In this document: positions 1 through 64,000 of the stretch, piece after piece | Position numbering within the stretch: the first letter of the stretch is position 1 | Layout: every line of letters begins with the position of its first letter | From: Ramlibacter terrae | Lineage (GTDB): Bacteria; Pseudomonadota; Gammaproteobacteria; Burkholderiales; Burkholderiaceae_C | Direction of reading: 5' to 3' | Length of the DNA: 64,000 nucleotides | NCBI GenBank assembly: GCA_013127575.1 | Contig: CP053418.1 | Location: 4,650,001-4,714,000 of the forward strand | Notes under the pieces: generated by a model | What the model saw: only the letters and a program-made list of their open reading frames with translations | Database searches by the model: none | Told to the model about the DNA's origin: nothing | Position numbers and translations under genes: made by a program

Positions 1-329
1 ACGATCCGCGCGCTGTACCAGGCGCAGCGCGACGCGATGCTGGCGGCGCTGCAGCGCGAACTCGCCGCCCCTGGGCGTGACGGAACAGCCCGCAAGGCGG
101 CATGTTCCTGTGGGCGCGGCTGCCCGAAGGCGTCGACGCGGTGAAGCTGCTGCCGCTGGCGGTGGCGCGCGGCGTGGCGTTCGTGCCGGGCGCGCCGTTC
201 TATGCCGGCCTCGCCGACACGCGCGCCTTGCGCCTGTCGTTCGTCACGGCCTCGCCCGAGGAAATCGACCGCGGCGTCGCCGCGCTGGGCCGAGCCATCC
301 GGCAGGCGCAGTCGGAGGCCCCTTGCTGA
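1..329 (+). CDS. PLP-dependent aminotransferase, C-terminal end (partial)
   Basis: Only the C-terminal part of a fold-type I aminotransferase is present; the rest lies before the window. It is read in frame 1 to about base 65 (RDAMLAALQREL), then in frame 3 from about base 84 (PQGGMFLWARLPEG, ARGVAFVPGAPFYA, LRLSFVTASPEEI), ending at the TGA at 327-329. The GGMFLW and VPG..F blocks are typical of the C-terminal domain of MocR-like and 2-aminoadipate-type transaminases. A frame change between about 65 and 95 breaks the reading; I treat it as sequence error. The substrate, and whether a GntR DNA-binding domain precedes it, cannot be told from this fragment. It overlaps the next gene by a few bases, suggesting co-transcription. 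Confidence 0.75.
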
Positions 330-942
330 AGCTCTGGGGCCGCATCTCCTCCATCAACGTGCGCAAGGTCGTGCTGGCCGCGCAGTTGCTGGAGCTGCCG
401 TTCGAGCGCATCGATGCGGGAGCGGCCTTCGGCATCGTCCGCACGCCCGACTACCGGCGAAGAATCCCAATGCGATGGTGCCGCTGATCGAGGACGACGC
501 CGTGCAGCTGTGGGAGTCCAACGTGATCGTGCGCTACCTGTGCGCTCGCCATTCCAGCGGGCGGATGTACCCCGATGCCCTGCCGGCGCGCTTCGACGCC
601 GAACGGTGGATGGACTGGCAGCAGGCGACGCTGAACCCCGCCGGCCGCGACGCCTTCCTGCAACTGGTGCGCACGCTGCCTGAGCGGCGCGACCCACAAG
701 TGCTTGCAGCGTCGATTGCGCAGACCGAACCGCTGCTGGCGATCCTCGACGCGCATCTCGCGCGCCAGCCCTTCATGGCAGGCGCGCACCTCACCATGGC
801 CGACATCCCGATCGCTTGCGAGATGCACCGGTGGTGGGGGCTGCCGCTGGCGCACGCCGAGCGCCCGCACTTGCGCCGGTGGTATGAAAAGATGCTGGCC
901 CTGCCCGCCGCCCACGGCGCCCTCGACGTTCCCCTGAGCTGA
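323..942 (+). CDS. Glutathione S-transferase family protein
   Basis: Cytosolic GST of about 205 residues. The N-terminal thioredoxin-fold half starts [16 protein letters not shown] (the Ser/Asn region is the usual glutathione-activating position), and the glutathione-binding strand follows as [20 protein letters not shown]. The all-alpha C-terminal half includes [17 protein letters not shown], the conserved GST N-capping region. No ATG fits the start; TTG at 323 (or CTG at 326) overlaps the stop of the preceding gene and is the best choice. The frame changes once near 462 (DYRR to KNPNAM), equal to one lost G. It probably conjugates or isomerises small electrophiles; the substrate cannot be inferred. 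It is followed after 2 bp by a PhzF-family gene on the same strand. Confidence 0.85.
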
Positions 943-944
943 CC

Positions 945-1810
945 ATGCCCCTGCGCCCCTTCAAGCAAGTCGACGTGTTCACGGAGGTGCCCTACCGCGG
1001 CAATCCGCTGGCCGTGGTGCTGGACGGCGAAGGCCTGTCCACCGAGGAGATGCGGCACTTCACGCACTGGACCAACCTGTCGGAAGCGACCTTCCTGCTG
1101 CCGCCGACAGTGCCCGAAGCCGACTACAAGGTGCGCATCTTCTATCCCGCGTCGGAACTGCCGTTCGCCGGCCATCCGACGCTGGGAAGTTGCCACGCGT
1201 GGCTCGAAGCCGGTGGCAAGCCGAAGGGCGAGTACGTGGTGCAGGAATGCGGCATCGGCCTGGTCAAGCTGCGCCGCGATGGCAATCGCCGGCCTTCGCC
1301 GCGCCGCCGTTGCGCCGGAGCGGGCGGCTCGACGAGGCGGACGTCGCGCTGATCGCGCGCGGCCTCGGCATCGCGCGTGCAGACATCGTCGACCACGCGT
1401 GGTGCGACAACGGCCCCAAGTGGCGCGGCGTCATGCTGGCGTCCGCCGGGCAGGTGCTGGCGCTGAAGCCCGACGGCGCCATCCTCGCCGGCCTCGACGT
1501 CGGCGTGGTCGGGCCGCGCGGCAAGGTCGGGGTCGTCGGTGCACACGCGCCCGGGGATGAATGCGCCTTCGAAGTCCGCGCCTTCTTCCCCGGCAACAAC
1601 GGCATGGCCGAAGACCCGGTGACGGGCAGCCTGAACGCCGCGCTCGCGCAATGGCTGATCGGGGCGGGACTTGCCCCGTCGCAGTACGTCGCGAGCCAGG
1701 GCACGGCGCTGGGCCGCGCGGGCCGCGTGCACGTCGAGCGCGATGCCGCCGGCGAGATCTGGATCGGCGGCGCTTCGGTGACCTGCGTCGACGGCCGGGT
1801 GGCGCTCTGA
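945..1810 (+). CDS. PhzF family isomerase/epimerase-like protein
   Basis: Phenazine-biosynthesis-like (PhzF) fold, about 288 residues, resembling two diaminopimelate-epimerase-like halves. The N-terminal half shows [20 protein letters not shown], the SEATFLLPP segment carrying the family's catalytic Glu, and the FAGHPTLGS block. The C-terminal half shows [20 protein letters not shown], the second signature of the family. One frame change near 1285 (RRDGNR to [10 protein letters not shown]), as expected for one lost base in a CTG codon. Most genomic PhzF homologues have no assigned substrate and there are no phenazine genes here, so no pathway is claimed. It lies between GST and a glyoxalase-fold gene with 1-2 bp spacing, so all are likely one operon. 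Confidence 0.85.
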
Positions 1811-1811
1811 C

Positions 1812-2488
1812 ATGGCCGCCCGCATCGATCACCTGGTCATCGCGGCGTCCAGCCGGAGGAAGGCGCCGCCTGGTGCGAGGCGACGCTCGGCGTGGCCCCC
1901 GGCCCGGGCGGCGAGCATCCGCTGATGGGCACGCACAACCGCCTGCTGCGCATCGCCACCGTGGACTATCCGCGCGCCTACCCGGAGATCATCGCCATCC
2001 AGCCGGGCAAGCAGCCGGAGCGCGGCCGCCGCTGGTTCGACCTGGACGACGAAGCGCTGCGTGACGCCCTGCGCCACCGGGGGCCGCGGCTGGTGCACTT
2101 CGTGGCCAACGTGTCGGACGTGCGGCAGGCGGCCGAGAGCCTGCAGGCTCTCGGCATCGACCGCGGCGATGTCGTGTCGGCGTCGCGCATGACGCCGCGC
2201 GGCCTGCTCGAATGGCAGATCACGATCCGCGCCGACGGCCAGCGCCTGTTCGACGGCGTCATGCCGACGCTGATCGAATGGGGCGCCACCCACCCCGCGG
2301 CCGGCATGGGCGAGTCGGGCATCACCCTGCAGGCGCTGGTGCTGCGCCATCCGCAGGCCGCCACCGTGCGCGCGGCGCAGGCGGCCATCGACCTGCAAGG
2401 CGTCGGCGTCAAGGAAGGGCCCGCCGGCCTGTGCGCCGTGCTCGACACGCCGCGCGGCCGGGTCAAGCTCGAATCGGCCGCGGCCTGA
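1812..2488 (+). CDS. VOC/glyoxalase-like domain protein
   Basis: Protein of about 225 residues starting MAARIDHLVIAA, the first beta strand of the vicinal-oxygen-chelate fold with its metal-ligand His. After a frame change near 1850 it continues PEEGAAWCEATLGVAPGPGG and GTHNRLLRIATVDYPRAY, a pattern of the Glyoxalase_3-like family (PF13468 type) of hypothetical proteins. The C-terminal part (residues about 140-225) ends TPRGRVKLESAAA. The ATG lies one base after the PhzF stop, so translation is probably coupled. Function unknown; the fold supports metal-dependent enzymes, but only one clear metal ligand is visible. Confidence 0.75.
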
Positions 2489-2505
2489 CCAACGAAAGCA
2501 AAGCG

Positions 2506-3473
2506 ATGCAATTCACGCGAGACGAAGTGGCGGCCGCCCGTTCGACGGTGGCCGCTTTCATGCCACCGACGCCGCAGTACCAGTGGCCGCTCCTGCGCCA
2601 GAGGCTGGGCATGCCGGTGTGGGTCAAGCACGAGAACCACACCCCTGCCGGCGCCTTCAAGGTCCGCGGCGGCGCGACCTACTTCGAGGCGCTCGCCAGC
2701 ACCCAGCCGGCCGTCCGCGGCGTGATCGCCGCCACGCGCGGCAACCATGGCCAGTCGGTCGGCTGGGGCGCGCGCCGCCATGGGCTGTCGGCCACGATCG
2801 TGGTGCCGCACGGCAACTCGGTGGAGAAGAACGCGGCCATGCGGGCGCTGGGCGCCACGCTGCTGGAACACGGCGACGATTTCGGGCCGCGCGCGAATTC
2901 GCCATCGGCCTCGCGCGCGAGCAGTCGCTGCACATGGTGCCGTCGTTCCACCGCGACCTCGTGCGCGGCGTCATGACGTACTGGGTCGAATTCTTCGAGA
3001 GCTTCGCGCGCGGCGAGGAGCCGGCCGTCGTGTACGTCCCGCTCGGGCAAGGGTCCGGCTTCTGCGCCGCCGCCGCGGCCCGCGCGCACACCGGCGCGCG
3101 CAGCCGGCTGGTGGGCGTGGTGTCCGCCCACGCCACCACCTATCTCGACTCCTTCCGCGCGGGCCGCGTGCGCGAGGCGCCGGTCACCACGGTGCTCGCC
3201 GACGGCATGGCTTGCCGCATCGCCGACGAAGAGGCGCTGCAGATCGTGCTGCGCGAGGCCGACGACATCGTGGCAGTTACCGACGACGAAGTGGCGCAGG
3301 CGATGCGCATCCTGTTCGCCGACACGCACAACGTGGCCGAGGGCGCCGGCGCGGCCGGGCTGGCCGCCGCGATCCAGCAGCGCAGCCGCACCGAAGGGCA
3401 GGCGGTCGGCTTCGCGCTGACCGGCGGCAACGTCGACTCGGACGTGTTCGCGCGGGTGCTCGCCGCGGCCTGA
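2506..3473 (+). CDS. Threonine/serine dehydratase-like PLP enzyme
   Basis: Fold-type II PLP enzyme of about 322 residues. Lys in AGAFKVRGG (about residue 52) is the Schiff-base lysine; ATRGNHGQSVGWGARRHG is the family's usual SRGNHGQ cofactor/substrate loop with Thr in place of Ser. PLGQGSGFCAAAAA corresponds to the phosphate-binding glycine loop and TGGNVDSDVF to the C-terminal block. No C-terminal ACT domain is present, so this is the short catabolic/racemase-like form (threonine, serine or hydroxyaspartate dehydratase), not biosynthetic IlvA. One frame change near 2890 (DDFG to AREFAIGLA). It sits 17 bp after the VOC gene and closes the run of small-molecule enzymes. Confidence 0.85.
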
Positions 3474-3526
3474 AACCGGTCGCGTCCGGGACCGGCGGGC
3501 CCGGCGCGGTTTGCCAGAATGCCGCC

Positions 3527-4195
3527 ATGGGCACCCTCTACCTCGTCCGCCACGGGCGGGCCTCCTTGCGCCGACGACTATGACCACCTGAGCGAACTCG
3601 GGCAGCGCCAGAGCGTGCGCCTGGGCGAGTACTTCGCGCGCCGCGGCATCCACTTCGACGCCTTCATCGCCGGCACCCTGCGCCGCCACAAGCAGACGCT
3701 GGCCGGCATCCTGCAAGGCATGGACCGCGCGGGCGAGCACTGGCGTGGGAAGGCCTGAACGAATACGACAGCGAAGCCGTGATCGCTACGGTGCACCCGC
3801 ACAAGCTGGAGAAACCGACGTCGCCGGAGATGTACCGGCACCACTTCCGGCTTCTGCGCGACGGCCTTTCGCAATGGATGGCGGGCGCCGCCAGCCCGGT
3901 CGGGATGCCCTCCTACCCCGATTTCGTCCAAGGTGTGTCAAGCGCCCTGGACCACGTGCGCGCCAACCACTACGGCCAGAAGGTGCTGGTGGTCACCAGC
4001 GGCGGACCGATCTCCACCGCCGTCGGCCACGTGCTCGGCACGCCGCCGAAAGCGACGATCGAGCTGAACCTGCGCATCCGCAACACCTCGGTCACCGAGT
4101 TCGCCTTCACGCCCAAGCGCCACATGCTCGTCGGCTTCAACGCCATCCCGCACCTCGACGCGCCCGAGTACGACGATTGGGTGACGTACTCCTGA
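3527..4195 (+). CDS. Histidine phosphatase family protein
   Basis: Phosphoglycerate-mutase-like phosphatase of about 223 residues. The N-terminal LYLVRHG carries the catalytic His of the RHG motif; the second conserved region is VLVVTSGGPISTAVGHVL, where the classic SHG is SGG. Two frame changes are needed: near 3572 (RHGRAS to ADDYDHLSELGQRQ; net loss of two bases) and near 3745 (EHW to EGLNEYDSEA). The RHG His is present, but replacement of the second-motif His by Gly should be checked once the sequence is corrected. Substrate unknown. ATG 3527 is the first start giving an N-terminal RHG motif. Confidence 0.8.
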
Positions 4196-4232
4196 ACACC
4201 CGCCGGCGCGCCGGGTTCGCTAGACTGGCGCG

Positions 4233-4597
4233 GTGACGAACAGCGATCCCCGGTGGGTGGTTTGCCTCTGTGCAGCCTGGTGCGGCGTGTGCCGCGAATG
4301 GCAGCCAGCCTTCGAGGAACAGGCCCGTGCCCACCCCGGCGTGCGCTTCGCCGGGTCGACGTCGAAGACGAGGCCGAGGCGATGGGCGACGTCGACATCG
4401 AGACTTTTCCCACGCTGCTGGTGGCCCACGGCACCCGTGTGCTCTTCCTCGGACCGATCGCACCCGGCGGCCCGCAAGTGGCCCGGCTGCTCGCCAGCCT
4501 GCAGGCGCAGCAAGTGCCCGCTCACGGCCCCGGCCCCACGGAACAAGCGCTGTTCGCCCGCCTCCACGCCGACGTCCTGACCCGCGCCGGGACTTGA
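4233..4597 (+). CDS. Thioredoxin-fold protein with WCGVC motif
   Basis: Small cytosolic thioredoxin-like protein of about 120 residues. The redox motif CAAWCGVCREW (about residues 13-22) and the cis-proline region FPTLLVAHG (about residues 60-68) define the fold. GTG 4233 is used because no ATG precedes the motif in frame and the fold begins at once. One frame change near 4352 (VRFA to RVDVEDEAEAMGDVD). There is no signal peptide, so a cytoplasmic thiol-disulfide role is likely; the partner is unknown. It is close behind the phosphatase and on the same strand. Confidence 0.8.
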
Positions 4598-4734
4598 CGA
4601 GGTAGGGAAGCTCCTACACCCGCCTCCATTCACGCCTGACGAGCGTGAATCCCGCATGCAAGCTCAATCGGAACATGGCCGGCCGCGACCGGACATGCAG
4701 TTCCAACATCCAGTTTTGCAAGGAGATTCACACC

Positions 4735-5013
4735 ATGGCTTCCAGCAACCGGGGCAATCAGGGCGGCAAATCGAACCGCGGTTTCGCATCGATGGACCCG
4801 CAGCGCCAGCGCGAGATCGCCAGCGAAGGCGGCCGCGCCGCCCATGAGAAGGGCACCGCCCACGAGTTCACTTCGGAAGAAGCCCGCGAAGCCGGCCGCA
4901 AGGGCGGCCAGGCGCGCAGCGCCAACCGCCGCGCGCAAGCTGCCTCCAGCAGCAGCAACAGCAGCAACAGCAGCAACGGCAACAGCGGCTCGCACGGCAA
5001 CAGCAACAGCTGA
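4735..5013 (+). CDS. KGG-type stress-induced protein
   Basis: Intact 92-residue hydrophilic protein. It carries two copies of the KGG/ConE-type repeat: SEGGRAAHEKGTAHEFTSEE and AREAGRKGGQARSANRRA, preceded by NRGFASMDPQRQREIA, which is nearly invariant in this family. The C-terminus from about residue 70 is a Ser/Asn/Gly tail (repeated AGCAGCAAC codons). A good Shine-Dalgarno (AAGGAG, 4719-4724) sits 10 bases before ATG 4735. Relatives are small general-stress proteins in proteobacteria, sometimes linked to desiccation or stationary phase; the biochemical role is unknown. The 137-bp upstream gap holds its promoter. It is convergent with cynS, with a hairpin between them. Confidence 0.85.
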   Translation: MASSNRGNQGGKSNRGFASMDPQRQREIASEGGRAAHEKGTAHEFTSEEAREAGRKGGQARSANRRAQAASSSSNSSNSSNGNSGSHGNSNS

Positions 5014-5032
5014 GCCGGCGAAAGCGCACTTC

Positions 5033-5054
5033 AAGGCCGCCTGCGGGCGGCCTT
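5033..5054. terminator. Hairpin between convergent KGG gene and cynS
   Basis: Perfect 9-bp stem AAGGCCGCC / GGCGGCCTT with a TGCG loop. It lies 20 bp after the KGG stop and 12 bp before the cynS stop on the other strand. There is no clear U-run on either side, so it may act as a shared, weak or Rho-assisted terminator. Confidence 0.5.
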
Positions 5055-5065
5055 GTCGCGTTCGC

Positions 5066-5509
5066 TCAGTAGGTCTTGTACGGCAGGAACTTGCCCGAGA
5101 GCACCACGTTCACGCGGTCGCCCTTCGGGTCGGGCTCGCGGGTGATGTCCATCGAGAAGTCGATGGCGCTCATGATGCCGTCGCCGAACTCCTCGTGGAT
5201 CAGCTCCTTGATCGTCGTGCCGTAGACGCTCACGATCTCGTACCAGCGGTAGATCAGCGGATCGGTCGGCACCGGCGTCGGCAGCGAGCCCTTGTACGGC
5301 ACCACCTTCAGCCACTTCTGCTCTTCCTCGGTCAGCCCGAAGATGGCGCCGATCACTTTCGCCTGCTCGCCGTTGAGCGTCATCTGGCCCAGGCAGGCGG
5401 CGGTCGTCCATTCCTTGGACAGGCCGACTTTCCGCGCGACCTCGGCCCAGCTGATGCCGCTGGAAACCTTGGCGGCGATGATCTTCTCGGTGACTTCGAT
5501 GCGGTTCAT
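5066..5509 (-). CDS. cynS: Cyanate hydratase (cyanase)
   Basis: Intact 147-residue cyanase, which converts cyanate and bicarbonate to ammonia and CO2 via carbamate in the cytoplasm. The full family pattern is present: N-terminal helical domain (EVTEKIIAAKVSSGISWAEV) and C-terminal catalytic domain with PLIYRWYEIVSVYGTTIKEL and EEFGDGIMSAIDFSMDI. Catalytic Arg88, Glu91 and Ser114 correspond to Arg96, Glu99 and Ser122 of the E. coli enzyme. Length matches the family (about 150). ATG at 5509 gives the canonical N-terminus. It is the last gene of a minus-strand ABC transporter operon, 17 bp after the ATPase stop, which implies cyanate is the transported substrate. Confidence 0.97.
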   Translation of the reverse strand: MNRIEVTEKIIAAKVSSGISWAEVARKVGLSKEWTTAACLGQMTLNGEQAKVIGAIFGLTEEEQKWLKVVPYKGSLPTPVPTDPLIYRWYEIVSVYGTTIKELIHEEFGDGIMSAIDFSMDITREPDPKGDRVNVVLSGKFLPYKTY

Positions 5510-5526
5510 GGTTTGCTCACGGAGGT

Positions 5527-6405
5527 TCAATGGTCGGCGCCGGCGTGGGCGCGCGAAACGAGGAAATCGACGACGTGGTTGCGCAGTGCGTAGTAGCCGT
5601 CGAGGTGGTGCAGGCCCGCGCGCGTGCGGTCGCGCGGCAGCGGGTTGGTGACGACCTCGGCGATGCCGCCGGGCACGTAGCCGCCGGGCGTCTCGCGGCC
5701 GTTGGACATCAGCAGGATGCGGTCGGCCAGCAGGATGGCCTCGTCGACGTCGTGCGTGATCATGAAGACGGTCTGCTGCGTGGCGCGCACGATGCCGACC
5801 AGCTCGTCTGGATGGTCCCGCGGGTCAGCGCATCGAGCGCGCCGAACGGCTCGTCGAGCAGCAGCATCCGCGGCTGGATCGCGAAGGCGCGGGCGATGCC
5901 CACCCGCTGCTTCATGCCGCCGGAGAGCTGCGACGGCTTCTTGTCCAGCGCCGGCGTCAGGCCGACCATGCCGACGAACTTCTCGACCTGCGCGTCGACC
6001 TGCGCGCGCTTCCACTCCGGCCAGCGTGACTCCACCGCGAACGCGATGTTGCGGCGCACCGTCAGCCACGGCATCAGCGCATGGCCCTCGGAACACGACG
6101 CCGCGCTCCAGGCCCGGCCCGACGACCTCGCGGCCGTCCATGAACACGTGACCGGCACTGGCCTGGTCGAGGCCCGCCAGCACGTTGAGGATGGTCGTCT
6201 TGCCGCAGCCCGAGTGGCCAATGATGCAAACGAACTCGCCCTCGGCCAGGCTGAAGTCGACATTCGCGAACACCGGCTTGCCGGGCACGAAGGACTTGGC
6301 CGGGCCTTCCACCTTGAGGAACGATATAGCACTGTCATTGCGGGCTTGACCCGCAATCCATGGCCCCCTCGTCACCGCGGGCCCCGCATCCTGTTCACTC
6401 CACAT
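5527..6405 (-). CDS. cynD: ABC transporter ATP-binding protein, NrtD/CynD type
   Basis: ATPase of a nitrate/cyanate-class importer, about 265 residues once repaired. Walker A is GHSGCGKTTILN, signature LSGGMKQRVGIARA, Walker B MLLLDEPFGALDALT, and the switch His is in FMITHDVDEA. FQGHALMPWLTV-like Q-loop residues are spread across a frame change near 6085, and a second change lies near 5815 (GTIQ to DELVGI). The start is uncertain: the only in-frame ATG (6405) overlaps the permease stop and adds about 25 residues encoded by a dispersed repeat; family proteins begin close to FLKVEG (about 6320). Both readings put it in one operon with permease and cyanase. Confidence 0.88.
   Translation of the reverse strand: MWSEQDAGPAVTRGPWIAGQARNDSAISFLKVEGPAKSFVPGKPVFANVDFSLAEGEFVCIIGHSGCGKTTILNVLAGLDQASAGHVFMDGREVVGPGLERGVVFRGPCADAVADGAPQHRVRGGVTLAGVEARAGRRAGREVRRHGRPDAGAGQEAVAALRRHEAAGGHRPRLRDPAADAAARRAVRRARCADPRDHPDELVGIVRATQQTVFMITHDVDEAILLADRILLMSNGRETPGGYVPGGIAEVVTNPLPRDRTRAGLHHLDGYYALRNHVVDFLVSRAHAGADH
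6337..6357. repeat. Dispersed palindromic repeat inside the cynB-cynD junction
   Basis: Perfect inverted repeat ATTGCGGG, loop CTTGA, CCCGCAAT, with flanks (TGTCATTGC...ATCCATGGC) matching a short repeat common in proteobacterial genomes, whose minus-strand translation reads WIAGQARND. It lies between the permease stop and the first conserved codon of the ATPase, so it is either an untranslated hairpin in the operon or a translated N-terminal extension. Confidence 0.7.
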
Positions 6406-7252
6406 ACGTCACCAGCCTTTGCAGCCGCGCAAACGCGAGGTCCAGCAGCATGCCGACCACGCCGATCACCACGATGGCGAAGATCACGTTGGTCAGCGAG
6501 AGGTTGTTCCACTCGTTCCAGACGAAGTAGCCGATGCCGGTCCCGCCCACCAGCATCTCGGCGGCCACGATCACCAGCCAGGCGATGCTCATGCTGATGC
6601 GCATGCCGGTCAGGATGGTGGGCGCCGCCGCCGGCAGGATCACGCGGAAGGCCTTCCGCAGTGGCTTCACTTCGAGCGTCTTCGCCACGTTCAGCCATTC
6701 GCGCTTGACCGAGGCCACGCCGAAGGCGGTGTTGATCAGCATCGGCCACACCGAGCAGATGAAGATCACGAACACGCCCGAGACCGACGAGTCCTTGATC
6801 GTGTACAGCGCCAGCGGCATCCGTGCCAGCGGCGAGATCGGCTTCAGGACCTGGATGAACGGGTCGAACGCCTTGTGCAGCAGCGGCGACATGCCGATGA
6901 CGAAGCCGAGCGGCACCGCCACCAGGCACGCCAGCAGGAAGCCGAGTGCAACGCGGCCCAGCGAGTGCGCCAGCTGGATCGCGATGCCTTTGTCGTTCGG
7001 CCCGTTGTCGTAGAACGGGTCGGACAACTGCTTCGCGAAGGTCGCGCCCATCTGCCCGGGCGTCGGGAAGCCGGTCGTCTTCTGCGAGCCGACCTCCTTG
7101 CCCATCATCTTCTGGTACTCGATCTGCTCCGCGGTCAGGCCCGCGGTGCCCGCCGAGCCCGGGCCGGCGCTGGTCGACGCCTGCCAGATGCCGAGGAAGA
7201 CCAGCAGCAGCAGCACCGAGACCAGCGCCGCCTTCAAGTTCACCGAGGTCAT
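6395..7252 (-). CDS. cynB: ABC transporter permease, NrtB/CynB type
   Basis: Intact 285-residue inner-membrane permease. An N-terminal membrane helix (residues about 9-27, AALVSVLLLLVFLGIWQAS) is followed by a long periplasmic loop, then five or so helices. The cytoplasmic EAA loop reads LPAAAPTILTGMRISMSIAW, the contact site for the ATPase, preceded by EVKPLRKAFRVI. The pattern LARMPLALYTIKDSSVSGVF is shared with nitrate/taurine/cyanate-class permeases. ATG 7252 overlaps the upstream gene's stop (ATGA), so translation is coupled. It works with the substrate-binding protein before it and the ATPase after it. Confidence 0.93.
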   Translation of the reverse strand: MTSVNLKAALVSVLLLLVFLGIWQASTSAGPGSAGTAGLTAEQIEYQKMMGKEVGSQKTTGFPTPGQMGATFAKQLSDPFYDNGPNDKGIAIQLAHSLGRVALGFLLACLVAVPLGFVIGMSPLLHKAFDPFIQVLKPISPLARMPLALYTIKDSSVSGVFVIFICSVWPMLINTAFGVASVKREWLNVAKTLEVKPLRKAFRVILPAAAPTILTGMRISMSIAWLVIVAAEMLVGGTGIGYFVWNEWNNLSLTNVIFAIVVIGVVGMLLDLAFARLQRLVTYVE

Positions 7253-8609
7253 GCCGCCGGCGCCCGCGCGATGGCGAAGCTCTTGACGTATTCCTCGGGC
7301 TTGGCCGGGTCGAACTCCTTGCCCATCACCTTGAACTTGCGGTACGCGCCTTCGGGCGGGCGGAAGCCGGCCTGCGCCATCTGCTTCTTGGCGTCGGTCA
7401 GCAGGAACACCTTCTCGGCGATCTGCTTGTAGTTGACCTCGCCCTTCACGTAGCCCCAGCGCTTCATCTGCGTGAGCATCCACACCGCCATGCTTTGCCA
7501 CGGCACCGGGTCGAAGTTGGCGCGATCGGGCACGTTCCTGATGTTCCCCGGGCCATCGGCGAACTTGCCGGTCAGCACCTGCGCGATCACGGTCTCGGGC
7601 TGGTTCAGGTACTGCGCCGGCGCGATCACCTTCGCCATCAGGTCGCGGTCCTTCGGCTGGCTCGCCATGAACGATGCGGTAAGGATCGCGCGGTACAGCG
7701 CGGCGAAGGTGTTCGGGTTCTGCTTGATGAAGTCGTCGCTGACCCCGAACGCGCAGCACGGGTGGCCGTCCCAGATCTCCTTGGAGAGGATGTGGATGAA
7801 GCCGACCTCGTCGTACACCGCGCGCTGGTTGAAAGGGTCCGGGCCGAGGAAGCCGTCGATGTTGCCGGCGCGCAGGTTGGCCACCATCTCCGGCGGCGGC
7901 GTGACGCGGATCTGCACGTCGGTGTCCGGGTTGATGCCGTGTTCGGCGGGTAGTACCGCAGCAGGAAGTTGTGCATGCTGTACTCGAACGGCACCGCGAA
8001 CTTGAAGCCCTTCCACGATTTCGGGTCGCGCTTGTCCTTGTGCTTGACGTGCAGCGTGATCGCCTGCCCGTTGGTGTTCTGGATGCTGGCGACGTTCATC
8101 GGCACTGGTTGGAACCAGGCCCATGCTCATGGCCAGCGGCATCGGTGACAGGAAGTGCGAGGCGTCGTGCTCCTTGTTGATCATCTTGTCGCGGATCAGC
8201 GCCCAGCCCGCCGTCTTCATCAGCTGGACGTTCAGGCCTTCCTTCTTGTAGAAGCCCGGGGGTCGGCCATGATCAGCGGGCTGGCGCAGGTGATGGCGAT
8301 AAAGCCGATCTTCAGGTCCTTCTTCTCCAGCGGCCCGCGGTCCTGCGCCATCGCCTGCAGCGCGCCGATCGGCAGCACGGAGGCGATCGCGGCACGCGCG
8401 GTGTTGGCGCCGACGGCCTTCAGGAAGCCGCGCCGCACGGCGTCCACCGGGAACAGCGCCTTGACCAGGCTGGCTTCGACGAAGCTGGCCGACAGCGCGT
8501 CCGGCGTGGACTGCGCGGCCTGGTGCTCGCCGGGAGCGTGGTCCTCGCCGCAGGCGCAGCGCAGCATCAGGGGACGGTCGGCGTCGTAGGCGTCGTAGCG
8601 GTCGGACAT
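7249..8609 (-). CDS. cynA: NrtA/CmpA-family ABC transporter substrate-binding protein
   Basis: Periplasmic solute-binding protein of about 450 residues, the usual size for NrtA/CmpA/CynA. The N-terminus contains a twin-arginine-type signal (RRGFLKAVGANTARAAI, then a hydrophobic stretch to QAMAQ). Later blocks include LKIGFIAITCASPLIMA, GWALIRDKMINKEHDASHFL, NTNGQAITLHVKHKDKRDP, NLRAGNIDGFLGPDPFNQRA and GHPCCAFGVSDDFIKQNPNT, all typical of nitrate/bicarbonate/cyanate binders. Three frame changes (near 8255, 8112 and 7950). Together with cynS at the operon end, cyanate is the best substrate guess; nitrate remains possible. The first 65 residues before the signal are unusually polar and Cys-containing (RCACGEDH). 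Confidence 0.9.
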
Positions 8610-8727
8610 GGGGCACCTTGGTGAGTTGCGGATAACCCCTGCCTTGCAAGCAGTGCGCCTGCCGCGAGCACGCGGGCGCTGAAGCCGCAGATCGCGGCAG
8701 CGCGCACGAGCGCTTGTAGTGGACGCC

Positions 8728-9385
8728 CTACAAACCGGGCGGCCGCGCGTGCCTTTCGGCGTAGAGCGCCAGCTCCACGTCGTTGCGGGTGCCGGTCTTT
8801 TCCAGGATGCGCGCCCGGTAGGTGCTCACGGTGTTCGACGCGAGCTGCAGCCGTGCACCAATCTCGCCCACGCTGTGCCCCGAAACGAGCAGCCGGAACA
8901 CCTGGTGCTCGCGGTGCGACAAGGCCTCTGGCCCGGACTTCGCGCTCGCGCCCCCGACGGCGTTGGCCAGCGCCTCCGCGGTGGTCGGCGTGACGTACAC
9001 GCCGCCGACGGCCAGCTTGCGCACGGCGGCCACCATCGCATCGGGGTCCGCGCCCTTGTTCAAGTAGCCGGCCGCGCCCAGCTTGATGCAGCGCACCGCG
9101 TACTGCCGTTCGGGATAGGTGGAGAGCATCAGCACAGGCAACGCCGGCCGGTGGCGCGCAAGGCCTGCAGCACGTCCAGTCCGTCGCGCCCCGGCATGGC
9201 GATGTCCAGCAGCACCACATCCAGGCCGTCGGGCCGCCCAGCGCCCCAACCTGGCGCAGCACGTCGTCGCCGTCCACGGCTTCCGCGCAGACCCGCAGGT
9301 CGGGCGCGTCCGCGAACACCTGCTTGAGCCCTTCGCGGACGATCCGGTGATCGTCGCCGAGGAGGATGCGGATCGCCTTATCCAT
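8728..9385 (-). CDS. LuxR/NarL-family response regulator
   Basis: Response regulator of about 218 residues. The receiver starts IRILLGDDHRIVREGLKQV (acidic pocket DD), the phosphoacceptor Asp is in VVLLDIAMPG (third frame), and the conserved Thr/Ser-Lys region includes VLMLSTYPERQYAVRC and GYLNKGADPD. The C-terminal GerE helix-turn-helix is LSHREHQVFRLLVSGHSVGE and LQLASNTVSTYRARIL. Two frame changes (near 9240 and 9155). Its ATG overlaps the stop of the kinase gene upstream, so the pair is translated together. It lies just upstream of cynA on the same strand, making that operon its most obvious target. Confidence 0.92.
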
Positions 9386-10509
9386 GGGGCAGCGGCATGT
9401 CGAGCGTGACCACGGCGCCCTCGCCCGGCCGGCTGTCGATCGCCAGCTGGCCGCCGAAATGGCGGGCCCGTTCGCGCATGCCCATCACGCCATAGGCCGT
9501 CGGCGCTTCCAGCGCCTCGCGCGCGGCGCCGACGCCGTCGTCCGCCACCGCGATGCGCAGCCGGCCTTCGTCGCAGGCGATGCGCACGCCGAGCCGGCTG
9601 GCGCGCGCATGCCGGCCGACGTTGCTCAGCATCTCCGGAAGATGCGGAACACCGCCATGGCCTGCGGCTCCGGCAGCTCCGGCGGTTGCGGCTCCTGCAG
9701 GTTCCAGTCGAGCGCGAGTTCGGCGGACTGCACGAAGTCGTGCGCCTGCCACTCCAGCGCCGCCCACAGCCCCCGGTGGTCGAGGATGCTCGGACGCAGG
9801 TCGGTGATGATGCGGCCCACGTTGCCGACGGCGCTTTCGATCGCGCGGCCCATGTTCTGGCACTTGCAGCGCATCGTCTGGCGCATGTCCTGCGCCGCGC
9901 CGGCGTCGCGTCCCTGCTGCTCCGACAGCCGCTTGTCCAGCCAGTTCACGTCCATCTTCAGCGCCACCAGCAGGCTGCCCAGCTCGTCGTGGATCTCGCG
10001 GGCGATGCGCGTGCGCTCCTCCTCCCGTACCTTCTCCGACCAGGCCGCGAGCTCGCGCTGGCGCGCAGCGCCTCCGACAGTTCGCGCGTGCGCTCGGCCA
10101 CGCGCTGCTCCGGGTCCGCCTTGGCCTGCCGCAGCGCGCTGGCCGCCCGGTTGCGCTCGGTGATGTCGACGAAGGTGATGACCGCGCCGCGCACCGCGGC
10201 GCCTTCCATGATCGGGTGGCTGGAGTACTCCACCGGGAAGGCGCTGCGGTCGCGCCGCCAGAACACCTCGGTGTCGATCCGGCACGGCAGCCCCTGCCGG
10301 AAGGCGTTGAAGATCGGGCAGTCGGTGTCCGGGTACGGGCTGCCGTCCGCGTGCGAGTGGTGGGTGAGGGCATGCATGTTGCGCCCGAGCACCTCCGCCT
10401 GCTCGAACCCGAGCAGCGCCGCGCCGGCACGGTTGATGAAGATGCAGTGGCCGGCCAGGTCGATCCCGAAGATGCCCTCGCCGGCCGATTCCAGCAGCAA
10501 GCCGAGCAT
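9378..10509 (-). CDS. PAS-domain sensor histidine kinase (HisKA_3 type)
   Basis: Kinase of about 380 residues, without membrane segments. N-terminal PAS domain (residues about 1-120: SAGEGIFGIDLAGHCIFINR ... VITFVDITERNRAA), coiled linker, then the NarX/DegS-type dimerisation domain REEERTRIAREIHDELGSLL with the phospho-accepting His in REIHDELG, and a GHKL ATPase domain with LSNVGRHARASRLGV (N box) and VADDGVGAAREAL, YGVMGMRERA (G boxes). Frame changes near 10060 and 9637. Being soluble, it should sense a cytoplasmic signal through PAS. It is translationally coupled to the LuxR-type regulator and follows a DUF1348 gene. Confidence 0.92.
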
Positions 10510-10511
10510 GG

Positions 10512-10979
10512 CTACAGCCCGAGCTCCGACAGGCCCGGATGCGCGTCGGGCCGCCGCCCCAGCGGCCAGTGGAACTTGCGCTCGCCTTCGGCGATGGGCA
10601 GGTCGTTGATGCTCGCGAAGCGGCGGTGCATCAGGCCCGCGGGCGTGAACTCCCAGTTCTCGTTGCCGTAGCTGCGGAACCAGTGGCCGCTGTCGTCGTG
10701 CCACTCGTACGCGAAGCGCACCGCGATGCGCTCGCCGGTGAAGGCCCACAGCTCCTTGACCAGCCGGTAGTCCAGTTCCCGCGCCCACTTGCGTTGCAGG
10801 AAGCCGCGCACCTGCTCCCGGCCCGTGGGGAATTCGGCGCGGTTGCGCCACTGCGTGTCCTCGGTGTAGACCTGCACGACCCGGTCGGGGTCGCGGCTGT
10901 TCCGGGCGTCCTCGGCCAGCCGCACCTTGGTGGCGGCGGATTCAGCGGTGAAGGGAGGCAGCGGCGGCTTGGTGTCCAT
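10512..10979 (-). CDS. DUF1348 / SnoaL-like protein (NTF2 fold)
   Basis: Intact 155-residue protein with the DUF1348 pattern: [80 protein letters not shown] and [15 protein letters not shown]. The family has an NTF2-like cone fold and unknown function. Its stop is 2 bp before the kinase ATG, so it is the first gene of the DUF1348-kinase-regulator run. It could produce or bind the ligand for the kinase, but this is only inference from position. Confidence 0.9.
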
Positions 10980-11018
10980 GCCGCGGGGGAAGGCACTTTC
11001 CGTGCCGGGCGGCAGCGA

Positions 11019-11206
11019 TCAGGCGTCGCCGAGCTGCCACTCGCCGACCAGCCGGACGCGTTCGTCCGGGCTTCGGGCAGTTCGCCCTCGGCGGCCGCGG
11101 CGATCGCGGCGATGGGCGCCAGCGGCTCGTCCACCCGTGCCACGACCGGCGGCACGGCGGCAGCACGGGAAGTCGTTGGCAGCTGGAAGATGGAGGAAAA
11201 GCGCAT
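11019..11206 (-). CDS. Small hypothetical protein
   Basis: Possible small protein of about 62 residues. It starts MRFSSIFQLPTTSRAAAVPP (ATG 11206, Shine-Dalgarno-like GGGGTGATC just upstream), continues LAPIAAIAAAAEGELPE, and after one frame change near 11075 ends DERVRLVGEWQLGDA. GC-rich third positions support coding on this strand, but no family is recognised, and the reading depends on the inferred frame change. Confidence 0.4.
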
Positions 11207-11326
11207 GAGGATCACCCCGGCTGCCAGTCTGGGGCTGCCTCGTGCAGGGCGCGCGTGAAGTACCACACGGCCCGCCGCTATATCGCGGCGGGTGTGGCAT
11301 GGCGCCAACTCGACCGTGCGGCAGAG

Positions 11327-11650
11327 CTAGCGGCCGACCGCCTTCTCCAGTTCCGCCTTGTTCATCGTCGACCGGCCGGAGATGCCCTTGCGCTTGGCCT
11401 CTTCGTACAGCTGGTCGCGGGTGCGGCCGCCTTCGCCGCGGTGCGAGCGCTGGCCGCCGCGCACCGGCGCCGGCGTGTCGCGCCGGGCCTGCGGGCTGGA
11501 CTTCTTCGCCTCGCCGTGCTGCGCGCGTTCCTTGTTGACCGTGCGGGCCGCGATCTCCTCCGAGACCTTCTCGCTCTTGCCGCGCTTCTTCAGGCCGTCC
11601 TTGATGTGGTCGTACTGGCGTTCGCGCTTCGCGCTCCAGGCTTTGGGCAT
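11327..11650 (-). CDS. Plasmid stabilization / Rho-N-like small basic protein
   Basis: Intact 107-residue very basic protein. The N-terminal block MPKAWSAKRERQYDHIKDGL and EEIAARTVNKERAQHGE is the hallmark of a widespread small family annotated as plasmid stabilization protein; the C-terminal block GGRTRDQLYEEAKRKGISGR followed by STMNKAELEKAVGR is a SAP/Rho N-terminal-like nucleic-acid-binding motif. There is no toxin-antitoxin partner here, so the plasmid name is historical; a chromosomal DNA/RNA-binding stress role is more likely. It follows a CBS protein gene by 19 bp. Confidence 0.85.
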   Translation of the reverse strand: MPKAWSAKRERQYDHIKDGLKKRGKSEKVSEEIAARTVNKERAQHGEAKKSSPQARRDTPAPVRGGQRSHRGEGGRTRDQLYEEAKRKGISGRSTMNKAELEKAVGR

Positions 11651-11669
11651 GCTTCGTTCTCCTTTTGCT

Positions 11670-12122
11670 TTAGTGGTTTCCTTGCGGGCGATCGGGTTCG
11701 GCCGGCGAGGAGATGTCCCCGAGCGAGACGCCGACTTCCACGTCTTCGTCGGAGTTCTTGGCGGCGATGTCGCCCAGCGACACGATCCCCACCAGCTTCT
11801 GGTTGCCGTCGACCACGGGCAGGCGGCGGATCTGCGCCTCCGCCATCTCGCCCAGCACCTGGTCGATGTCGTCCTCCTCGCGGGCGCAGCGGACATGCGC
11901 GCTCATCACGTCGGCCAGCTTCATGGTGCGCAGCTCGCCCTCGATGGCGACGCCGCGGACCACGATGTCGCGGTCGGTCACCATGCCGACCAGCTTGTCG
12001 CCGTCGACGATGGGGATCACGCCCACGTTGAGTTCGTCCATGGCTTGCGCCGCCTGCACCACCGTGTCGTCGGGCCCCAGCGTGCGCACGCCCCGGGTCA
12101 TGACTTCCGCCACCGTCGTCAT
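11670..12122 (-). CDS. Tandem CBS-domain protein
   Basis: Intact 150-residue protein made almost wholly of two CBS domains: first VAEVMTRGVRTLGPDDTVVQ with VGVIPIVDGDKLVGMVTDRD, second LADVMSAHVRCAREEDDIDQ with IRRLPVVDGNQKLVGIVSLG. Such stand-alone pairs bind adenine nucleotides and act as energy-state sensors or stress proteins. ATG 12122 gives the usual short lead before the first CBS. The following gene (Rho-N-like stress protein) is 19 bp downstream on the same strand. Confidence 0.92.
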   Translation of the reverse strand: MTTVAEVMTRGVRTLGPDDTVVQAAQAMDELNVGVIPIVDGDKLVGMVTDRDIVVRGVAIEGELRTMKLADVMSAHVRCAREEDDIDQVLGEMAEAQIRRLPVVDGNQKLVGIVSLGDIAAKNSDEDVEVGVSLGDISSPAEPDRPQGNH

Positions 12123-12243
12123 CGCCTGCTCCTTGCCGTCGCGGCCGGCAACGGCGCCGGCCGACAAGGCCACTATCGGGCGGGTGTGCGGGAGGCTGTT
12201 GTGGGCGACTGCCCAAGCTGCCGTAGGACGGCGTTGATGCGCA

Positions 12244-13053
12244 TCAGGTGCGCGGTGCGACCGTGGACAGCGGCAGGCTGGAGATTTCCCGCAGCAGCGC
12301 GGCGAGCTGGAGGCCGACCGCGTCGAGGACCACACGGCCTTTTTCCGCGGTGGCGGCGGCGGCGTTGCCGGCCGCGCCTTCCGGGTTGTAGTCGCGCATG
12401 GCCCAGCCGAGCTTGGCGCTGCGGCCGTTGCCCAGCACCGGGTACTGCGCGGCGCGTTCGCGGGAGGTGGAACCGAAGTCCCGCGCCTGCGCCGTGCGCA
12501 CCGTCCGCGGGCGCAGCGCCAGCATCAGCGAAGTCTCGATCTCGCCGCCATGGACGCCGAAGCGGTGTTCGTCGGGCGTGAACTGGCCGTTCGCCTCCGC
12601 CAGCGGCAGGTTCCACCAGCTGCAGCCGTAGACGATCAGTCCGCAACGGGTGCGCAGCTCCCGGGCAGCGATGTCGAGCAGGCTGACCTGGCCGCCATGC
12701 GCGTTGAACAGCAGCAGCTTCTTCACACCGGCGCGCGCCACGCATTCACCCAGCTCGATCCGGTGGCCAGCACGGTGTTGAACGAGAGGGTGAGCGTGCC
12801 CGCGAAGTCGCCGTGCTCCGGGCTGTAGCCGACCTGCTGCGTGGGCAGCACCAGCACCGGCAGCTCCGCGGGCAGGTGCGGCAAGGCGTGCGCCACCATG
12901 CCGTCGACCAGCGCCACGGTCCACGGCCAGCGGCAGGTGCGGACCGTGCTGCTCGGTCGCGCCGACGGGCAGCACGGCGACCGTCGCGGCCGGATCGAGC
13001 GCGGCGAAATCGGTGGTGGCGAGATCGGCCCAGAAGCGGGAGGGGGTGGCCAT
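12244..13053 (-). CDS. Creatininase-family amidohydrolase
   Basis: About 270-residue member of the creatininase/MftE family (metal-dependent amide hydrolases). Seen: VAVLPVGATEQHGPHLPLAVD with metal-binding Glu/His (TEQHGPHLP), LVDGMVAHALPHLP, VGYSPEHGDFAGTLTLS with a further His, VKKLLLFNAHGGQVSLLDIA, and DEHRFGVHGGEIETSLML. Two frame changes (near 12930 and 12765). It is unlikely to be a true creatininase without creatine genes; homologues hydrolyse various cyclic amides or act in cofactor maturation. It is 18 bp downstream of aceE on the same strand. Confidence 0.87.
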   Translation of the reverse strand: MATPSRFWADLATTDFAALDPAATVAVLPVGATEQHGPHLPLAVDRGAGRRHGGARLAAPARGAAGAGAAHAAGRLQPGARRLRGHAHPLVQHRAGHRIELGECVARAGVKKLLLFNAHGGQVSLLDIAARELRTRCGLIVYGCSWWNLPLAEANGQFTPDEHRFGVHGGEIETSLMLALRPRTVRTAQARDFGSTSRERAAQYPVLGNGRSAKLGWAMRDYNPEGAAGNAAAATAEKGRVVLDAVGLQLAALLREISSLPLSTVAPRT

Positions 13054-13071
13054 GGGCCGATCTTAGGGGGA

Positions 13072-15684
<2,613 letters not shown>

Positions 15685-15788
15685 GCTCGCACTGTAGGCA
15701 CCCACGGGCAGCATGGGATAGCGAAAGATGAGTGCCGGCCGAGTTCAGCCGCATAAAATGCCGCGAACTCAAGGAATAGCCGCATTCC

Positions 15789-16252
15789 ATGCAACTCGAC
15801 GCCATCGACCTGCGCATCCTGGCGCAACTGCAGCAGGACGGCTCGCTGACCAACGTCGAACTGGCGCGGCGCGTCCACCTTTCGCCGTCGCCGTGCCTCG
15901 CGCGGGTAAAGGCGCTCGAGGCCGCCGGCGTGATCGAGCGCTACGTGGCCCTCGCCAGCGCCAAGGCGCTGGGCCCGGGCCTCAACGTGTTCATCAGCAT
16001 CAGCCTCAAGGAACAGTCCAAGGAGTCGCTGGCGGAGTTCGAGCGGCGCATCGCGGAGCACGACGAGGTCATGGAGTGCTACCTCATGACCGGCGACAGC
16101 GACTACCTCATCCGCGTGGTCCTGGCCGACATCGCGGCGCTGGAGCGCTTCATCTCGAGCAGCTCACGCCCATTCCCGGCATCGAGAAGATCCGCTCGAG
16201 CTTCGCCCTGAAGCAGGTGCGCTCCAAGACCGCCCTGCCGCTGCCCGCGTGA
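15789..16252 (+). CDS. Lrp/AsnC-family transcriptional regulator
   Basis: About 154-residue regulator: N-terminal winged helix ([40 protein letters not shown]) and C-terminal RAM/ACT-like ligand-binding domain ([38 protein letters not shown], ending [19 protein letters not shown]). One frame change near 16158. The MTGDSDYL block is the usual effector-site region. It is divergent from aceE with 104 bp between the starts, the classical arrangement for an Lrp protein controlling its neighbour; branched-chain or aromatic amino acids are plausible effectors, but this is inference. Confidence 0.9.
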
Positions 16253-16372
16253 CTACACGGCCTTGGCGCGGGCCCACGCGGCCGCAGGAACGAAGCTGAC
16301 TGCCGGGCAGCCTGTGCGCCCGTGCTGCGATGCGGCATCGGCCGAATGTGCCGGGCGGGGCTTCCCAGCACC

Positions 16373-16537
16373 ATGGAGTCCATGGAAGCGCTTCGCACCC
16401 TCACCCGCCAGCCGGAGCCCGCGCAATGGGCCAAGGCCTTCTGGCCGATGGTGGCAGTGGCTGTGGCCGCGATGCTGGACCAATCGACGCGCGGCCCTTC
16501 GGTCACGACGCTGCTGCTGACCGCCGCTTTCGGCTGA
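16373..16537 (+). CDS. Possible small membrane-associated protein
   Basis: Candidate 54-residue ORF in the 331-bp gap between the Lrp gene and the AlaX gene. It starts MESMEALRTLTRQPEPAQ and contains a hydrophobic stretch WPMVAVAVAAMLDQ. Third positions are strongly G/C as in neighbouring genes, but there is no clear Shine-Dalgarno and no recognised family. The rest of the gap shows nothing I can name. Confidence 0.35.
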   Translation: MESMEALRTLTRQPEPAQWAKAFWPMVAVAVAAMLDQSTRGPSVTTLLLTAAFG

Positions 16538-16583
16538 GCCCCGCCGCGGGACACGCTCCGGGCGTTGGCGCGACAATCGCGCC

Positions 16584-17323
16584 ATGACCCAAGAGCTGTT
16601 CCGCCGGGACGCCTACCTGCGGGAGACACCCGCCACCATCCTCGCCATCACCGACCAAGGCCTGGTCCTCGATCGCACCGTCTTCTATCCGCTCGGCGGC
16701 GGGCAAGCCGGCGACACCGGCGCCTGGTGCTCGCCAACGGCGACAAGCTGCAGATCGCCGACACCCACAAGGTCAAGGACGCCGAAGGCCGTCCGACCGC
16801 CGACATCGCGCACCTCCCGGCGCCCGGGCAGGACGAACTCCTCCAGCTGCTGCAGCCCGGCGACCGGTGATCGCGCGGGTGGCTGGGACCGCCGGCACCG
16901 CCTGATGCGCTTCCACACCACCACGCACCTGCTGTGCCACCCGGTGCCGCAACTGGTGAACGGCTGCTCGATCACGCCCGAGTACGCGCGCCGGACTTCA
17001 ACATGACCGAGCCGCTGGACAAGGACGCGCTCACCGCCGGCATCGCCCGGCTGGTCGCCGGCGCGCACCCGGTGGAGATCGGCGCGATCAGCGATGCCGA
17101 GCTCGACGCCAATCCCGCGCTGGTCAAGAGCATGTCGGTGCAGCCGCCGCGCGGCACCGGCACCATCCGCACCATCCGCATCGGCGGCGTGGACGGACCG
17201 CTGGACTTCCAGCCCTGCGGCGGCACGCACGTGGCCAACACCGCCGAAATCGGCAGCGTGGTCGTCACCAAGATCGAGAAGAAGAGCGCCACCACCCGGC
17301 GCGTGGTGCTGGGCTTCGCCTGA
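16584..17323 (+). CDS. Alanyl-tRNA editing protein (AlaX-like)
   Basis: About 247-residue protein related to the editing domain of AlaRS, which hydrolyses Ser/Gly mischarged on tRNA-Ala. Seen: VFYPLGGGQAGDTG, the zinc motif MRFHTTTHLLCHP (HxxxH), and the second metal motif LDFQPCGGTHVANTAEIG (CxxxH). At least four frame changes are needed (near 16727, 16865, 16880 and 16992), the highest density in the window. All conserved metal ligands survive, so the gene is most likely intact in the organism. The length fits the AlaX-M group, which lacks the N-terminal aminoacylation domain. Confidence 0.88.
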
Positions 17324-17364
17324 TGGCCGGAACTAACCGGCCGTTGCTGAGCTCCATCGGATCC

Positions 17365-19512
17365 ATGAAGCTGCCGCGACTCGCCGCCGCCGCCTGCGGC
17401 CCGGCGCTGCTGCCGCTGGGCGCGGCCGCGCAATCCGGCGCGAAAGCCGTCGTCGTCACCGAACGCGTGCGCGCCGAACTGATGGCGCATGCGCCGGAAG
17501 GCGTGGAGCCCGGCAAGCCGGTCTGGGTGGGGCTGCAACTGCGGCACCAGCCCGAGTGGCACACCTACTGGAAGAACTCCGGCGACTCCGGGCTGCCGAC
17601 GCAGCTCACGTGGTCGCTGCCCGCGGGCATCGAGGCGGGCGAGATCGCTGGCCGGTGCCGAAGAAGATCCCGATCGGCCCGCTGGCCAACTACGGCTACG
17701 AAGGCACGGTGCTGCTGCCGGTGCCGCTCACCGTCACGCCGGCCTTCAAGCCCTCGGTGTTCTCGGGCGACGTGGAGATCAAGCTCAAGGCCGCCTGGCT
17801 CGTCTGCAAGCAGGAATGCATTCCCGAAGAAGGCGAGTTCGCGCTGAAGCTGCCGGCCCGCAGCACCACCGCGGCGAACGGCCAGGCTTTCGAGGCAGCG
17901 CTGGCGGCGCAGCCCCGGCCCGTGCCGGCCGGCCTGCAAGGCGTGCGCCCGGAAAGCACCGCCCGCATCGACGGCAACACGCTGGTCGTGAGCGTGCAGG
18001 GGCTGCCGGTGCCGGTGCGCGGCAAGACGCTGGAGTTCTTCCCGGAAACCAGCGAGGTGATCGAGACCGGCGCCCGCTGGACCCGGCCTGGAGCGGCGCG
18101 GAATGGACGGCGCGGGTGCCGCTGTCGCCCCAGCGCAGCGCCAGCCCCGGCGTGGTGCCGGTGGTGGTCGCCGATGGCGGCCGGGGCTGGCGCGCCGAAC
18201 TCAAGGTGGTGGGCGGCTGGCCGGCCACGGCAGCGCCGGCGACGGTCTCTCCGGCGCTGGAGCAGGCGCTGCGCGCCAACGCGGCGGCGACGCCCGCTGC
18301 CGGCGGCGCCGCCTCCATCGGCTTCGCGGCGGCGCTGCTCGGCGCCTTGCTCGGCGGCCTCATCCTCAACCTGATGCCTTGCGTGTTCCCGGTGCTCGCG
18401 ATCAAGGTGGTGGGCTTCACGCGCCATGCCGACGATCGCCGGGGCCACCGCATCGGCGGCCTGGCCTACACCGCGGGCGTCGTGGTGTCGTTCGTGGCGC
18501 TCGCGGGCGTGATGCTCGCGCTCCGCGCCGCGGGGGAACAACTCGGGTGGGGCTTCCAGCTGCAGTCGCCGGCGGTCGTCGCCGGCCTGGCGGCGCTGTT
18601 CACGCTGATCGCGCTCAACCTCGCGGGCGTCTTCGAATTCCGGTCGCTGCTCCCGAGCAGCGTGGCCACGCTGGAAGCGCGCCATCCGGTCGCCGACGCC
18701 TTCCTCACCGGCGTGCTGGCGGTGGCGATCGCCTCGCCGTGCACGGCGCCGTTCATGGGCGCATCGCTGGGCCTGGCGGTCGGCCTGCCGGCCGCGCAGG
18801 CGCTGGCGATCTTCGCGGTGCTGGGCCTGGGCATGGCGCTGCCCTACCTCGTGGCAAGCTGGGTGCCGGCCGTGGCCGGCTGGCTGCCGCGGCCCGGCGC
18901 CTGGATGGAAACGTTCCGCCGCCTGATGGCCTTCCCGATGTTCGCCACCGTGGCGTGGCTGGTGTGGGTGCTCGGGCAGCAGAGCGGCGTCGACGGCGCC
19001 GGCGCGCTGCTGGCGCTGCTGGTCGCCCTGAGCATGCTGGTGTGGGCGCTGGCGCTGCGCGGGCACCCGTCGCGCTGGGCTCCGTGGCGCTGGCCGGGCT
19101 GGTGCTGGTGGCGTGGGCCACCGGCGGCGCGATCACGCGGCAGCCGCCGGAACAGCGCGCCGCGGCCGCCGGCAGTCTCTGGCAGCCTTGGGAAGCGAGC
19201 CGCGTCGATGCGCTGGTGGCCTCGGGCCGGCCGGTGTTCGTCGACTTCACCGCCGCCTGGTGCGTCACCTGCCAGTACAACAAGAAGACCACGCTGGCGC
19301 GCGACGACGTGCTGGCCGACTTCGCCGCCGCCAACTTCGCGCTGCTGCGCGCCGACTGGACGCGCCGCGACCCGGCCATCACCGCGGCGCTCGCGCAGCT
19401 CGGGCGCAACGGCGTGCCGGTGTACGTGATCTATCGCCGGGGGCGTCCGCCCGTGGTGCTGTCCGAGGTGCTGGGCGTGCAGGAAGTGCGCGCCGCCATC
19501 TCCCCACCGTAG
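17365..19512 (+). CDS. dsbD: Protein-disulfide reductase DsbD family
   Basis: About 715-residue inner-membrane electron relay. Signal peptide MKLPRLAAAACGPALLPLG then an N-terminal periplasmic domain (LRHQPEWHTYWKNSGDSGLP, YGYEGTVLLPVPLTV, WLVCKQECIPEEGEFAL with a Cys pair). The membrane domain (from about 18310) carries the redox cysteines in NLMPCVFPVLAIKVVGF and AIASPCTAPFMGASLGLA. The C-terminal thioredoxin domain has FVDFTAAWCVTCQYNKK. Three frame changes (near 17650, 18090 and 19078). ATG 17323 overlaps the AlaX stop (TGATG) and is an alternative start; 17365 gives a proper signal sequence. It moves electrons from thioredoxin to periplasmic thiols; the redoxin gene downstream is a likely partner. 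Confidence 0.9.
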
Positions 19513-19533
19513 TTCCCTGCCCGGGAGGTCTCC

Positions 19534-20138
19534 ATGTTGCGCCGTGCCCTGCTCGCCCTCCCCGCCCTCGCCTTCGCCGCCGCGCTGCAGGCAGCGCCAT
19601 CGGCGGGCCAGCCCGCTCCCGAGATCACGTTGAAGGACGCAGCCGGCAAGGCGGTCAAATTGAGCGACTACCGCGGCAAGTACGTGGTGCTCGAATGGAC
19701 CAACCCCGGCTGCCCCTACGTGCGCAAGCACTACGACAGCGGCAACATGGCGGCGACGCAGCGGGACGCCGCGGCCAGAGGCGCGGTGTGGCTGTCGGTC
19801 AATTCGACCGAGAAGGCCAGCTCCGACTATCTCGAGCCAGCGAAGCTGGTGGCGTGGCAGAAGGAGCGCAAGGTGCAGCCCACCGCGATGCTGATGGACG
19901 AGGAAGGCACGGCCGGCATGGCGTACGGCGCGCGCACCACGCCGCACATGTACATCGTCGATCCGCAGGGGCGGCTGGTCTATGCCGGCGGCATCGACAG
20001 CATTCCTTCCAGCAGCAAGGACGACATCGCCAAGGCCGTGAACTACGTGCGGCAGGGCTGGCCGAAGCCACCGCGGGCAAGCCCATCTCGGCGGCCACCA
20101 CGCGTCCGTACGGCTGCTCGATCAAGTACAAAGGCTGA
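19534..20138 (+). CDS. Secreted thioredoxin-fold redoxin
   Basis: About 200-residue periplasmic AhpC/TSA-type redoxin. Cleavable signal MLRRALLALPALAFAAALQA, then GQPAPEITLKDAAGKAVKLS and VVLEWTNPGCPYVRKHYDSG, where the usual CxxC is a single Cys; TPHMYIVDPQGRLVYAGGID is the second half. One frame change near 20060 leads to AGKPISAATTRPYGCSIKYK at the C-terminus, with a second Cys. It follows dsbD by 21 bp and probably receives electrons from it or acts as a thiol peroxidase. Its stop overlaps the next start (TGATG). Confidence 0.85.
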
Positions 20139-20629
20139 TGAGCACCATTTCCGAACTGCGCCGGATCCTCGGCACCTGCCGCACGATCGCGGTCGTGGGC
20201 CTGTCGCCGCAGTGGCACCGCCCCAGCTTCTTCGCGGCCAAGTACATGCAGGCGCACGGCTACCGCATCGTGCCGGTCAACCCGTCCGCGCCGGAGATCC
20301 TCGGGCAACCGAGCCACCCCAGCGTCACCGCGGCCGCCGAGGCCCTGGCGCGCGAAGGCGTGCGGATCGACATGGTCGACTGCTTCCGCCGCAGCGCCGA
20401 CATTCCGCCGATCGCCGACGAGGCCATCGCCATCGGCGCGAAGTGCCTGTGGCTGCAGATCGGCGTAGTCGACGAGGCTTCGGCAGCGAAGGCGCGCGCC
20501 GCCGGCCTCGACGTGGTGATGGACCGCTGCGTGAAGATCGAGCACGCCCGCCTGTTCGGCGGCCTCAACTGGGCCGGCGTGAACACGAAGGTCATCTCCG
20601 CGCGGCGGCCGCAGCAACTGTTCTACTGA
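20138..20629 (+). CDS. CoA-binding domain protein (YccU-like)
   Basis: Intact 163-residue protein with a single Rossmann-type CoA_binding_2 domain: RTIAVVGLSPQWHRPSFFAA, YMQAHGYRIVPVNPSAPEIL, EGVRIDMVDCFRRSADIPPI, AKCLWLQIGVVDEASAAKA and VVMDRCVKIEHARL. The last block is conserved across YccU proteins. The biological role is unknown; homologues bind CoA in structures. It is translationally coupled to the redoxin gene before it and 4 bp before the MetY-like gene. Confidence 0.92.
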   Translation: MSTISELRRILGTCRTIAVVGLSPQWHRPSFFAAKYMQAHGYRIVPVNPSAPEILGQPSHPSVTAAAEALAREGVRIDMVDCFRRSADIPPIADEAIAIGAKCLWLQIGVVDEASAAKARAAGLDVVMDRCVKIEHARLFGGLNWAGVNTKVISARRPQQLFY

Positions 20630-20633
20630 GCGC

Positions 20634-21954
20634 ATGGACGGGACCACGACTACGGCTTCGGCACGCGCGCCATCCACGCGGGAGCGATGCCCGACCCGGT
20701 GACCGGCGCGCGCGCCACGCCGATCCACCAGACCACCAGCTTCGTCTTCGACTCGGCGGAACACGCCGCCAGCCTGTTCAACCTGCAGACTTTCGGCAAC
20801 GTCTACAGCCGCATCAGCAACCCCACCGTGGCGGTGCTCGAAGAGCGCGTGGCCTCGCTCGAAGGCGGTCGCGCCGCGCTCGCCTGCGCCACCGGCATGG
20901 CGGCGCAGATGACGGCGCTGCTGGCCATCCTGAAGGCGGGCGACCACATCGTCGCCGCCTCCACGCTGTATGGCGGCACCGTCGGCCAGCTCGGCATCGG
21001 GTTCGCGCGGCTCGGCATCGAAACCACCTTCGTCGATCCGCAGGACCCCGACAACTTCCGCCGTGCGATCCGCCCGAACACGCGCGCGGTGTATGGCGAG
21101 ACCCGGGCAACCCGCTGGTCAACGTGTTCGACATCGAGGCCGTGGCCGCCATCGCGCACGAACACGGCTTGCCGCTGATCGTCGACAACACGGTGCCCAG
21201 CCCGTACCTGTGCAACCCGTTCGCCTTCGGCGCCGACATCGTGGTGCACAGCGCCACCAAGTACCTCGGCGGCCACGGCACGACGATGGCCGGCGTGGTG
21301 GTCGAGTCCGGCAAGTTCGACTGGGGCAGCGGCCCGGCCGCGAAGAACTTTCCCGAAATGCTGGAGCCGAGCAAGGCGTACCACGGCGTCAAGTTCTACG
21401 AAACCTTCGGCGACTTCGGCTACACGATGAAGGCGCGCATGGAGGTCAACCGCACCTTCGGCGGCGCGCTGTCGCCGCTGAATGCGTGGCTGATCCTGCA
21501 GGGCATCGAGACGCTGCACCTGCGCATGCAGGCGCACTGCCGCAACGCGCGGCGCGTGGCCGAGTTCCTCTCCGACCATCCGCTGGTCGGCTGGGTCAAC
21601 TACCCGGGCCTGCCGGGCTCGCCGCACCACGCGCTGGCGAAAAAGCAGTTCCGCTCCATCGACGGCCAGCCGGGCGCCTCGGGCATCCTCACCTTCGGCA
21701 TCCGTGCCGCCGACCCCGTGCGTGCTGGCGAACGCTTCATCGACGCCTGCGAGTTCCTCAGCCACCTCGCGAACATCGGCGACGCCAAGACGCTGGTGAT
21801 CCACCCGGCGTCGACCACGCACCGCCAGCTCGACGCGCAGGAGCTCGAACGCGCCGGCGTGCGGCCTGACATGATCCGGCTGTCGGTCGGCATCGAGGAG
21901 GTCGAGGACATCCTGTGGGATGTCGACCGGGCGCTGCGCAAGGCAGTCTCGTAG
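20634..21954 (+). CDS. metY: O-acetylhomoserine aminocarboxypropyltransferase (MetY-like)
   Basis: About 440-residue Cys/Met-metabolism PLP enzyme that makes homocysteine (or methionine) from O-acetylhomoserine and sulfide/thiol. Seen: DYGFGTRAIHAGAMPDPVTG, TPIHQTTSFVFDSAEHAASL, ACATGMAAQMTALLAIL, LPLIVDNTVPSPYLCNPFAF, and the PLP-lysine block DIVVHSATKYLGGHGTTMAG. C-terminal FLSHLANIGDAKTLVIHPAS is diagnostic of the O-acetylhomoserine subfamily. The long insertion GKFDWGSGPAAKNFPEM also fits MetY. Frame changes near 20645 (just after the ATG) and 21105. Confidence 0.9.
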
Positions 21955-21982
21955 CTGCTGGTGCGCAGCGAAGCTGCACACC

Positions 21983-23074
21983 CTACGGTTTCGACATCCG
22001 GGCGAACAGGCCCGGGATCGGCTGGCGCTGCTCCTCGCGCACCGGCGAGCGCTCGATCGCATCGACGCGCAAGCCGTGGGCCGCGGCGAGCCGGCGCACA
22101 TAGCCTTCCGAGTGGGCGTAGCGCAAGCTGCTGCGCAGCGCGAGGTCCTCGCCGTCCTGCGCCTCCTCCAGCGTGAAGCAGAAACTGCCACCGGCCGGCA
22201 GCACCCGGGCGACGTGCCGGAACACTTCCTCCAGCGCCCCGACGTAGACGAACACGTCGGCCGCGATCACCAGTCGAAGCCTTCCTGCGCCGCCGCCGGT
22301 ACTCCGCGACGTCGGCCTGCAGCAGCGTGTCGTAGGCGCCCAGCGCCTGCGCCTTGTCCAGCATGTTGCGCGACAGGTCGACGCCGGTGACGCCGGCGGC
22401 CAGTTCGCGCAGGAACGGGCCGCAAAGCCCCGTGCCGCAACCGAGGTCGAGCGCATTGGCATAACGGCGGCCGGAGGCGGCCAGCCGCTGCGTCAGGCGG
22501 CGCGGCGCGTCGTAGCGCAGCGCCTGCACCAGTGCGAGTCGAACTGCTCCGCATAGCCGTCGAACAGCCCCTCGACGTAGTGGCGCGGTGCGTTCGGCGG
22601 CGGCGGCAGGCCCGAGAGGCCGGCGAGGTAGTAGCGGTTCAGCTCCGGGTCGCCGCCACGCTCCAGCGCCTGCTGGAACGACGCGGCGGCGTCCTGCGCC
22701 CGGCCGAGTTCCTTCAGCAGGGTGCCGCGCAACGTCCACAGCGCGGCGCGCGACGGCTCCAGCGCCAGCGCGCGGTCGAACAGCGCCAGCGCCTCCGTGG
22801 CCTCGCCCCTCTCCGCCAGCGCAGCGGCGCAATGCCCGAGCGCTTCGGCGTTGTCCGGCTCCTGCGCCAGCGCCTCCCGCAGCAACGCCAGCGCTTCGGC
22901 GTGCCGGCCGAGCTTGAGCCGCACGGCGCCCGGGTTGGTCAGGATCGAGGGCCGTCCGGGCGCGAGCGACAGCGCCGCGGCGAACTGCCGGTCGGCTTCG
23001 GCCAGGCGGCCGGCTTCGTAGTGCGCCAGTCCGGCGAGGAAGAAGGCGCGGGCCTGCGCGAGGGGGCTGTCCAT
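21983..23074 (-). CDS. TPR-domain SAM-dependent methyltransferase
   Basis: About 363-residue fusion. The N-terminal half has tetratricopeptide repeats (AHYEAGRLAEADRQFAAALS, KLGRHAEALALLREALAQEP, ERGEATEALALFDRALALEP, ELGRAQDAAASFQQALE). Then a class I methyltransferase: GYAEQFDSHW, ANALDLGCGTGLCGPFLREL (SAM-binding motif I), VTGVDLSRNMLDKAQALGAY, VIAADVFVYVGALEEVFRHV. Frame changes near 22535 and 22280. This architecture is common in proteobacteria, with targets mostly unknown. It runs convergent with metY, and its start lies 33 bp before a tandem repeat upstream of hemE. Confidence 0.88.
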
Positions 23075-23107
23075 GGTGGCGTCCGGAGGGTGGGCGGCAT
23101 CATAGAC

Positions 23108-23153
23108 GGCGCGCCGGCCGGGCCTGCGACGGCGCGCCGGCCGGGCCTGCGAC
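23108..23153. repeat. Perfect 23-bp tandem duplication upstream of hemE
   Basis: The 23-mer GGCGCGCCGGCCGGGCCTGC plus GAC occurs twice head to tail (23108-23130 and 23131-23153) with no mismatch, ending 9 bp before the hemE ATG and lying between two divergent genes. It falls where both promoters should be. Confidence 0.85.
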
Positions 23154-23162
23154 AATCGGGCG

Positions 23163-24267
23163 ATGAGTTTTGCGCCCCTTGCGAACGACACGTTCCTGCG
23201 CGCCTGCCTGCGGCAGGCCACGCCGTACACCCCGCTGTGGCTGATGCGCCAGGCTGGCCGTTACTTGCCCGAGTACAAGGCCACGCGCGCCCGCGCGGGC
23301 AGCTTCATGGGCCTGGCGACCAACACCGCCTACGCCACCGAGGTCACGCTGCAGCCGCTGGAGCGCTTCCCGCTGGACGCGGCCATCCTGTTCTCCGACA
23401 TCCTGACCGTGCCCGACGCCATGGGTCTCGGCCTGAGCTTCGCCGAAGGTGAAGGGCCGCGGCTCGCGCGGCCGCTGCGCGACGAAGCCGCGGTCGAAGC
23501 GCTGGCGGTACCCGACCTGCAGCAACTGCGGTATGTCTTCGACGCGGTCACCTCGATCCGTCACGCGCTGAACGGCCGCGTGCCCCTCATCGGCTTCTCC
23601 GGCAGCCCCCGGACGCTGGCCTGCTACATGGTGGAAGGCGGTGGTTCGCGCGACGACTGGCGCACCGTCAAGAGCATGCTGTACAGCCGGCCCGACCTGA
23701 TGCACCGCATCCTCGCGGTGAATGCCGACGCCGTGGCGGGCTACCTCAACGCGCAGATCGACGCCGGCGCGCAGGCCGTGATGGTGTTCGACAGCTGGGG
23801 GGCGCGCTCGCCGACGGCGCGTTCCAGAATTCAGTCTTTCGTACACGGCGCGCGTGCTGGCGGGCCTCAAGCGCAGCCACGAAGGACAGGTCATCCCGCG
23901 CATCGTCTTCACCAAGGGCGGCGGGCTGTGGCTCGAGCAGATGGAAAGGCTCGATTGCGACGTGCTCGGCGTCGACTGGACGGTCAACCTCGCGCGGGCA
24001 CGCGCCCCGGTGGGCGGCTCGAAGGCGCTGCAGGGCAACCTCGATCCTTCCGTGCTCTTCGCGCCGCCGGCCCAAGTGGCCGAACAGGCGCGCAAGGTGC
24101 TGGACGATTTCGGCGCGCCGCACATGGGCGCCGGCCCCGGCCCCACCCACATCTTCAACCCGGGCCACGGCATCAGCCAGTTCACCCCGCCCGACCACGT
24201 GGCCGCGCTGGTGGAAGCGGTGCACGGCCACTCGCGGAAGATGCGGGCCGTGGCAGCCGCAGGCTGA
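23163..24267 (+). CDS. hemE: Uroporphyrinogen decarboxylase
   Basis: About 367-residue HemE, which removes four acetate carboxyls from uroporphyrinogen III to give coproporphyrinogen III. Seen: [17 protein letters not shown] (substrate Arg residues), [17 protein letters not shown] (catalytic Asp), [50 protein letters not shown] and [17 protein letters not shown]. Two closely spaced frame changes (near 23802 and 23827) fall in [14 protein letters not shown]. The hemE-priA order is standard in Comamonadaceae. Confidence 0.95.
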
Positions 24268-24331
24268 AGCCGGCGTCATCAGGGAGTTCCCTAGCAGACA
24301 ATCGGCCGCGAAACTTCTTCGCCGCCTTGAC

Positions 24332-24340
24332 TTATGCACA
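24332..24340 (+). promoter_or_regulatory. DnaA-box-like site TTATGCACA
   Basis: Matches the relaxed DnaA box TTWTNCACA, in the hemE-priA gap, same orientation as the stronger site 188 bp downstream. Confidence 0.4.
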
Positions 24341-24437
24341 AAAGGCGTGCTGCGGCGCAACGAAGACAAGGCCAACGCCCCCGCCCTGCTGCGAAAAGCA
24401 TAGCAACCGTAAGTCGTTGATTTTGTTGAAGTTCCAG

Positions 24438-24458
24438 TTCGGCCGTTTTTCGGCCGAA
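24438..24458. terminator. Hairpin TTCGGCCG-TTTTT-CGGCCGAA
   Basis: Perfect 8-bp stem with a five-T loop in the hemE-priA gap. It has no T-run after it, so it is an uncertain terminator; it could also be a protein-binding dyad. Confidence 0.4.
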
Positions 24459-24519
24459 GAAACGCAACTCCTTGATTTTTCGCGGCTTGGCGGCCGGTCG
24501 CCGCCACCTGTCAACAAAG

Positions 24520-24528
24520 TTATCCACA
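24520..24528 (+). promoter_or_regulatory. Perfect DnaA box TTATCCACA
   Basis: Exact match to the E. coli R1/R4-type DnaA box, inside AACAAAGTTATCCACACATT, 95 bp before the priA start. A DnaA box in front of a replication-restart gene suggests DnaA-responsive transcription. Confidence 0.55.
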
Positions 24529-24622
24529 CATTTTTGCCGCTCAGCCAAACTCCTGTGGAATCAATGACTTATCCGGGTTTCCGCGTACCGGGCTTAAAGA
24601 AATTGCCTAAGTGGCAGTGAAA

Positions 24623-26661
<2,039 letters not shown>

Positions 26662-26665
<4 letters not shown>

Positions 26666-27583
26666 TCTTCGGCTTCTTCGGGCGTATCGCGCCGTAGCTC
26701 CAGCGCCGCCTGGTACAGCCCGTTGCGCGGCGCGCCGGTGATCTCCGCCGCCAGCCGCACCGCCGTCTTCACCGGCAGTTCGGCCAGCAGCAGCCGCAGC
26801 ACGCGCAGCGGTTCCCGGTCGTCGGCGACCTGCGCCAGCGGATGCAGCACCAGCGCGAATTCGCCGCGCAGCCGCTGCGGCGAGCCGGCCACCCACGCCG
26901 GCAATGCATGGCAGGCGACGGTCGCGATCTCCTCGAACTGCTTGGTGAGCTCACGGCCCACCGTCACTTCGCGCTCGCCCAGCACCGCGATCGCGTCGGC
27001 CACCGCCGCGATGCGATGCGGCGCTTCGAGCAGCACGACCGCGCGCGGCTCCAGCGCCAGCCGCTCGATCGCCTGCTGGCGCTCGACGGCCTTGGTGGGC
27101 AGGAAACCGGCGAACACGAAGCCGCTGTCCTCGCCGGCGACGCCCGCCGCGCTCACCAGCGCCGTGATGCTGCTGGCGCCGGGCACCGGCACGACCGGCA
27201 GCCCGGCGGCGCGCGGCGGCGACCACGCGGGCACCCGGATCGCTGACACCCGGCGTGCCGGCGTCGCTCGCATAGGCGACGCGCTGGCCCTGCTGCAGCC
27301 GGCGCACGACCTCCTGCGCCCCCTGCGCCTCGTTGTGGCGGTGGACGCTGAGCCAGCCGCCGCCGGGCTTGTCGATCCCGTAGGCGCGCAGCAGGGCTTG
27401 CGTGTGGCGCGTGTCCTCGCAGGCGATGCAATCGGCGAGCTGCAGCACGTGCAGCGCGCGCAGGCTGATGTCCGCCAGATTGCCGATGGGCGTGGCCACG
27501 ACATACAGCGCCCCCTGCAAATAATGCTGGGCGGCGGCCGCCTCGCGCGCGGCGGCGAGGGCAGTGGCGAAGGAAGCGCTCAA
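26662..27583 (-). CDS. rsmI: 16S rRNA (cytidine-1402-2'-O)-methyltransferase
   Basis: About 306-residue RsmI, which 2'-O-methylates C1402 of 16S rRNA. Seen: [110 protein letters not shown] and [11 protein letters not shown]. One frame change near 27213. The start is TTG 27583 (in-frame), with an out-of-frame ATG 10 bp upstream that another sequence error may hide. It is divergent from yraN, and convergent with priA with a 4-bp overlap. Confidence 0.93.
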
Positions 27584-27608
27584 GAAGACTCCATCAAGGG
27601 GACCACCG

Positions 27609-27963
27609 GTGAGCACCAAGGAACAGGGCGATGCCGCCGAAGGCTGGCGCTGCGCCACCTGCAGGCGCAGGGGCTGCGGCTGGTCGCGCGCAATTATCGG
27701 ACGCCCGGGCGCGGGGGCGGCGAGATCGACTGGTGATGCGCGAGCGCGACGGCACGCTGGTGTTCGTGGAAGTGCGCCAGCGCAAGGGCGCGGGCTACGG
27801 CGGCGCGGCCGCGAGTATCGGCGCGCTGAAGCAGCGGCGCATCGTGTTCGCCGCGCGGCACTTCCTGCTGAGGCTGGCGCAGGTGCCACCCTGCCGTTTC
27901 GACGTCGTCAGCATCGAAGGCGGCGGCATCCAGTGGATGCGCGCCGCCTTCGATGCATCGTAA
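27609..27963 (+). CDS. yraN: UPF0102 family protein YraN
   Basis: About 119-residue predicted nuclease-fold protein. The start GTG 27609 gives [11 protein letters not shown], then [30 protein letters not shown]-like and [20 protein letters not shown]; the last two hold the D and E..K-like residues of a PD-(D/E)XK core (GEID, VFVEVR). Two frame changes (near 27645 and 27735). Placed between rsmI and diaA as in many proteobacteria. Biochemical role unproven. Confidence 0.9.
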
Positions 27964-27965
27964 AA

Positions 27966-27996
27966 GAATATGGCGGCGCATCGCGCCGCCATATTC
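27966..27996. terminator. Strong hairpin between yraN and convergent secreted-protein gene
   Basis: Perfect 14-bp stem GAATATGGCGGCGC / GCGCCGCCATATTC with ATC loop, starting 3 bp after the yraN stop. Read on the minus strand the stem is followed by TTTTA, giving a fair intrinsic terminator for the leftward gene; on the plus strand the tail is CCCTTTG. Confidence 0.7.
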
Positions 27997-28082
27997 CCTT
28001 TGCGGTGGGGATCCGGCTATGCCGGTCCTCGCCGCACCGATCAGGCCACTGGAAAATCGCTCCGGCGATTTCCCGGTGAAGA

Positions 28083-28433
28083 TCAGCCGCGGTCGGCCTT
28101 GGCAACCATCTGGGGAGCCGGCTCTTGCGCCACGGGGGCGGGAGCGGCGCCCATCTGCTGGACTTCCGGGCCGGGGCCGGAGCGACGTAGGCCGGAGCCG
28201 GCGCCCGGGCGACTTCCTGCACGGTGACGATCTGGGCGGTTTGCACCTGGTCGACGAAGCCGGGGACGCCGGTCTCACCCATGGAGGTGATGTGCGTGCT
28301 CTGCTGGCCAGCGCCCGGGGCGTGGTTGGTGACGAACGGGTTGGGCGGAACGCCCTGCGCGACGGCGAGACCCATCACGGCGACGGCAGAGGCACCAGCG
28401 ACCAGACCTGCGATTTTTTTTCATGACAGCCAT
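28083..28433 (-). CDS. Secreted Pro/Ala/Gln-rich small protein
   Basis: About 117-residue exported protein. The start ATG 28433 is preceded by AGGAGA at 7 bp. Signal sequence reads MAVMKK then, after frame correction, IAGLVAGASAVAVMGLAVAQ; mature part PPNPFVTNHAPGAGQQSTHI, TGVPGFVDQVQTAQIVTVQE, and a Pro/Ala tail ending PEVQQMGAAPAPVAQEPAP. The first frame change is at a run of eight A (28414-28421), where seven would keep frame; the second is near 28172. No known family; resembles species-specific periplasmic proteins. Divergent from diaA. Confidence 0.65.
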
Positions 28434-30018
<1,585 letters not shown>

Positions 30019-30025
30019 CCGGGGC

Positions 30026-30924
30026 TTACTTCAGCCGGTAGATCAGGCTGGAGGTGTCCCAGCGCTTGCCGCCGGCGGCCTGTACGTCGGCATAGAACTG
30101 GTCGACCAGCGCGGTCACCGGCAGGCGCGCGCCGTTGCGCTTGGCTTCGTCGAGCACCGGCCGAGGTCCTTGCGCATCCAGTCGACCGCGAAGCCGAACT
30201 CGAACTTGCCCGGATCATCGTCTTGCCGCGGTTGTCCATCTGCCAGCTCTGGGCGGCGCCCTTGCCGATGACTTCCAGCACCTGCTCCATGTCGAGCCCG
30301 GCCTTCTGCCCGAAGGCGATGGCTTCGGACAGGCCCTGCACCAGGCCCGCGATGGCGATCTGGTTGACCATCTTGGCAAGCTGCCCGGCGCCGCTCTCGC
30401 CCCAGTGCGTGAACGCGCGCGAGAAGGCCATCGCAATCGGCTTGGCGGCGTCGAAGGCGGCCTTGTCGCCGCCGCACATCACGGTCAGCATGCCGTTCTG
30501 CGCGCCGGCCGGCCACCCGAGACGGGCGCATCGACGAACTGGATGCCGCGCTTGGCCGCTTCGGCGGACAGTTCGCGCGCGACGTCGGCCGAGGCGGTGG
30601 TGTGGTCGACGAACACGGCGCCGCTCTTCATGCCGGCCAGCGCGCCCTGCTCGCCGAGCACCACGGAGCGCAGGTCGTCGTCGTTGCCGACGCAGCAGAA
30701 CACGAAGTCGCAGTCGGCGACCGCTTCGCGCGGCGTGGGCGCGGCGCCGCCGGTGAATTCCTTGCACCAGGCCAGCCGCTTTTCGGCGCTGCGGTTGTAC
30801 ACGGTCACGCGGTGCCCGGCCAGCGCCGGTGGCCGGCCATGGGAAAGCCCATGACGCCGAGGCCGAGGAAAGCGACCTTGCGCGAGGTCGTCGGTTCGTA
30901 GGTGCGGGGGTTGGTGCTGGCCAT
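30026..30924 (-). CDS. NAD(P)-dependent beta-hydroxyacid dehydrogenase
   Basis: About 300-residue 3-hydroxyisobutyrate dehydrogenase-family oxidoreductase. The Rossmann loop is VAFLGLGVMGFPMAGH, with GHRVTVYNRSAEKR after a frame change at 30830; VDAPVSGGQAGAQNGMLTV-type substrate block spans another change near 30515; GESGAGQLAKMVNQIAIAGL contains the catalytic Lys. Further changes near 30205 and 30165 lead to a C-terminus ending SSLIYRLK. Could be a glyoxylate/tartronate/succinic-semialdehyde reductase; substrate not determined. Confidence 0.87.
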
Positions 30925-30996
30925 GTCGTCCTCAGTTGTCGAGAGGCGATTCTAGGCCGAGGTGGGCGTGGGACCGCCGTCGAACACGGACTTCCC

Positions 30997-31123
30997 TTGA
31001 ACGCAGAGGGCGCAGAGAGGGCGCAGAACTCGCAGAAAAGAGAAAGAAAGGACGAGGCATTCTTTGCCTTTCATTCTTTCCCTTCTGCGTCCTCCGCGCC
31101 CTCTCTGCGCCCTCTGCGTTCAA
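30997..31123. repeat. 127-bp dispersed inverted repeat
   Basis: Left arm starts TTGAACGCAGAGGGCGCAGA; right arm is its reverse complement ending CTGCGCCCTCTGCGTTCAA. About 28 bp at each end pair perfectly and the interior (AGAAAGAAAGG / CTTTCATTCTTTCCC) pairs loosely. Translations read NAEGAERAQ and SAPSLRPLR, a familiar signature of an intergenic repeat scattered in proteobacterial genomes. Lies between the dehydrogenase start and the pilU stop. Confidence 0.8.
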
Positions 31124-31144
31124 AGGCTGCCCGCCTTCGCGGAC

Positions 31145-32281
31145 TCAAACGATCGCCAAATGCTCCGTGCCCGCCGACAGGTCCTGCGACTTCGCGCGCT
31201 GGCTGTTCAGCTTGATCTGCAGGCGCAGGTCGTTCACCGAGTCGGCATTGCGCAGCGCATCCTCGTACGTGATGATGTTGTTCTCGTACATGTCGAAGAG
31301 CGCCTGGTCGAAGGTCTGCATGCCCAGGTTGCGGCTCTTCTTCATGATCTCCTTGATCTCGGAGACTTCGCCCTTGAAGATCAGGTCGGAGATCAGCGGC
31401 GTGTTCAGCAGGATCTCCACCGCAGCGCCGCGGCCCTTGCCGTCCTGCTTGGGCACCAGCCGCTGCGAGATGAAGGCCTTCAGGTTCAGCGACAGGTCCA
31501 TCAGCAACTGCGGGCGCCGCTCTTCCGGGAAGAAGTTGATCACGCGGTCGAGCGCCTGGTTGGCGCTGTTGGCGTGCAGCGTCGCCATGCACAGGTGGCC
31601 GGTTTCGGCGAAGGCGATGGCGTGCTCCATCGTTTCCTTGTCGCGGATCTCGCCCATCAGGATCACGTCGGGCGCCTGCCGCAGCGTGTTCTTCAGCGCC
31701 GCTTCCCAGCTGTCGGTGTCCAGCCCCACTTCGCGCTGCGTCACCACGCAGTTCTTGTGCGGGTGCACGAACTCCACCGGGTCTTCGATGGTGATGATGT
31801 GGCCGTAGCTCTGCTCGTTGCGCCAGTCGATCATCGCCGCCAGCGTGGTCGACTTGCCCGAGCCCGTGGCGCCCACCAGCACGACCAGGCCGCGCTTGGA
31901 CATCACCACTTCCTTGAGCACCTGCGGCACGTTCAGCTTGTCAATGGTCGGCAGGATCTGCGGGATCACCCGCAGCACCATGCCCACCTTGGCCTGCTGC
32001 ACGAAAGCGTTGACGCGGAAGCGGCCGATGCCCGGCGGCGCGATCGCGAAGTTGCATTCCTTGGTGCGCTCGAACTCCGCCGCCTGCTTGTCGTTCATGA
32101 TCGAACGCGCCAGCGCCAGCGTGTGCGAGGCGTTCAGCGGCTGCGGGGACACCTTGGTCACCTTGCCGTCGACCTTGATCGCCGGCGGGAAGTCCGCGGT
32201 GATGAACAAGTCGCTGCCGTTGCGGCCGATCATCAACTTCAACAGGTCGTTGATGAATTTGGTTGCCTGGTCGCGTTCCAT
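31145..32281 (-). CDS. pilU: Type IV pilus retraction ATPase PilU
   Basis: Intact 378-residue secretion-type ATPase. Walker A GATGSGKST at residues 137-145; Asp box IITIEDPVEFVH; Walker B region DVILMGEIRDKETMEHAIAF; His box ETGHLCMATLHANSANQALD. N-terminal PAS-like part GRNGSDLFITADFPPAIKVD. Length and C-terminal tail fit PilU, the PilT-dependent partner, better than PilT. Start ATG 32281 follows a GGAG at 5 bp and the pilT stop at 9 bp. Drives twitching/retraction at the inner membrane. Confidence 0.94.
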   Translation of the reverse strand: MERDQATKFINDLLKLMIGRNGSDLFITADFPPAIKVDGKVTKVSPQPLNASHTLALARSIMNDKQAAEFERTKECNFAIAPPGIGRFRVNAFVQQAKVGMVLRVIPQILPTIDKLNVPQVLKEVVMSKRGLVVLVGATGSGKSTTLAAMIDWRNEQSYGHIITIEDPVEFVHPHKNCVVTQREVGLDTDSWEAALKNTLRQAPDVILMGEIRDKETMEHAIAFAETGHLCMATLHANSANQALDRVINFFPEERRPQLLMDLSLNLKAFISQRLVPKQDGKGRGAAVEILLNTPLISDLIFKGEVSEIKEIMKKSRNLGMQTFDQALFDMYENNIITYEDALRNADSVNDLRLQIKLNSQRAKSQDLSAGTEHLAIV

Positions 32282-32290
32282 CGCAACTCC

Positions 32291-33332
32291 TTAGCCACGG
32301 GAAGTTTTCGGGGATCTTCGCCTTGCCGCGGGCTTCGGCGGCGCTGATCATGTTGCGCTTGACGAGGTCGGTCAGGTTCTGGTCCAGCGTCTGCATGCCG
32401 ACGCTGTTGCCGGTCTGGATGGCCGAGTACATCTGCGCCACCTTCGCTTCGCGGATCAGGTTGCGGATGGCGGAGGTGCCCAGCATGATCTCGTGCGCCG
32501 CCACCCGGCCGCTGCCGTCCTTGGTCTTGCACAGCGTTTGCGACACCACGGCCTGCAGCGATTCGGACAGCATGGCGCGGACCATCTCCTTTTCGTCGGC
32601 CGGGAACACGTCGATGATCCGGTCGATGGTCTTGGCGGCGCTGGAGGTGTGCAGCGTGCCGAACACCGGTGGCCCGTTTCCGCGGCGGTCATGGCCAGCC
32701 GGATGGTTTCAGGTCGCGCATTTCGCCGACCAGGATGCAGTCCGGGTCTTCGCGCAGCGCCGACTTCAGCGCGGCCGCGAACGACAGCGTCATCGGGCCC
32801 ACTTCGCGCTGGTTCACCAGGCACTTCTTGGACTCGTGCACGAACTCGATCGGGTCCTCGACCGTGAGGATGTGGCCGTACTCGGTTTCGTTCAGGTGGT
32901 TCACCATCGCCGCCAGCGTGGTCGACTTGCCCGAACCCGTGGGGCCCGTCACCAGCACCATGCCGCGCGGCTTGAGCGCGAGGTCCTGGAAGATCTTGGG
33001 CGCGTTCAGCTGTTCCAGCGTGAGGATCTTGGAGGGAATGGTCCGGAACACGGCGCCGCGCCGCGGTTCTGGTTGAAGGCGTTGACGCGGAAGCGCGCCA
33101 GGCCTTCGATCTCGAACGAGAAGTCGACTTCCGGGAACTCTTCGTAGTTCTTGCGCTGGGTGTCGTTCATGATGTCGTACACCATGGCATGGACCTGCTT
33201 GTGGTCCATGGGGTCGACGTTGATGCGGCGGACGTCGCCGTGCACGCGGATCATCGGCGGCAGGCCGGCCGAGAGGTGCAGGTCGGAAGCCTTGTTCTTG
33301 ACGCTGAATGCCAGCAGCTGGGTAATATCCAC
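32291..33332 (-). CDS. pilT: Type IV pilus retraction ATPase PilT
   Basis: About 347-residue PilT. Start GTG 33332 (preceded by AGAGGGATTC) gives DITQLLAFSVKNKASDLHLS and GLPPMIRVHGDVRRIN. Walker A VTGPTGSGKSTTLAAM; Asp box HILTVEDPIEFVHES; AALREDPD-type Walker B region DPDCILVGEMRDL; His box TAAETGH and FGTLHTSSAAKTIDRIID; C-terminal AIRNLIREAKVAQMYSAIQT (the conserved AIRNLIRE PilT motif). Frame changes near 33060, 32710, 32672 and at the extreme C-terminus (about 32300). In operon with pilU; divergent from yggS. Confidence 0.92.
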
Positions 33333-33399
33333 GAATCCCTCTTCCTTGTGAGCTCTCCCCCGGCGCTGCGACGGTCGGCTGCGGGGTGGCTGGGCAATT

Positions 33400-34118
33400 A
33401 TGACCACGATTGCCGACAACCTCCAGCACGTGCGCCAGCGGATCGCCGCGGCGTGCACGGACGCCGGACGCGACGTGAACGAAGTCACGCTGCTTGCCGT
33501 GTCGAAGACGTTCGGACCCGACGCCGTGCGCGAAGCGCGCGCCGCGGGGCAGCGGGCTTTCGGCGAGAACTACATCCAGGAAGCCGTCGAGAAAATGGCG
33601 CTGCTGGCCGACCTGCCGCTGCAATGGCACTGCATCGGCCCGATCCAGAGCAACAAGACGCGGCTGGTGGCGGCGCACTTCGACTGGGCGCACACGGTCG
33701 ACCGGCTCAAGATCGCGCAGCGGCTGGCGGAACAGCGGCCCGAAGGGCTGCCGCCGCTGCAGGTGTGCATCCAGGTCAACATCGACGGCGGCCCGAGCAA
33801 GTCGGGCGTCGCACCCGGCGAAGCGCTGGCGCTGGCGCGTGAGGTCGCTGCGCTGCCCAGGCTGCGCCTTCGGGGGCTGATGACGATCCCGGAGCCGGCC
33901 GCCAGCCGGTCGGCCCAGCTCGCGGTGCACCAGGCGGCGCGACGCCTCTTCGACAGCCTGCGCGACGACGGGCTGGCGCTCGACACGCTCTCGATGGGAA
34001 TGACGGCGGACTGGAGGCGGCGGTCGCGGCCGGCAGCACGATGCTGCGCGTAGGCACGGCCATCTTCGGCGGCCGCGCCTACGTCACTTCTTCGGCGCCG
34101 CCGACCCCATCGGCTTGA
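33400..34118 (+). CDS. yggS: YggS family PLP homeostasis protein
   Basis: About 239-residue PLP-binding protein (PLPBP). Seen: VTLLAVSKTFGPDAVREARA with the PLP Lys in AVSK, RAFGENYIQEAVEKM, WHCIGPIQSNKTRLVA, VCIQVNIDGGPSKSGVAP, LRGLMTIPEP, and LSMGMTAD with LEAAVAAGSTMLRVGTAIFG. One frame change near 34012. The end is uncertain: this frame runs to a TGA at 34118, 35 bp into the convergent DUF3617 gene, whereas family members stop near FGGRAY (about 34082). Placement beside pilT is standard in beta- and gammaproteobacteria. Confidence 0.9.
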
Positions 34119-34634
34119 CCGTCCCGCAGTCGGCCTGCACCCACTTGCCGGAACCTTCCATGGTCATGGTCTCGGCCTTGCCCTGCAGGGTGGTCTTGAC
34201 GGTCATCCTGCTGCTGTAGGCCTCGGGGCCGGCGAAGGTGAACTGCCCTTCCCCGGTGGACGGCGGATTGGCGCAGGCGAAGGCCATCTTGGTCGTGTTG
34301 CCCGTTCGCTGCTGGTTGGTGACGCGGCACCCTTCCTGCATCGGCACGTCGTTGCGGGCGACCATCTCCTGCGTCATGCAGACCTGCACCGTCATGCCGC
34401 CGCCGGCCGCCGGCGCGGCCATGCGCACGCCCTGCTTGGCCATCATCTCTTCCATCTGCTTGCGCTCCGCGGGCGGCATGGCGGCCATCTGCTTTTGCAT
34501 GTCGGCCATGGCCTGGTCCATCTGCGGATTGTTCATCTTGTTCGTCACCTGCCAGAGCCCGGGCTTGAGCGACTGCGCCGCGGCGGGCAAGGCCGCGGCC
34601 GGGCGATGGCGGCGAGGAGCAGGGGACGGCGCAT
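34084..34634 (-). CDS. DUF3617 periplasmic protein
   Basis: About 184-residue exported protein. Signal MRRPLLLAAIA and, after a frame change near 34600, AALPAAAQSLKPGLWQVTNK, which is the DUF3617 entry (KPGLW). Then a Met/Gln-rich helix (MADMQKQMAAMPPAERKQME), VQVCMTQEMVARNDVPMQEG, NTTKMAFACANPPSTGEGQF and MEGSGKWVQADCGTVKP; three Cys likely form disulfides. Function unknown. Convergent with yggS and possibly overlapping it. Confidence 0.85.
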
Positions 34635-34667
34635 GGAGGTCTCCGGAGTGGGAATGGGCGGATTCTG

Positions 34668-35147
34668 CTACACGCGCAGCGGCAGCTGCGCGGTGCTCTT
34701 CACCTCCTCCATCACCGCATAGGTGCGCGTCTCGCGCACGCCGGGCAGTTGCCACAGCACGGTGCCGGCGAAGTCGCGGTAGGCCTGCATGTCGGCCATG
34801 CGCGTCTTGAGCAGGTAGTCGAAGCCGCCGGCGACCATGTGGCATTCCATGATCTGCGGGTACACCTGCACGGCGGCCTTGAAAGCTTCGAACACGTTGG
34901 GCGTGGTGCGATCGAGCAGCACCTCGACGAACACCAGCATGCCGGCGCCCAGCTTCAGCGGATTCAGCCGCGCCTCGTAGCCCAGGATGTAGCCGTCGCG
35001 CGTGAGGCGCTGCACGCGCGCCAGCACCGCCGTCGGCGAAAGGGCGACCGCCTCTGCGAGCTTCAGGTTGGAAACCCGGCCGTCCGCCTGCAGAACCTGC
35101 AGGATCTTCAGGTCGACGCGGTCGAGATCGGCTGCGGGTTCGGCCAT
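34668..35147 (-). CDS. putR: Lrp/AsnC-family regulator, PutR-like
   Basis: Intact 159-residue Lrp-type protein: DRVDLKILQVLQADGRVSNL, KLAEAVALSPTAVLARVQRL (helix-turn-helix), then ligand domain VFVEVLLDRTTPNVFEAF, QIMECHMVAGGFDYLLKTRM and LPGVRETRTYAVMEEVKSTA. Divergent from putA with only 73 bp between starts. PutA here lacks its own DNA-binding domain; in such bacteria an adjacent Lrp-type PutR activates putA with proline. The name is assigned on that basis. Confidence 0.88.
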   Translation of the reverse strand: MAEPAADLDRVDLKILQVLQADGRVSNLKLAEAVALSPTAVLARVQRLTRDGYILGYEARLNPLKLGAGMLVFVEVLLDRTTPNVFEAFKAAVQVYPQIMECHMVAGGFDYLLKTRMADMQAYRDFAGTVLWQLPGVRETRTYAVMEEVKSTAQLPLRV

Positions 35148-35220
35148 GGACTGGATTTCCTCCGGTGGAGACCGCCTACTTTAGCGAAACATTCGGCGCA
35201 ACGCGGGCGACCATGGCGAC

Positions 35221-38167
35221 ATGCAACGCCTGCCCGATCCCTACCGCCCGGAAGCCTCCGTCGTCACCCACCGCCTGCAGGCCCTGAAAGGGGCGCTGGA
35301 TTGGGCCGAAGCCGCGCGCATGGCCACACCGTGGGTCCAGGCCGTGCGCCGCAACCCGCCGCCGTTCTGGGCGATGGAGAGCCTGCTCAAGGAGTACCCG
35401 ATCTCCAGCGCCGAAGGGCTGGCGCTGATGCGGCTGGCCGAAGCCTTGCTGCGGGTGCCCGATGCGGAGACCGCCATCGCGCTGACGGCCGACCAGCTCT
35501 CGCGCGCCGACTTCGACGGCGCGTCCGACGGCGCGCTGGCGCGGCTGTCGCAAAGCGCCATCGCCTTGTCGAAGAAGTTCCTGCCCGGCGAAGAGGCGCA
35601 GCCGCCGGGCCTGTTCGGAAAGCTCGGCGCGCGCACCGTGGTGGCGGCGACGCTGCGCGCCGTGCAGTTGCTGGGACGCCAGTTCGTGCTGGGCCAGGAC
35701 ATCGGCGAGGCGATGGACGCGGCGCGCGCGGCCCGCAAGCGGCAGACCAACCTGCGCTTCTCGTACGACATGCTCGGCGAAGGCGCGCGCACCGCCGACG
35801 ACGCCGCGCGCTACCTCGCGCACTACCAGGCCGCGATCCGTGCGATCGCCGGCAACGCCGATGCGCGGCGGTCGGTGCAGGACAACGACGGCATCTCGAT
35901 CAAGCTGAGCGCCCTGCACCCGCGCTACGAGGCGCTGCAGCGCGAGCGCGTGCTCAACGAACTGGTGCCGCTGGTGTGGGGCCTGTGCGTGCAGGCCGCC
36001 GAGGCCAACATCAACCTGACCATCGACGCGGAAGAAGTGGACCGCCTCGAACTGTCTGGCTGGAGGTGTTCGAGGCGCTGGCGCAGCGCGTCGCGCAACA
36101 GCATCCGCAGTGGCAAGGCTTCGGCCTCGCGCTGCAGGCGTACCAGGGCCGCGCGCTCGAACTCATCGAACAAGTGGCGTCGGTGGCCCGCGCCAGCGGC
36201 ATTCGCCTGATGTGCCGCCCGGTCAAGGGCGCCTACTGGGACGCGGAGATCAAGCGCGCGCAGGAACTGGGGCTGCCGCACTATCCCGTGTTCACGCACA
36301 AGCACCACACGGACGTTTCGTACCTGGCCTGCGCCCGCGCCCTCCCGGACGCGAAGGACGTGATCTATCCGCAGTTCGCCACGCACAACGCCGGCACCAT
36401 CGCCGCCATCGTGCAGATGGCCCGCCGCACCGGCGCGTCCTTCGAACTCCAGCGCCTGCACGGCATGGGCGAAGGCGTGTACCGCGAAGTCCTGCAGGAT
36501 CCCGAGCTCGCCTGCCGCGTCTACGCGCCGGTCGGCCAGCACCGCGACCTGCTCGCCTACCTCGTGCGGCGCCTGCTGGAGAACGGCGCCAATTCCTCCT
36601 TCGTGCACCAGCTCGCCGACGAGTCGCTCGGCATGGACGAACTGCTGCAGTCGCCGCTGCACCTGTCGCCGCAACCGTCGCTGCCGCTCCGCCGCATTTG
36701 TATGGCGCGGCGCGCCGCAACAGCGATGGCCTCGACCGGCCGTCGCGTCGATGCGTGCGCCGCTCGCGCAAGCCATCGCCGCGTGCAGCGTTCCGGCGAT
36801 CCCGCTCTGCGACACGGCGCAGGTTCCCGCGGCGGTGGGCCGCGCCGACGCCGCCTTCGAGGCGTGGTCCCGCACGCCGGTGGAGCAGCGCGCCGCGATC
36901 CTGCGCAGCGCCGCCGACGCCATGCAGGCGCAGTTGCCGCAACTTTGCGCCCTGCTCGTCGGGAAGCCTTCAAGACTGGGGCGACTGCGTCTCGGAAGTG
37001 CGCGAAGCCATCGATTTCCTGCGCTACTACGCCGCCGAAGCCGAGCGGATCATGCAGCCGCAGGCGCTGCCAGCCCGACCGGCGAGACCAACCTGCTGCG
37101 GCTGTCGGGGCGCGGGCCGTGGGCCTGCATCAGCCCGTGGAACTTCCCGCTGGCGATCTTCACCGGCGGTGGTGGCGGCGGCGCTCGCCACCGGCAACAC
37201 CGCGCTGGCCAAGCCGGCGGAACAGACGCCCGCCATCGCGGCGGCCGCCGTCCGGCTGCTGCACGAAGCGGGCGTGCCCGCCGATGCGCTGCAACTGCTG
37301 CACGGCCCCGGCGAGACGATCGGTGCGGCGCTGGTGGCCGAACCCGGCATCGCGGGCGTGGTCTTCACCGGCTCCACGCCCGTGGCCAAGGCCATCCAGC
37401 GCGCGCTGGCGGCCAAGGACGGCCCCATCGTGCCGCTGATCGCCGAGACCGGCGGCATCAACGCGATGCTGGTCGATTCGACCGCGCTGCCCGAGCAGGT
37501 CGCCGACGCGGTGGTGCAGAGCGCCTTCCGCTCCGCCGGCCAGCGCTGCTCGGCGCTGCGCCTGCTGTGCGTGCACGAAGGCATCGCCGACGGCGTGATC
37601 GCGATGGTGCAAGGCGCCGCCCGCGAGCTGGTGACGGGCGACCCGGTGCGGTGGCAGACCGACGTCGGCCCGGTGATCGACGGCGAGGCGTTCGAGGCGC
37701 TGCAACGTCACCTGCGCCGGCTGCACGCGCAAGCACGGCCGCTGCTGCCGGCGGCGGCAACGGATGCAGGGACCCGCCTGGTCCCGCCGCAGGCCTTCGA
37801 AGTCGCGCGGATCGAAGACGTGCGGCAGGAGATCTTCGGCCCGGTGCTGCACGTGGTGCGCTGGAGCGGCGATCCGCGCGCGGCGATCGCCGCCATCAAC
37901 CGCCTCGGCTACGGCCTGACGCTGGGCCTGCAGACCCGCATCGACAGCCGCGCCGAAGCGCTGGCCCGCGACGCGCGCATCGGCAACGTCTACGTCAACC
38001 GCAACATGATCGGCGCGGTGGTCGGCGTGCAGCCCTTCGGCGGCGAAGGCCTGTCAGGCACCGGCCCCAAGGCCGGCGGGCCGCATTACCTCTACCGCTT
38101 TTGCGGCGAGCAGACGGTGACGGTCAACACCACCGCCGCCGGCGGCAACGTGGCGTTGCTCGCCTGA
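35221..38167 (+). CDS. putA: Bifunctional proline dehydrogenase / L-glutamate-5-semialdehyde dehydrogenase
   Basis: About 984-residue bifunctional PutA oxidising proline to glutamate, membrane-associated through its FAD domain. PRODH domain: [101 protein letters not shown]5CDH domain: [64 protein letters not shown] (Glu), [16 protein letters not shown] (catalytic Cys), [20 protein letters not shown]. No ribbon-helix-helix N-terminus and no extra C-terminal domain: the short type A form. At least five frame changes (36058 and several between 36660 and 37170). Regulated most likely by divergent putR. Confidence 0.93.
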
Positions 38168-39744
38168 AGCCGGCAAGGCGGGCGCCGCGGCGTCGTCCGC
38201 GCCCAGCTCCACCTTGAACTGGCGACGGTCTGCACCAGCAGGTCGGCCTGTCCCGCCAGTGCTCGGCCGCGGCCGCGGCACGGTCGACCATCGACGCGTT
38301 CTGCTGCGTGTGGCCTTCCATCTGCGCGATGGCCTGGTTCACCTGCCGGATGCCGCCGAGCTGTTCGCTGCTGGCCGGGCGATCTCGGCGATCAGCGCAT
38401 TGACCTTGCGCACCAAGCCGACGATCTCGTCCATCGTCCGGCCCGCGCTCTCCACCTCGCGCACGCCGCCTTCGACGCGCTGCGTGGAGTCGTCGATCAG
38501 CCCCTTGATCTCCTTGGCGGCCTGCGCCGAACGCTGGGCCAGCGAGCGCACTTTCGGCCGCGACCACCGCGAAGCCGCGGCCCTGGTCGCCGGCGCGTGC
38601 CGCTTCGACCGCGGCGTTGAGCGCGAGGATGTTGGTCTGGAAGGCGATGCCGTCGATCACGCTGGTGATGTCCGCGATGCGGCGCGACGCCGCCCGGATG
38701 CCCTGCATCGTGGTGACCACGGCACGCACTGCCTCGCCGCCGCGGGTGGCGACGGTGGAAGTCTCGCCCGCCAGCCGGTTGGCCTCGCCCGCTCCCTGCG
38801 CGTTCTGCTGCACCGTGGAGGTCAGCTCCTCCAGGCTGGCGGCGGTCTCTTCCAGGCTGCTCGCACGGTCTTCGGTGCGCGCCGCCAGGCTGGCGTTGCC
38901 CTGCTCGATCGACCGCGCGCCACCGCGCACGCCGATCGCCGCGCGCCGGATGTCGCCGACCGCATCGGCCAGCGACATGCGCATCCATTCCAGCGCGCCG
39001 ACCAGTTGCGCCGTCTCGTCGTTGCCGCGCGCTTCGAGCTCCTGCGTCAGGTCGCCTTGCGCCACCTGCAACGCCGCTTCGCGCGCGGCGTGCAGCGGAC
39101 GGACGACGCCGCGCGTGGTGAAGAACGCCACCGGGGCGCCGAGCAGGATCGCCACGCCGGCGATCGCGGCGATGGCCATGACGACCGCGTCGAACTGCTG
39201 CCGCGTTTCCGCGACGGAGGCGTCGGCGTCGGCCCGGGTCGCGCTGAAGCGGGCGCGCAGCAGGCCGTGCAGCTCGCGGTACTTCGGGAGCGCGGTCAGG
39301 GCGGTGTCCCGCTTCGCCGGATCCACCGCGCCGTCCTGCAGTTCCAGCGCCGGCCGTTCCAGGTCGGAGATGGCGCGGCCCAGCGCCGGGATGACTTGCG
39401 CGCCGGCGCGCGTGCGCTCGCCGGTCGCCACATTGCCGAAACGGGTGGCGACGCTGTCGTAGGCGATGGTATTCACCTGCAGCTTGTGCACGGCGGTGGC
39501 CGGTCCTCGGGGGTGGCCGCGGCCCCGAGCTCGCGCAGCATGTATTCGCGCTGGGCGGCCATGTCCTGCATCTGCCCGACGGCGTCGAGCAGCCCGATGT
39601 GCTCCTGCACCGGGGCTTCGGCCTGCAGCTGCATGCGATGCAGTTGCGCGACCCCGAAAGCGGCCACGGCCACCAGCAGCGCCATCATCACGGCGAAGCC
39701 GAGCCAGAGGCGGGTGGCGATCCCGCGGGCTGGAAGTACCTCAT
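38124..39744 (-). CDS. Methyl-accepting chemotaxis protein
   Basis: About 530-residue transmembrane chemoreceptor. The start ATG 39744 gives MRYFQPAG, then [20 protein letters not shown] (TM1; frame change near 39725). Periplasmic helical domain to about 39200, TM2 [24 protein letters not shown], then the signalling tip [20 protein letters not shown] and [19 protein letters not shown]. Other changes near 39505, 38562 and 38385, with the C-terminus uncertain ([16 protein letters not shown] reading near 38210). It faces putA and overlaps its 3' end if the last frame is right; true stop may be near 38165. Confidence 0.88.
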
Positions 39745-39814
39745 TTCCCGGGAGCCGGGGCGACGGCGGACGGCATGGCTTCTCCTCGGCGGCACCGGCG
39801 CAAGCGCGCTGATG

Positions 39815-39829
39815 GTAACTTGCAGTTAC
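39815..39829. promoter_or_regulatory. Dyad GTAACT-TGC-AGTTAC upstream of the MCP gene
   Basis: Perfect 6-bp inverted repeat with 3-bp spacer, 71 bp upstream of the chemoreceptor start in an AT-richer patch. Size suggests a small operator; no binding family is assigned. Confidence 0.3.
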
Positions 39830-39904
39830 AGAATCTGCCTCAACCCGACAGCTGGCGCAAGCGCATCGACCCCGCCCGCCGTGACAAACCGCATGATGCG
39901 GCGG

Positions 39905-40167
39905 TCAGCCCTTGAGGAGGTTGCGCGCCACCTGCTCCCGTGCCGGGTCGCCGAGCAGGTCGACCGCGCTGGGCAGGCTGCCGTCGTAGGCGCCGAGCAC
40001 GTCTGGAGCGCCTGCAGCGTGCGGACCACCTGCGGATCGGTGGCGTCGCCGTGCTTGCCGAGTTCGGCGCGGGCATCGTCCAGCGCGCGGAACAGCAGCG
40101 CGCGGGTGTTGCCGCGGATGACGAGGTTGCCGTCGGCCTGCCAGATCGCCTTGTGCATGTATTTCAT
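39905..40167 (-). CDS. Small hypothetical protein
   Basis: About 88 residues: MKYMHKAIWQADGNLVIRGN, RALLFRALDDARAELGKHGD, PQVVRTLQAL and, after a frame change near 40000, VLGAYDGSLPSAVDLLGDPA and REQVARNLLKG. Both fragments keep GC-rich third positions and end at a sensible stop. No family recognised; no signal or membrane segment. Located between the MCP gene and the efflux operon, all on the minus strand, but probably separate from both. Confidence 0.6.
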
Positions 40168-40338
40168 TGGAGCCTCTCCGAGCGAAGGCCTCCAGATTGC
40201 GCCCCGTCGCGCGCGGGGGTTGTGGGCGGCGCCAGCGAGGGCGGGACGGCGGGAATGGGCGATCGGCGTCAGCCGCGAGGCCGGCCGTAGCCGTCGCTCC
40301 GGCGGCAGTCGCCTGTCAGCCAAACGCCCGATGTGCGT

Positions 40339-41898
40339 TCAATGCGCGCCGGCCGCTGCATCGGCCCCGGCGCCGCCGGAACTTTGCGGCCGGGTGACCC
40401 ACACGAGCGGGATCAGGGCCGGGAAGATCACCGCCGACAGCCAGAAGATGTCGTTGGCAGCGAGCATGAAGGCCTGCTGGTCGATCAGGCGGTTCACCTG
40501 CGCCAGCGCCTGCTCCGCCGACAGGCCGGACGCCTGCAGCCCGCCCAGCGCGGCCTGCGCCGCCGGGTTGCCCGCGCTCACGGATTCCGCCAGCTGCGCG
40601 TGGTGCAGCGCGGCGCGGCTTTCCCACAGCGTGGTCGAGATCGAGGTGCCCATCGCGCCTGCCGTGATCCGCACGAAGTTGGTCAGGCCGGAAGCGGCCG
40701 CCATCCGCTCCGGGCCCGGGCCCGACATCGTGATCGTCATCAGCGGGATGAAGAAGAACGCCATCGCCACGCCCTGCACGATGGTCGGCACCAGGATGGT
40801 GTTGAAATCGGCCTGCGTGTTGAAGTGCGAGCGCATCCACAGCACGAGCGCGAACACCACGAAGGCGAACGTCGCGTAGCGGCGCGGGTCCACGCGGCCC
40901 ACCGTCTTGCCGACGATGGGGAGAAGACCATCGCCAGCAGCCCCACCGGCGCCATCACCATGCCGGCGTCGGTAGCGGTGTAGCCCATGAACTGCTGCAG
41001 CCACAGCGGCAGCAGCACGACGTTGCCGAAAAACAGGCCGTAGGCCACCGAGGTGGTGAGCGTGCCGGCCCAGAAGTTGCGCCGCGCGAACAGGCGCAGT
41101 TCGACCACCGGGTGCGCATCGGTCAGCTCCCACACCAGGAAGATGGCGAAGCCGACCGCCGCCACCACGCCGAGGCCGACGATCAGCGGCGACTGGAACC
41201 AGTCGTGCTCCTTGCCCAGGTCCAGCATCATCTGCAGCGCGCCGATCCACAGCACCAGCAACGCCAGGCCGATGCCGTCGATCGGCAGCTTGCGCGTGAC
41301 GGTTTCCCGCTTGCGGTAGATCGCCCAGAGGCCAGCGCCGCCACGATGCCGACGGGAATGTTGATGTAGAAGATCCACGACCACGCGATGTGGTCCGTGA
41401 TCCAGCCCCCCAGCAGCGGCCCCATCACGGGCGCCACCAGCGTCGTCATCGCCCACATCGCCATGGCCAGCCCGGCGAGCGCGCGCGGATAGCTGGAGAG
41501 CAGCAGCGACTGCGACAGCGGGATCATCGGCCCGGCGACGAAGCCTTGCAGCGCGCGCCGCGATCAGCATCGTCATGTTGGGCGCGAGGCCGCACAGCCA
41601 CGACGCCATCACGAACAGCAGCACGCTGGCGACGAACAGCCGCACTGGCCGAAGCGCTGCGACAGCCAGCCGGTGAGCGGGACGGCGATCGCGTTGGCCA
41701 CGGCAAAGCTGGTGATCACCCACGTGCCCTGGTTCGGGCTCACGCCGAGATCGCCGGCGATCGCGGGCAGCGACACGTTGGCGATCGACGTGTCCAGCAC
41801 GTTCATGAACGTGGCGGCGGACAGGGCGATGGTGCCCCGGTGCGCGCCGAACCCTCCAGCGGCGGGTGCGGCAGCGGCGCGGTGCCGGGCTGCGCCAT
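40339..41898 (-). CDS. emrB: DHA2-family MFS multidrug efflux permease (EmrB-like)
   Basis: About 520-residue 14-helix MFS drug:H+ antiporter. Motifs: [20 protein letters not shown] (motif D1), [30 protein letters not shown] (motif A), [20 protein letters not shown] (motif C), [51 protein letters not shown]. Frame changes near 41648, 41553, 41337 and 40922. Start ATG 41898 lies 4 bp after the emrA stop. With emrA and the outer-membrane protein gene it forms a tripartite pump. Confidence 0.93.
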
Positions 41899-41902
41899 GG
41901 GC

Positions 41903-43107
41903 TCAGCGGCCTGCGTTGGCGGCGATCACGCGCCGCACTTCGGCTTCGGCGCCGGCGTCCTGGCCGCCGTACACCTGCGTCTGCGCCACGGCCGAGCGCC
42001 GCGGGGCGTCGGCCAGCGTGGTGCCGTCCTGCTGCGTGACGTCGACCGTCGCTTCCATCGACAGGCCGATGCGCAGCGGGTGCTTCGCGACCTGCGCCGG
42101 GTCCAGCGCCACGCGCACGGGCACGCGCTGCACCACCTTGATCCAGTTGCCGGTGGCGTTCTGCGCCGGCAGCAGCGAGAACGCGGCGCCGGTGCCGACG
42201 CCGAGTCCGGCGACCTTGCCGTCGTACTCCACGCGCTTGCCGTAGACGTCGGCCGTCAGCTTCACCGGCTGGCCGAGGCGGATCTTGCGCAGCTGCACTT
42301 CCTTGAAGTTGGCATCGACCCACACCGGTTGAGCGGGATCACGGCCATCACCGGCACGCCGGGCGCCACGCGCTGGCCGAGCTGCACGGTGCGGCGCGCG
42401 ACGTAGCCGTCGACCGGCGCCGGCATCGCCGCGCGTTGCTGTGCCAGCCACGCTTCGCGTACGCGCGCCGCGGCGGCCTGCACCTGCGGGTGCTGTTCGA
42501 TGCTGGTGCCTTCGGTCATGGCGCGGTTGCCGGCGAGCTGCTCGCGGGCGCCCGCGACGCCTGCCCGGGCCGAGGCCAGCGCGGCGCGCGCGGCGTTGAC
42601 CTGCGACTGCGCGTGGTTCAGCTCTTCGCGCGAGACGGCGCCGGTCGCGACCAGGCCCGCGCGGCGGTTCAGGTCGTCGGTCGCGCGTGCCAGGTCGGCC
42701 TGCACCTTCGCCACGTCGGCCTGCCGCAGCGTCACCTGCGCGGCGAGGCTGCCGTTGGTCGCGTAGACGGTGCGCAGCTGGCGCACGGTCTGGCCCAGCG
42801 CCGCCTCCGCCTGCTCGAGCGCGACGCGGGCGTCGGCGGGATCGAGCGTCACCAGCGGCTGGCCCGCCTTGACGAAGTCGGTATCGTCGGCGTGGATGGC
42901 CATCACCGTCCCGCCGACCTGCGGCGTGATCTGCACCACGTTGCCCTGCACGTAGGCGTTGTCGGTGCTTTCGTAATGGCTGGCCACCAGCCACTCGTAC
43001 ACACCCCATCCGAGGCCGGCGACGGCCACCACGCCGGCGATGCCGAGCAGGGCCCTCTTGCGTTTTCCGTTGGGGGCCGGTGCGGCCACGGCTTGCGCTT
43101 CGCTCAT
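41903..43107 (-). CDS. emrA: EmrA/HlyD-family membrane fusion protein
   Basis: About 401-residue adaptor bridging inner-membrane pump and outer-membrane channel. One N-terminal TM (ALLGIAGVVAVAGLGWGVYE), then YESTDNAYVQGNVVQITPQV and GGTVMAIHADDTDFVKAGQP (lipoyl half-motif), a long coiled-coil hairpin (EQAEAALGQTVRQLR to ARAGVAGAREQLAGNRAM), AMPAPVDGYVARRTVQLGQR (second lipoyl half) and beta-barrel VWVDANFKEVQLRKIRLGQP. One frame change near 42330. Second last gene of the marR operon. Confidence 0.95.
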
Positions 43108-43126
43108 GTCTTGTTCTTCCTGTGGT

Positions 43127-44540
43127 TCAGCGGGCCGCGACCCGCGCATCGGTTCCATAGCCGCCGCCGAGCGCGCGGTACAGCGCGACGCGCGTGTCCA
43201 GCACCCGCGCCGCGAGATCCACGCCCTGCCGGCGCTGGTTCAGCACGGCCGACTCCGCGGCCAGCACGTGCAGGTAGGTGCCGAGCCCGGACTCGTAACG
43301 CTGCACGGCGATCTGGTAGGCCGCCTCGGCGGCGGTGGCGGCCTGCCGCTGCTCGGCTTGCTGGCGCGCCAGCGACTGCAGCGTGGTCACCGCATCGGCG
43401 GTTTCACGCACCGCTTCCAGCACCGCGCCGTTGTAGCTTTCGATGGCCGCGTCGAGGTCGGCGGTCTTGCCGCCCAGGTTGGCGCGCAGCCGGCCGGCAT
43501 CGAAGATCGGCAAGCGCACGGCGGGGCCCACGCCCCACTGCAGACTGCCCATGTCGATGAGGTTGCCCAGGCCGATGCTGGAGAGCCCGGCGAAGGCGAC
43601 CAGGTTGATGTTGGGATAAAACTGCGCCTTGGCCGACGTGACGTCCTGCGCCGCGGCTTCGACGCGCCAGCGCGCCGCCGCCACGTCGGGGCGGCGCCCC
43701 AGCAGGTCGGCCGGCAGCGCCGGCAGCGTCGTGGCCGGCGGCACGGCCTGCAGCGCGGGCACGGCCGCGACCTGCAGGTCCGGGCGGCCCACCAGCGCGG
43801 CCAGCGCGTTGCGCGCGAGTTGCGCCTGCTCCTGCAGGGCCTCGGTCTGCTGCCGCACTTCCGGCAGCGCGCCTTCGCTCTGGCGCAGTTCCAGCGCCGT
43901 GTCCAGGCCCGCATCGACGCGCTGCTTCACCAGCCGCAGCTGCGCCTCGCGCTGCGCCAGCGTGCGCCGCGCCACCGCCAGCTGCCCCTGCAGGCGCACG
44001 AGCTGGAAGTAGCCGCGGGTCACATTGGATGCAAGCACCACGCGCGCCGCCGCCACGTCGGCTTCGGCGGCGCGGGTCGCGCCCACCGCCGCCGGATGGC
44101 CGCGGCGTTCTTGCCGAAGAAGTCGATCTCCCAGCTGGTGGACAGCTGGAGCGTCCCGCTCTCGACGACCGATCCCGCCAGCGGCGGCGGCACGGCGCCG
44201 TTCTCGGTGTAGCGCTGGCGCGTGAGGTCGAGCGCGCCGTTCACTTGCGGCAGCGTCGCCGCACTGGCGGCCTGGCTGATCGCTTGCGCGCGGCGCAGGC
44301 GCGCCGGGCCACGCCCAGGTTCGGGTTGCCCTGCAGCGCTTCGTCCACGAGGGCATCGAGCTGCGCGTCGCCGAACTCGCGCCACCACTGCACCGGCACC
44401 GGCGCTTCGGCTTGCGATGCCGCCGGCAGCGCGGGTTCGCGCAGCCGGGCCTGCGGTTCGATGCCGCCGGTGCTGGCGCAGCCGGCCAGCAGGCATGCGG
44501 CCGCGAGCGCCGCCAGCCGGCGCGTCGGGAAATCTGTCAT
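43127..44540 (-). CDS. NodT-family outer-membrane efflux lipoprotein
   Basis: About 471-residue TolC-like channel. Lipobox AACLLAGCASTGG, then VQWWREFGDAQLDALVDEAL (NodT signature), DLTRQRYTENGAV, STSWEIDFFGKNAAAI, NVTRGYFQLVRLQGQLAVAR and a repeat of the fold: RPDVAAARWRVEAAAQDVTS, FYPNINLVAFAGLSSIGLGN, RYESGLGTYLHVLAAESAVL. Frame changes near 44305 and 44095. ATG overlaps the marR stop (ATGA), so translation is coupled. Third component of the EmrAB-type pump. Confidence 0.94.
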
Positions 44541-45043
44541 TCGTGTCCCCGGTGTGCGGCCTGCCGTGCGAGCGCGTTGTCGAGGACGCGATGCAGCAGG
44601 CTCTTGAGCTGTTCCCACTCCGGCACGCTCAGGCCCTGCAGCAGCGCGTTCTGCACCTTGCAGAGCTCGGCCGGGATCTGGGCCGCGGCCTCGCGGCCGC
44701 TGTCGGTGAGTTCGAGGTTGACCACCCGCCGGTCCTGCGACGAGCGCACGCGCGCGACCAGGCCCTTGGCTTCGAGCCGGTCGAGCATGCGCGTCATGGC
44801 GCCGGTGTCGAGCCGGCACTCGCGGGCCAGTTCGGCCACGGTGCCGGCCACGCCGAGGTGCAGCTTCAGCAACGGAATCCACTGGGCGCTGGTCAGGCCG
44901 CGCGGCTCCAGCGCCGCATCCACTTCGCTGGCGACGCAGCCGAGGATGCGCCGCATCAGGTAGGCGGCGCTGTCCTCGGGATCGTAGGTTTCCGGCCGGT
45001 AGAAGACGGTCGGCGCGTCGGCGCGCGGCAGGCGGGGAGGCAT
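44537..45043 (-). CDS. MarR-family transcriptional regulator of the efflux operon
   Basis: Intact 168-residue winged-helix repressor. Seen: AYLMRRILGCVASEVDAALE, GLTSAQWIPLLKLHLGVAG, TVAELARECRLDTGAMTRML (recognition region), RLEAKGLVARVRSSQDRRVV (wing) and VNLELTDSGREAAAQIPAEL. First gene of the marR-nodT-emrA-emrB operon. Its promoter and a palindrome lie directly upstream (45051-45079), so it very likely represses its own operon and is released by a pump substrate. No Shine-Dalgarno fits before ATG 45043; see the promoter entry. Confidence 0.94.
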   Translation of the reverse strand: MPPRLPRADAPTVFYRPETYDPEDSAAYLMRRILGCVASEVDAALEPRGLTSAQWIPLLKLHLGVAGTVAELARECRLDTGAMTRMLDRLEAKGLVARVRSSQDRRVVNLELTDSGREAAAQIPAELCKVQNALLQGLSVPEWEQLKSLLHRVLDNALARQAAHRGHE

Positions 45044-45050
45044 GCCGCGG

Positions 45051-45079
45051 ATATTACTTGCCTAGGCAGATATTGTCAA
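45051..45079 (-). promoter_or_regulatory. Near-consensus sigma70 promoter of the marR efflux operon
   Basis: On the minus strand: -35 TTGACA (45079-45074), 17-bp spacer, -10 TAATAT (45056-45051). The marR ATG (45043) starts 7 bp after the -10 box, where the transcript should start, so the mRNA is predicted to be leaderless or nearly so. The -35 overlaps the stop codon of the upstream acyl-CoA synthetase gene (45076-45078). Confidence 0.85.
45059..45068. promoter_or_regulatory. MarR-type operator TGCCTAGGCA
   Basis: Perfect 10-bp palindrome inside the promoter spacer, with weaker symmetry outside (ATCTGCCTAGGCAAGTAAT; about 8 of 11 positions per half match). A repressor bound here would block RNA polymerase, as for other autoregulated MarR proteins. 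Confidence 0.7.
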
Positions 45080-46601
45080 GGCAGGCTTTCGTGCGCCTCC
45101 CGCAGCTGGCGCTTCAGCACCTTGCCGATGTCGCTGCGCGGCAGTGCGTCCACATAGCGGACGGACGCCAGCCGCTGCGTCTTGCCCAGCCTCTCGTTCG
45201 CCCAGCTTCGCAGCGCCTCTTCGGCCGGCGCGCCGCCGGCGGGCACGACGAACGCCACCGGCGACTCGCCCCCGGTGGCCGAAGGCACGCCCACCACGGC
45301 CGCGTCGGCAACGCCCGCATGCTGACGCAGCACCGCCTCGAGATCGCTCGGGTAGACGTTGAAGCCGCCGCTGATCACGAGGTCCTTGCGGCGGTCCATC
45401 AGCACCAGGAACCCATCGGCATCGAAGCGGCCGACGTCGCCGGTGCGGATGAAGCGGTTGCCGTCCGCATCGAACCATTCGGCCTCGCGCGTCTTCTCCG
45501 CCAGGCCGTGGTAGCCCGTCATCATCGAGACCGAGCGGCCCACCACCTCGCCGATTTCGCCGGGCGCCACCTCGCGCCCGTCTTCATCGATGAGGCGGAT
45601 ATCGTGGCCTTCGGCCGGCTTGCCGACCGTGTGCAGCTTGTCCGGATGGAGGTGCGCTTCGAGGATGCAGGTGCCGCCGCCTTCGGTCATGCCGTAGTAC
45701 TCGACCAGCCCGCCCGGCCAGCGCGCCAGCACGTCCGCCTTGAGCGCGGCGGCGAACGGCGCGCTGGTGCAGAACTTCATGCGGAAGGCCGAGAGGTCGT
45801 GGCGGTCGAAACCGGGCACCGCCATCAGCCGCTGGTACTGCACGGGCACCAGCATGGCGTGCGTGGCGCGCACGCGTTCGGCCAGCGCAAGGTAGGCCGG
45901 CGGATCGAAGCGCCCTTGCGTCAGCACGACCGTGCCGCCCTTGGCGAGGCAGGGAAACACCGAGACCAGCGTCGTGTTCGAACACAGCGAGGTGGCGACC
46001 AGCGTGACCGCCTCCGGCCCGTAGCCGTAGTTCTCTCCGCGCGCGACGTGGGCCCAGCGCATCGCGTGCGCCTGCACGATGCCCTTGGGCGTGCCGGTGG
46101 TGCCCGACGAGTAGATGATGTTGAAGGCCCACTCGGGCTGGATGTCGACCGGCGTGGGGCGCGTTCTGGCGGCGGCGGCAGCAGGCGTCGAGCGCATCGT
46201 CCAGCGCCAGCCGCGGCGGGCCCGGAACCTCCGGCACCGGCGCATCGGCGAAGAACAGCCGGGCTCCGCAGTCGGCCAGCATGCCGGCCAGCTGCTGCGG
46301 CAAGGCGCCTGTGGGCAGCGGCGCGACGGCCACGCCGGCGCGCAGGCCGCCGAGGAACACCAGCAGGTAGGCGATGGAGTTGGCGCCGCACACCGCGATG
46401 CGGTCGCGCGGCTGCAGGCCCTCGCGCTGGAGGGCGGCGGCCACGCGGTCGACCAGCGCATCGAGCGCTGCCCAGTCGATCGAACTTTCTCCTTGCAGCA
46501 CGGCCGGCTGTCGCGGCCGCGCCAGCGCATGTTCGCGCAGCAGGCCGGGGATGGTGGAACGGCGGCAGGCCCGCGGGCGCGGGCGGGGTGGCAGGCGGCA
46601 C
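45076..46601 (-). CDS. Acyl-CoA synthetase (AMP-forming)
   Basis: About 510-residue ANL-superfamily ligase that adenylates a carboxylate and transfers it to CoA. Seen: QPAVLQGESSIDWAALDALV, DRIAVCGANSIAYLLVFLGG, the P-loop-like YSSGTTGTPKGIVQAHAMRW, VEYYGMTEGGGTCILEAHLH, RFIRTGDVGRFDADGFLVLM and the catalytic-Lys region LPRSDIGKVLKRQL. Start is GTG 46601, preceded by AAGGAG at 8 bp. Frame changes near 46550 and 46180. Substrate probably a medium/long or aromatic acid; not determinable. Its stop lies in the marR promoter. Confidence 0.9.
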
Positions 46602-46726
46602 GGTCGGATCTCCTTGCGGGCACTGTACGCGAGGGGCTGCGTCCGACAAGCCGCCGATGCGACTGCCGACGCCGCGTTGCCGGGGCCGGGACCACACTGG
46701 ACCCATCGATTTGCAAGGAGCCACGC

Positions 46727-47066
46727 ATGGCCTACAGCAGCATCCCGGGCGCCGACAGCGCGCCCGCCCAACCCAGCGGCCGCGACGCCGACCTGCTGGG
46801 CCCGAGCGACCGCTCCGACAGCGGCAGCGACAGCATCGGCACCGACGCGGCGATGGAGGACACCGACTCCACGGGCACCGGCTCCCGCGGCGCAGTGGCA
46901 GGTTCCGATGCGCGCGAAGGCGGCGACATCATGCCGGACCGCATCGTCAACCGGCCGACGGCGAAGGCTTCCCCGAAGCCGATCCCGACGGCATGGAGAT
47001 GACGGACTGGACAACGACGAGGTCGCCGGCCTGTCCGGCGACGACGCTTCGGAGGACCAGCGCTGA
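46727..47066 (+). CDS. Small acidic Ser/Asp/Gly-rich protein
   Basis: About 114-residue hydrophilic acidic protein with a good Shine-Dalgarno (AAGGAG, 46715-46720). Reads MAYSSIPGADSAPAQPSGRD, LLGPSDRSDSGSDSIGTDAA, GSDAREGGDIMPDRIVNRP, then after two frame changes (near 46962 and 47010) EGFPEADPDGMEMTD and DNDEVAGLSGDDASEDQR. It matches a recurring small hypothetical protein type in Comamonadaceae; unstructured, possibly stress-linked. It sits just upstream of recQ. Confidence 0.75.
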
Positions 47067-47101
47067 AACGTCCCGCCCAACCGGCCGCGCCCGCCGCGGC
47101 C

Positions 47102-48838
47102 ATGCGCCGCGTGCGCGCGGTGCTGCGCGACACCTTCGGGCTGAACCGGCTGCGTCCGGGCCAGTCCGCGGTGATCGAACGGGTGCTTGCCGGCCAGCCC
47201 ACGCTGGCGGTGATGCCCACCGGGGCCGGAAAGTCGCTGTGCTACCAGCTTCCGGCGCTGCTCATCGAAGGCCGCACGGTCGTCGTGTCGCCGCTGATCG
47301 CGCTGATGAAGGACCAGTGCGAATCCATGCGCGAGCTCGGCGTCAAGTGCGTGCAGGTCAACAGCGGCGTCGACGGCGAGGAGGCCCGCGCCGCCGAAGA
47401 AGCGGTGGCCGACGGCAGCGCCCGCATCATCATGACCACGCCCGAACGGCTGGCCGAGCCGGCCTTCCGGGAGCTGCTGCTGGCGCATCCGATCGGGCTG
47501 CTCGCGGTGGACGAGGCGCATTGCATCTCGCAATGGGGGCACGACTTCCGTCCCGCCTTCCTCGAGGTCGGCCAGCTTCGCAAACGGCTGGGCCAGCCGG
47601 TGGTGCTGGCGCTGACCGCGACCGCCACCGACGAAATCGCCGACGACATCTGCAAGCAGCTGGGCATTCCGGCGACCGGCGTGGTCAACACGAGTTCCTA
47701 CCGCCCCAACCTCGACCTGCGCGTGGTGCCGGTGGAAAAGGAAGCCGACAAGCTGGCGCAGGTGCTCAAGCTGGTGCGCGCCACCCGGGGCAGCGGCATC
47801 GTCTACACCGCGACGGTGAAGGCGGCCGAAGCGGTGCACGAAGCCTTGCAGGCCGCCGATGAATCGGTCGGGCTCTACCACGGCAAGCTGCCGTCGGCGG
47901 AACGCCACGCGGCGCAGGAAGCCTTCATGTCGGGCGAGCGGCGCGTGATGGTGGCGACCAACGCGTTCGGCCTCGGCATCGACAAGGCCGACATCCGGTT
48001 CGTGCTGCACTACCAGTTGCCGGCCACGCTGGAAGCGTATTACCAGGAAGCCGGACGGGCCGGGCGCGACGGCGAACTGGCGCGCTGCACGCTGCTCTTC
48101 CTGCGCGGCGACAAGGCGATCCAGCAGTTCTTCATGGCCGGCCGCTATCCCGGCGAGGAAGACGCCACCGCCGTGGTGCAGGCCTTGCAGCAGGATCCGC
48201 CGGAAGGCGCCGACGCCTGGACGCTGCCGCTGGTGCAGGCGCGCGTGGGCCGGCCGCGGTCCAAGGTGCAGGTCGCGCTGGGGCTGCTGCGCAAGGACAA
48301 GATCGTGGCGCAGGCGCGCGACGGCGCGCTGCGGCTGCTGGCGAAGGTCGCCGGCAGCGAGCGCATGCGCGAGCTGACGGCGTCGTACGGCCGGAAGCGC
48401 GACCTCGACCGCGAAGCGCTGGAGCGCATGGTGTTCTACGCGCAGACCGGCCAGTGCCGCTGGCGGGTGGTGCTGGACCACCTCGAAGGCGGGTCGCCGT
48501 TCGAGCGCTGCTGCCACTGCGACAACTGCCGCCGCATCGCGGCGCACGAAGCGGTCGTCGAGGAGCTGCTGCGCAACGCGCCGGCCAACGATGCCGAAGC
48601 CGACGCGGCGCACGCCGCCGAACCCGCCGGCTTCGCGCGCGGCGACGTCGTGGAAGTGCGCCGCTATGGCCGCGGCGTGGTCGAGGAGGCCACCGCTACG
48701 CAGGTGACGGTGGCGTTCGCCGACCGCAGCCGCCGCAGTTTCCTGCCCGAGTTCGTCCGCCGCGCGGCGGCGCGGCGCGGCCGCAAGCCTGCCATGGCGG
48801 CCGCGGCCGCCACCCCGCCGGCGCGCGTGGCCGCCTGA
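47102..48838 (+). CDS. recQ: RecQ-family ATP-dependent DNA helicase (variant)
   Basis: Intact 578-residue helicase, the longest unbroken gene here. Walker A PTGAGKS at 39-45, DEAH box VDEAHCISQWGHDFRP from 136, motif III LALTATATDEIADDI, motif V/VI VMVATNAFGLGIDKADIRFV and YYQEAGRAGRDGE. The RecQ zinc site is kept (GQCRWRVV near 451, CCHCDNCRR near 470). The HRDC domain is absent; a short C-terminal module GDVVEVRRYGRGVVEEATAT with VAFADRSRRSFLPEFV and a basic Ala tail replaces it. Unwinds recombination/replication intermediates. GTG of the next gene starts 2 bp after its stop. Confidence 0.94.
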   Translation: MRRVRAVLRDTFGLNRLRPGQSAVIERVLAGQPTLAVMPTGAGKSLCYQLPALLIEGRTVVVSPLIALMKDQCESMRELGVKCVQVNSGVDGEEARAAEEAVADGSARIIMTTPERLAEPAFRELLLAHPIGLLAVDEAHCISQWGHDFRPAFLEVGQLRKRLGQPVVLALTATATDEIADDICKQLGIPATGVVNTSSYRPNLDLRVVPVEKEADKLAQVLKLVRATRGSGIVYTATVKAAEAVHEALQAADESVGLYHGKLPSAERHAAQEAFMSGERRVMVATNAFGLGIDKADIRFVLHYQLPATLEAYYQEAGRAGRDGELARCTLLFLRGDKAIQQFFMAGRYPGEEDATAVVQALQQDPPEGADAWTLPLVQARVGRPRSKVQVALGLLRKDKIVAQARDGALRLLAKVAGSERMRELTASYGRKRDLDREALERMVFYAQTGQCRWRVVLDHLEGGSPFERCCHCDNCRRIAAHEAVVEELLRNAPANDAEADAAHAAEPAGFARGDVVEVRRYGRGVVEEATATQVTVAFADRSRRSFLPEFVRRAAARRGRKPAMAAAAATPPARVAA

Positions 48839-48840
48839 CC

Positions 48841-49472
48841 GTGGCGGCGGCGCGCGGGCGGGCAGCGCGTCGCCTCGCGGCGGCCGCCTGCGCACTGGCC
48901 GCGGCGCTGCCCATCGCGGGGAGAGCCGCGGACGACGAGCGCAACCTCGCCATGTTCCGCGCCTGGCTGCCCGCCCACCAGGCCGAGGTGCAGGCCTTCG
49001 AAACCTTCCCCGGCCGGCAAGCAGGTGGCCGACGTGGTGCCCACCGGCAGCTCCTGCGCAGCGCGTCGATGTGGCGCGAGTGCAAGGCGCAGCCCTTCCA
49101 GCTGCCGCCGCCGGCGCAGTGGCAGGACGCGGGCCGCGTGCTCGCCCTGCTCCGGGAGCTGCGCCGCACGGGCGTGCTCGGCCCCTTCGCCGTGATGTCG
49201 GCCTACCGCGATCCGGCGCTGAACCAGTGCGCCGGCGGCGCGGGCCGCAGCTCGCACATGCGGTCGTTCGCGGTCGACTTCGTGCCGCTGGCGCCGTGGG
49301 ACGACCAGAAGCTGTGCGCCTTCTGGCGCGAGCAGGGACGGCGCTGGGACATGGGCCTGAGCCGCTACCCGAGCGGCCGCATCCATATCGACCGCACCGG
49401 CTGGCGCACTGGGGCGCGGACCACACCGGCACCACCAGCTTCTGCCGGCAGCGGGCGGAACCCCGCCGCTGA
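48841..49472 (+). CDS. M15-like D,D-carboxypeptidase family, secreted
   Basis: About 211-residue exported protein. Signal [20 protein letters not shown], then [19 protein letters not shown]. The peptidase M15A-like core shows [40 protein letters not shown] (His and Asp zinc ligands) and GRIHIDRTG (third ligand), with [12 protein letters not shown] at the end. GTG 48841 is used (2 bp after recQ). Frame changes near 49017, 49050 and 49405. Probably trims peptidoglycan peptides; D-Ala-D-Ala specificity is a family inference. Confidence 0.82.
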
Positions 49473-49571
49473 GCGGAATTTTTCCGCGGGCGGCGTGGAC
49501 AACTTCACGCACCCGCGAGGTGCGTGCACCGGGGCGAAGCGCGGCCGTGCGACAGTTGCGCAGGAGACGCC

Positions 49572-50853
49572 ATGGCGCAACGCAGTATTTCCGTCATCAC
49601 CAAGCTGAACACGCTGCTCGGCCTGTTCGTGCTCGCGCTGTTCGCGCTGGGCGGCTACGCCCTGCACCTGCACCGGCTCGCCGGCACCGAGGGCAGCGGC
49701 GCGGTCTGGATCATGGGCGGCCTCATCGCCGCCGCCATCGCGTGGGCGGTCGTCCTGCGCCTCACCATCCGCCGGGCATCCTGCGCTCGATCCGCGCGGC
49801 CGCGCACGTGGTCGGCCGCGTGGCCGAAGGCGACCTGACCGCCCGCACCGGCGTGTCGGCGCACGGCGAGACGCAGAAGATGCTGCAGGGACTCGACCGC
49901 ATGACGGCCGACCTTTCGGCGCTCGTCACCCAGGTGAACGCCAGCGCCCAGGCCGTGGCGGATGCCAGCGCGCAGATCGCCCGGGGCAACCGCGACCTGT
50001 CGCAGCGCACCGAGGAGCAGGCCAGCACGCTGGAGGAGACCGCCAGCTCGATGGAAGAGATCACCGCCACCGTCGCGCACAACGCGCAGGGCGCGCTGCA
50101 GGCCAACAAGCTGGCGGCGGGCGCGGCGCAGGTCGCCGGCCGCGGCGGCGAGGTGGTCGGGCAGGTGGTGACGACGATGAACGAGATCACGGACGCCTCG
50201 CGCCGCATCAGCGACATCATCGGCGTCATCGACGGCATCGCCTTCCAGACCAACATCCTCGCGCTGAACGCGGCGGTGGAAGCCGCGCGCGCGGGCGAGC
50301 AGGGCCGCGGCTTCGCGGTGGTTGCCGCCGAGGTGCGCAACCTCGCGCAGCGCAGCGCGGCCGCCGCCAAGGAGATCAAGGGCCTGATCGCCAACTCGGT
50401 GGAAAAGGTCGAGGCGGGCAGCCGGCAGGTGGACACCGCCGGCCGCACGATGCAGGAGATCGTGACGTCGGTGCGGCAGGTGAGCGAACTGATCGCGGAG
50501 ATCGCCGCCGCCAGCCAGCAGCAAAGCGCCGGCATCGGGCAGGTCAACACCGCCATCACGCAGATGGACCAGGTGGTGCAGCAGAACGCGGCGCTGGTCG
50601 AGGAAGCTGCGGCGGCCACCGAATCGATGACGGAACAGGCCCGGTGCTGCTGCAGATGGTGGCCCGGTTCCGCACCGGGGCCGAAGCGCAGCAACGGGCC
50701 CATGCGCCCGCACCGCAGCCCGCGCCGGCCCTGCGCCCGGCGCAGCGCATCGAAGTGCTGCGCAAGGTCGCCGCGCCGGCACCGCTGCCATTGCAGGCCC
50801 CACCGCGCCGCGCGCCGGCCAAGGCCGGCGACGGGCAGTGGGAAGAGTTCTAG
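49572..50853 (+). CDS. Methyl-accepting chemotaxis protein with minimal periplasmic part
   Basis: About 427-residue chemoreceptor. TM1 [20 protein letters not shown] and TM2 [20 protein letters not shown] are separated by only about 10 residues ([10 protein letters not shown]), so there is no ligand-binding domain. HAMP region [20 protein letters not shown], long coiled coil, tip [20 protein letters not shown] and [21 protein letters not shown]-terminal tail ends GDGQWEEF, not the NWETF receptor pentapeptide but similar in character, possibly for CheR/CheB docking. Frame changes near 49778 and 50640. May sense membrane state or act through partners. Confidence 0.9.
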
Positions 50854-50857
50854 AACC

Positions 50858-51360
50858 CTAGTTGTTGAACGTCACTTCGGCGTGCTCGCCCATGCCCTTG
50901 GGGCGGGTACCGGTGGCCGCGGCCGCGCCCATCTTCAGCAGCTGCAGCAGCTTGTTTTCCTTCACGTTCCAGTACTCGGCCTCTTCGATCCGCACTTCGA
51001 CCAGTTCCATGTCGGGATCGTCCACGCCGCCCGGGAACCAGGCCTTGGCCATCGCGTTGAAAAGCTCTTCCTTCTTCTGGCGGTCCTCCAGCACCGAGGC
51101 GCTGCCGGTGACGGACACCCGGTGTCCTTGCCCGGGTTGGCGTAGGCCAGGTTGACGTTGCCGTCCGCCTGCAGGCGGCGGCCCACCTCGGTCTTGCGCG
51201 AGACGAAGAAATAGAGGCAGCCGTCCTCTTCCAGCGTCTTGTTCTGCGTGGTCAGCGGGTGCGAATGCAGCTTGCCGTCGGTGTGGCGGTGCGCCAGCAT
51301 GCAGAAGCGGGTGTCCTTGATCAGGTCCCACAGGATCTCGTGGTGCTTGGTGTCGTTCAT
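50858..51360 (-). CDS. Pyridoxamine 5'-phosphate oxidase-fold stress protein
   Basis: About 167-residue general-stress-protein-26-like flavin-binding split barrel. Seen: [71 protein letters not shown] and, after a frame change near 51120, [56 protein letters not shown]. The AWFPGG.DDP block is diagnostic of this family, not of true PdxH. Likely binds FMN or F420-like flavin in stress response. Convergent with the MCP gene (stops 5 bp apart). Confidence 0.9.
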
Positions 51361-51482
51361 CGTGTTTTCCTTGTTGGTGCTTGCACCATGCTGACCCGGC
51401 AGCGGGCCGGCCGGGGTCGGGAGCGCGCGCCAGCCCTTGTGCGGCTTGGCCGACACGCCCCGGCCGGTAGACTGCGGTGGAC

Positions 51483-52108
51483 ATGCCTTCCAAGCCTTAC
51501 CGTGCCGTCCTGTTCGACCTCGGCAACGTGGTCATCGAAATCGACTTCCGCCGCGTGCTCGCCGCCCGGCAGCCCGCTTCGCCGCTGGCGCCCGAGGCGC
51601 TGGCGCAGGCTTTCGCGTTCGACCCGCCCTACCAGCAGCACGAAACCGGCGCGCTGCCCGGCGACCGTTACTTCGCGCACCTGCGGGAGCGGCTGGGGCT
51701 GCGGTCCACCGATGAAGAACTGCGCAGCGGCTGGAACGCGGTGTTCGTGCGTCCCATCGAGGAGACCGTCGCGCTGATCGACACGATGGCGCCGATGGTG
51801 CCTTGCTACGCCATGAGCAACACCAACGCCTTCCACCGGCGGAGATGCAGCGGGCGTTCCCCGAGGTGCTGGCGAAGTTCCGGCACGTGTTCGCCTCCCA
51901 TGAAATGGGCCACCGCAAGCCGCAGCCCGAGGCTTTCCGCCATGTGCTGGATGCCATCGGGGTGGCCGCGGACGAGGTGCTGTTCTTCGACGACACGCAG
52001 GAGAACGTCGATGGCGCGCGGGCCTGCGGCCTCGAAGCCGTGCTGGTGCGCAGTCCGCGCGACGTCTGGCAGGGGCTGGCCGCCGCGGGTTTGCTGCCGG
52101 CGCCCTGA
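51483..52108 (+). CDS. HAD-family phosphatase (YihX-like)
   Basis: About 209-residue haloacid-dehalogenase hydrolase. Motif I YRAVLFDLGNVVIEIDF (nucleophile Asp), motif II VPCYAMSNTNAFH, motif III HEMGHRKPQPEAFRHVL (Lys), motif IV EVLFFDDTQENVDGARACGL. The alpha-helical cap lies between (AFAFDPPYQQHETGALPGDR). One frame change near 51842. Similar to glucose-1-phosphate or phosphoglycolate-type sugar phosphatases; substrate unknown. GTG 51477 is an alternative start. Confidence 0.92.
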
Positions 52109-52164
52109 AAAGCAAAACTTTTCCCGCCGCGCGGGCTCCAACGGCCCTGCAACCAAGGAGCCCC

Positions 52165-52434
52165 ATGAAGTGTCCCCACTGCGCCGAAGCCACGCTGGTC
52201 ATGTCCGAGCGGCAAGGCATCGAGATCGACTACTGCCCCCAGTGCCGCGGCGTCTGGCTCGATCGCGGTGAACTCGACAAGCTGATCGAACGTTCGGCCA
52301 CGGTCGCGCCCCAACCGGTGGCCGCGGCGCAGGCGCCGGTGCGCCGGCCCGACTTCGTCGACTCCGACTTCCGCCACCAGCAGCAGGGCGGCTACCGCAA
52401 GAAGAAGTCGTGGCTCAACGAGATCTTCGACTGA
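52165..52434 (+). CDS. zf-TFIIB domain protein
   Basis: Intact 89-residue protein with an N-terminal zinc ribbon: MKCPHCAEATLVMSERQG and IDYCPQCRGVWLDRGELDKL (two CPxC pairs), followed by a flexible linker and a basic C-terminus YRKKKSWLNEIFD. Excellent Shine-Dalgarno (AAGGAG) 6 bases before ATG 52165. The family is common and uncharacterised; it may bind nucleic acid or act as a small chaperone-like factor. Convergent with the hybrid kinase gene (stops 4 bp apart). Confidence 0.93.
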   Translation: MKCPHCAEATLVMSERQGIEIDYCPQCRGVWLDRGELDKLIERSATVAPQPVAAAQAPVRRPDFVDSDFRHQQQGGYRKKKSWLNEIFD

Positions 52435-52438
52435 GCCG

Positions 52439-55580
<3,142 letters not shown>

Positions 55581-55605
55581 GAGGGGTTTCTGCACGGCGC
55601 CATTG

Positions 55606-56514
55606 TCACCGGGCGAGCGTCGACGCGCCGAACAGGCTCTGGACGAACTCCACCGCCAGTTCGGCGGTGCGGTTGCGCACGTCCAGCGCGGGGTTGATCT
55701 CGACCACGTCGAGCGAGCCGAGCCGGCCGCTGTCGGCGATCATTTCCATGCACAGCTGCATCTCGCGGTAGGTGGGGCCGCCGCGCACGCCGGTGCCGAC
55801 GCCCGGCGCCTCCATGGGGTCGAGGCAGTCGAGGTCGAAGCTCACGTGCAGGTGCGTGTCCTCGCCCAGGTCCTGCAGCACTTCGGTCATGGTGTAGCGC
55901 ATGCCGTGCTCGTCGATGTGCCGCATGTCGAACACCTGCAGCCCGAGCATGCGGATGGCCTGCTTCTCGTCGGCGTCGACGCTGCGGATGCCGATGAACT
56001 CGATGTCCTCGGGCGCGATGGCCGCGCGCTCGCCGCTCCAGCCGACGAGTTCGGCGGGCCCGTGCCCGAGCAGGCACGCGACCGGCATGCCGTGGATGTT
56101 GCCGCTCGGGCTGATGCTCTCCGTGTTGACGTCGGTGTGCGCATCGAGCCACACCACGCGCAGCTTGCGTCCCTGCGTGCGGCAATGCCGCGCAATGGCG
56201 CTGATCGAACCGATGGCGACGCAGTGGTCGCCGCCCATCAGCAGCGGCACGTTGCCGAGCGTGAGTTCCTGCGCGACCGCATCGAACACCGCGCGGTTCC
56301 ACGCCACCACTTCCGGCAGGTGGCGAATGCCGTTGCCCGACGGTTGCCACGGGTTCGGCGGGCCCGCGAGATTGCCGCGGTCGACCACGTCGAGTCGGTG
56401 CGAGCGCAGTGCTTCGGCCAGCCCGGCCACCCGCAGCGCGTCGGGACCCATGCCGGCGCCGCGCACGCTCGCGCCGACGTCGGTCGGGGCACCGATGAGA
56501 CTGACAGTGTTCAT
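55606..56514 (-). CDS. rocF: Arginase
   Basis: Intact 302-residue Mn-dependent ureohydrolase making ornithine and urea. Metal sites: MGGDHCVAIG (GGDHC 94-98), WLDAHTDVN (124-128), SFDLDCLDP (225-233). SPSGNIHGMPVACLLGHGP is the substrate loop typical of arginases, not agmatinases. The start ATG 56514 gives MNTVSLIGAPTDVGAS, the family N-terminus. Divergent from the zinc-dehydrogenase gene. With putA in the window, arginine can be routed through ornithine and proline to glutamate, though ornithine genes are not here. Confidence 0.96.
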   Translation of the reverse strand: MNTVSLIGAPTDVGASVRGAGMGPDALRVAGLAEALRSHRLDVVDRGNLAGPPNPWQPSGNGIRHLPEVVAWNRAVFDAVAQELTLGNVPLLMGGDHCVAIGSISAIARHCRTQGRKLRVVWLDAHTDVNTESISPSGNIHGMPVACLLGHGPAELVGWSGERAAIAPEDIEFIGIRSVDADEKQAIRMLGLQVFDMRHIDEHGMRYTMTEVLQDLGEDTHLHVSFDLDCLDPMEAPGVGTGVRGGPTYREMQLCMEMIADSGRLGSLDVVEINPALDVRNRTAELAVEFVQSLFGASTLAR

Positions 56515-56659
56515 GCGCGCGGGTCCTTGTCGTCGACGGCAGTTCGCATTCATTTTGCGGCAACGCGGCCTTGGCGTGGTGGATTGCTACAGGTTGCTTC
56601 CATGAGCCCCGCGCGCGTGACCGATTGCCCAAAATGATTCCAACCACCAAGGAGAACGA

Positions 56660-57814
56660 ATGCTGGCGATGAACTACCGCGGCCCGTACCGCGTGCGGGC
56701 GGTGAACAAGGCCGAACCCGAAATCGAACACCCCAACGATGCCATCGTGCGCGTGACGCGTTCGTGCATCTGCGGCTCCGACCTGCACCTGTACCACGGC
56801 CACGGTGCCCGACACGCGCATCGGCTCCTGCTTCGGCCACGAGTTCACCGGCATCGTCGAAGAGGTCGGCCCCTCGGTGCAGAACCTGAAGAAGGGCGAC
56901 CACGTGCTGGTGCCGTTCAACATCTTCTGCGGCAGCTGCTTCTTCTGCCAGAAGGAGCTCTACTCCAACTGCCACAACGTCAACCCGGAAGCGACGGCCG
57001 TCGGCGGCATCTACGGCTACTCGCACACCACCGGCGGCTATGACGGCGGGCAGGCGGAATTCGTGCGCGTGCCGATGGCGGATGTCGGCCCGACCGTGCT
57101 GCCGCCCGACACGGATGTCGAGGACGCCGTCCTGCTCACCGACGCCTTTCCCACCGGCTACCAGGCGGCGGAAATGGGCGGCATCCGCGAGGGCGACACC
57201 GTGGTCGTGTTCGGCGCCGGCCCCGTCGGCATCTTCGCCGCCAAGTCGGCGTGGCTGCTCGGCGCCGGCCGCGTGATCGTGGTCGACCACGTCGAATACC
57301 GGCTGGAGTTCGTGCGCAACTACGCGCAGTGCGAGGTCGTGAACTTCCGCGAGGTGGGCGACATGGCCGAACACCTCAAGAAGATGACCGACTGGATGGG
57401 CGCCGACGTGTGCATCGACTGCGTCGGGGCCGAAGCCGCGGGCAGCGCGCTGCAGCGCCTGACCGGCGTGCAGATGAAGATGCAGGGCGGCTCGGCGATC
57501 GTGCTGCACTGGTGCATCAACTCCGTGCGCAAGGGCGGCACCGTGTCGATCGTCGGCGTCTACGGGCCGACCTTCAACTTCGTGCCGATCGGCAACGCCC
57601 TCAACAAGGGCCTCACGCTGCGCATGAACCAGGCCAGCGTCAAGCGCCACCTGCCGCGGCTGATCGAGCACATCAGGCCGGCCGCATCAAGCCCAGCGAG
57701 ATCATCACGCACCGCTTCCCGCTCGACGCGATCTCGGACGCGTACCACATCTTCTCCAGCAAGCTGGACAACTGCATCAAGCCGGTGCTGATCCCGCCGT
57801 CGGCGGGCCACTGA
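56660..57814 (+). CDS. Zinc-dependent alcohol/formaldehyde dehydrogenase-like
   Basis: About 385-residue medium-chain dehydrogenase. Catalytic zinc: VTRSCICGSDLHLYHG (Cys) and GSCFGHEFTGIVEEVG (His-Glu). Structural zinc loop FNIFCGSCFFCQKELYSNCH with four Cys. NAD-binding VVVFGAGPVGIFAAKSAWLL and VIVVDHVEYRLEFV. The long insertion and this Cys pattern fit the glutathione-independent formaldehyde dehydrogenase-like group. Frame changes near 56803 and 57678. Shine-Dalgarno AAGGAG 7 bp before ATG 56660. First gene of a tight four-gene run; substrate unknown. Confidence 0.93.
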
Positions 57815-57826
57815 GGAGGAGCCAGC

Positions 57827-58384
57827 ATGAACGACCATCAGCACGACCACGACCACAATCATCCGCAGGACGACACGGTCTACGTGGAGAAGACGTCGCC
57901 GCAGGCCCAGCGCCGCACGCCGCCCCCGGGCATCCGGGGCTGGGGCGCGGACCTCGATCCCGCCGTGCGCCCCGCGGTGCCCAAGGAGCGCACCCCGCCG
58001 CGGCTCGACGTGCCGTGGGACGCGCCGGCGCAGCAGCCGCACACCGTCGAAGTGCTGCATTCGACCGAGCGCCCCGGCATGACGCCCGTGTTCGGCACCA
58101 CCGTGCCGCCGTCGGGCGTCTCCGGAATGATCCGACGCGGCGCCTTCCGCTACAGCGAGAACGACCTGCGCCACTGGCTGATGCTGCTGTTCGCCGATCG
58201 CGTGAACATGGTCGAGGGAATCATCGAAGACCTCGCGCACGGCCACGTGCCGAACATCTACGCCGAGATGGGCGGCCCCGCGGAATGGAAGCACAACCGG
58301 GCCGGCTTCATGCGCAAGGCGCTGATCGCGGGCGTGGTCGTCGGGATCATCGCCGTCTACATGCGGCAGCGGCGCCGCCACTGA
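57827..58384 (+). CDS. His-rich, tail-anchored hypothetical protein
   Basis: Intact 185-residue protein not assigned to a family. N-terminus MNDHQHDHDHNHPQDD has seven His alternating with Asp/Asn (possible metal binding). A Pro-rich middle (ERTPPRLDVPWDAPAQQPHT) precedes a conserved-looking helical part DLRHWLMLLFADRVNMVEGI. One C-terminal membrane helix (ALIAGVVVGIIAVYM) ends in basic RQRRRH, so most of the protein faces one side of the membrane, tail-anchored. Between a zinc dehydrogenase and two ferritin-like proteins, 12 bp after the former. Confidence 0.82.
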   Translation: MNDHQHDHDHNHPQDDTVYVEKTSPQAQRRTPPPGIRGWGADLDPAVRPAVPKERTPPRLDVPWDAPAQQPHTVEVLHSTERPGMTPVFGTTVPPSGVSGMIRRGAFRYSENDLRHWLMLLFADRVNMVEGIIEDLAHGHVPNIYAEMGGPAEWKHNRAGFMRKALIAGVVVGIIAVYMRQRRRH

Positions 58385-58419
58385 AGGAATCCACCACCGA
58401 GCCACCGCAAAGGGAAACC

Positions 58420-59222
58420 ATGGAAGCCACCACATTGGGAATGAACCGCACAGGAGCGGCCGTGTCACCGGCCGGCACCGCCGCGATGACCGAGGCCGCC
58501 GACGCGCTGAGCCCCGCCGTGCCGATCGACACCTCGGGCGCCGAAGCCGAGCGGCTGACGTACATCAACGAGTCCGAATCGGTGGGATCGATCCCGCCGC
58601 CGGCCTCGCTCAAGGGGGTGGTGAAGACCGGCATGGCCAAGCTCAAGGGCGGCGCGCCGACCATGTTCATGGACAAGATCGGCGAGCGCGCCGCCTTCGA
58701 ACGGGGCGGCACGCGGCTGTACGACGCCTTGCTGGTGAAGTACCAGGCCGTGCAGGCACAGGGCGGCGAGGTGATCCCGCCGGCGGAGCAGCTGCCGCCG
58801 ATGGAGGGCATGGTCGTGCCCACCTCGGTGGGGGTGAAAGCCCGCTGCAGACGCTCACGCGCATCCGCAACGAGGAACTGCAGCACTTCAGGATGCTGTG
58901 CGAGTCGATGGTGAAGATGGGTGGCGACCCCACCGCGATGACGCCCTGCGCCGACGTGCAGGCGACCGCTTCCATGGGGATCATGCAGGTGGTGACCGAC
59001 CCGCGCACGACGCTGGCGCAGTCGCTCAACGCGATGCTGGGCGCCGAGCTGATCGACGTGGCGAGCTGGGAACTGCTCGCCTCGCTGGCCGAGGACGCCG
59101 GCGAAACCGAGCTGGCCGGCCGCTTCCTCGGCGCGCTGGCGCAGGAACAGGAGCACCTCGCCATCGTCAAGGGCTGGGTGACGCTGATGGTCTCCGAGGG
59201 CGCCGGGTCTCCGGCCGTCTGA
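58420..59222 (+). CDS. Ferritin-like di-iron domain protein
   Basis: About 268-residue protein. A polar N-terminus (about 75 residues) leads to a four-helix ferritin-like core with all ligands: Glu in GERAAFERGGTRLYDALLVK (helix 1), ExxH in IRNEELQHFRMLCESM (helix 2), Glu in MLGAELIDVASWELLASLAE (helix 3) and ExxH in LGALAQEQEHLAIVKGWVT (helix 4). One frame change near 58838. A long loop (PAEQLPPMEGMVVPTSVGVK) lies between helices 1 and 2. It could be an iron-storing, peroxide-scavenging or oxygenase-like protein; it has no signal peptide. Partner of the next gene by position. Confidence 0.88.
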
Positions 59223-59243
59223 AACCGCGACAGGGAGCAGAAG

Positions 59244-60421
59244 ATGGCAGTCAATCTGTTGAAGGACAAGGGCACGCCGCTGGCGAAGCAGAAGTTCACC
59301 CGAAGGACATGGTCGGCAAGCCGATCAGCAAGCTCGACGACGACGCCTTCACCCGCATCCGCATCATCTGGATGAACGGGCAGGAGCTCGACTCGCTGCG
59401 CACCAAGCAGGTGGCGCTGCGCATGAACATGGAAGCCCGCGTGCCGATCGCGCAGCTCATGCGCGTGGAGCAGCACCAGGCCACGACGATCAACTGGCTG
59501 ATCGGCGCCGACCATTCGCCGCTGGAGACCACGATCGCCTACGAGCAGGTGGCCATCGAGGTCACGGCGTCGGTGGCGCAGCTCGAGCCCGACCCGTACC
59601 TCGCGCAAGGCTACCGCTACGCATTGCTCGAGGATTTCGACCACCTGTACCGCTACAGCGCGCTGCTCGACCGGCTCGAGGGCAAGGACAGCAACAACAT
59701 CACGCAGGGCTACACCGACATCGTCCCCGGGCGCCCGACGCTGTACCACCACCGGGCGGCGGAGCACGAGCTGCTGGAGCCGTACGGCCCGGACGCGGCG
59801 CTGGCGACCAAGCTGCACGCGCTGTCGCTGACCGGCGGCGAATACCAGACGCACGACTACTACATGAACATCGGGCCGATCTTCGCCGACCCGCTGGCCC
59901 GCCAGCTCTACGCCGAGATCGCTTCCGTGGAGTCGCAGCACATCCAGCACTACGGCTCGATGCTGAACCCGCGCGAGTCCATCTGGAAAAGCTGCTCGTG
60001 TGCGAAGCCGCCGAGGTCTGGAACTACGCGGCGTGCATGGAGCAGGAGACGAAACCCGCGCATCAAGGCGATCTGGGAACGCTTCCTCGACCACGAGCTG
60101 GGCCACCTGCAACTGGCGATGCAGCTGTTCAAGGACCTCGAGAAGCGTGACCCGGCCGAAGTGCTCGGCGACGGCACGCTGCCGCCCTTCATCCAGTACC
60201 AGAGCCAGCGCGAGTTCATCCGCAAGGTCGTCGAGACCGAAGTGCCGCTGCGCAAGGACGGCACGCAGTTCGTCGACGAGGCGATGGAAGGCAAGTCGTC
60301 GCTCGACTACCGTTCCACGGTGAACGCGGCGGGTTCGCCTTCGGAAACAGTGTCCGCGACGTACCACTGGACGCCCGGCACCGAGCTGATGCGCGAGCCG
60401 AAGGGTAAGGCGACCGCCTAG
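59244..60421 (+). CDS. Uncharacterised ferritin-like protein
   Basis: About 393 residues, Shine-Dalgarno GGGAG 8 bp before ATG. Starts MAVNLLKDKGTPLAKQKF, frame change near 59300, then KPISKLDDDAFTRIRIIWMN. It resembles a second, larger ferritin-like protein: AYEQVAIEVTASVAQLE, LLEDFDHLYRYSALLDRLEG, YAEIASVESQHIQHYGSM (ExxH) and ERFLDHELGHLQLAMQLFKD (ExxH). A second frame change lies near 59990. A distinct middle (TLYHHRAAEHELLEPYGPDA, TGGEYQTHDYYMNIGPIF) and C-terminus (SATYHWTPGTELMREP) are not recognised. Likely metal-binding; function unknown. Its TAG stop is the left end of a 180-bp palindrome. Confidence 0.82.
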
Positions 60422-60598
60422 GAGCCGGGCGGCAGAAGGAGGGACCCGCGTTGGGTCTGCAAGGGGGTGGAAGCAAGGCGCGGAATCGGGTCCAGCCCGG
60501 CCGGCTGGACCCGATTTCGCAACGCCGCATACGCCCCCTTGCAGGCCCAACCCTTCGGGCGGGTGCGCGGATCCCTCCTTCTGCCGCCCGGGCTCCTA
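60419..60598. repeat. 180-bp imperfect palindrome spanning a convergent intergenic region
   Basis: Begins TAGGAGCCGGGCGGCAGAAG (stop codon of the left gene) and ends CTTCTGCCGCCCGGGCTCCTA, the reverse complement, containing the stop codon of the right gene. Inner arms also pair (TTGGGTCTGCAAGGGGG with CCCCCTTGCAGGCCCAA). The core is a perfect hairpin, ATCGGGTCCAGC / GCTGGACCCGAT with 7-nt loop (60485-60515). It fills the whole gap between the two genes. Confidence 0.9.
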
Positions 60599-61596
60599 GA
60601 GCCGGAACATTGCGTGGCGCGCGCCCACCGGCGCGCCCTTCACCGAAGCGATGACCTCCCAGCGCCACGGCCGCAAGGGCTGGCGCTGTTCTTCGTCGAG
60701 CCACCCGAGCTGGTCGAGCGCTTCCACCGTGGCGGCGTACAAGGCCAGCTTGTTGCCGTCGCTGATCTTGAGGGCGAGCGCCTCGCCGCGGCTGCGGCTG
60801 GCCACCACCTGCACGCCGTCGGCACCGACCTTGGTCACCCAGTCGCCGCGGCCGGCGCGCATGAAGTCGACGTCGTTGCGGCCGGTGCCGGAGACCAGTT
60901 CGGGATGCGCCGTCATCGCGTCGGCCAGCGCGGCGAAGCTCGCGCCGAAGCGCGTGTCGCGCTCGCCGCTCGCCAGCCGCGCGAAGCCCCGCGCCAGCGC
61001 CGACAGCGGCATCGCGTAGTTGGGGGCCGAGCAGCCATCGATGCCCATCTTCAGTTCGTCTTCCGCCACGCCCGTCGCTTCGGCGACGTCGCGCCGGATC
61101 GCCTGCTGCAGCGGATGCGCGGGATCGAGGTAGTTCTCCAGCGGCTGTCCGTGCTGCACGCACCAGGCGAGAAAGCCGCTGTGCTTGCCGCTGCAGTTGT
61201 GGTTGCGCTCGTCGTAGGTGATGGGCGCCAGCGCTCCGGCCGGCGCCAGTTCGCCCAGCATCGGCACGTGGCAGCCGCACTGCAGCCGCTGGTAGCCCAC
61301 ACCTGCCTTGCCGAGGATCTCGTCGACCTGCTGCACGTGCATCGGCTCGCCGTTGTGGCTGGCGCAAAGCAGTGCGAGGTTCGCGCGCGTGAGCCCGAAG
61401 CGGGCGACGCCGCCGGCTTCCAAGAAGGGCAGCGCCTGCAGGGGCTTGAGCGTGGAGCGCGTGAAGGTCCGCCAGTGCGGGTCGCCCGCCTGCGCGAGCA
61501 CGCGGCCCTGCGTGTCCGTGACGGCCGGGCGCCGAAGTGCACGCATTCGAGCGTGCCGCCGCGGGTCGTTTCGACGAGGGGGACGAGGGGCTGCAT
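60596..61596 (-). CDS. L-asparaginase, Rhizobium etli type
   Basis: About 333-residue asparaginase of the Asparaginase_II family (R. etli AnsA-like), unrelated to E. coli AnsA/AnsB. Seen: VETTRGGTLECVHFG, TRSTLKPLQALPFLEAGG (Ser/Lys catalytic region), CASHNGEPMHVQQVDEIL, QCGCHVPM, YDERNHNCSGKHSGFLAWCV (zinc/Cys and SGKHSG core), MGIDGCSAPNYAMPLSALAR and SGTGRNDVDFM. One frame change near 61530. No signal peptide, so cytosolic. Supplies aspartate and ammonia from asparagine. Stop lies in the palindrome shared with the convergent ferritin-like gene. Confidence 0.92.
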
Positions 61597-61621
61597 GGCC
61601 GGATTCTGCACAATCGCCGGC

Positions 61622-63408
61622 ATGACTGAACTGCGTTCTCCCCTGCAAGCCCAGGTCGTGCAATGGCTGGTGGCGCCCGGCGCCGCGGTGCGCGCCGCCG
61701 ACATCGTCGTCATCCCGGAGGCGATGAAGATGGAGCACGAGGTGCGGGCGGGGGTGGATGGGGTCGTCGGGGAGTGCCTGTACCGCGAGGGGGAGACGGT
61801 GGATGCGGGGGCGGTGCTGGCGACCGTGGTGCCTGGCGTGGCGAGCGCCCCCACCCCGGCCTCCCCCAGCGGGGGAGGGAGGAAGAGAGGCAGGACTTGC
61901 GGAAGGTGGTCGAACGCCACGCGTTCACGCGCGACGAAGCGCGCCCTGAAGCGGTCGCGAAACGCCACGCCCTCGGCCTGCGCACGGCGCGCGAGAACAT
62001 CGCCGACCTTTGCGACGCAGGCTCGTTCATGGAATACGGCGCGCTGGCCGTTGCCGCGCAGCGCAGCCGCCGCAGCGAAGACGACTGGTCCGCAACACGC
62101 CGGCCGACGGCATGGTGACCGGCATCGGCAGCGTGCAAGGCGCGCGCACCGTCGTCATGGCGTACGACGCCACGGTGCTCGCCGGCACGCAGGGCTGGCG
62201 CAACCACCAGAAGACCGACCGGCTCCTCGGCATCGCGCTGAAGAACCGGCTGCCGGTGGTGCTGTTCGCCGAAGGCGGCGGCGGCCGGCCTGGCGACACC
62301 GACCTGCCCGTGGTGGCCGGGTTGCACGTGCCCACCTTCGCCAGCTTCGCCCGCCTCAACGGGCAGGTGCCGGTGGTCGGCATCGCGGCCGGCCGCTGCT
62401 TCGCGGGCAATGCCGCCCTGCTCGGCTGCTGCGACGCGATCATCGCCACGCGCGGCTCCAACATCGGCATGGGCGGCCCGGCCATGGTCGAAGGCGGCGG
62501 CCTCGGCGTCTTCCGGCCGGAGGACATCGGCCCCTCGCCGGTGCAGCACGCCAATGGCGTGATCGACGTGCTGGTGGACGACGAGGCGCAGGCGGTCGAC
62601 GTCGCCCGGCGCTACCTCGGCTACTTCCGGGGGCCGGCCGCCAGTTTCACCGCGCCCGACGCCGCCGCGCTGCGCGGCGTGGTGCCCGAGAACCGGCTGC
62701 GGGTGTACGACAGCCGCGCCGCCCTGGCCGGCCTCGTGGACGCCGGGTCGCTGCTCGAACTGCGCACCGGCTTCGGCGTCGGCATCCACACGGCGCTCGG
62801 CCGCGTCGAGGGTCGCGCGGTCGGGTTGATGGCGAACAATCCGCAGCACCGGGTGGCGCGATCGACGCCGACGCGGCCGACAAGGCCGCGCGCTTCACGC
62901 AGCTCTGCAACGCCCATGGGCTGCCGATCGTGAGCCTGGTCGACACGCCCGGCTTCATGGTCGGGCCTGCGATCGAGGAACAGGCGCAGGTGCGGCACGT
63001 CAGCCGCATGTTCATCGCCGCCGCCCACCTGCGGGTGCCCTTCTTCAGCGTGGTGCTGCGCAAGGGCTACGGCCGGGCGCGATGGCCATGGCCGCCGGCG
63101 GCTTCCACGCGCCGGATTTCACCGTCGCCTGGCCGAGCGGCGAGTTCGGCGGCATGGGCCTCGAAGGCGCGGTGCGGCTCGGTTACCGCAAGGAACTCGA
63201 GGCCGTGCCGGAAGGTCCGCGGCGGCAGGCGCTGTACGACGAATTGGTGACACGGCAATACCAGGCGGGCCGGGCCATGAACATGGCGGCGACGCTGGAG
63301 ATCGACGCGGTGATCGACCCGGCCGAGACGCGCGGCTGGATCGCCCGCGGGCTGGCATCCACGCGCACTGCCCCGTCGCCAACTTCACACGCCATCGACG
63401 CCTGGTAA
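61622..63408 (+). CDS. Biotinyl-carboxyltransferase fusion (acyl-CoA carboxylase family)
   Basis: About 596-residue protein. N-terminal biotinyl domain (residues about 1-72: SPLQAQVVQWLVAPGAAV, VVIPEAMKMEHEVRAGVDGV with biotin Lys in EAMKMEH). A linker carrying a palindromic repeat (61860-61878) leads to a carboxyltransferase: ADLCDAGSFMEYGALAVAAQ, NTPADGMVTGIGSVQGARTV, GRCFAGNAALLGCCDAIIAT, RGSNIGMGGPAMVEGGGLGV, VSLVDTPGFMVGPAIEEQAQ, FHAPDFTVAWPSGEFGGMGL. Four frame changes (near 61865, 62085, 62852 and 63076). The biotin carboxylase subunit is not in the window. It carboxylates an unknown acyl-CoA. Confidence 0.88.
61860..61878. repeat. REP-like palindrome inside the coding linker
   Basis: CCTCCCCC-AGC-GGGGGAGG, a perfect 8-bp stem, with flanking CCACCCCGGCC and GAGGAAGAGAGG. 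This motif is a common dispersed repeat in Burkholderiales; here it encodes the Pro/Ser/Gly/Arg linker between the biotinyl and transferase domains. Confidence 0.75.
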
Positions 63409-63439
63409 CGCGGCAATTCACCCCACGGGTCGGCCGTGC

Positions 63440-64000
63440 TTGAGTAGCATCCCGGCTTTGCCACTCCGACTGGAACGGATGCTGATCTTCGCGAGCGTCG
63501 TCATTGCCCGGTGGTCGCGCTGGTCTACGTGAACCTGAGCGCGGGAGAGCGCCGGGTCTCCCATGAGATCGAACACCTGTACCCGGTCGACGACCCGCAG
63601 TTCTACCGCGCCATGGGCATGCTGCTCGGGCCCGACATCGTGCGCGGCAACCGCGCCACCGAACTGGTGAACGGCGACCAGATCTTCCCGTCGATGCTCG
63701 AAGCGATCCGCTCGGCGAAGAAGACGGTGCTGTTCGAAACCTTCATCTACTGGTCGGGCGAGATCGGCGACCAGTTCGCCGACGCGCTGTCCGAGCGGGC
63801 GCGCGCCGGCGTCAAGGTGCACGTGCTGCTGGACTGGGTCGGCAGCATGGAGGTGGACCATTCCATGCTCGACGAGATGAAGAAGGCGGGCGTGGAGGTC
63901 CACTTCTTCCACCCGCTGCGCTGGTACAACCTGGGCCGCATCAACAACCGCACCCACCGCAAGCTGCTGATCGTCGACGGCTGCGTCGGGTTCACCGGCG
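63440..64000 (+). CDS. Phospholipase D/cardiolipin synthase-like protein, N-terminal part
   Basis: Partial: runs past the window end. TTG 63440 or ATG 63479 could be the start. An N-terminal hydrophobic segment (MLIFASVVIA, then VVALVYVNLS after a frame change near 63510) is followed by HEIEHLYPVDDPQFYRAMGM, ATELVNGDQIFPSMLEAIRS, KTVLFETFIYWSGEIGDQFA and GVKVHVLLDWVGSMEVDHSM. The first HKD motif is NRTHRKLLIVDG at the very end (HxKxxxxD). The family includes ClsB-type cardiolipin synthases, membrane-bound, making phospholipid phosphodiester links. The second HKD lies outside. Confidence 0.88.

Follow-up and report, generated by a model that had tools for sequence, protein, structure and literature searches.

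A conserved two-gene module for paired predicted non-haem dimetal proteins, one of them probably a single-chain domain-swapped double ferritin

The described proteins closest to the one considered here are sulerythrin and ferriperoxin. According to PMC12833474, sulerythrin is a domain-swapped dimer; PMC3317640 presents ferriperoxin, which is predicted to be domain-swapped, as a peroxidase required for aerobic growth, and associates swapping with shorter loops. A literature search, with subscription papers and preprints largely outside its scope, returned no description of a fused double ferritin or of the gene pair reported below, in keeping with the statement of the initial annotation that no described pathway is known to have this gene set.

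The window, i.e. the whole stretch of 64,000 nucleotides that was analysed, contains four genes, designated here g1 to g4, which lie head to tail on the + strand as had been annotated; start and stop codons were checked, and the intergenic gaps g1–g2, g2–g3 and g3–g4 are 12, 35 and 21 bp.

56660..57814, + strand: g1, zinc-dependent dehydrogenase (ADH_N and ADH_zinc_N by Pfam), with frame changes near 56802 and 57674
57827..58384, + strand: g2, 185 aa, with a His-containing N-terminus and a C-terminal membrane segment (ORF and locus comparison)
58420..59222, + strand: g3, predicted single ferritin-like bundle, whose frame changes once, somewhere from about 58811 to 58835
59244..60421, + strand: g4, about 393 aa, predicted tandem-duplicated ferritin-like protein, with frame changes near 59302, 59979 and 60050

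Within this cluster the real unit comprises two genes, g3 and g4, which encode paired predicted non-haem dimetal proteins. In the 80 best-scoring g4 loci, a taxonomically clumped sample, g3 invariably adjoins g4 on the same strand, which bears out the proposal that the two ferritin-like proteins belong together. The order is g4–g3 in 70 loci (median gap 12 bp) and g3–g4 in 10; the genes have been rearranged yet kept together, and their pairing, unlike the set of four, is far beyond chance. A quick tree of 73 of these loci plus 10 others separated two g4 clades, I and II, with support 100. When loci were drawn other than by rank, g3 was found adjacent to 12/12 intact clade-I g4 genes (that of the window excluded), and of 369 class genomes surveyed, those with a strong g3 match were exactly the six that possess an untruncated clade-I g4, the window genome included. 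The distances of g3 and g4 correlate at 0.80 (72 loci, the 8 with unclear starts dropped, no control), a value which is not counted as evidence. Relatives of g4 were confirmed at no fewer than 547 places in the genome collection, at least one annotated copy being labelled “hypothetical protein”. In viral contigs there were five pattern matches, none of which was confirmed.

As judged from its model, g4 is a variant within the known ferritin-like superfamily, albeit one without a Pfam relative and without a PDB relative by sequence (profiles of 10 and 60 rows retrieved nothing up to E = 10). Profile comparison revealed homology neither with g3 nor with 22 rubrerythrins, the latter giving probabilities of 0.3–4.6%. 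The two halves of g4 are homologous to each other in tandem order, with a profile comparison probability of 75–78% versus 9–12% for outer against inner segments, indicating a tandem duplication A1B1C1D1–A2B2C2D2. The model of the orthologue from a Ramlibacter MAG (L035; pLDDT 93.6) comprises eight long helices, and the B–C loop of each half has 8 residues. In VIA comparisons, bacterioferritins span residues 31..303 of g4 (e.g. 4am2_A, Z 12.8, rmsd 2.5, 123 aligned), and mini-bacterioferritins span residues 91..243 (e.g. 9qq5_E, Z 12.8, rmsd 2.2, 120 aligned); none of the 50 structural matches listed is limited to one half. A VIA Z of about 12.9 for g4 is at a level which, according to the warning of the tool, is common for helical bundles, and with neither the g3 nor the g4 model did Foldseek retrieve a PDB entry at E ≤ 0.001. 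Judged by the first and last aligned residues of the structural matches, g4 is probably a single-chain domain-swapped double bundle, and an intrachain swap is likely because the B–C loops are short. The outer bundle would be formed by packing of A1B1 with C2D2, and the inner one by packing of C1D1 with A2B2, so that g4 would resemble the domain-swapped sulerythrin dimer joined into one polypeptide.

The two ExxH helices that had been noticed in the 393-residue protein were recovered, together with a DxxH and an ExxQ helix. The proposed ligands of the inner site, each checked at its codons, are as follows.

59543..59545, + strand: E101 on helix C1, conserved in 60/60 clade-I and 10/10 clade-II rows
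59633..59644, + strand: D131xxH134 on helix D1, conserved in 60/60 clade-I and 10/10 clade-II rows
59840..59842, + strand: E200 on helix A2, conserved in 60/60 clade-I and 10/10 clade-II rows
59930..59941, + strand: E230xxH233 on helix B2, conserved in 60/60 clade-I and 10/10 clade-II rows

This inner set (E, DxxH, E, ExxH) would offer two His and four carboxylates, conserved in 70/70 rows, and from the spans of the structural matches we infer that these residues meet in one bundle. The outer set consists of E48, E76xxQ79, E255xxE258 and E285xxH/Q288; with Gln replacing a His, it probably represents either an altered site or a structural one.

For g3, alignment confirmed the complete E/ExxH/E/ExxH set that had been annotated: E94, E153xxH156, E210 and E243xxH246 are present in 61/61 rows (61 of the 80 loci). 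AlphaFold2 modelling of the orthologue from L035 (pLDDT 88.1) places one of these ligand sets on each of four long helices, and the model matches bacterioferritin (VIA Z 16.6, rmsd 2.0, 147 aligned) as well as YciE (Z 16.1) and YciF (Z 15.6). The protein is modelled as a ferritin-like four-helix bundle with one complete putative dimetal site; it also has a long extension at its N-terminus, in which an NxTG motif is invariant. By Pfam, g3 is weakly similar, below cut-off, to the MiaE, ferritin and COQ7 models; up to E = 1 neither g3 nor g4 matched rubrerythrin (PF02915), and DUF892 was absent among the matches of the g3 gene of the window. The g3 orthologue of L069 scored 19.5 bits for DUF892, below the gathering score of 23.7. 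Structures without di-iron sites had been named as grounds for rejecting the initial annotation; both models are ferritin-like and carry conserved ligand residues at what are predicted sites.

The second g4 clade lacks g3. A hemerythrin gene lies beside g4, or within about 1 kb of it, in 8/10 clade-II loci, which are not independent of one another, as L134 and L135 are two copies in one genome and L136 and L137 belong to one genus. DUF4142 is encoded beside or near g4 in three clade-II loci. No hemerythrin was detected in L112 and L139 by tblastn with six hemerythrin proteins (E ≤ 0.01) or by Pfam analysis, which covered five L139 ORFs and two L112 ORFs. L139 encodes a cytochrome bd subunit.

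Our preferred reading, to which we assign a probability of roughly 0.45, is that g3 and g4 form a paired dimetal module in which g4 is swapped and its inner site acts on peroxide or O2. The inner site would bind two metals and would reduce or dismutate peroxide, or consume O2; the partner protein, i.e. g3 or the hemerythrin-type protein of clade II, would handle O2, iron or electrons, and the pair would play an accessory role under stress in the scattered lineages that possess it. Metal binding, a g3–g4 complex and the function of the module are what we infer here. A further possibility, only slightly less probable, is that g4 founds a new dimetal family, namely a domain-swapped double ferritin in a single chain, whose two sites would be orthodox (2-His, 4-carboxylate) in one case and altered (Gln for His) in the other, and which would constitute the constant core of a two-protein system reactive towards O2 or peroxide, with g3 or hemerythrin as the partner, in at least five bacterial phyla.

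The genes flanking the module were surveyed by a Pfam tally. ORF calling in 39 of the 80 loci gave 317 ORFs; 148 + 146 of these, belonging to 38 loci, were scanned, and 23 were omitted for size (those of L078 wholly). The neighbours of g3–g4 are mostly non-stress genes. Stress-type families near clade-I copies comprised DUF892 (3), universal stress protein (3) and LigD (2) among 148 proteins scanned, and DUF892 occurred in just 5/56 genomes of the class. The commonest other neighbour family (cluster 6), represented by a short-chain dehydrogenase, was found at 20/80 loci; clusters 2 to 5 (20–79 loci) were discarded, as they lie wholly within g3 or g4 in other frames. No electron-transfer partner appeared among the 25 commonest families listed per neighbour batch, which counts against a peroxidase role, because a peroxidase would need one.

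Neither electron-transfer partners nor biosynthetic families are prominent among the commonest neighbours listed, which also counts against the alternative that g3 and g4 are the unequal subunits of a dimetal oxygenase or oxidase acting on a specific organic substrate, as do MiaE, COQ7, AurF and aldehyde-deformylating oxygenase. Unequal paired bundles do occur in some oxygenases, aldehyde-deformylating oxygenase is among the Foldseek matches of g4 (E 0.5), and the sub-cut-off likeness of g3 to the MiaE, ferritin and COQ7 models points in the same direction. However, the switch of partner to hemerythrin in clade II fits O2 or iron handling better than one fixed substrate, and we consider an oxygenase unlikely.

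More doubtful still is an iron-storage or iron-buffering device of the mini-ferritin or Dps-like type, in which g3 would form or cap a cage and g4 would serve as ferroxidase or scaffold. The match of g3 to bacterioferritin and Dps folds would suit such a device, as would the weak matches of g4 orthologues to the EncB and MbfA models; yet these latter matches are far below the curated cut-offs, the fused, asymmetric double bundle of g4 is unlike cage subunits, and no encapsulin was found in the window genome, which is scored 63.7% complete.

The initial annotation had combined all four genes into a metal-dependent redox or aldehyde pathway, in which g2 would bring metal to the di-iron proteins and g1 would supply or use an aldehyde. 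The tight spacing in the window and the recurrence of the full run in the two Ramlibacter MAGs L034 and L035 speak for it, as do L102, where g1 and g2 adjoin the pair, though on the opposite strand, and the finding that 13/80 of the best-scoring g4 loci encode a g1-like ADH somewhere in the retrieved flanks, which extend to at most 10 kb. However, those two MAGs are the only ones of the 80 loci with the complete run, and the four-gene set was rejected as a general unit. Co-occurrence, whose failure had been named beforehand as a ground for rejection, held in the 80 loci for g3+g4 (80/80) and failed for the other two genes: g2 is present in three, always beside a g1 homologue, and of the retrieved pair-bearing loci 77/80 yielded no g2 and 67/80 no g1. 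When 274 genomes of the class were searched for g2, four gave matches, i.e. the window's own and three others with E values of 3e-4 to 4e-4 and 32–39% identity. The seven His reported for the first 11 residues of g2 are in fact five in the first 12 (MNDHQHDHDHNH), and the stretch is not retained in the two Ramlibacter copies; since it is not conserved, the idea of metal delivery is weakened. Of the NCBIfam models, fdhA fits the Ramlibacter g1 best, but no NCBIfam cut-off is reached; against the 636.95 bits of TIGR02819, the L035 orthologue scored 180.3 and the longest frame of the window 171. As a general pathway, this proposal is already largely refuted, and we regard it as very improbable; g1–g2 is a separate, accessory add-on and no constant part of the g3+g4 module.

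Only g2 is an intact ORF in the window, the reading frame switching twice in g1, once in g3 and three times in g4. The sites at 56802, 57674, 59302, 59979 and 60050 coincide with single-base gaps relative to a Ramlibacter orthologue, and the change in g3 lies between a 6-base gap at 58811 and a 5-base gap at 58835. In our judgement assembly indels are more probable than decay, because the window genome, a single contig of 5.28 Mb, scored just 63.7% complete. That the four genes are decaying, functionless pseudogenes, as frame changes in three of them might suggest, is scarcely credible in view of this completeness score, of apparent frame changes in some genes neighbouring the cluster and of the intact, conserved copies in other genomes.

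If the predicted build is true, g4 represents a domain-swapped ferritin dimer that occurs naturally as one chain and whose two sites are non-equivalent, and a useful model for the divergence of such sites. The change between ferritin-like and hemerythrin partners would illustrate the ways in which bacteria put dimetal proteins together to counter O2 or peroxide. The g3–g4 pair is small and should be easy to express and delete.

Among the known systems, glutathione-independent formaldehyde dehydrogenase (FdhA) is the NCBIfam family nearest to g1 of Ramlibacter, yet at 180 bits versus a cut-off of 637, and g1 is not a fixed component of the g3+g4 system. KatB, a manganese catalase, is among the structural matches listed for g4; for manganese catalase, g4 yielded no Pfam match up to E = 1, and sequence searches of the PDB retrieved no chain at E values up to 10. 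The similarity of encapsulated ferritin-like cargo (EncB, TIGR04535) to g4 is weak and concerns individual helical hairpins (E 0.0082 and 0.009 for L035, 1.4e-4 for L138), whereas g4 carries four hairpins in one chain; g4 and its orthologues score 14–22 bits, below the EncB_fam and TIGR04535 cut-offs of 90 and 125 (NCBIfam), and no encapsulin shell gene (PF04454) was found in the window genome, itself scored 63.7% complete. The DUF892/YciF–YciE stress proteins share the ferritin-like fold with g3, and DUF892 genes lie near some copies, but the g3 orthologue is below cut-off and g4 has no match. Bacterioferritin and mini-bacterioferritin rank with the best structures that VIA returned for g3 (Z 16.6) and for both g4 helix sets (Z about 12.8). 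They differ in that g4 is modelled as a fused, nested double bundle and g3 has the long N-terminal extension with the invariant NxTG, and this analysis gave no sign of haem binding or a cage for g3 or g4. Sulerythrin and ferriperoxin share with the modelled g4 the four-helix dimetal bundle, the swapping of helix pairs between bundles and the short B–C connection. The sulerythrin ligands Glu20, Glu53/His56, Glu92/Glu95 and Glu126/His129, as given in PMC12833474, are reminiscent of the second half of g4, where the succession is E, ExxH, ExxE, ExxH. In contrast to these rubrerythrin-type proteins, to which profile searches revealed no sequence similarity, g4 is one chain with fused halves, one of its ligand sets contains DxxH and the other ExxQ, and its gene is paired with that of a second predicted dimetal protein.

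Four genes lie head to tail at 56660-60421, as reported in the initial annotation, with gaps of 12, 35 and 21 bp:

g1, + strand, zinc dehydrogenase
g2, + strand, 185-aa protein with a C-terminal membrane segment
g3, + strand, ferritin-like protein
g4, + strand, protein of about 393 residues

A g4 profile matched at least 583 stretches of the genome collection, at least 547 of which were confirmed, and the best 80 loci were kept for neighbourhood analysis. In all 80, a g3 homologue adjoins g4 on the same strand, in the order g4-g3 in 70 loci (with a median gap of 12 bp) and in the reverse order in ten; a few of the computed gaps are inaccurate, the start codons having been guessed. A family represented by a short-chain dehydrogenase ranks next among the neighbours and occurs in 20 of these loci. 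Since this set was selected by rank and contains many Stutzerimonas and Comamonadaceae, unranked genome draws were added, in which g4 was found in 5/150 genomes of the family, 8/369 of the class and 7/398 of the phylum, the window being counted in each. All 12 distinct intact copies of clade I from these draws, window excluded (loci L007–L010, L020–L024, L117, L118 and L120), have an adjoining g3. L025 and L123 from the same draws belong to clade II, a second branch of g4, and lack g3; L026 (g4 at 10083-10622), matched over its first 153 residues only and with no g3 near, is a degraded copy. Conversely, a g3 profile gave six strong matches and a weak one (44.9 bits) in 369 class genomes, a draw equal in size to that used for g4, with identical identifiers where listed; the strong matches come from precisely those six genomes in which clade-I g4 is untruncated, and the window, with its frame-shifted copy, is one of them. 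The association in ranked and unranked sets, and in the same six class genomes, therefore identifies the g3-g4 pair as the unit.

No Pfam family matched g4, and no PDB chain was related to it by sequence up to E = 10. A model of the orthologue from L035, a Ramlibacter MAG (pLDDT 93.6, pTM 0.92), has eight long helices, four in each half:

Helices of g4 (L035 model, residues)
A1, 35-61
B1, 63-84
C1, 93-114
D1, 118-146
A2, 187-213
B2, 217-238
C2, 247-268
D2, 272-300

Profile comparison showed homology of the halves in tandem order (probability 75–78%, with E about 2e-5 for a single comparison), as against 9–12% for the outer (A1B1+C2D2) versus the inner (C1D1+A2B2) helix set; the alignment pairs E48 with E200, E76xxQ79 with E230xxH233, E101 with E255, and D131xxH134 with E285xxH288. 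Foldseek returned nothing for the model at E ≤ 0.001, and its structural Z scores, near 13, are at a level common for helical bundles. Bacterioferritins align structurally to residues 31..303 (e.g. 4am2_A, 123 aligned) and mini-bacterioferritins to 91..243 (120 aligned), these spans being the first and last aligned residues only; among the 50 rows listed, no match was confined to one half. The B-C loops comprise eight residues in each half of the model, which we judge too short to span the length of a bundle. From the spans and the short loops we infer a domain swap inside one chain, in which A1B1 would pack with C2D2, and C1D1 with A2B2.

The inner residues E101, D131, H134, E200, E230 and H233 are invariant in 60 clade-I rows from the best 80 loci. 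In the outer set, conservation in these 60 rows is 57 for E48, 59 for E76, 57 for Q79, 59 for E255, and 60 each for E258 and E285, and position 288 is His in 51 and Gln in nine. Clade-II proteins, about 42% identical to those of clade I, have all inner residues (ten rows); Q79 is Gln in 10/10, E255 is replaced by Gln in two, and H288 is His in nine and Gln in one. Both clades thus retain one orthodox set of putative metal ligands, in which Asp replaces one Glu, alongside a second, altered set.

The g3 profile matched symerythrin (4.6e-7) and bacterioferritin (0.0014) in the PDB. Structural matches of its L035 model (pLDDT 88.1) were bacterioferritin (Z 16.6), YciE (16.1) and YciF (15.6), and the best Foldseek E-value was 0.0086. 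The residues E94, E153xxH156, E210 and E243xxH246, located on four long helices, are present in 61/61 rows (61 of the best 80 loci). N9, T11 and G12 of an NxTG segment (residues 9-12, L035 numbering) are likewise invariant in an otherwise variable N-terminus; this segment is a possible contact for g4.

A quick tree separated the clades with support of 100. Clade-I rows carry the labels Pseudomonadota, Myxococcota, Bdellovibrionota and Nitrospirota; among those of clade II are two Actinomycetota records, one labelled Subdoligranulum (Bacillota) and one Alphaproteobacterium. None of the ten intact clade-II loci (L025, L109, L111, L112, L134–L139) contains g3; L136 and L138 are the same DNA as L110 and L123, respectively, and the fragment L140 was excluded. 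A hemerythrin (HHE) gene lies beside g4 or within about 1 kb in 8/10, counted at g4 loci alone, and none was found near g4 in L112 and L139; the ten are not independent, L134 and L135 being copies in one genome and L136 and L137 belonging to one genus. In L110 (9272-10411) and L137 (8497-9645), a single gene directly after g4 encodes a hemerythrin-DUF892 fusion, and L139 carries a cytochrome bd oxidase subunit I gene (10274-11722) near its g4. DUF4142 genes occur beside or near g4 in L135, L136/L110 and L138/L123, and, in clade I, upstream of g3 in locus L036. On the Pandoraea oxalativorans plasmid pPO70-1 (L108), typed conjugative, g4-g3-DUF892 lies among IS21, IS110 and IS256 elements; on the opposite strand, at a distance of about 1.4 kb, is a second, weak g3-like ORF (E 1.3e-11).

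A neighbour scan covered 294 proteins of 38 loci in two batches, with the 25 commonest families listed. The first batch contained DUF892 (3), universal stress protein (3), LigD (2) and short-chain dehydrogenase (4), the second zinc ADH (3) and short-chain dehydrogenase (2); most neighbours were unrelated. As DUF892 is present in just 5/56 class genomes, three copies within about 4 kb exceed expectation. The neighbours provide a circumstantial link of the pair to stress. Our preferred reading, to which we assign a probability of roughly 0.45, is a stress-protective, O2- or peroxide-reactive putative dimetal system built around g4 as the constant core; its anatomy we hold with higher confidence than this whole functional statement. 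That the pair acts as an oxygenase on an organic substrate is conceivable though rather unlikely, and we doubt that it is an iron store.

The initial annotation had suggested a possible metal-dependent redox or aldehyde-handling system comprising all four genes, which now appears improbable. Among the best 80 loci, a g2 homologue occurs in three and a g1-like dehydrogenase anywhere within the fetched flanks in 13; the complete run g1-g2-g3-g4 was found only in L034 and L035, both Ramlibacter MAGs, the latter of which shares an upstream arginase gene with the window. The family nearest to g1 is FdhA, with a score far below its cut-off. Seven His had been claimed for the first 11 residues of g2; there are five in the first 12, and the stretch is not conserved in the Ramlibacter copies. 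In L102 (1171-3387), the strand opposite to g4-g3 carries consecutive genes for a KGG-motif/LEA-like stress protein and for homologues of g2 and g1.

Decay of the genes is a very improbable explanation. The window occupies positions 4650001-4714000 of a genome that is one contig of 5.28 Mb with a completeness score of 63.7%, and g2 is the sole intact ORF of the four; the frame changes twice in g1, once in g3 and three times in g4, coinciding in g1 and g4 with single-base gaps, and in g3 with a 6-base and a 5-base gap, relative to the Ramlibacter orthologue (79% identical DNA). These changes are presumably assembly indels. Judged from the ORF list, genes for a HAD-type hydrolase (51477-52271), a sensor kinase (52585-55518) and a carboxylase-like protein (61638-63408) apparently also change frame, consistent with an indel-rich assembly; the arginase (55606-56553) and asparaginase (60596-61738) genes appear intact.

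By a sequence test the system does not belong to the rubrerythrins, and DUF892 and encapsulin cargo scores lay below the family cut-offs. The literature searched, outside which lay most subscription papers and preprints, yielded no description of the g3-g4 pair or of a fused double ferritin. Two papers describe domain swapping of this kind in sulerythrin and Pyrococcus rubrerythrin, and a prediction of it for ferriperoxin (PMC3317640; PMC12833474); one of them describes shorter loops as accompanying the swap, and ferriperoxin as a peroxidase required for aerobic growth (PMC3317640). In its working mode, g4 may be likened to a fused, swapped sulerythrin.
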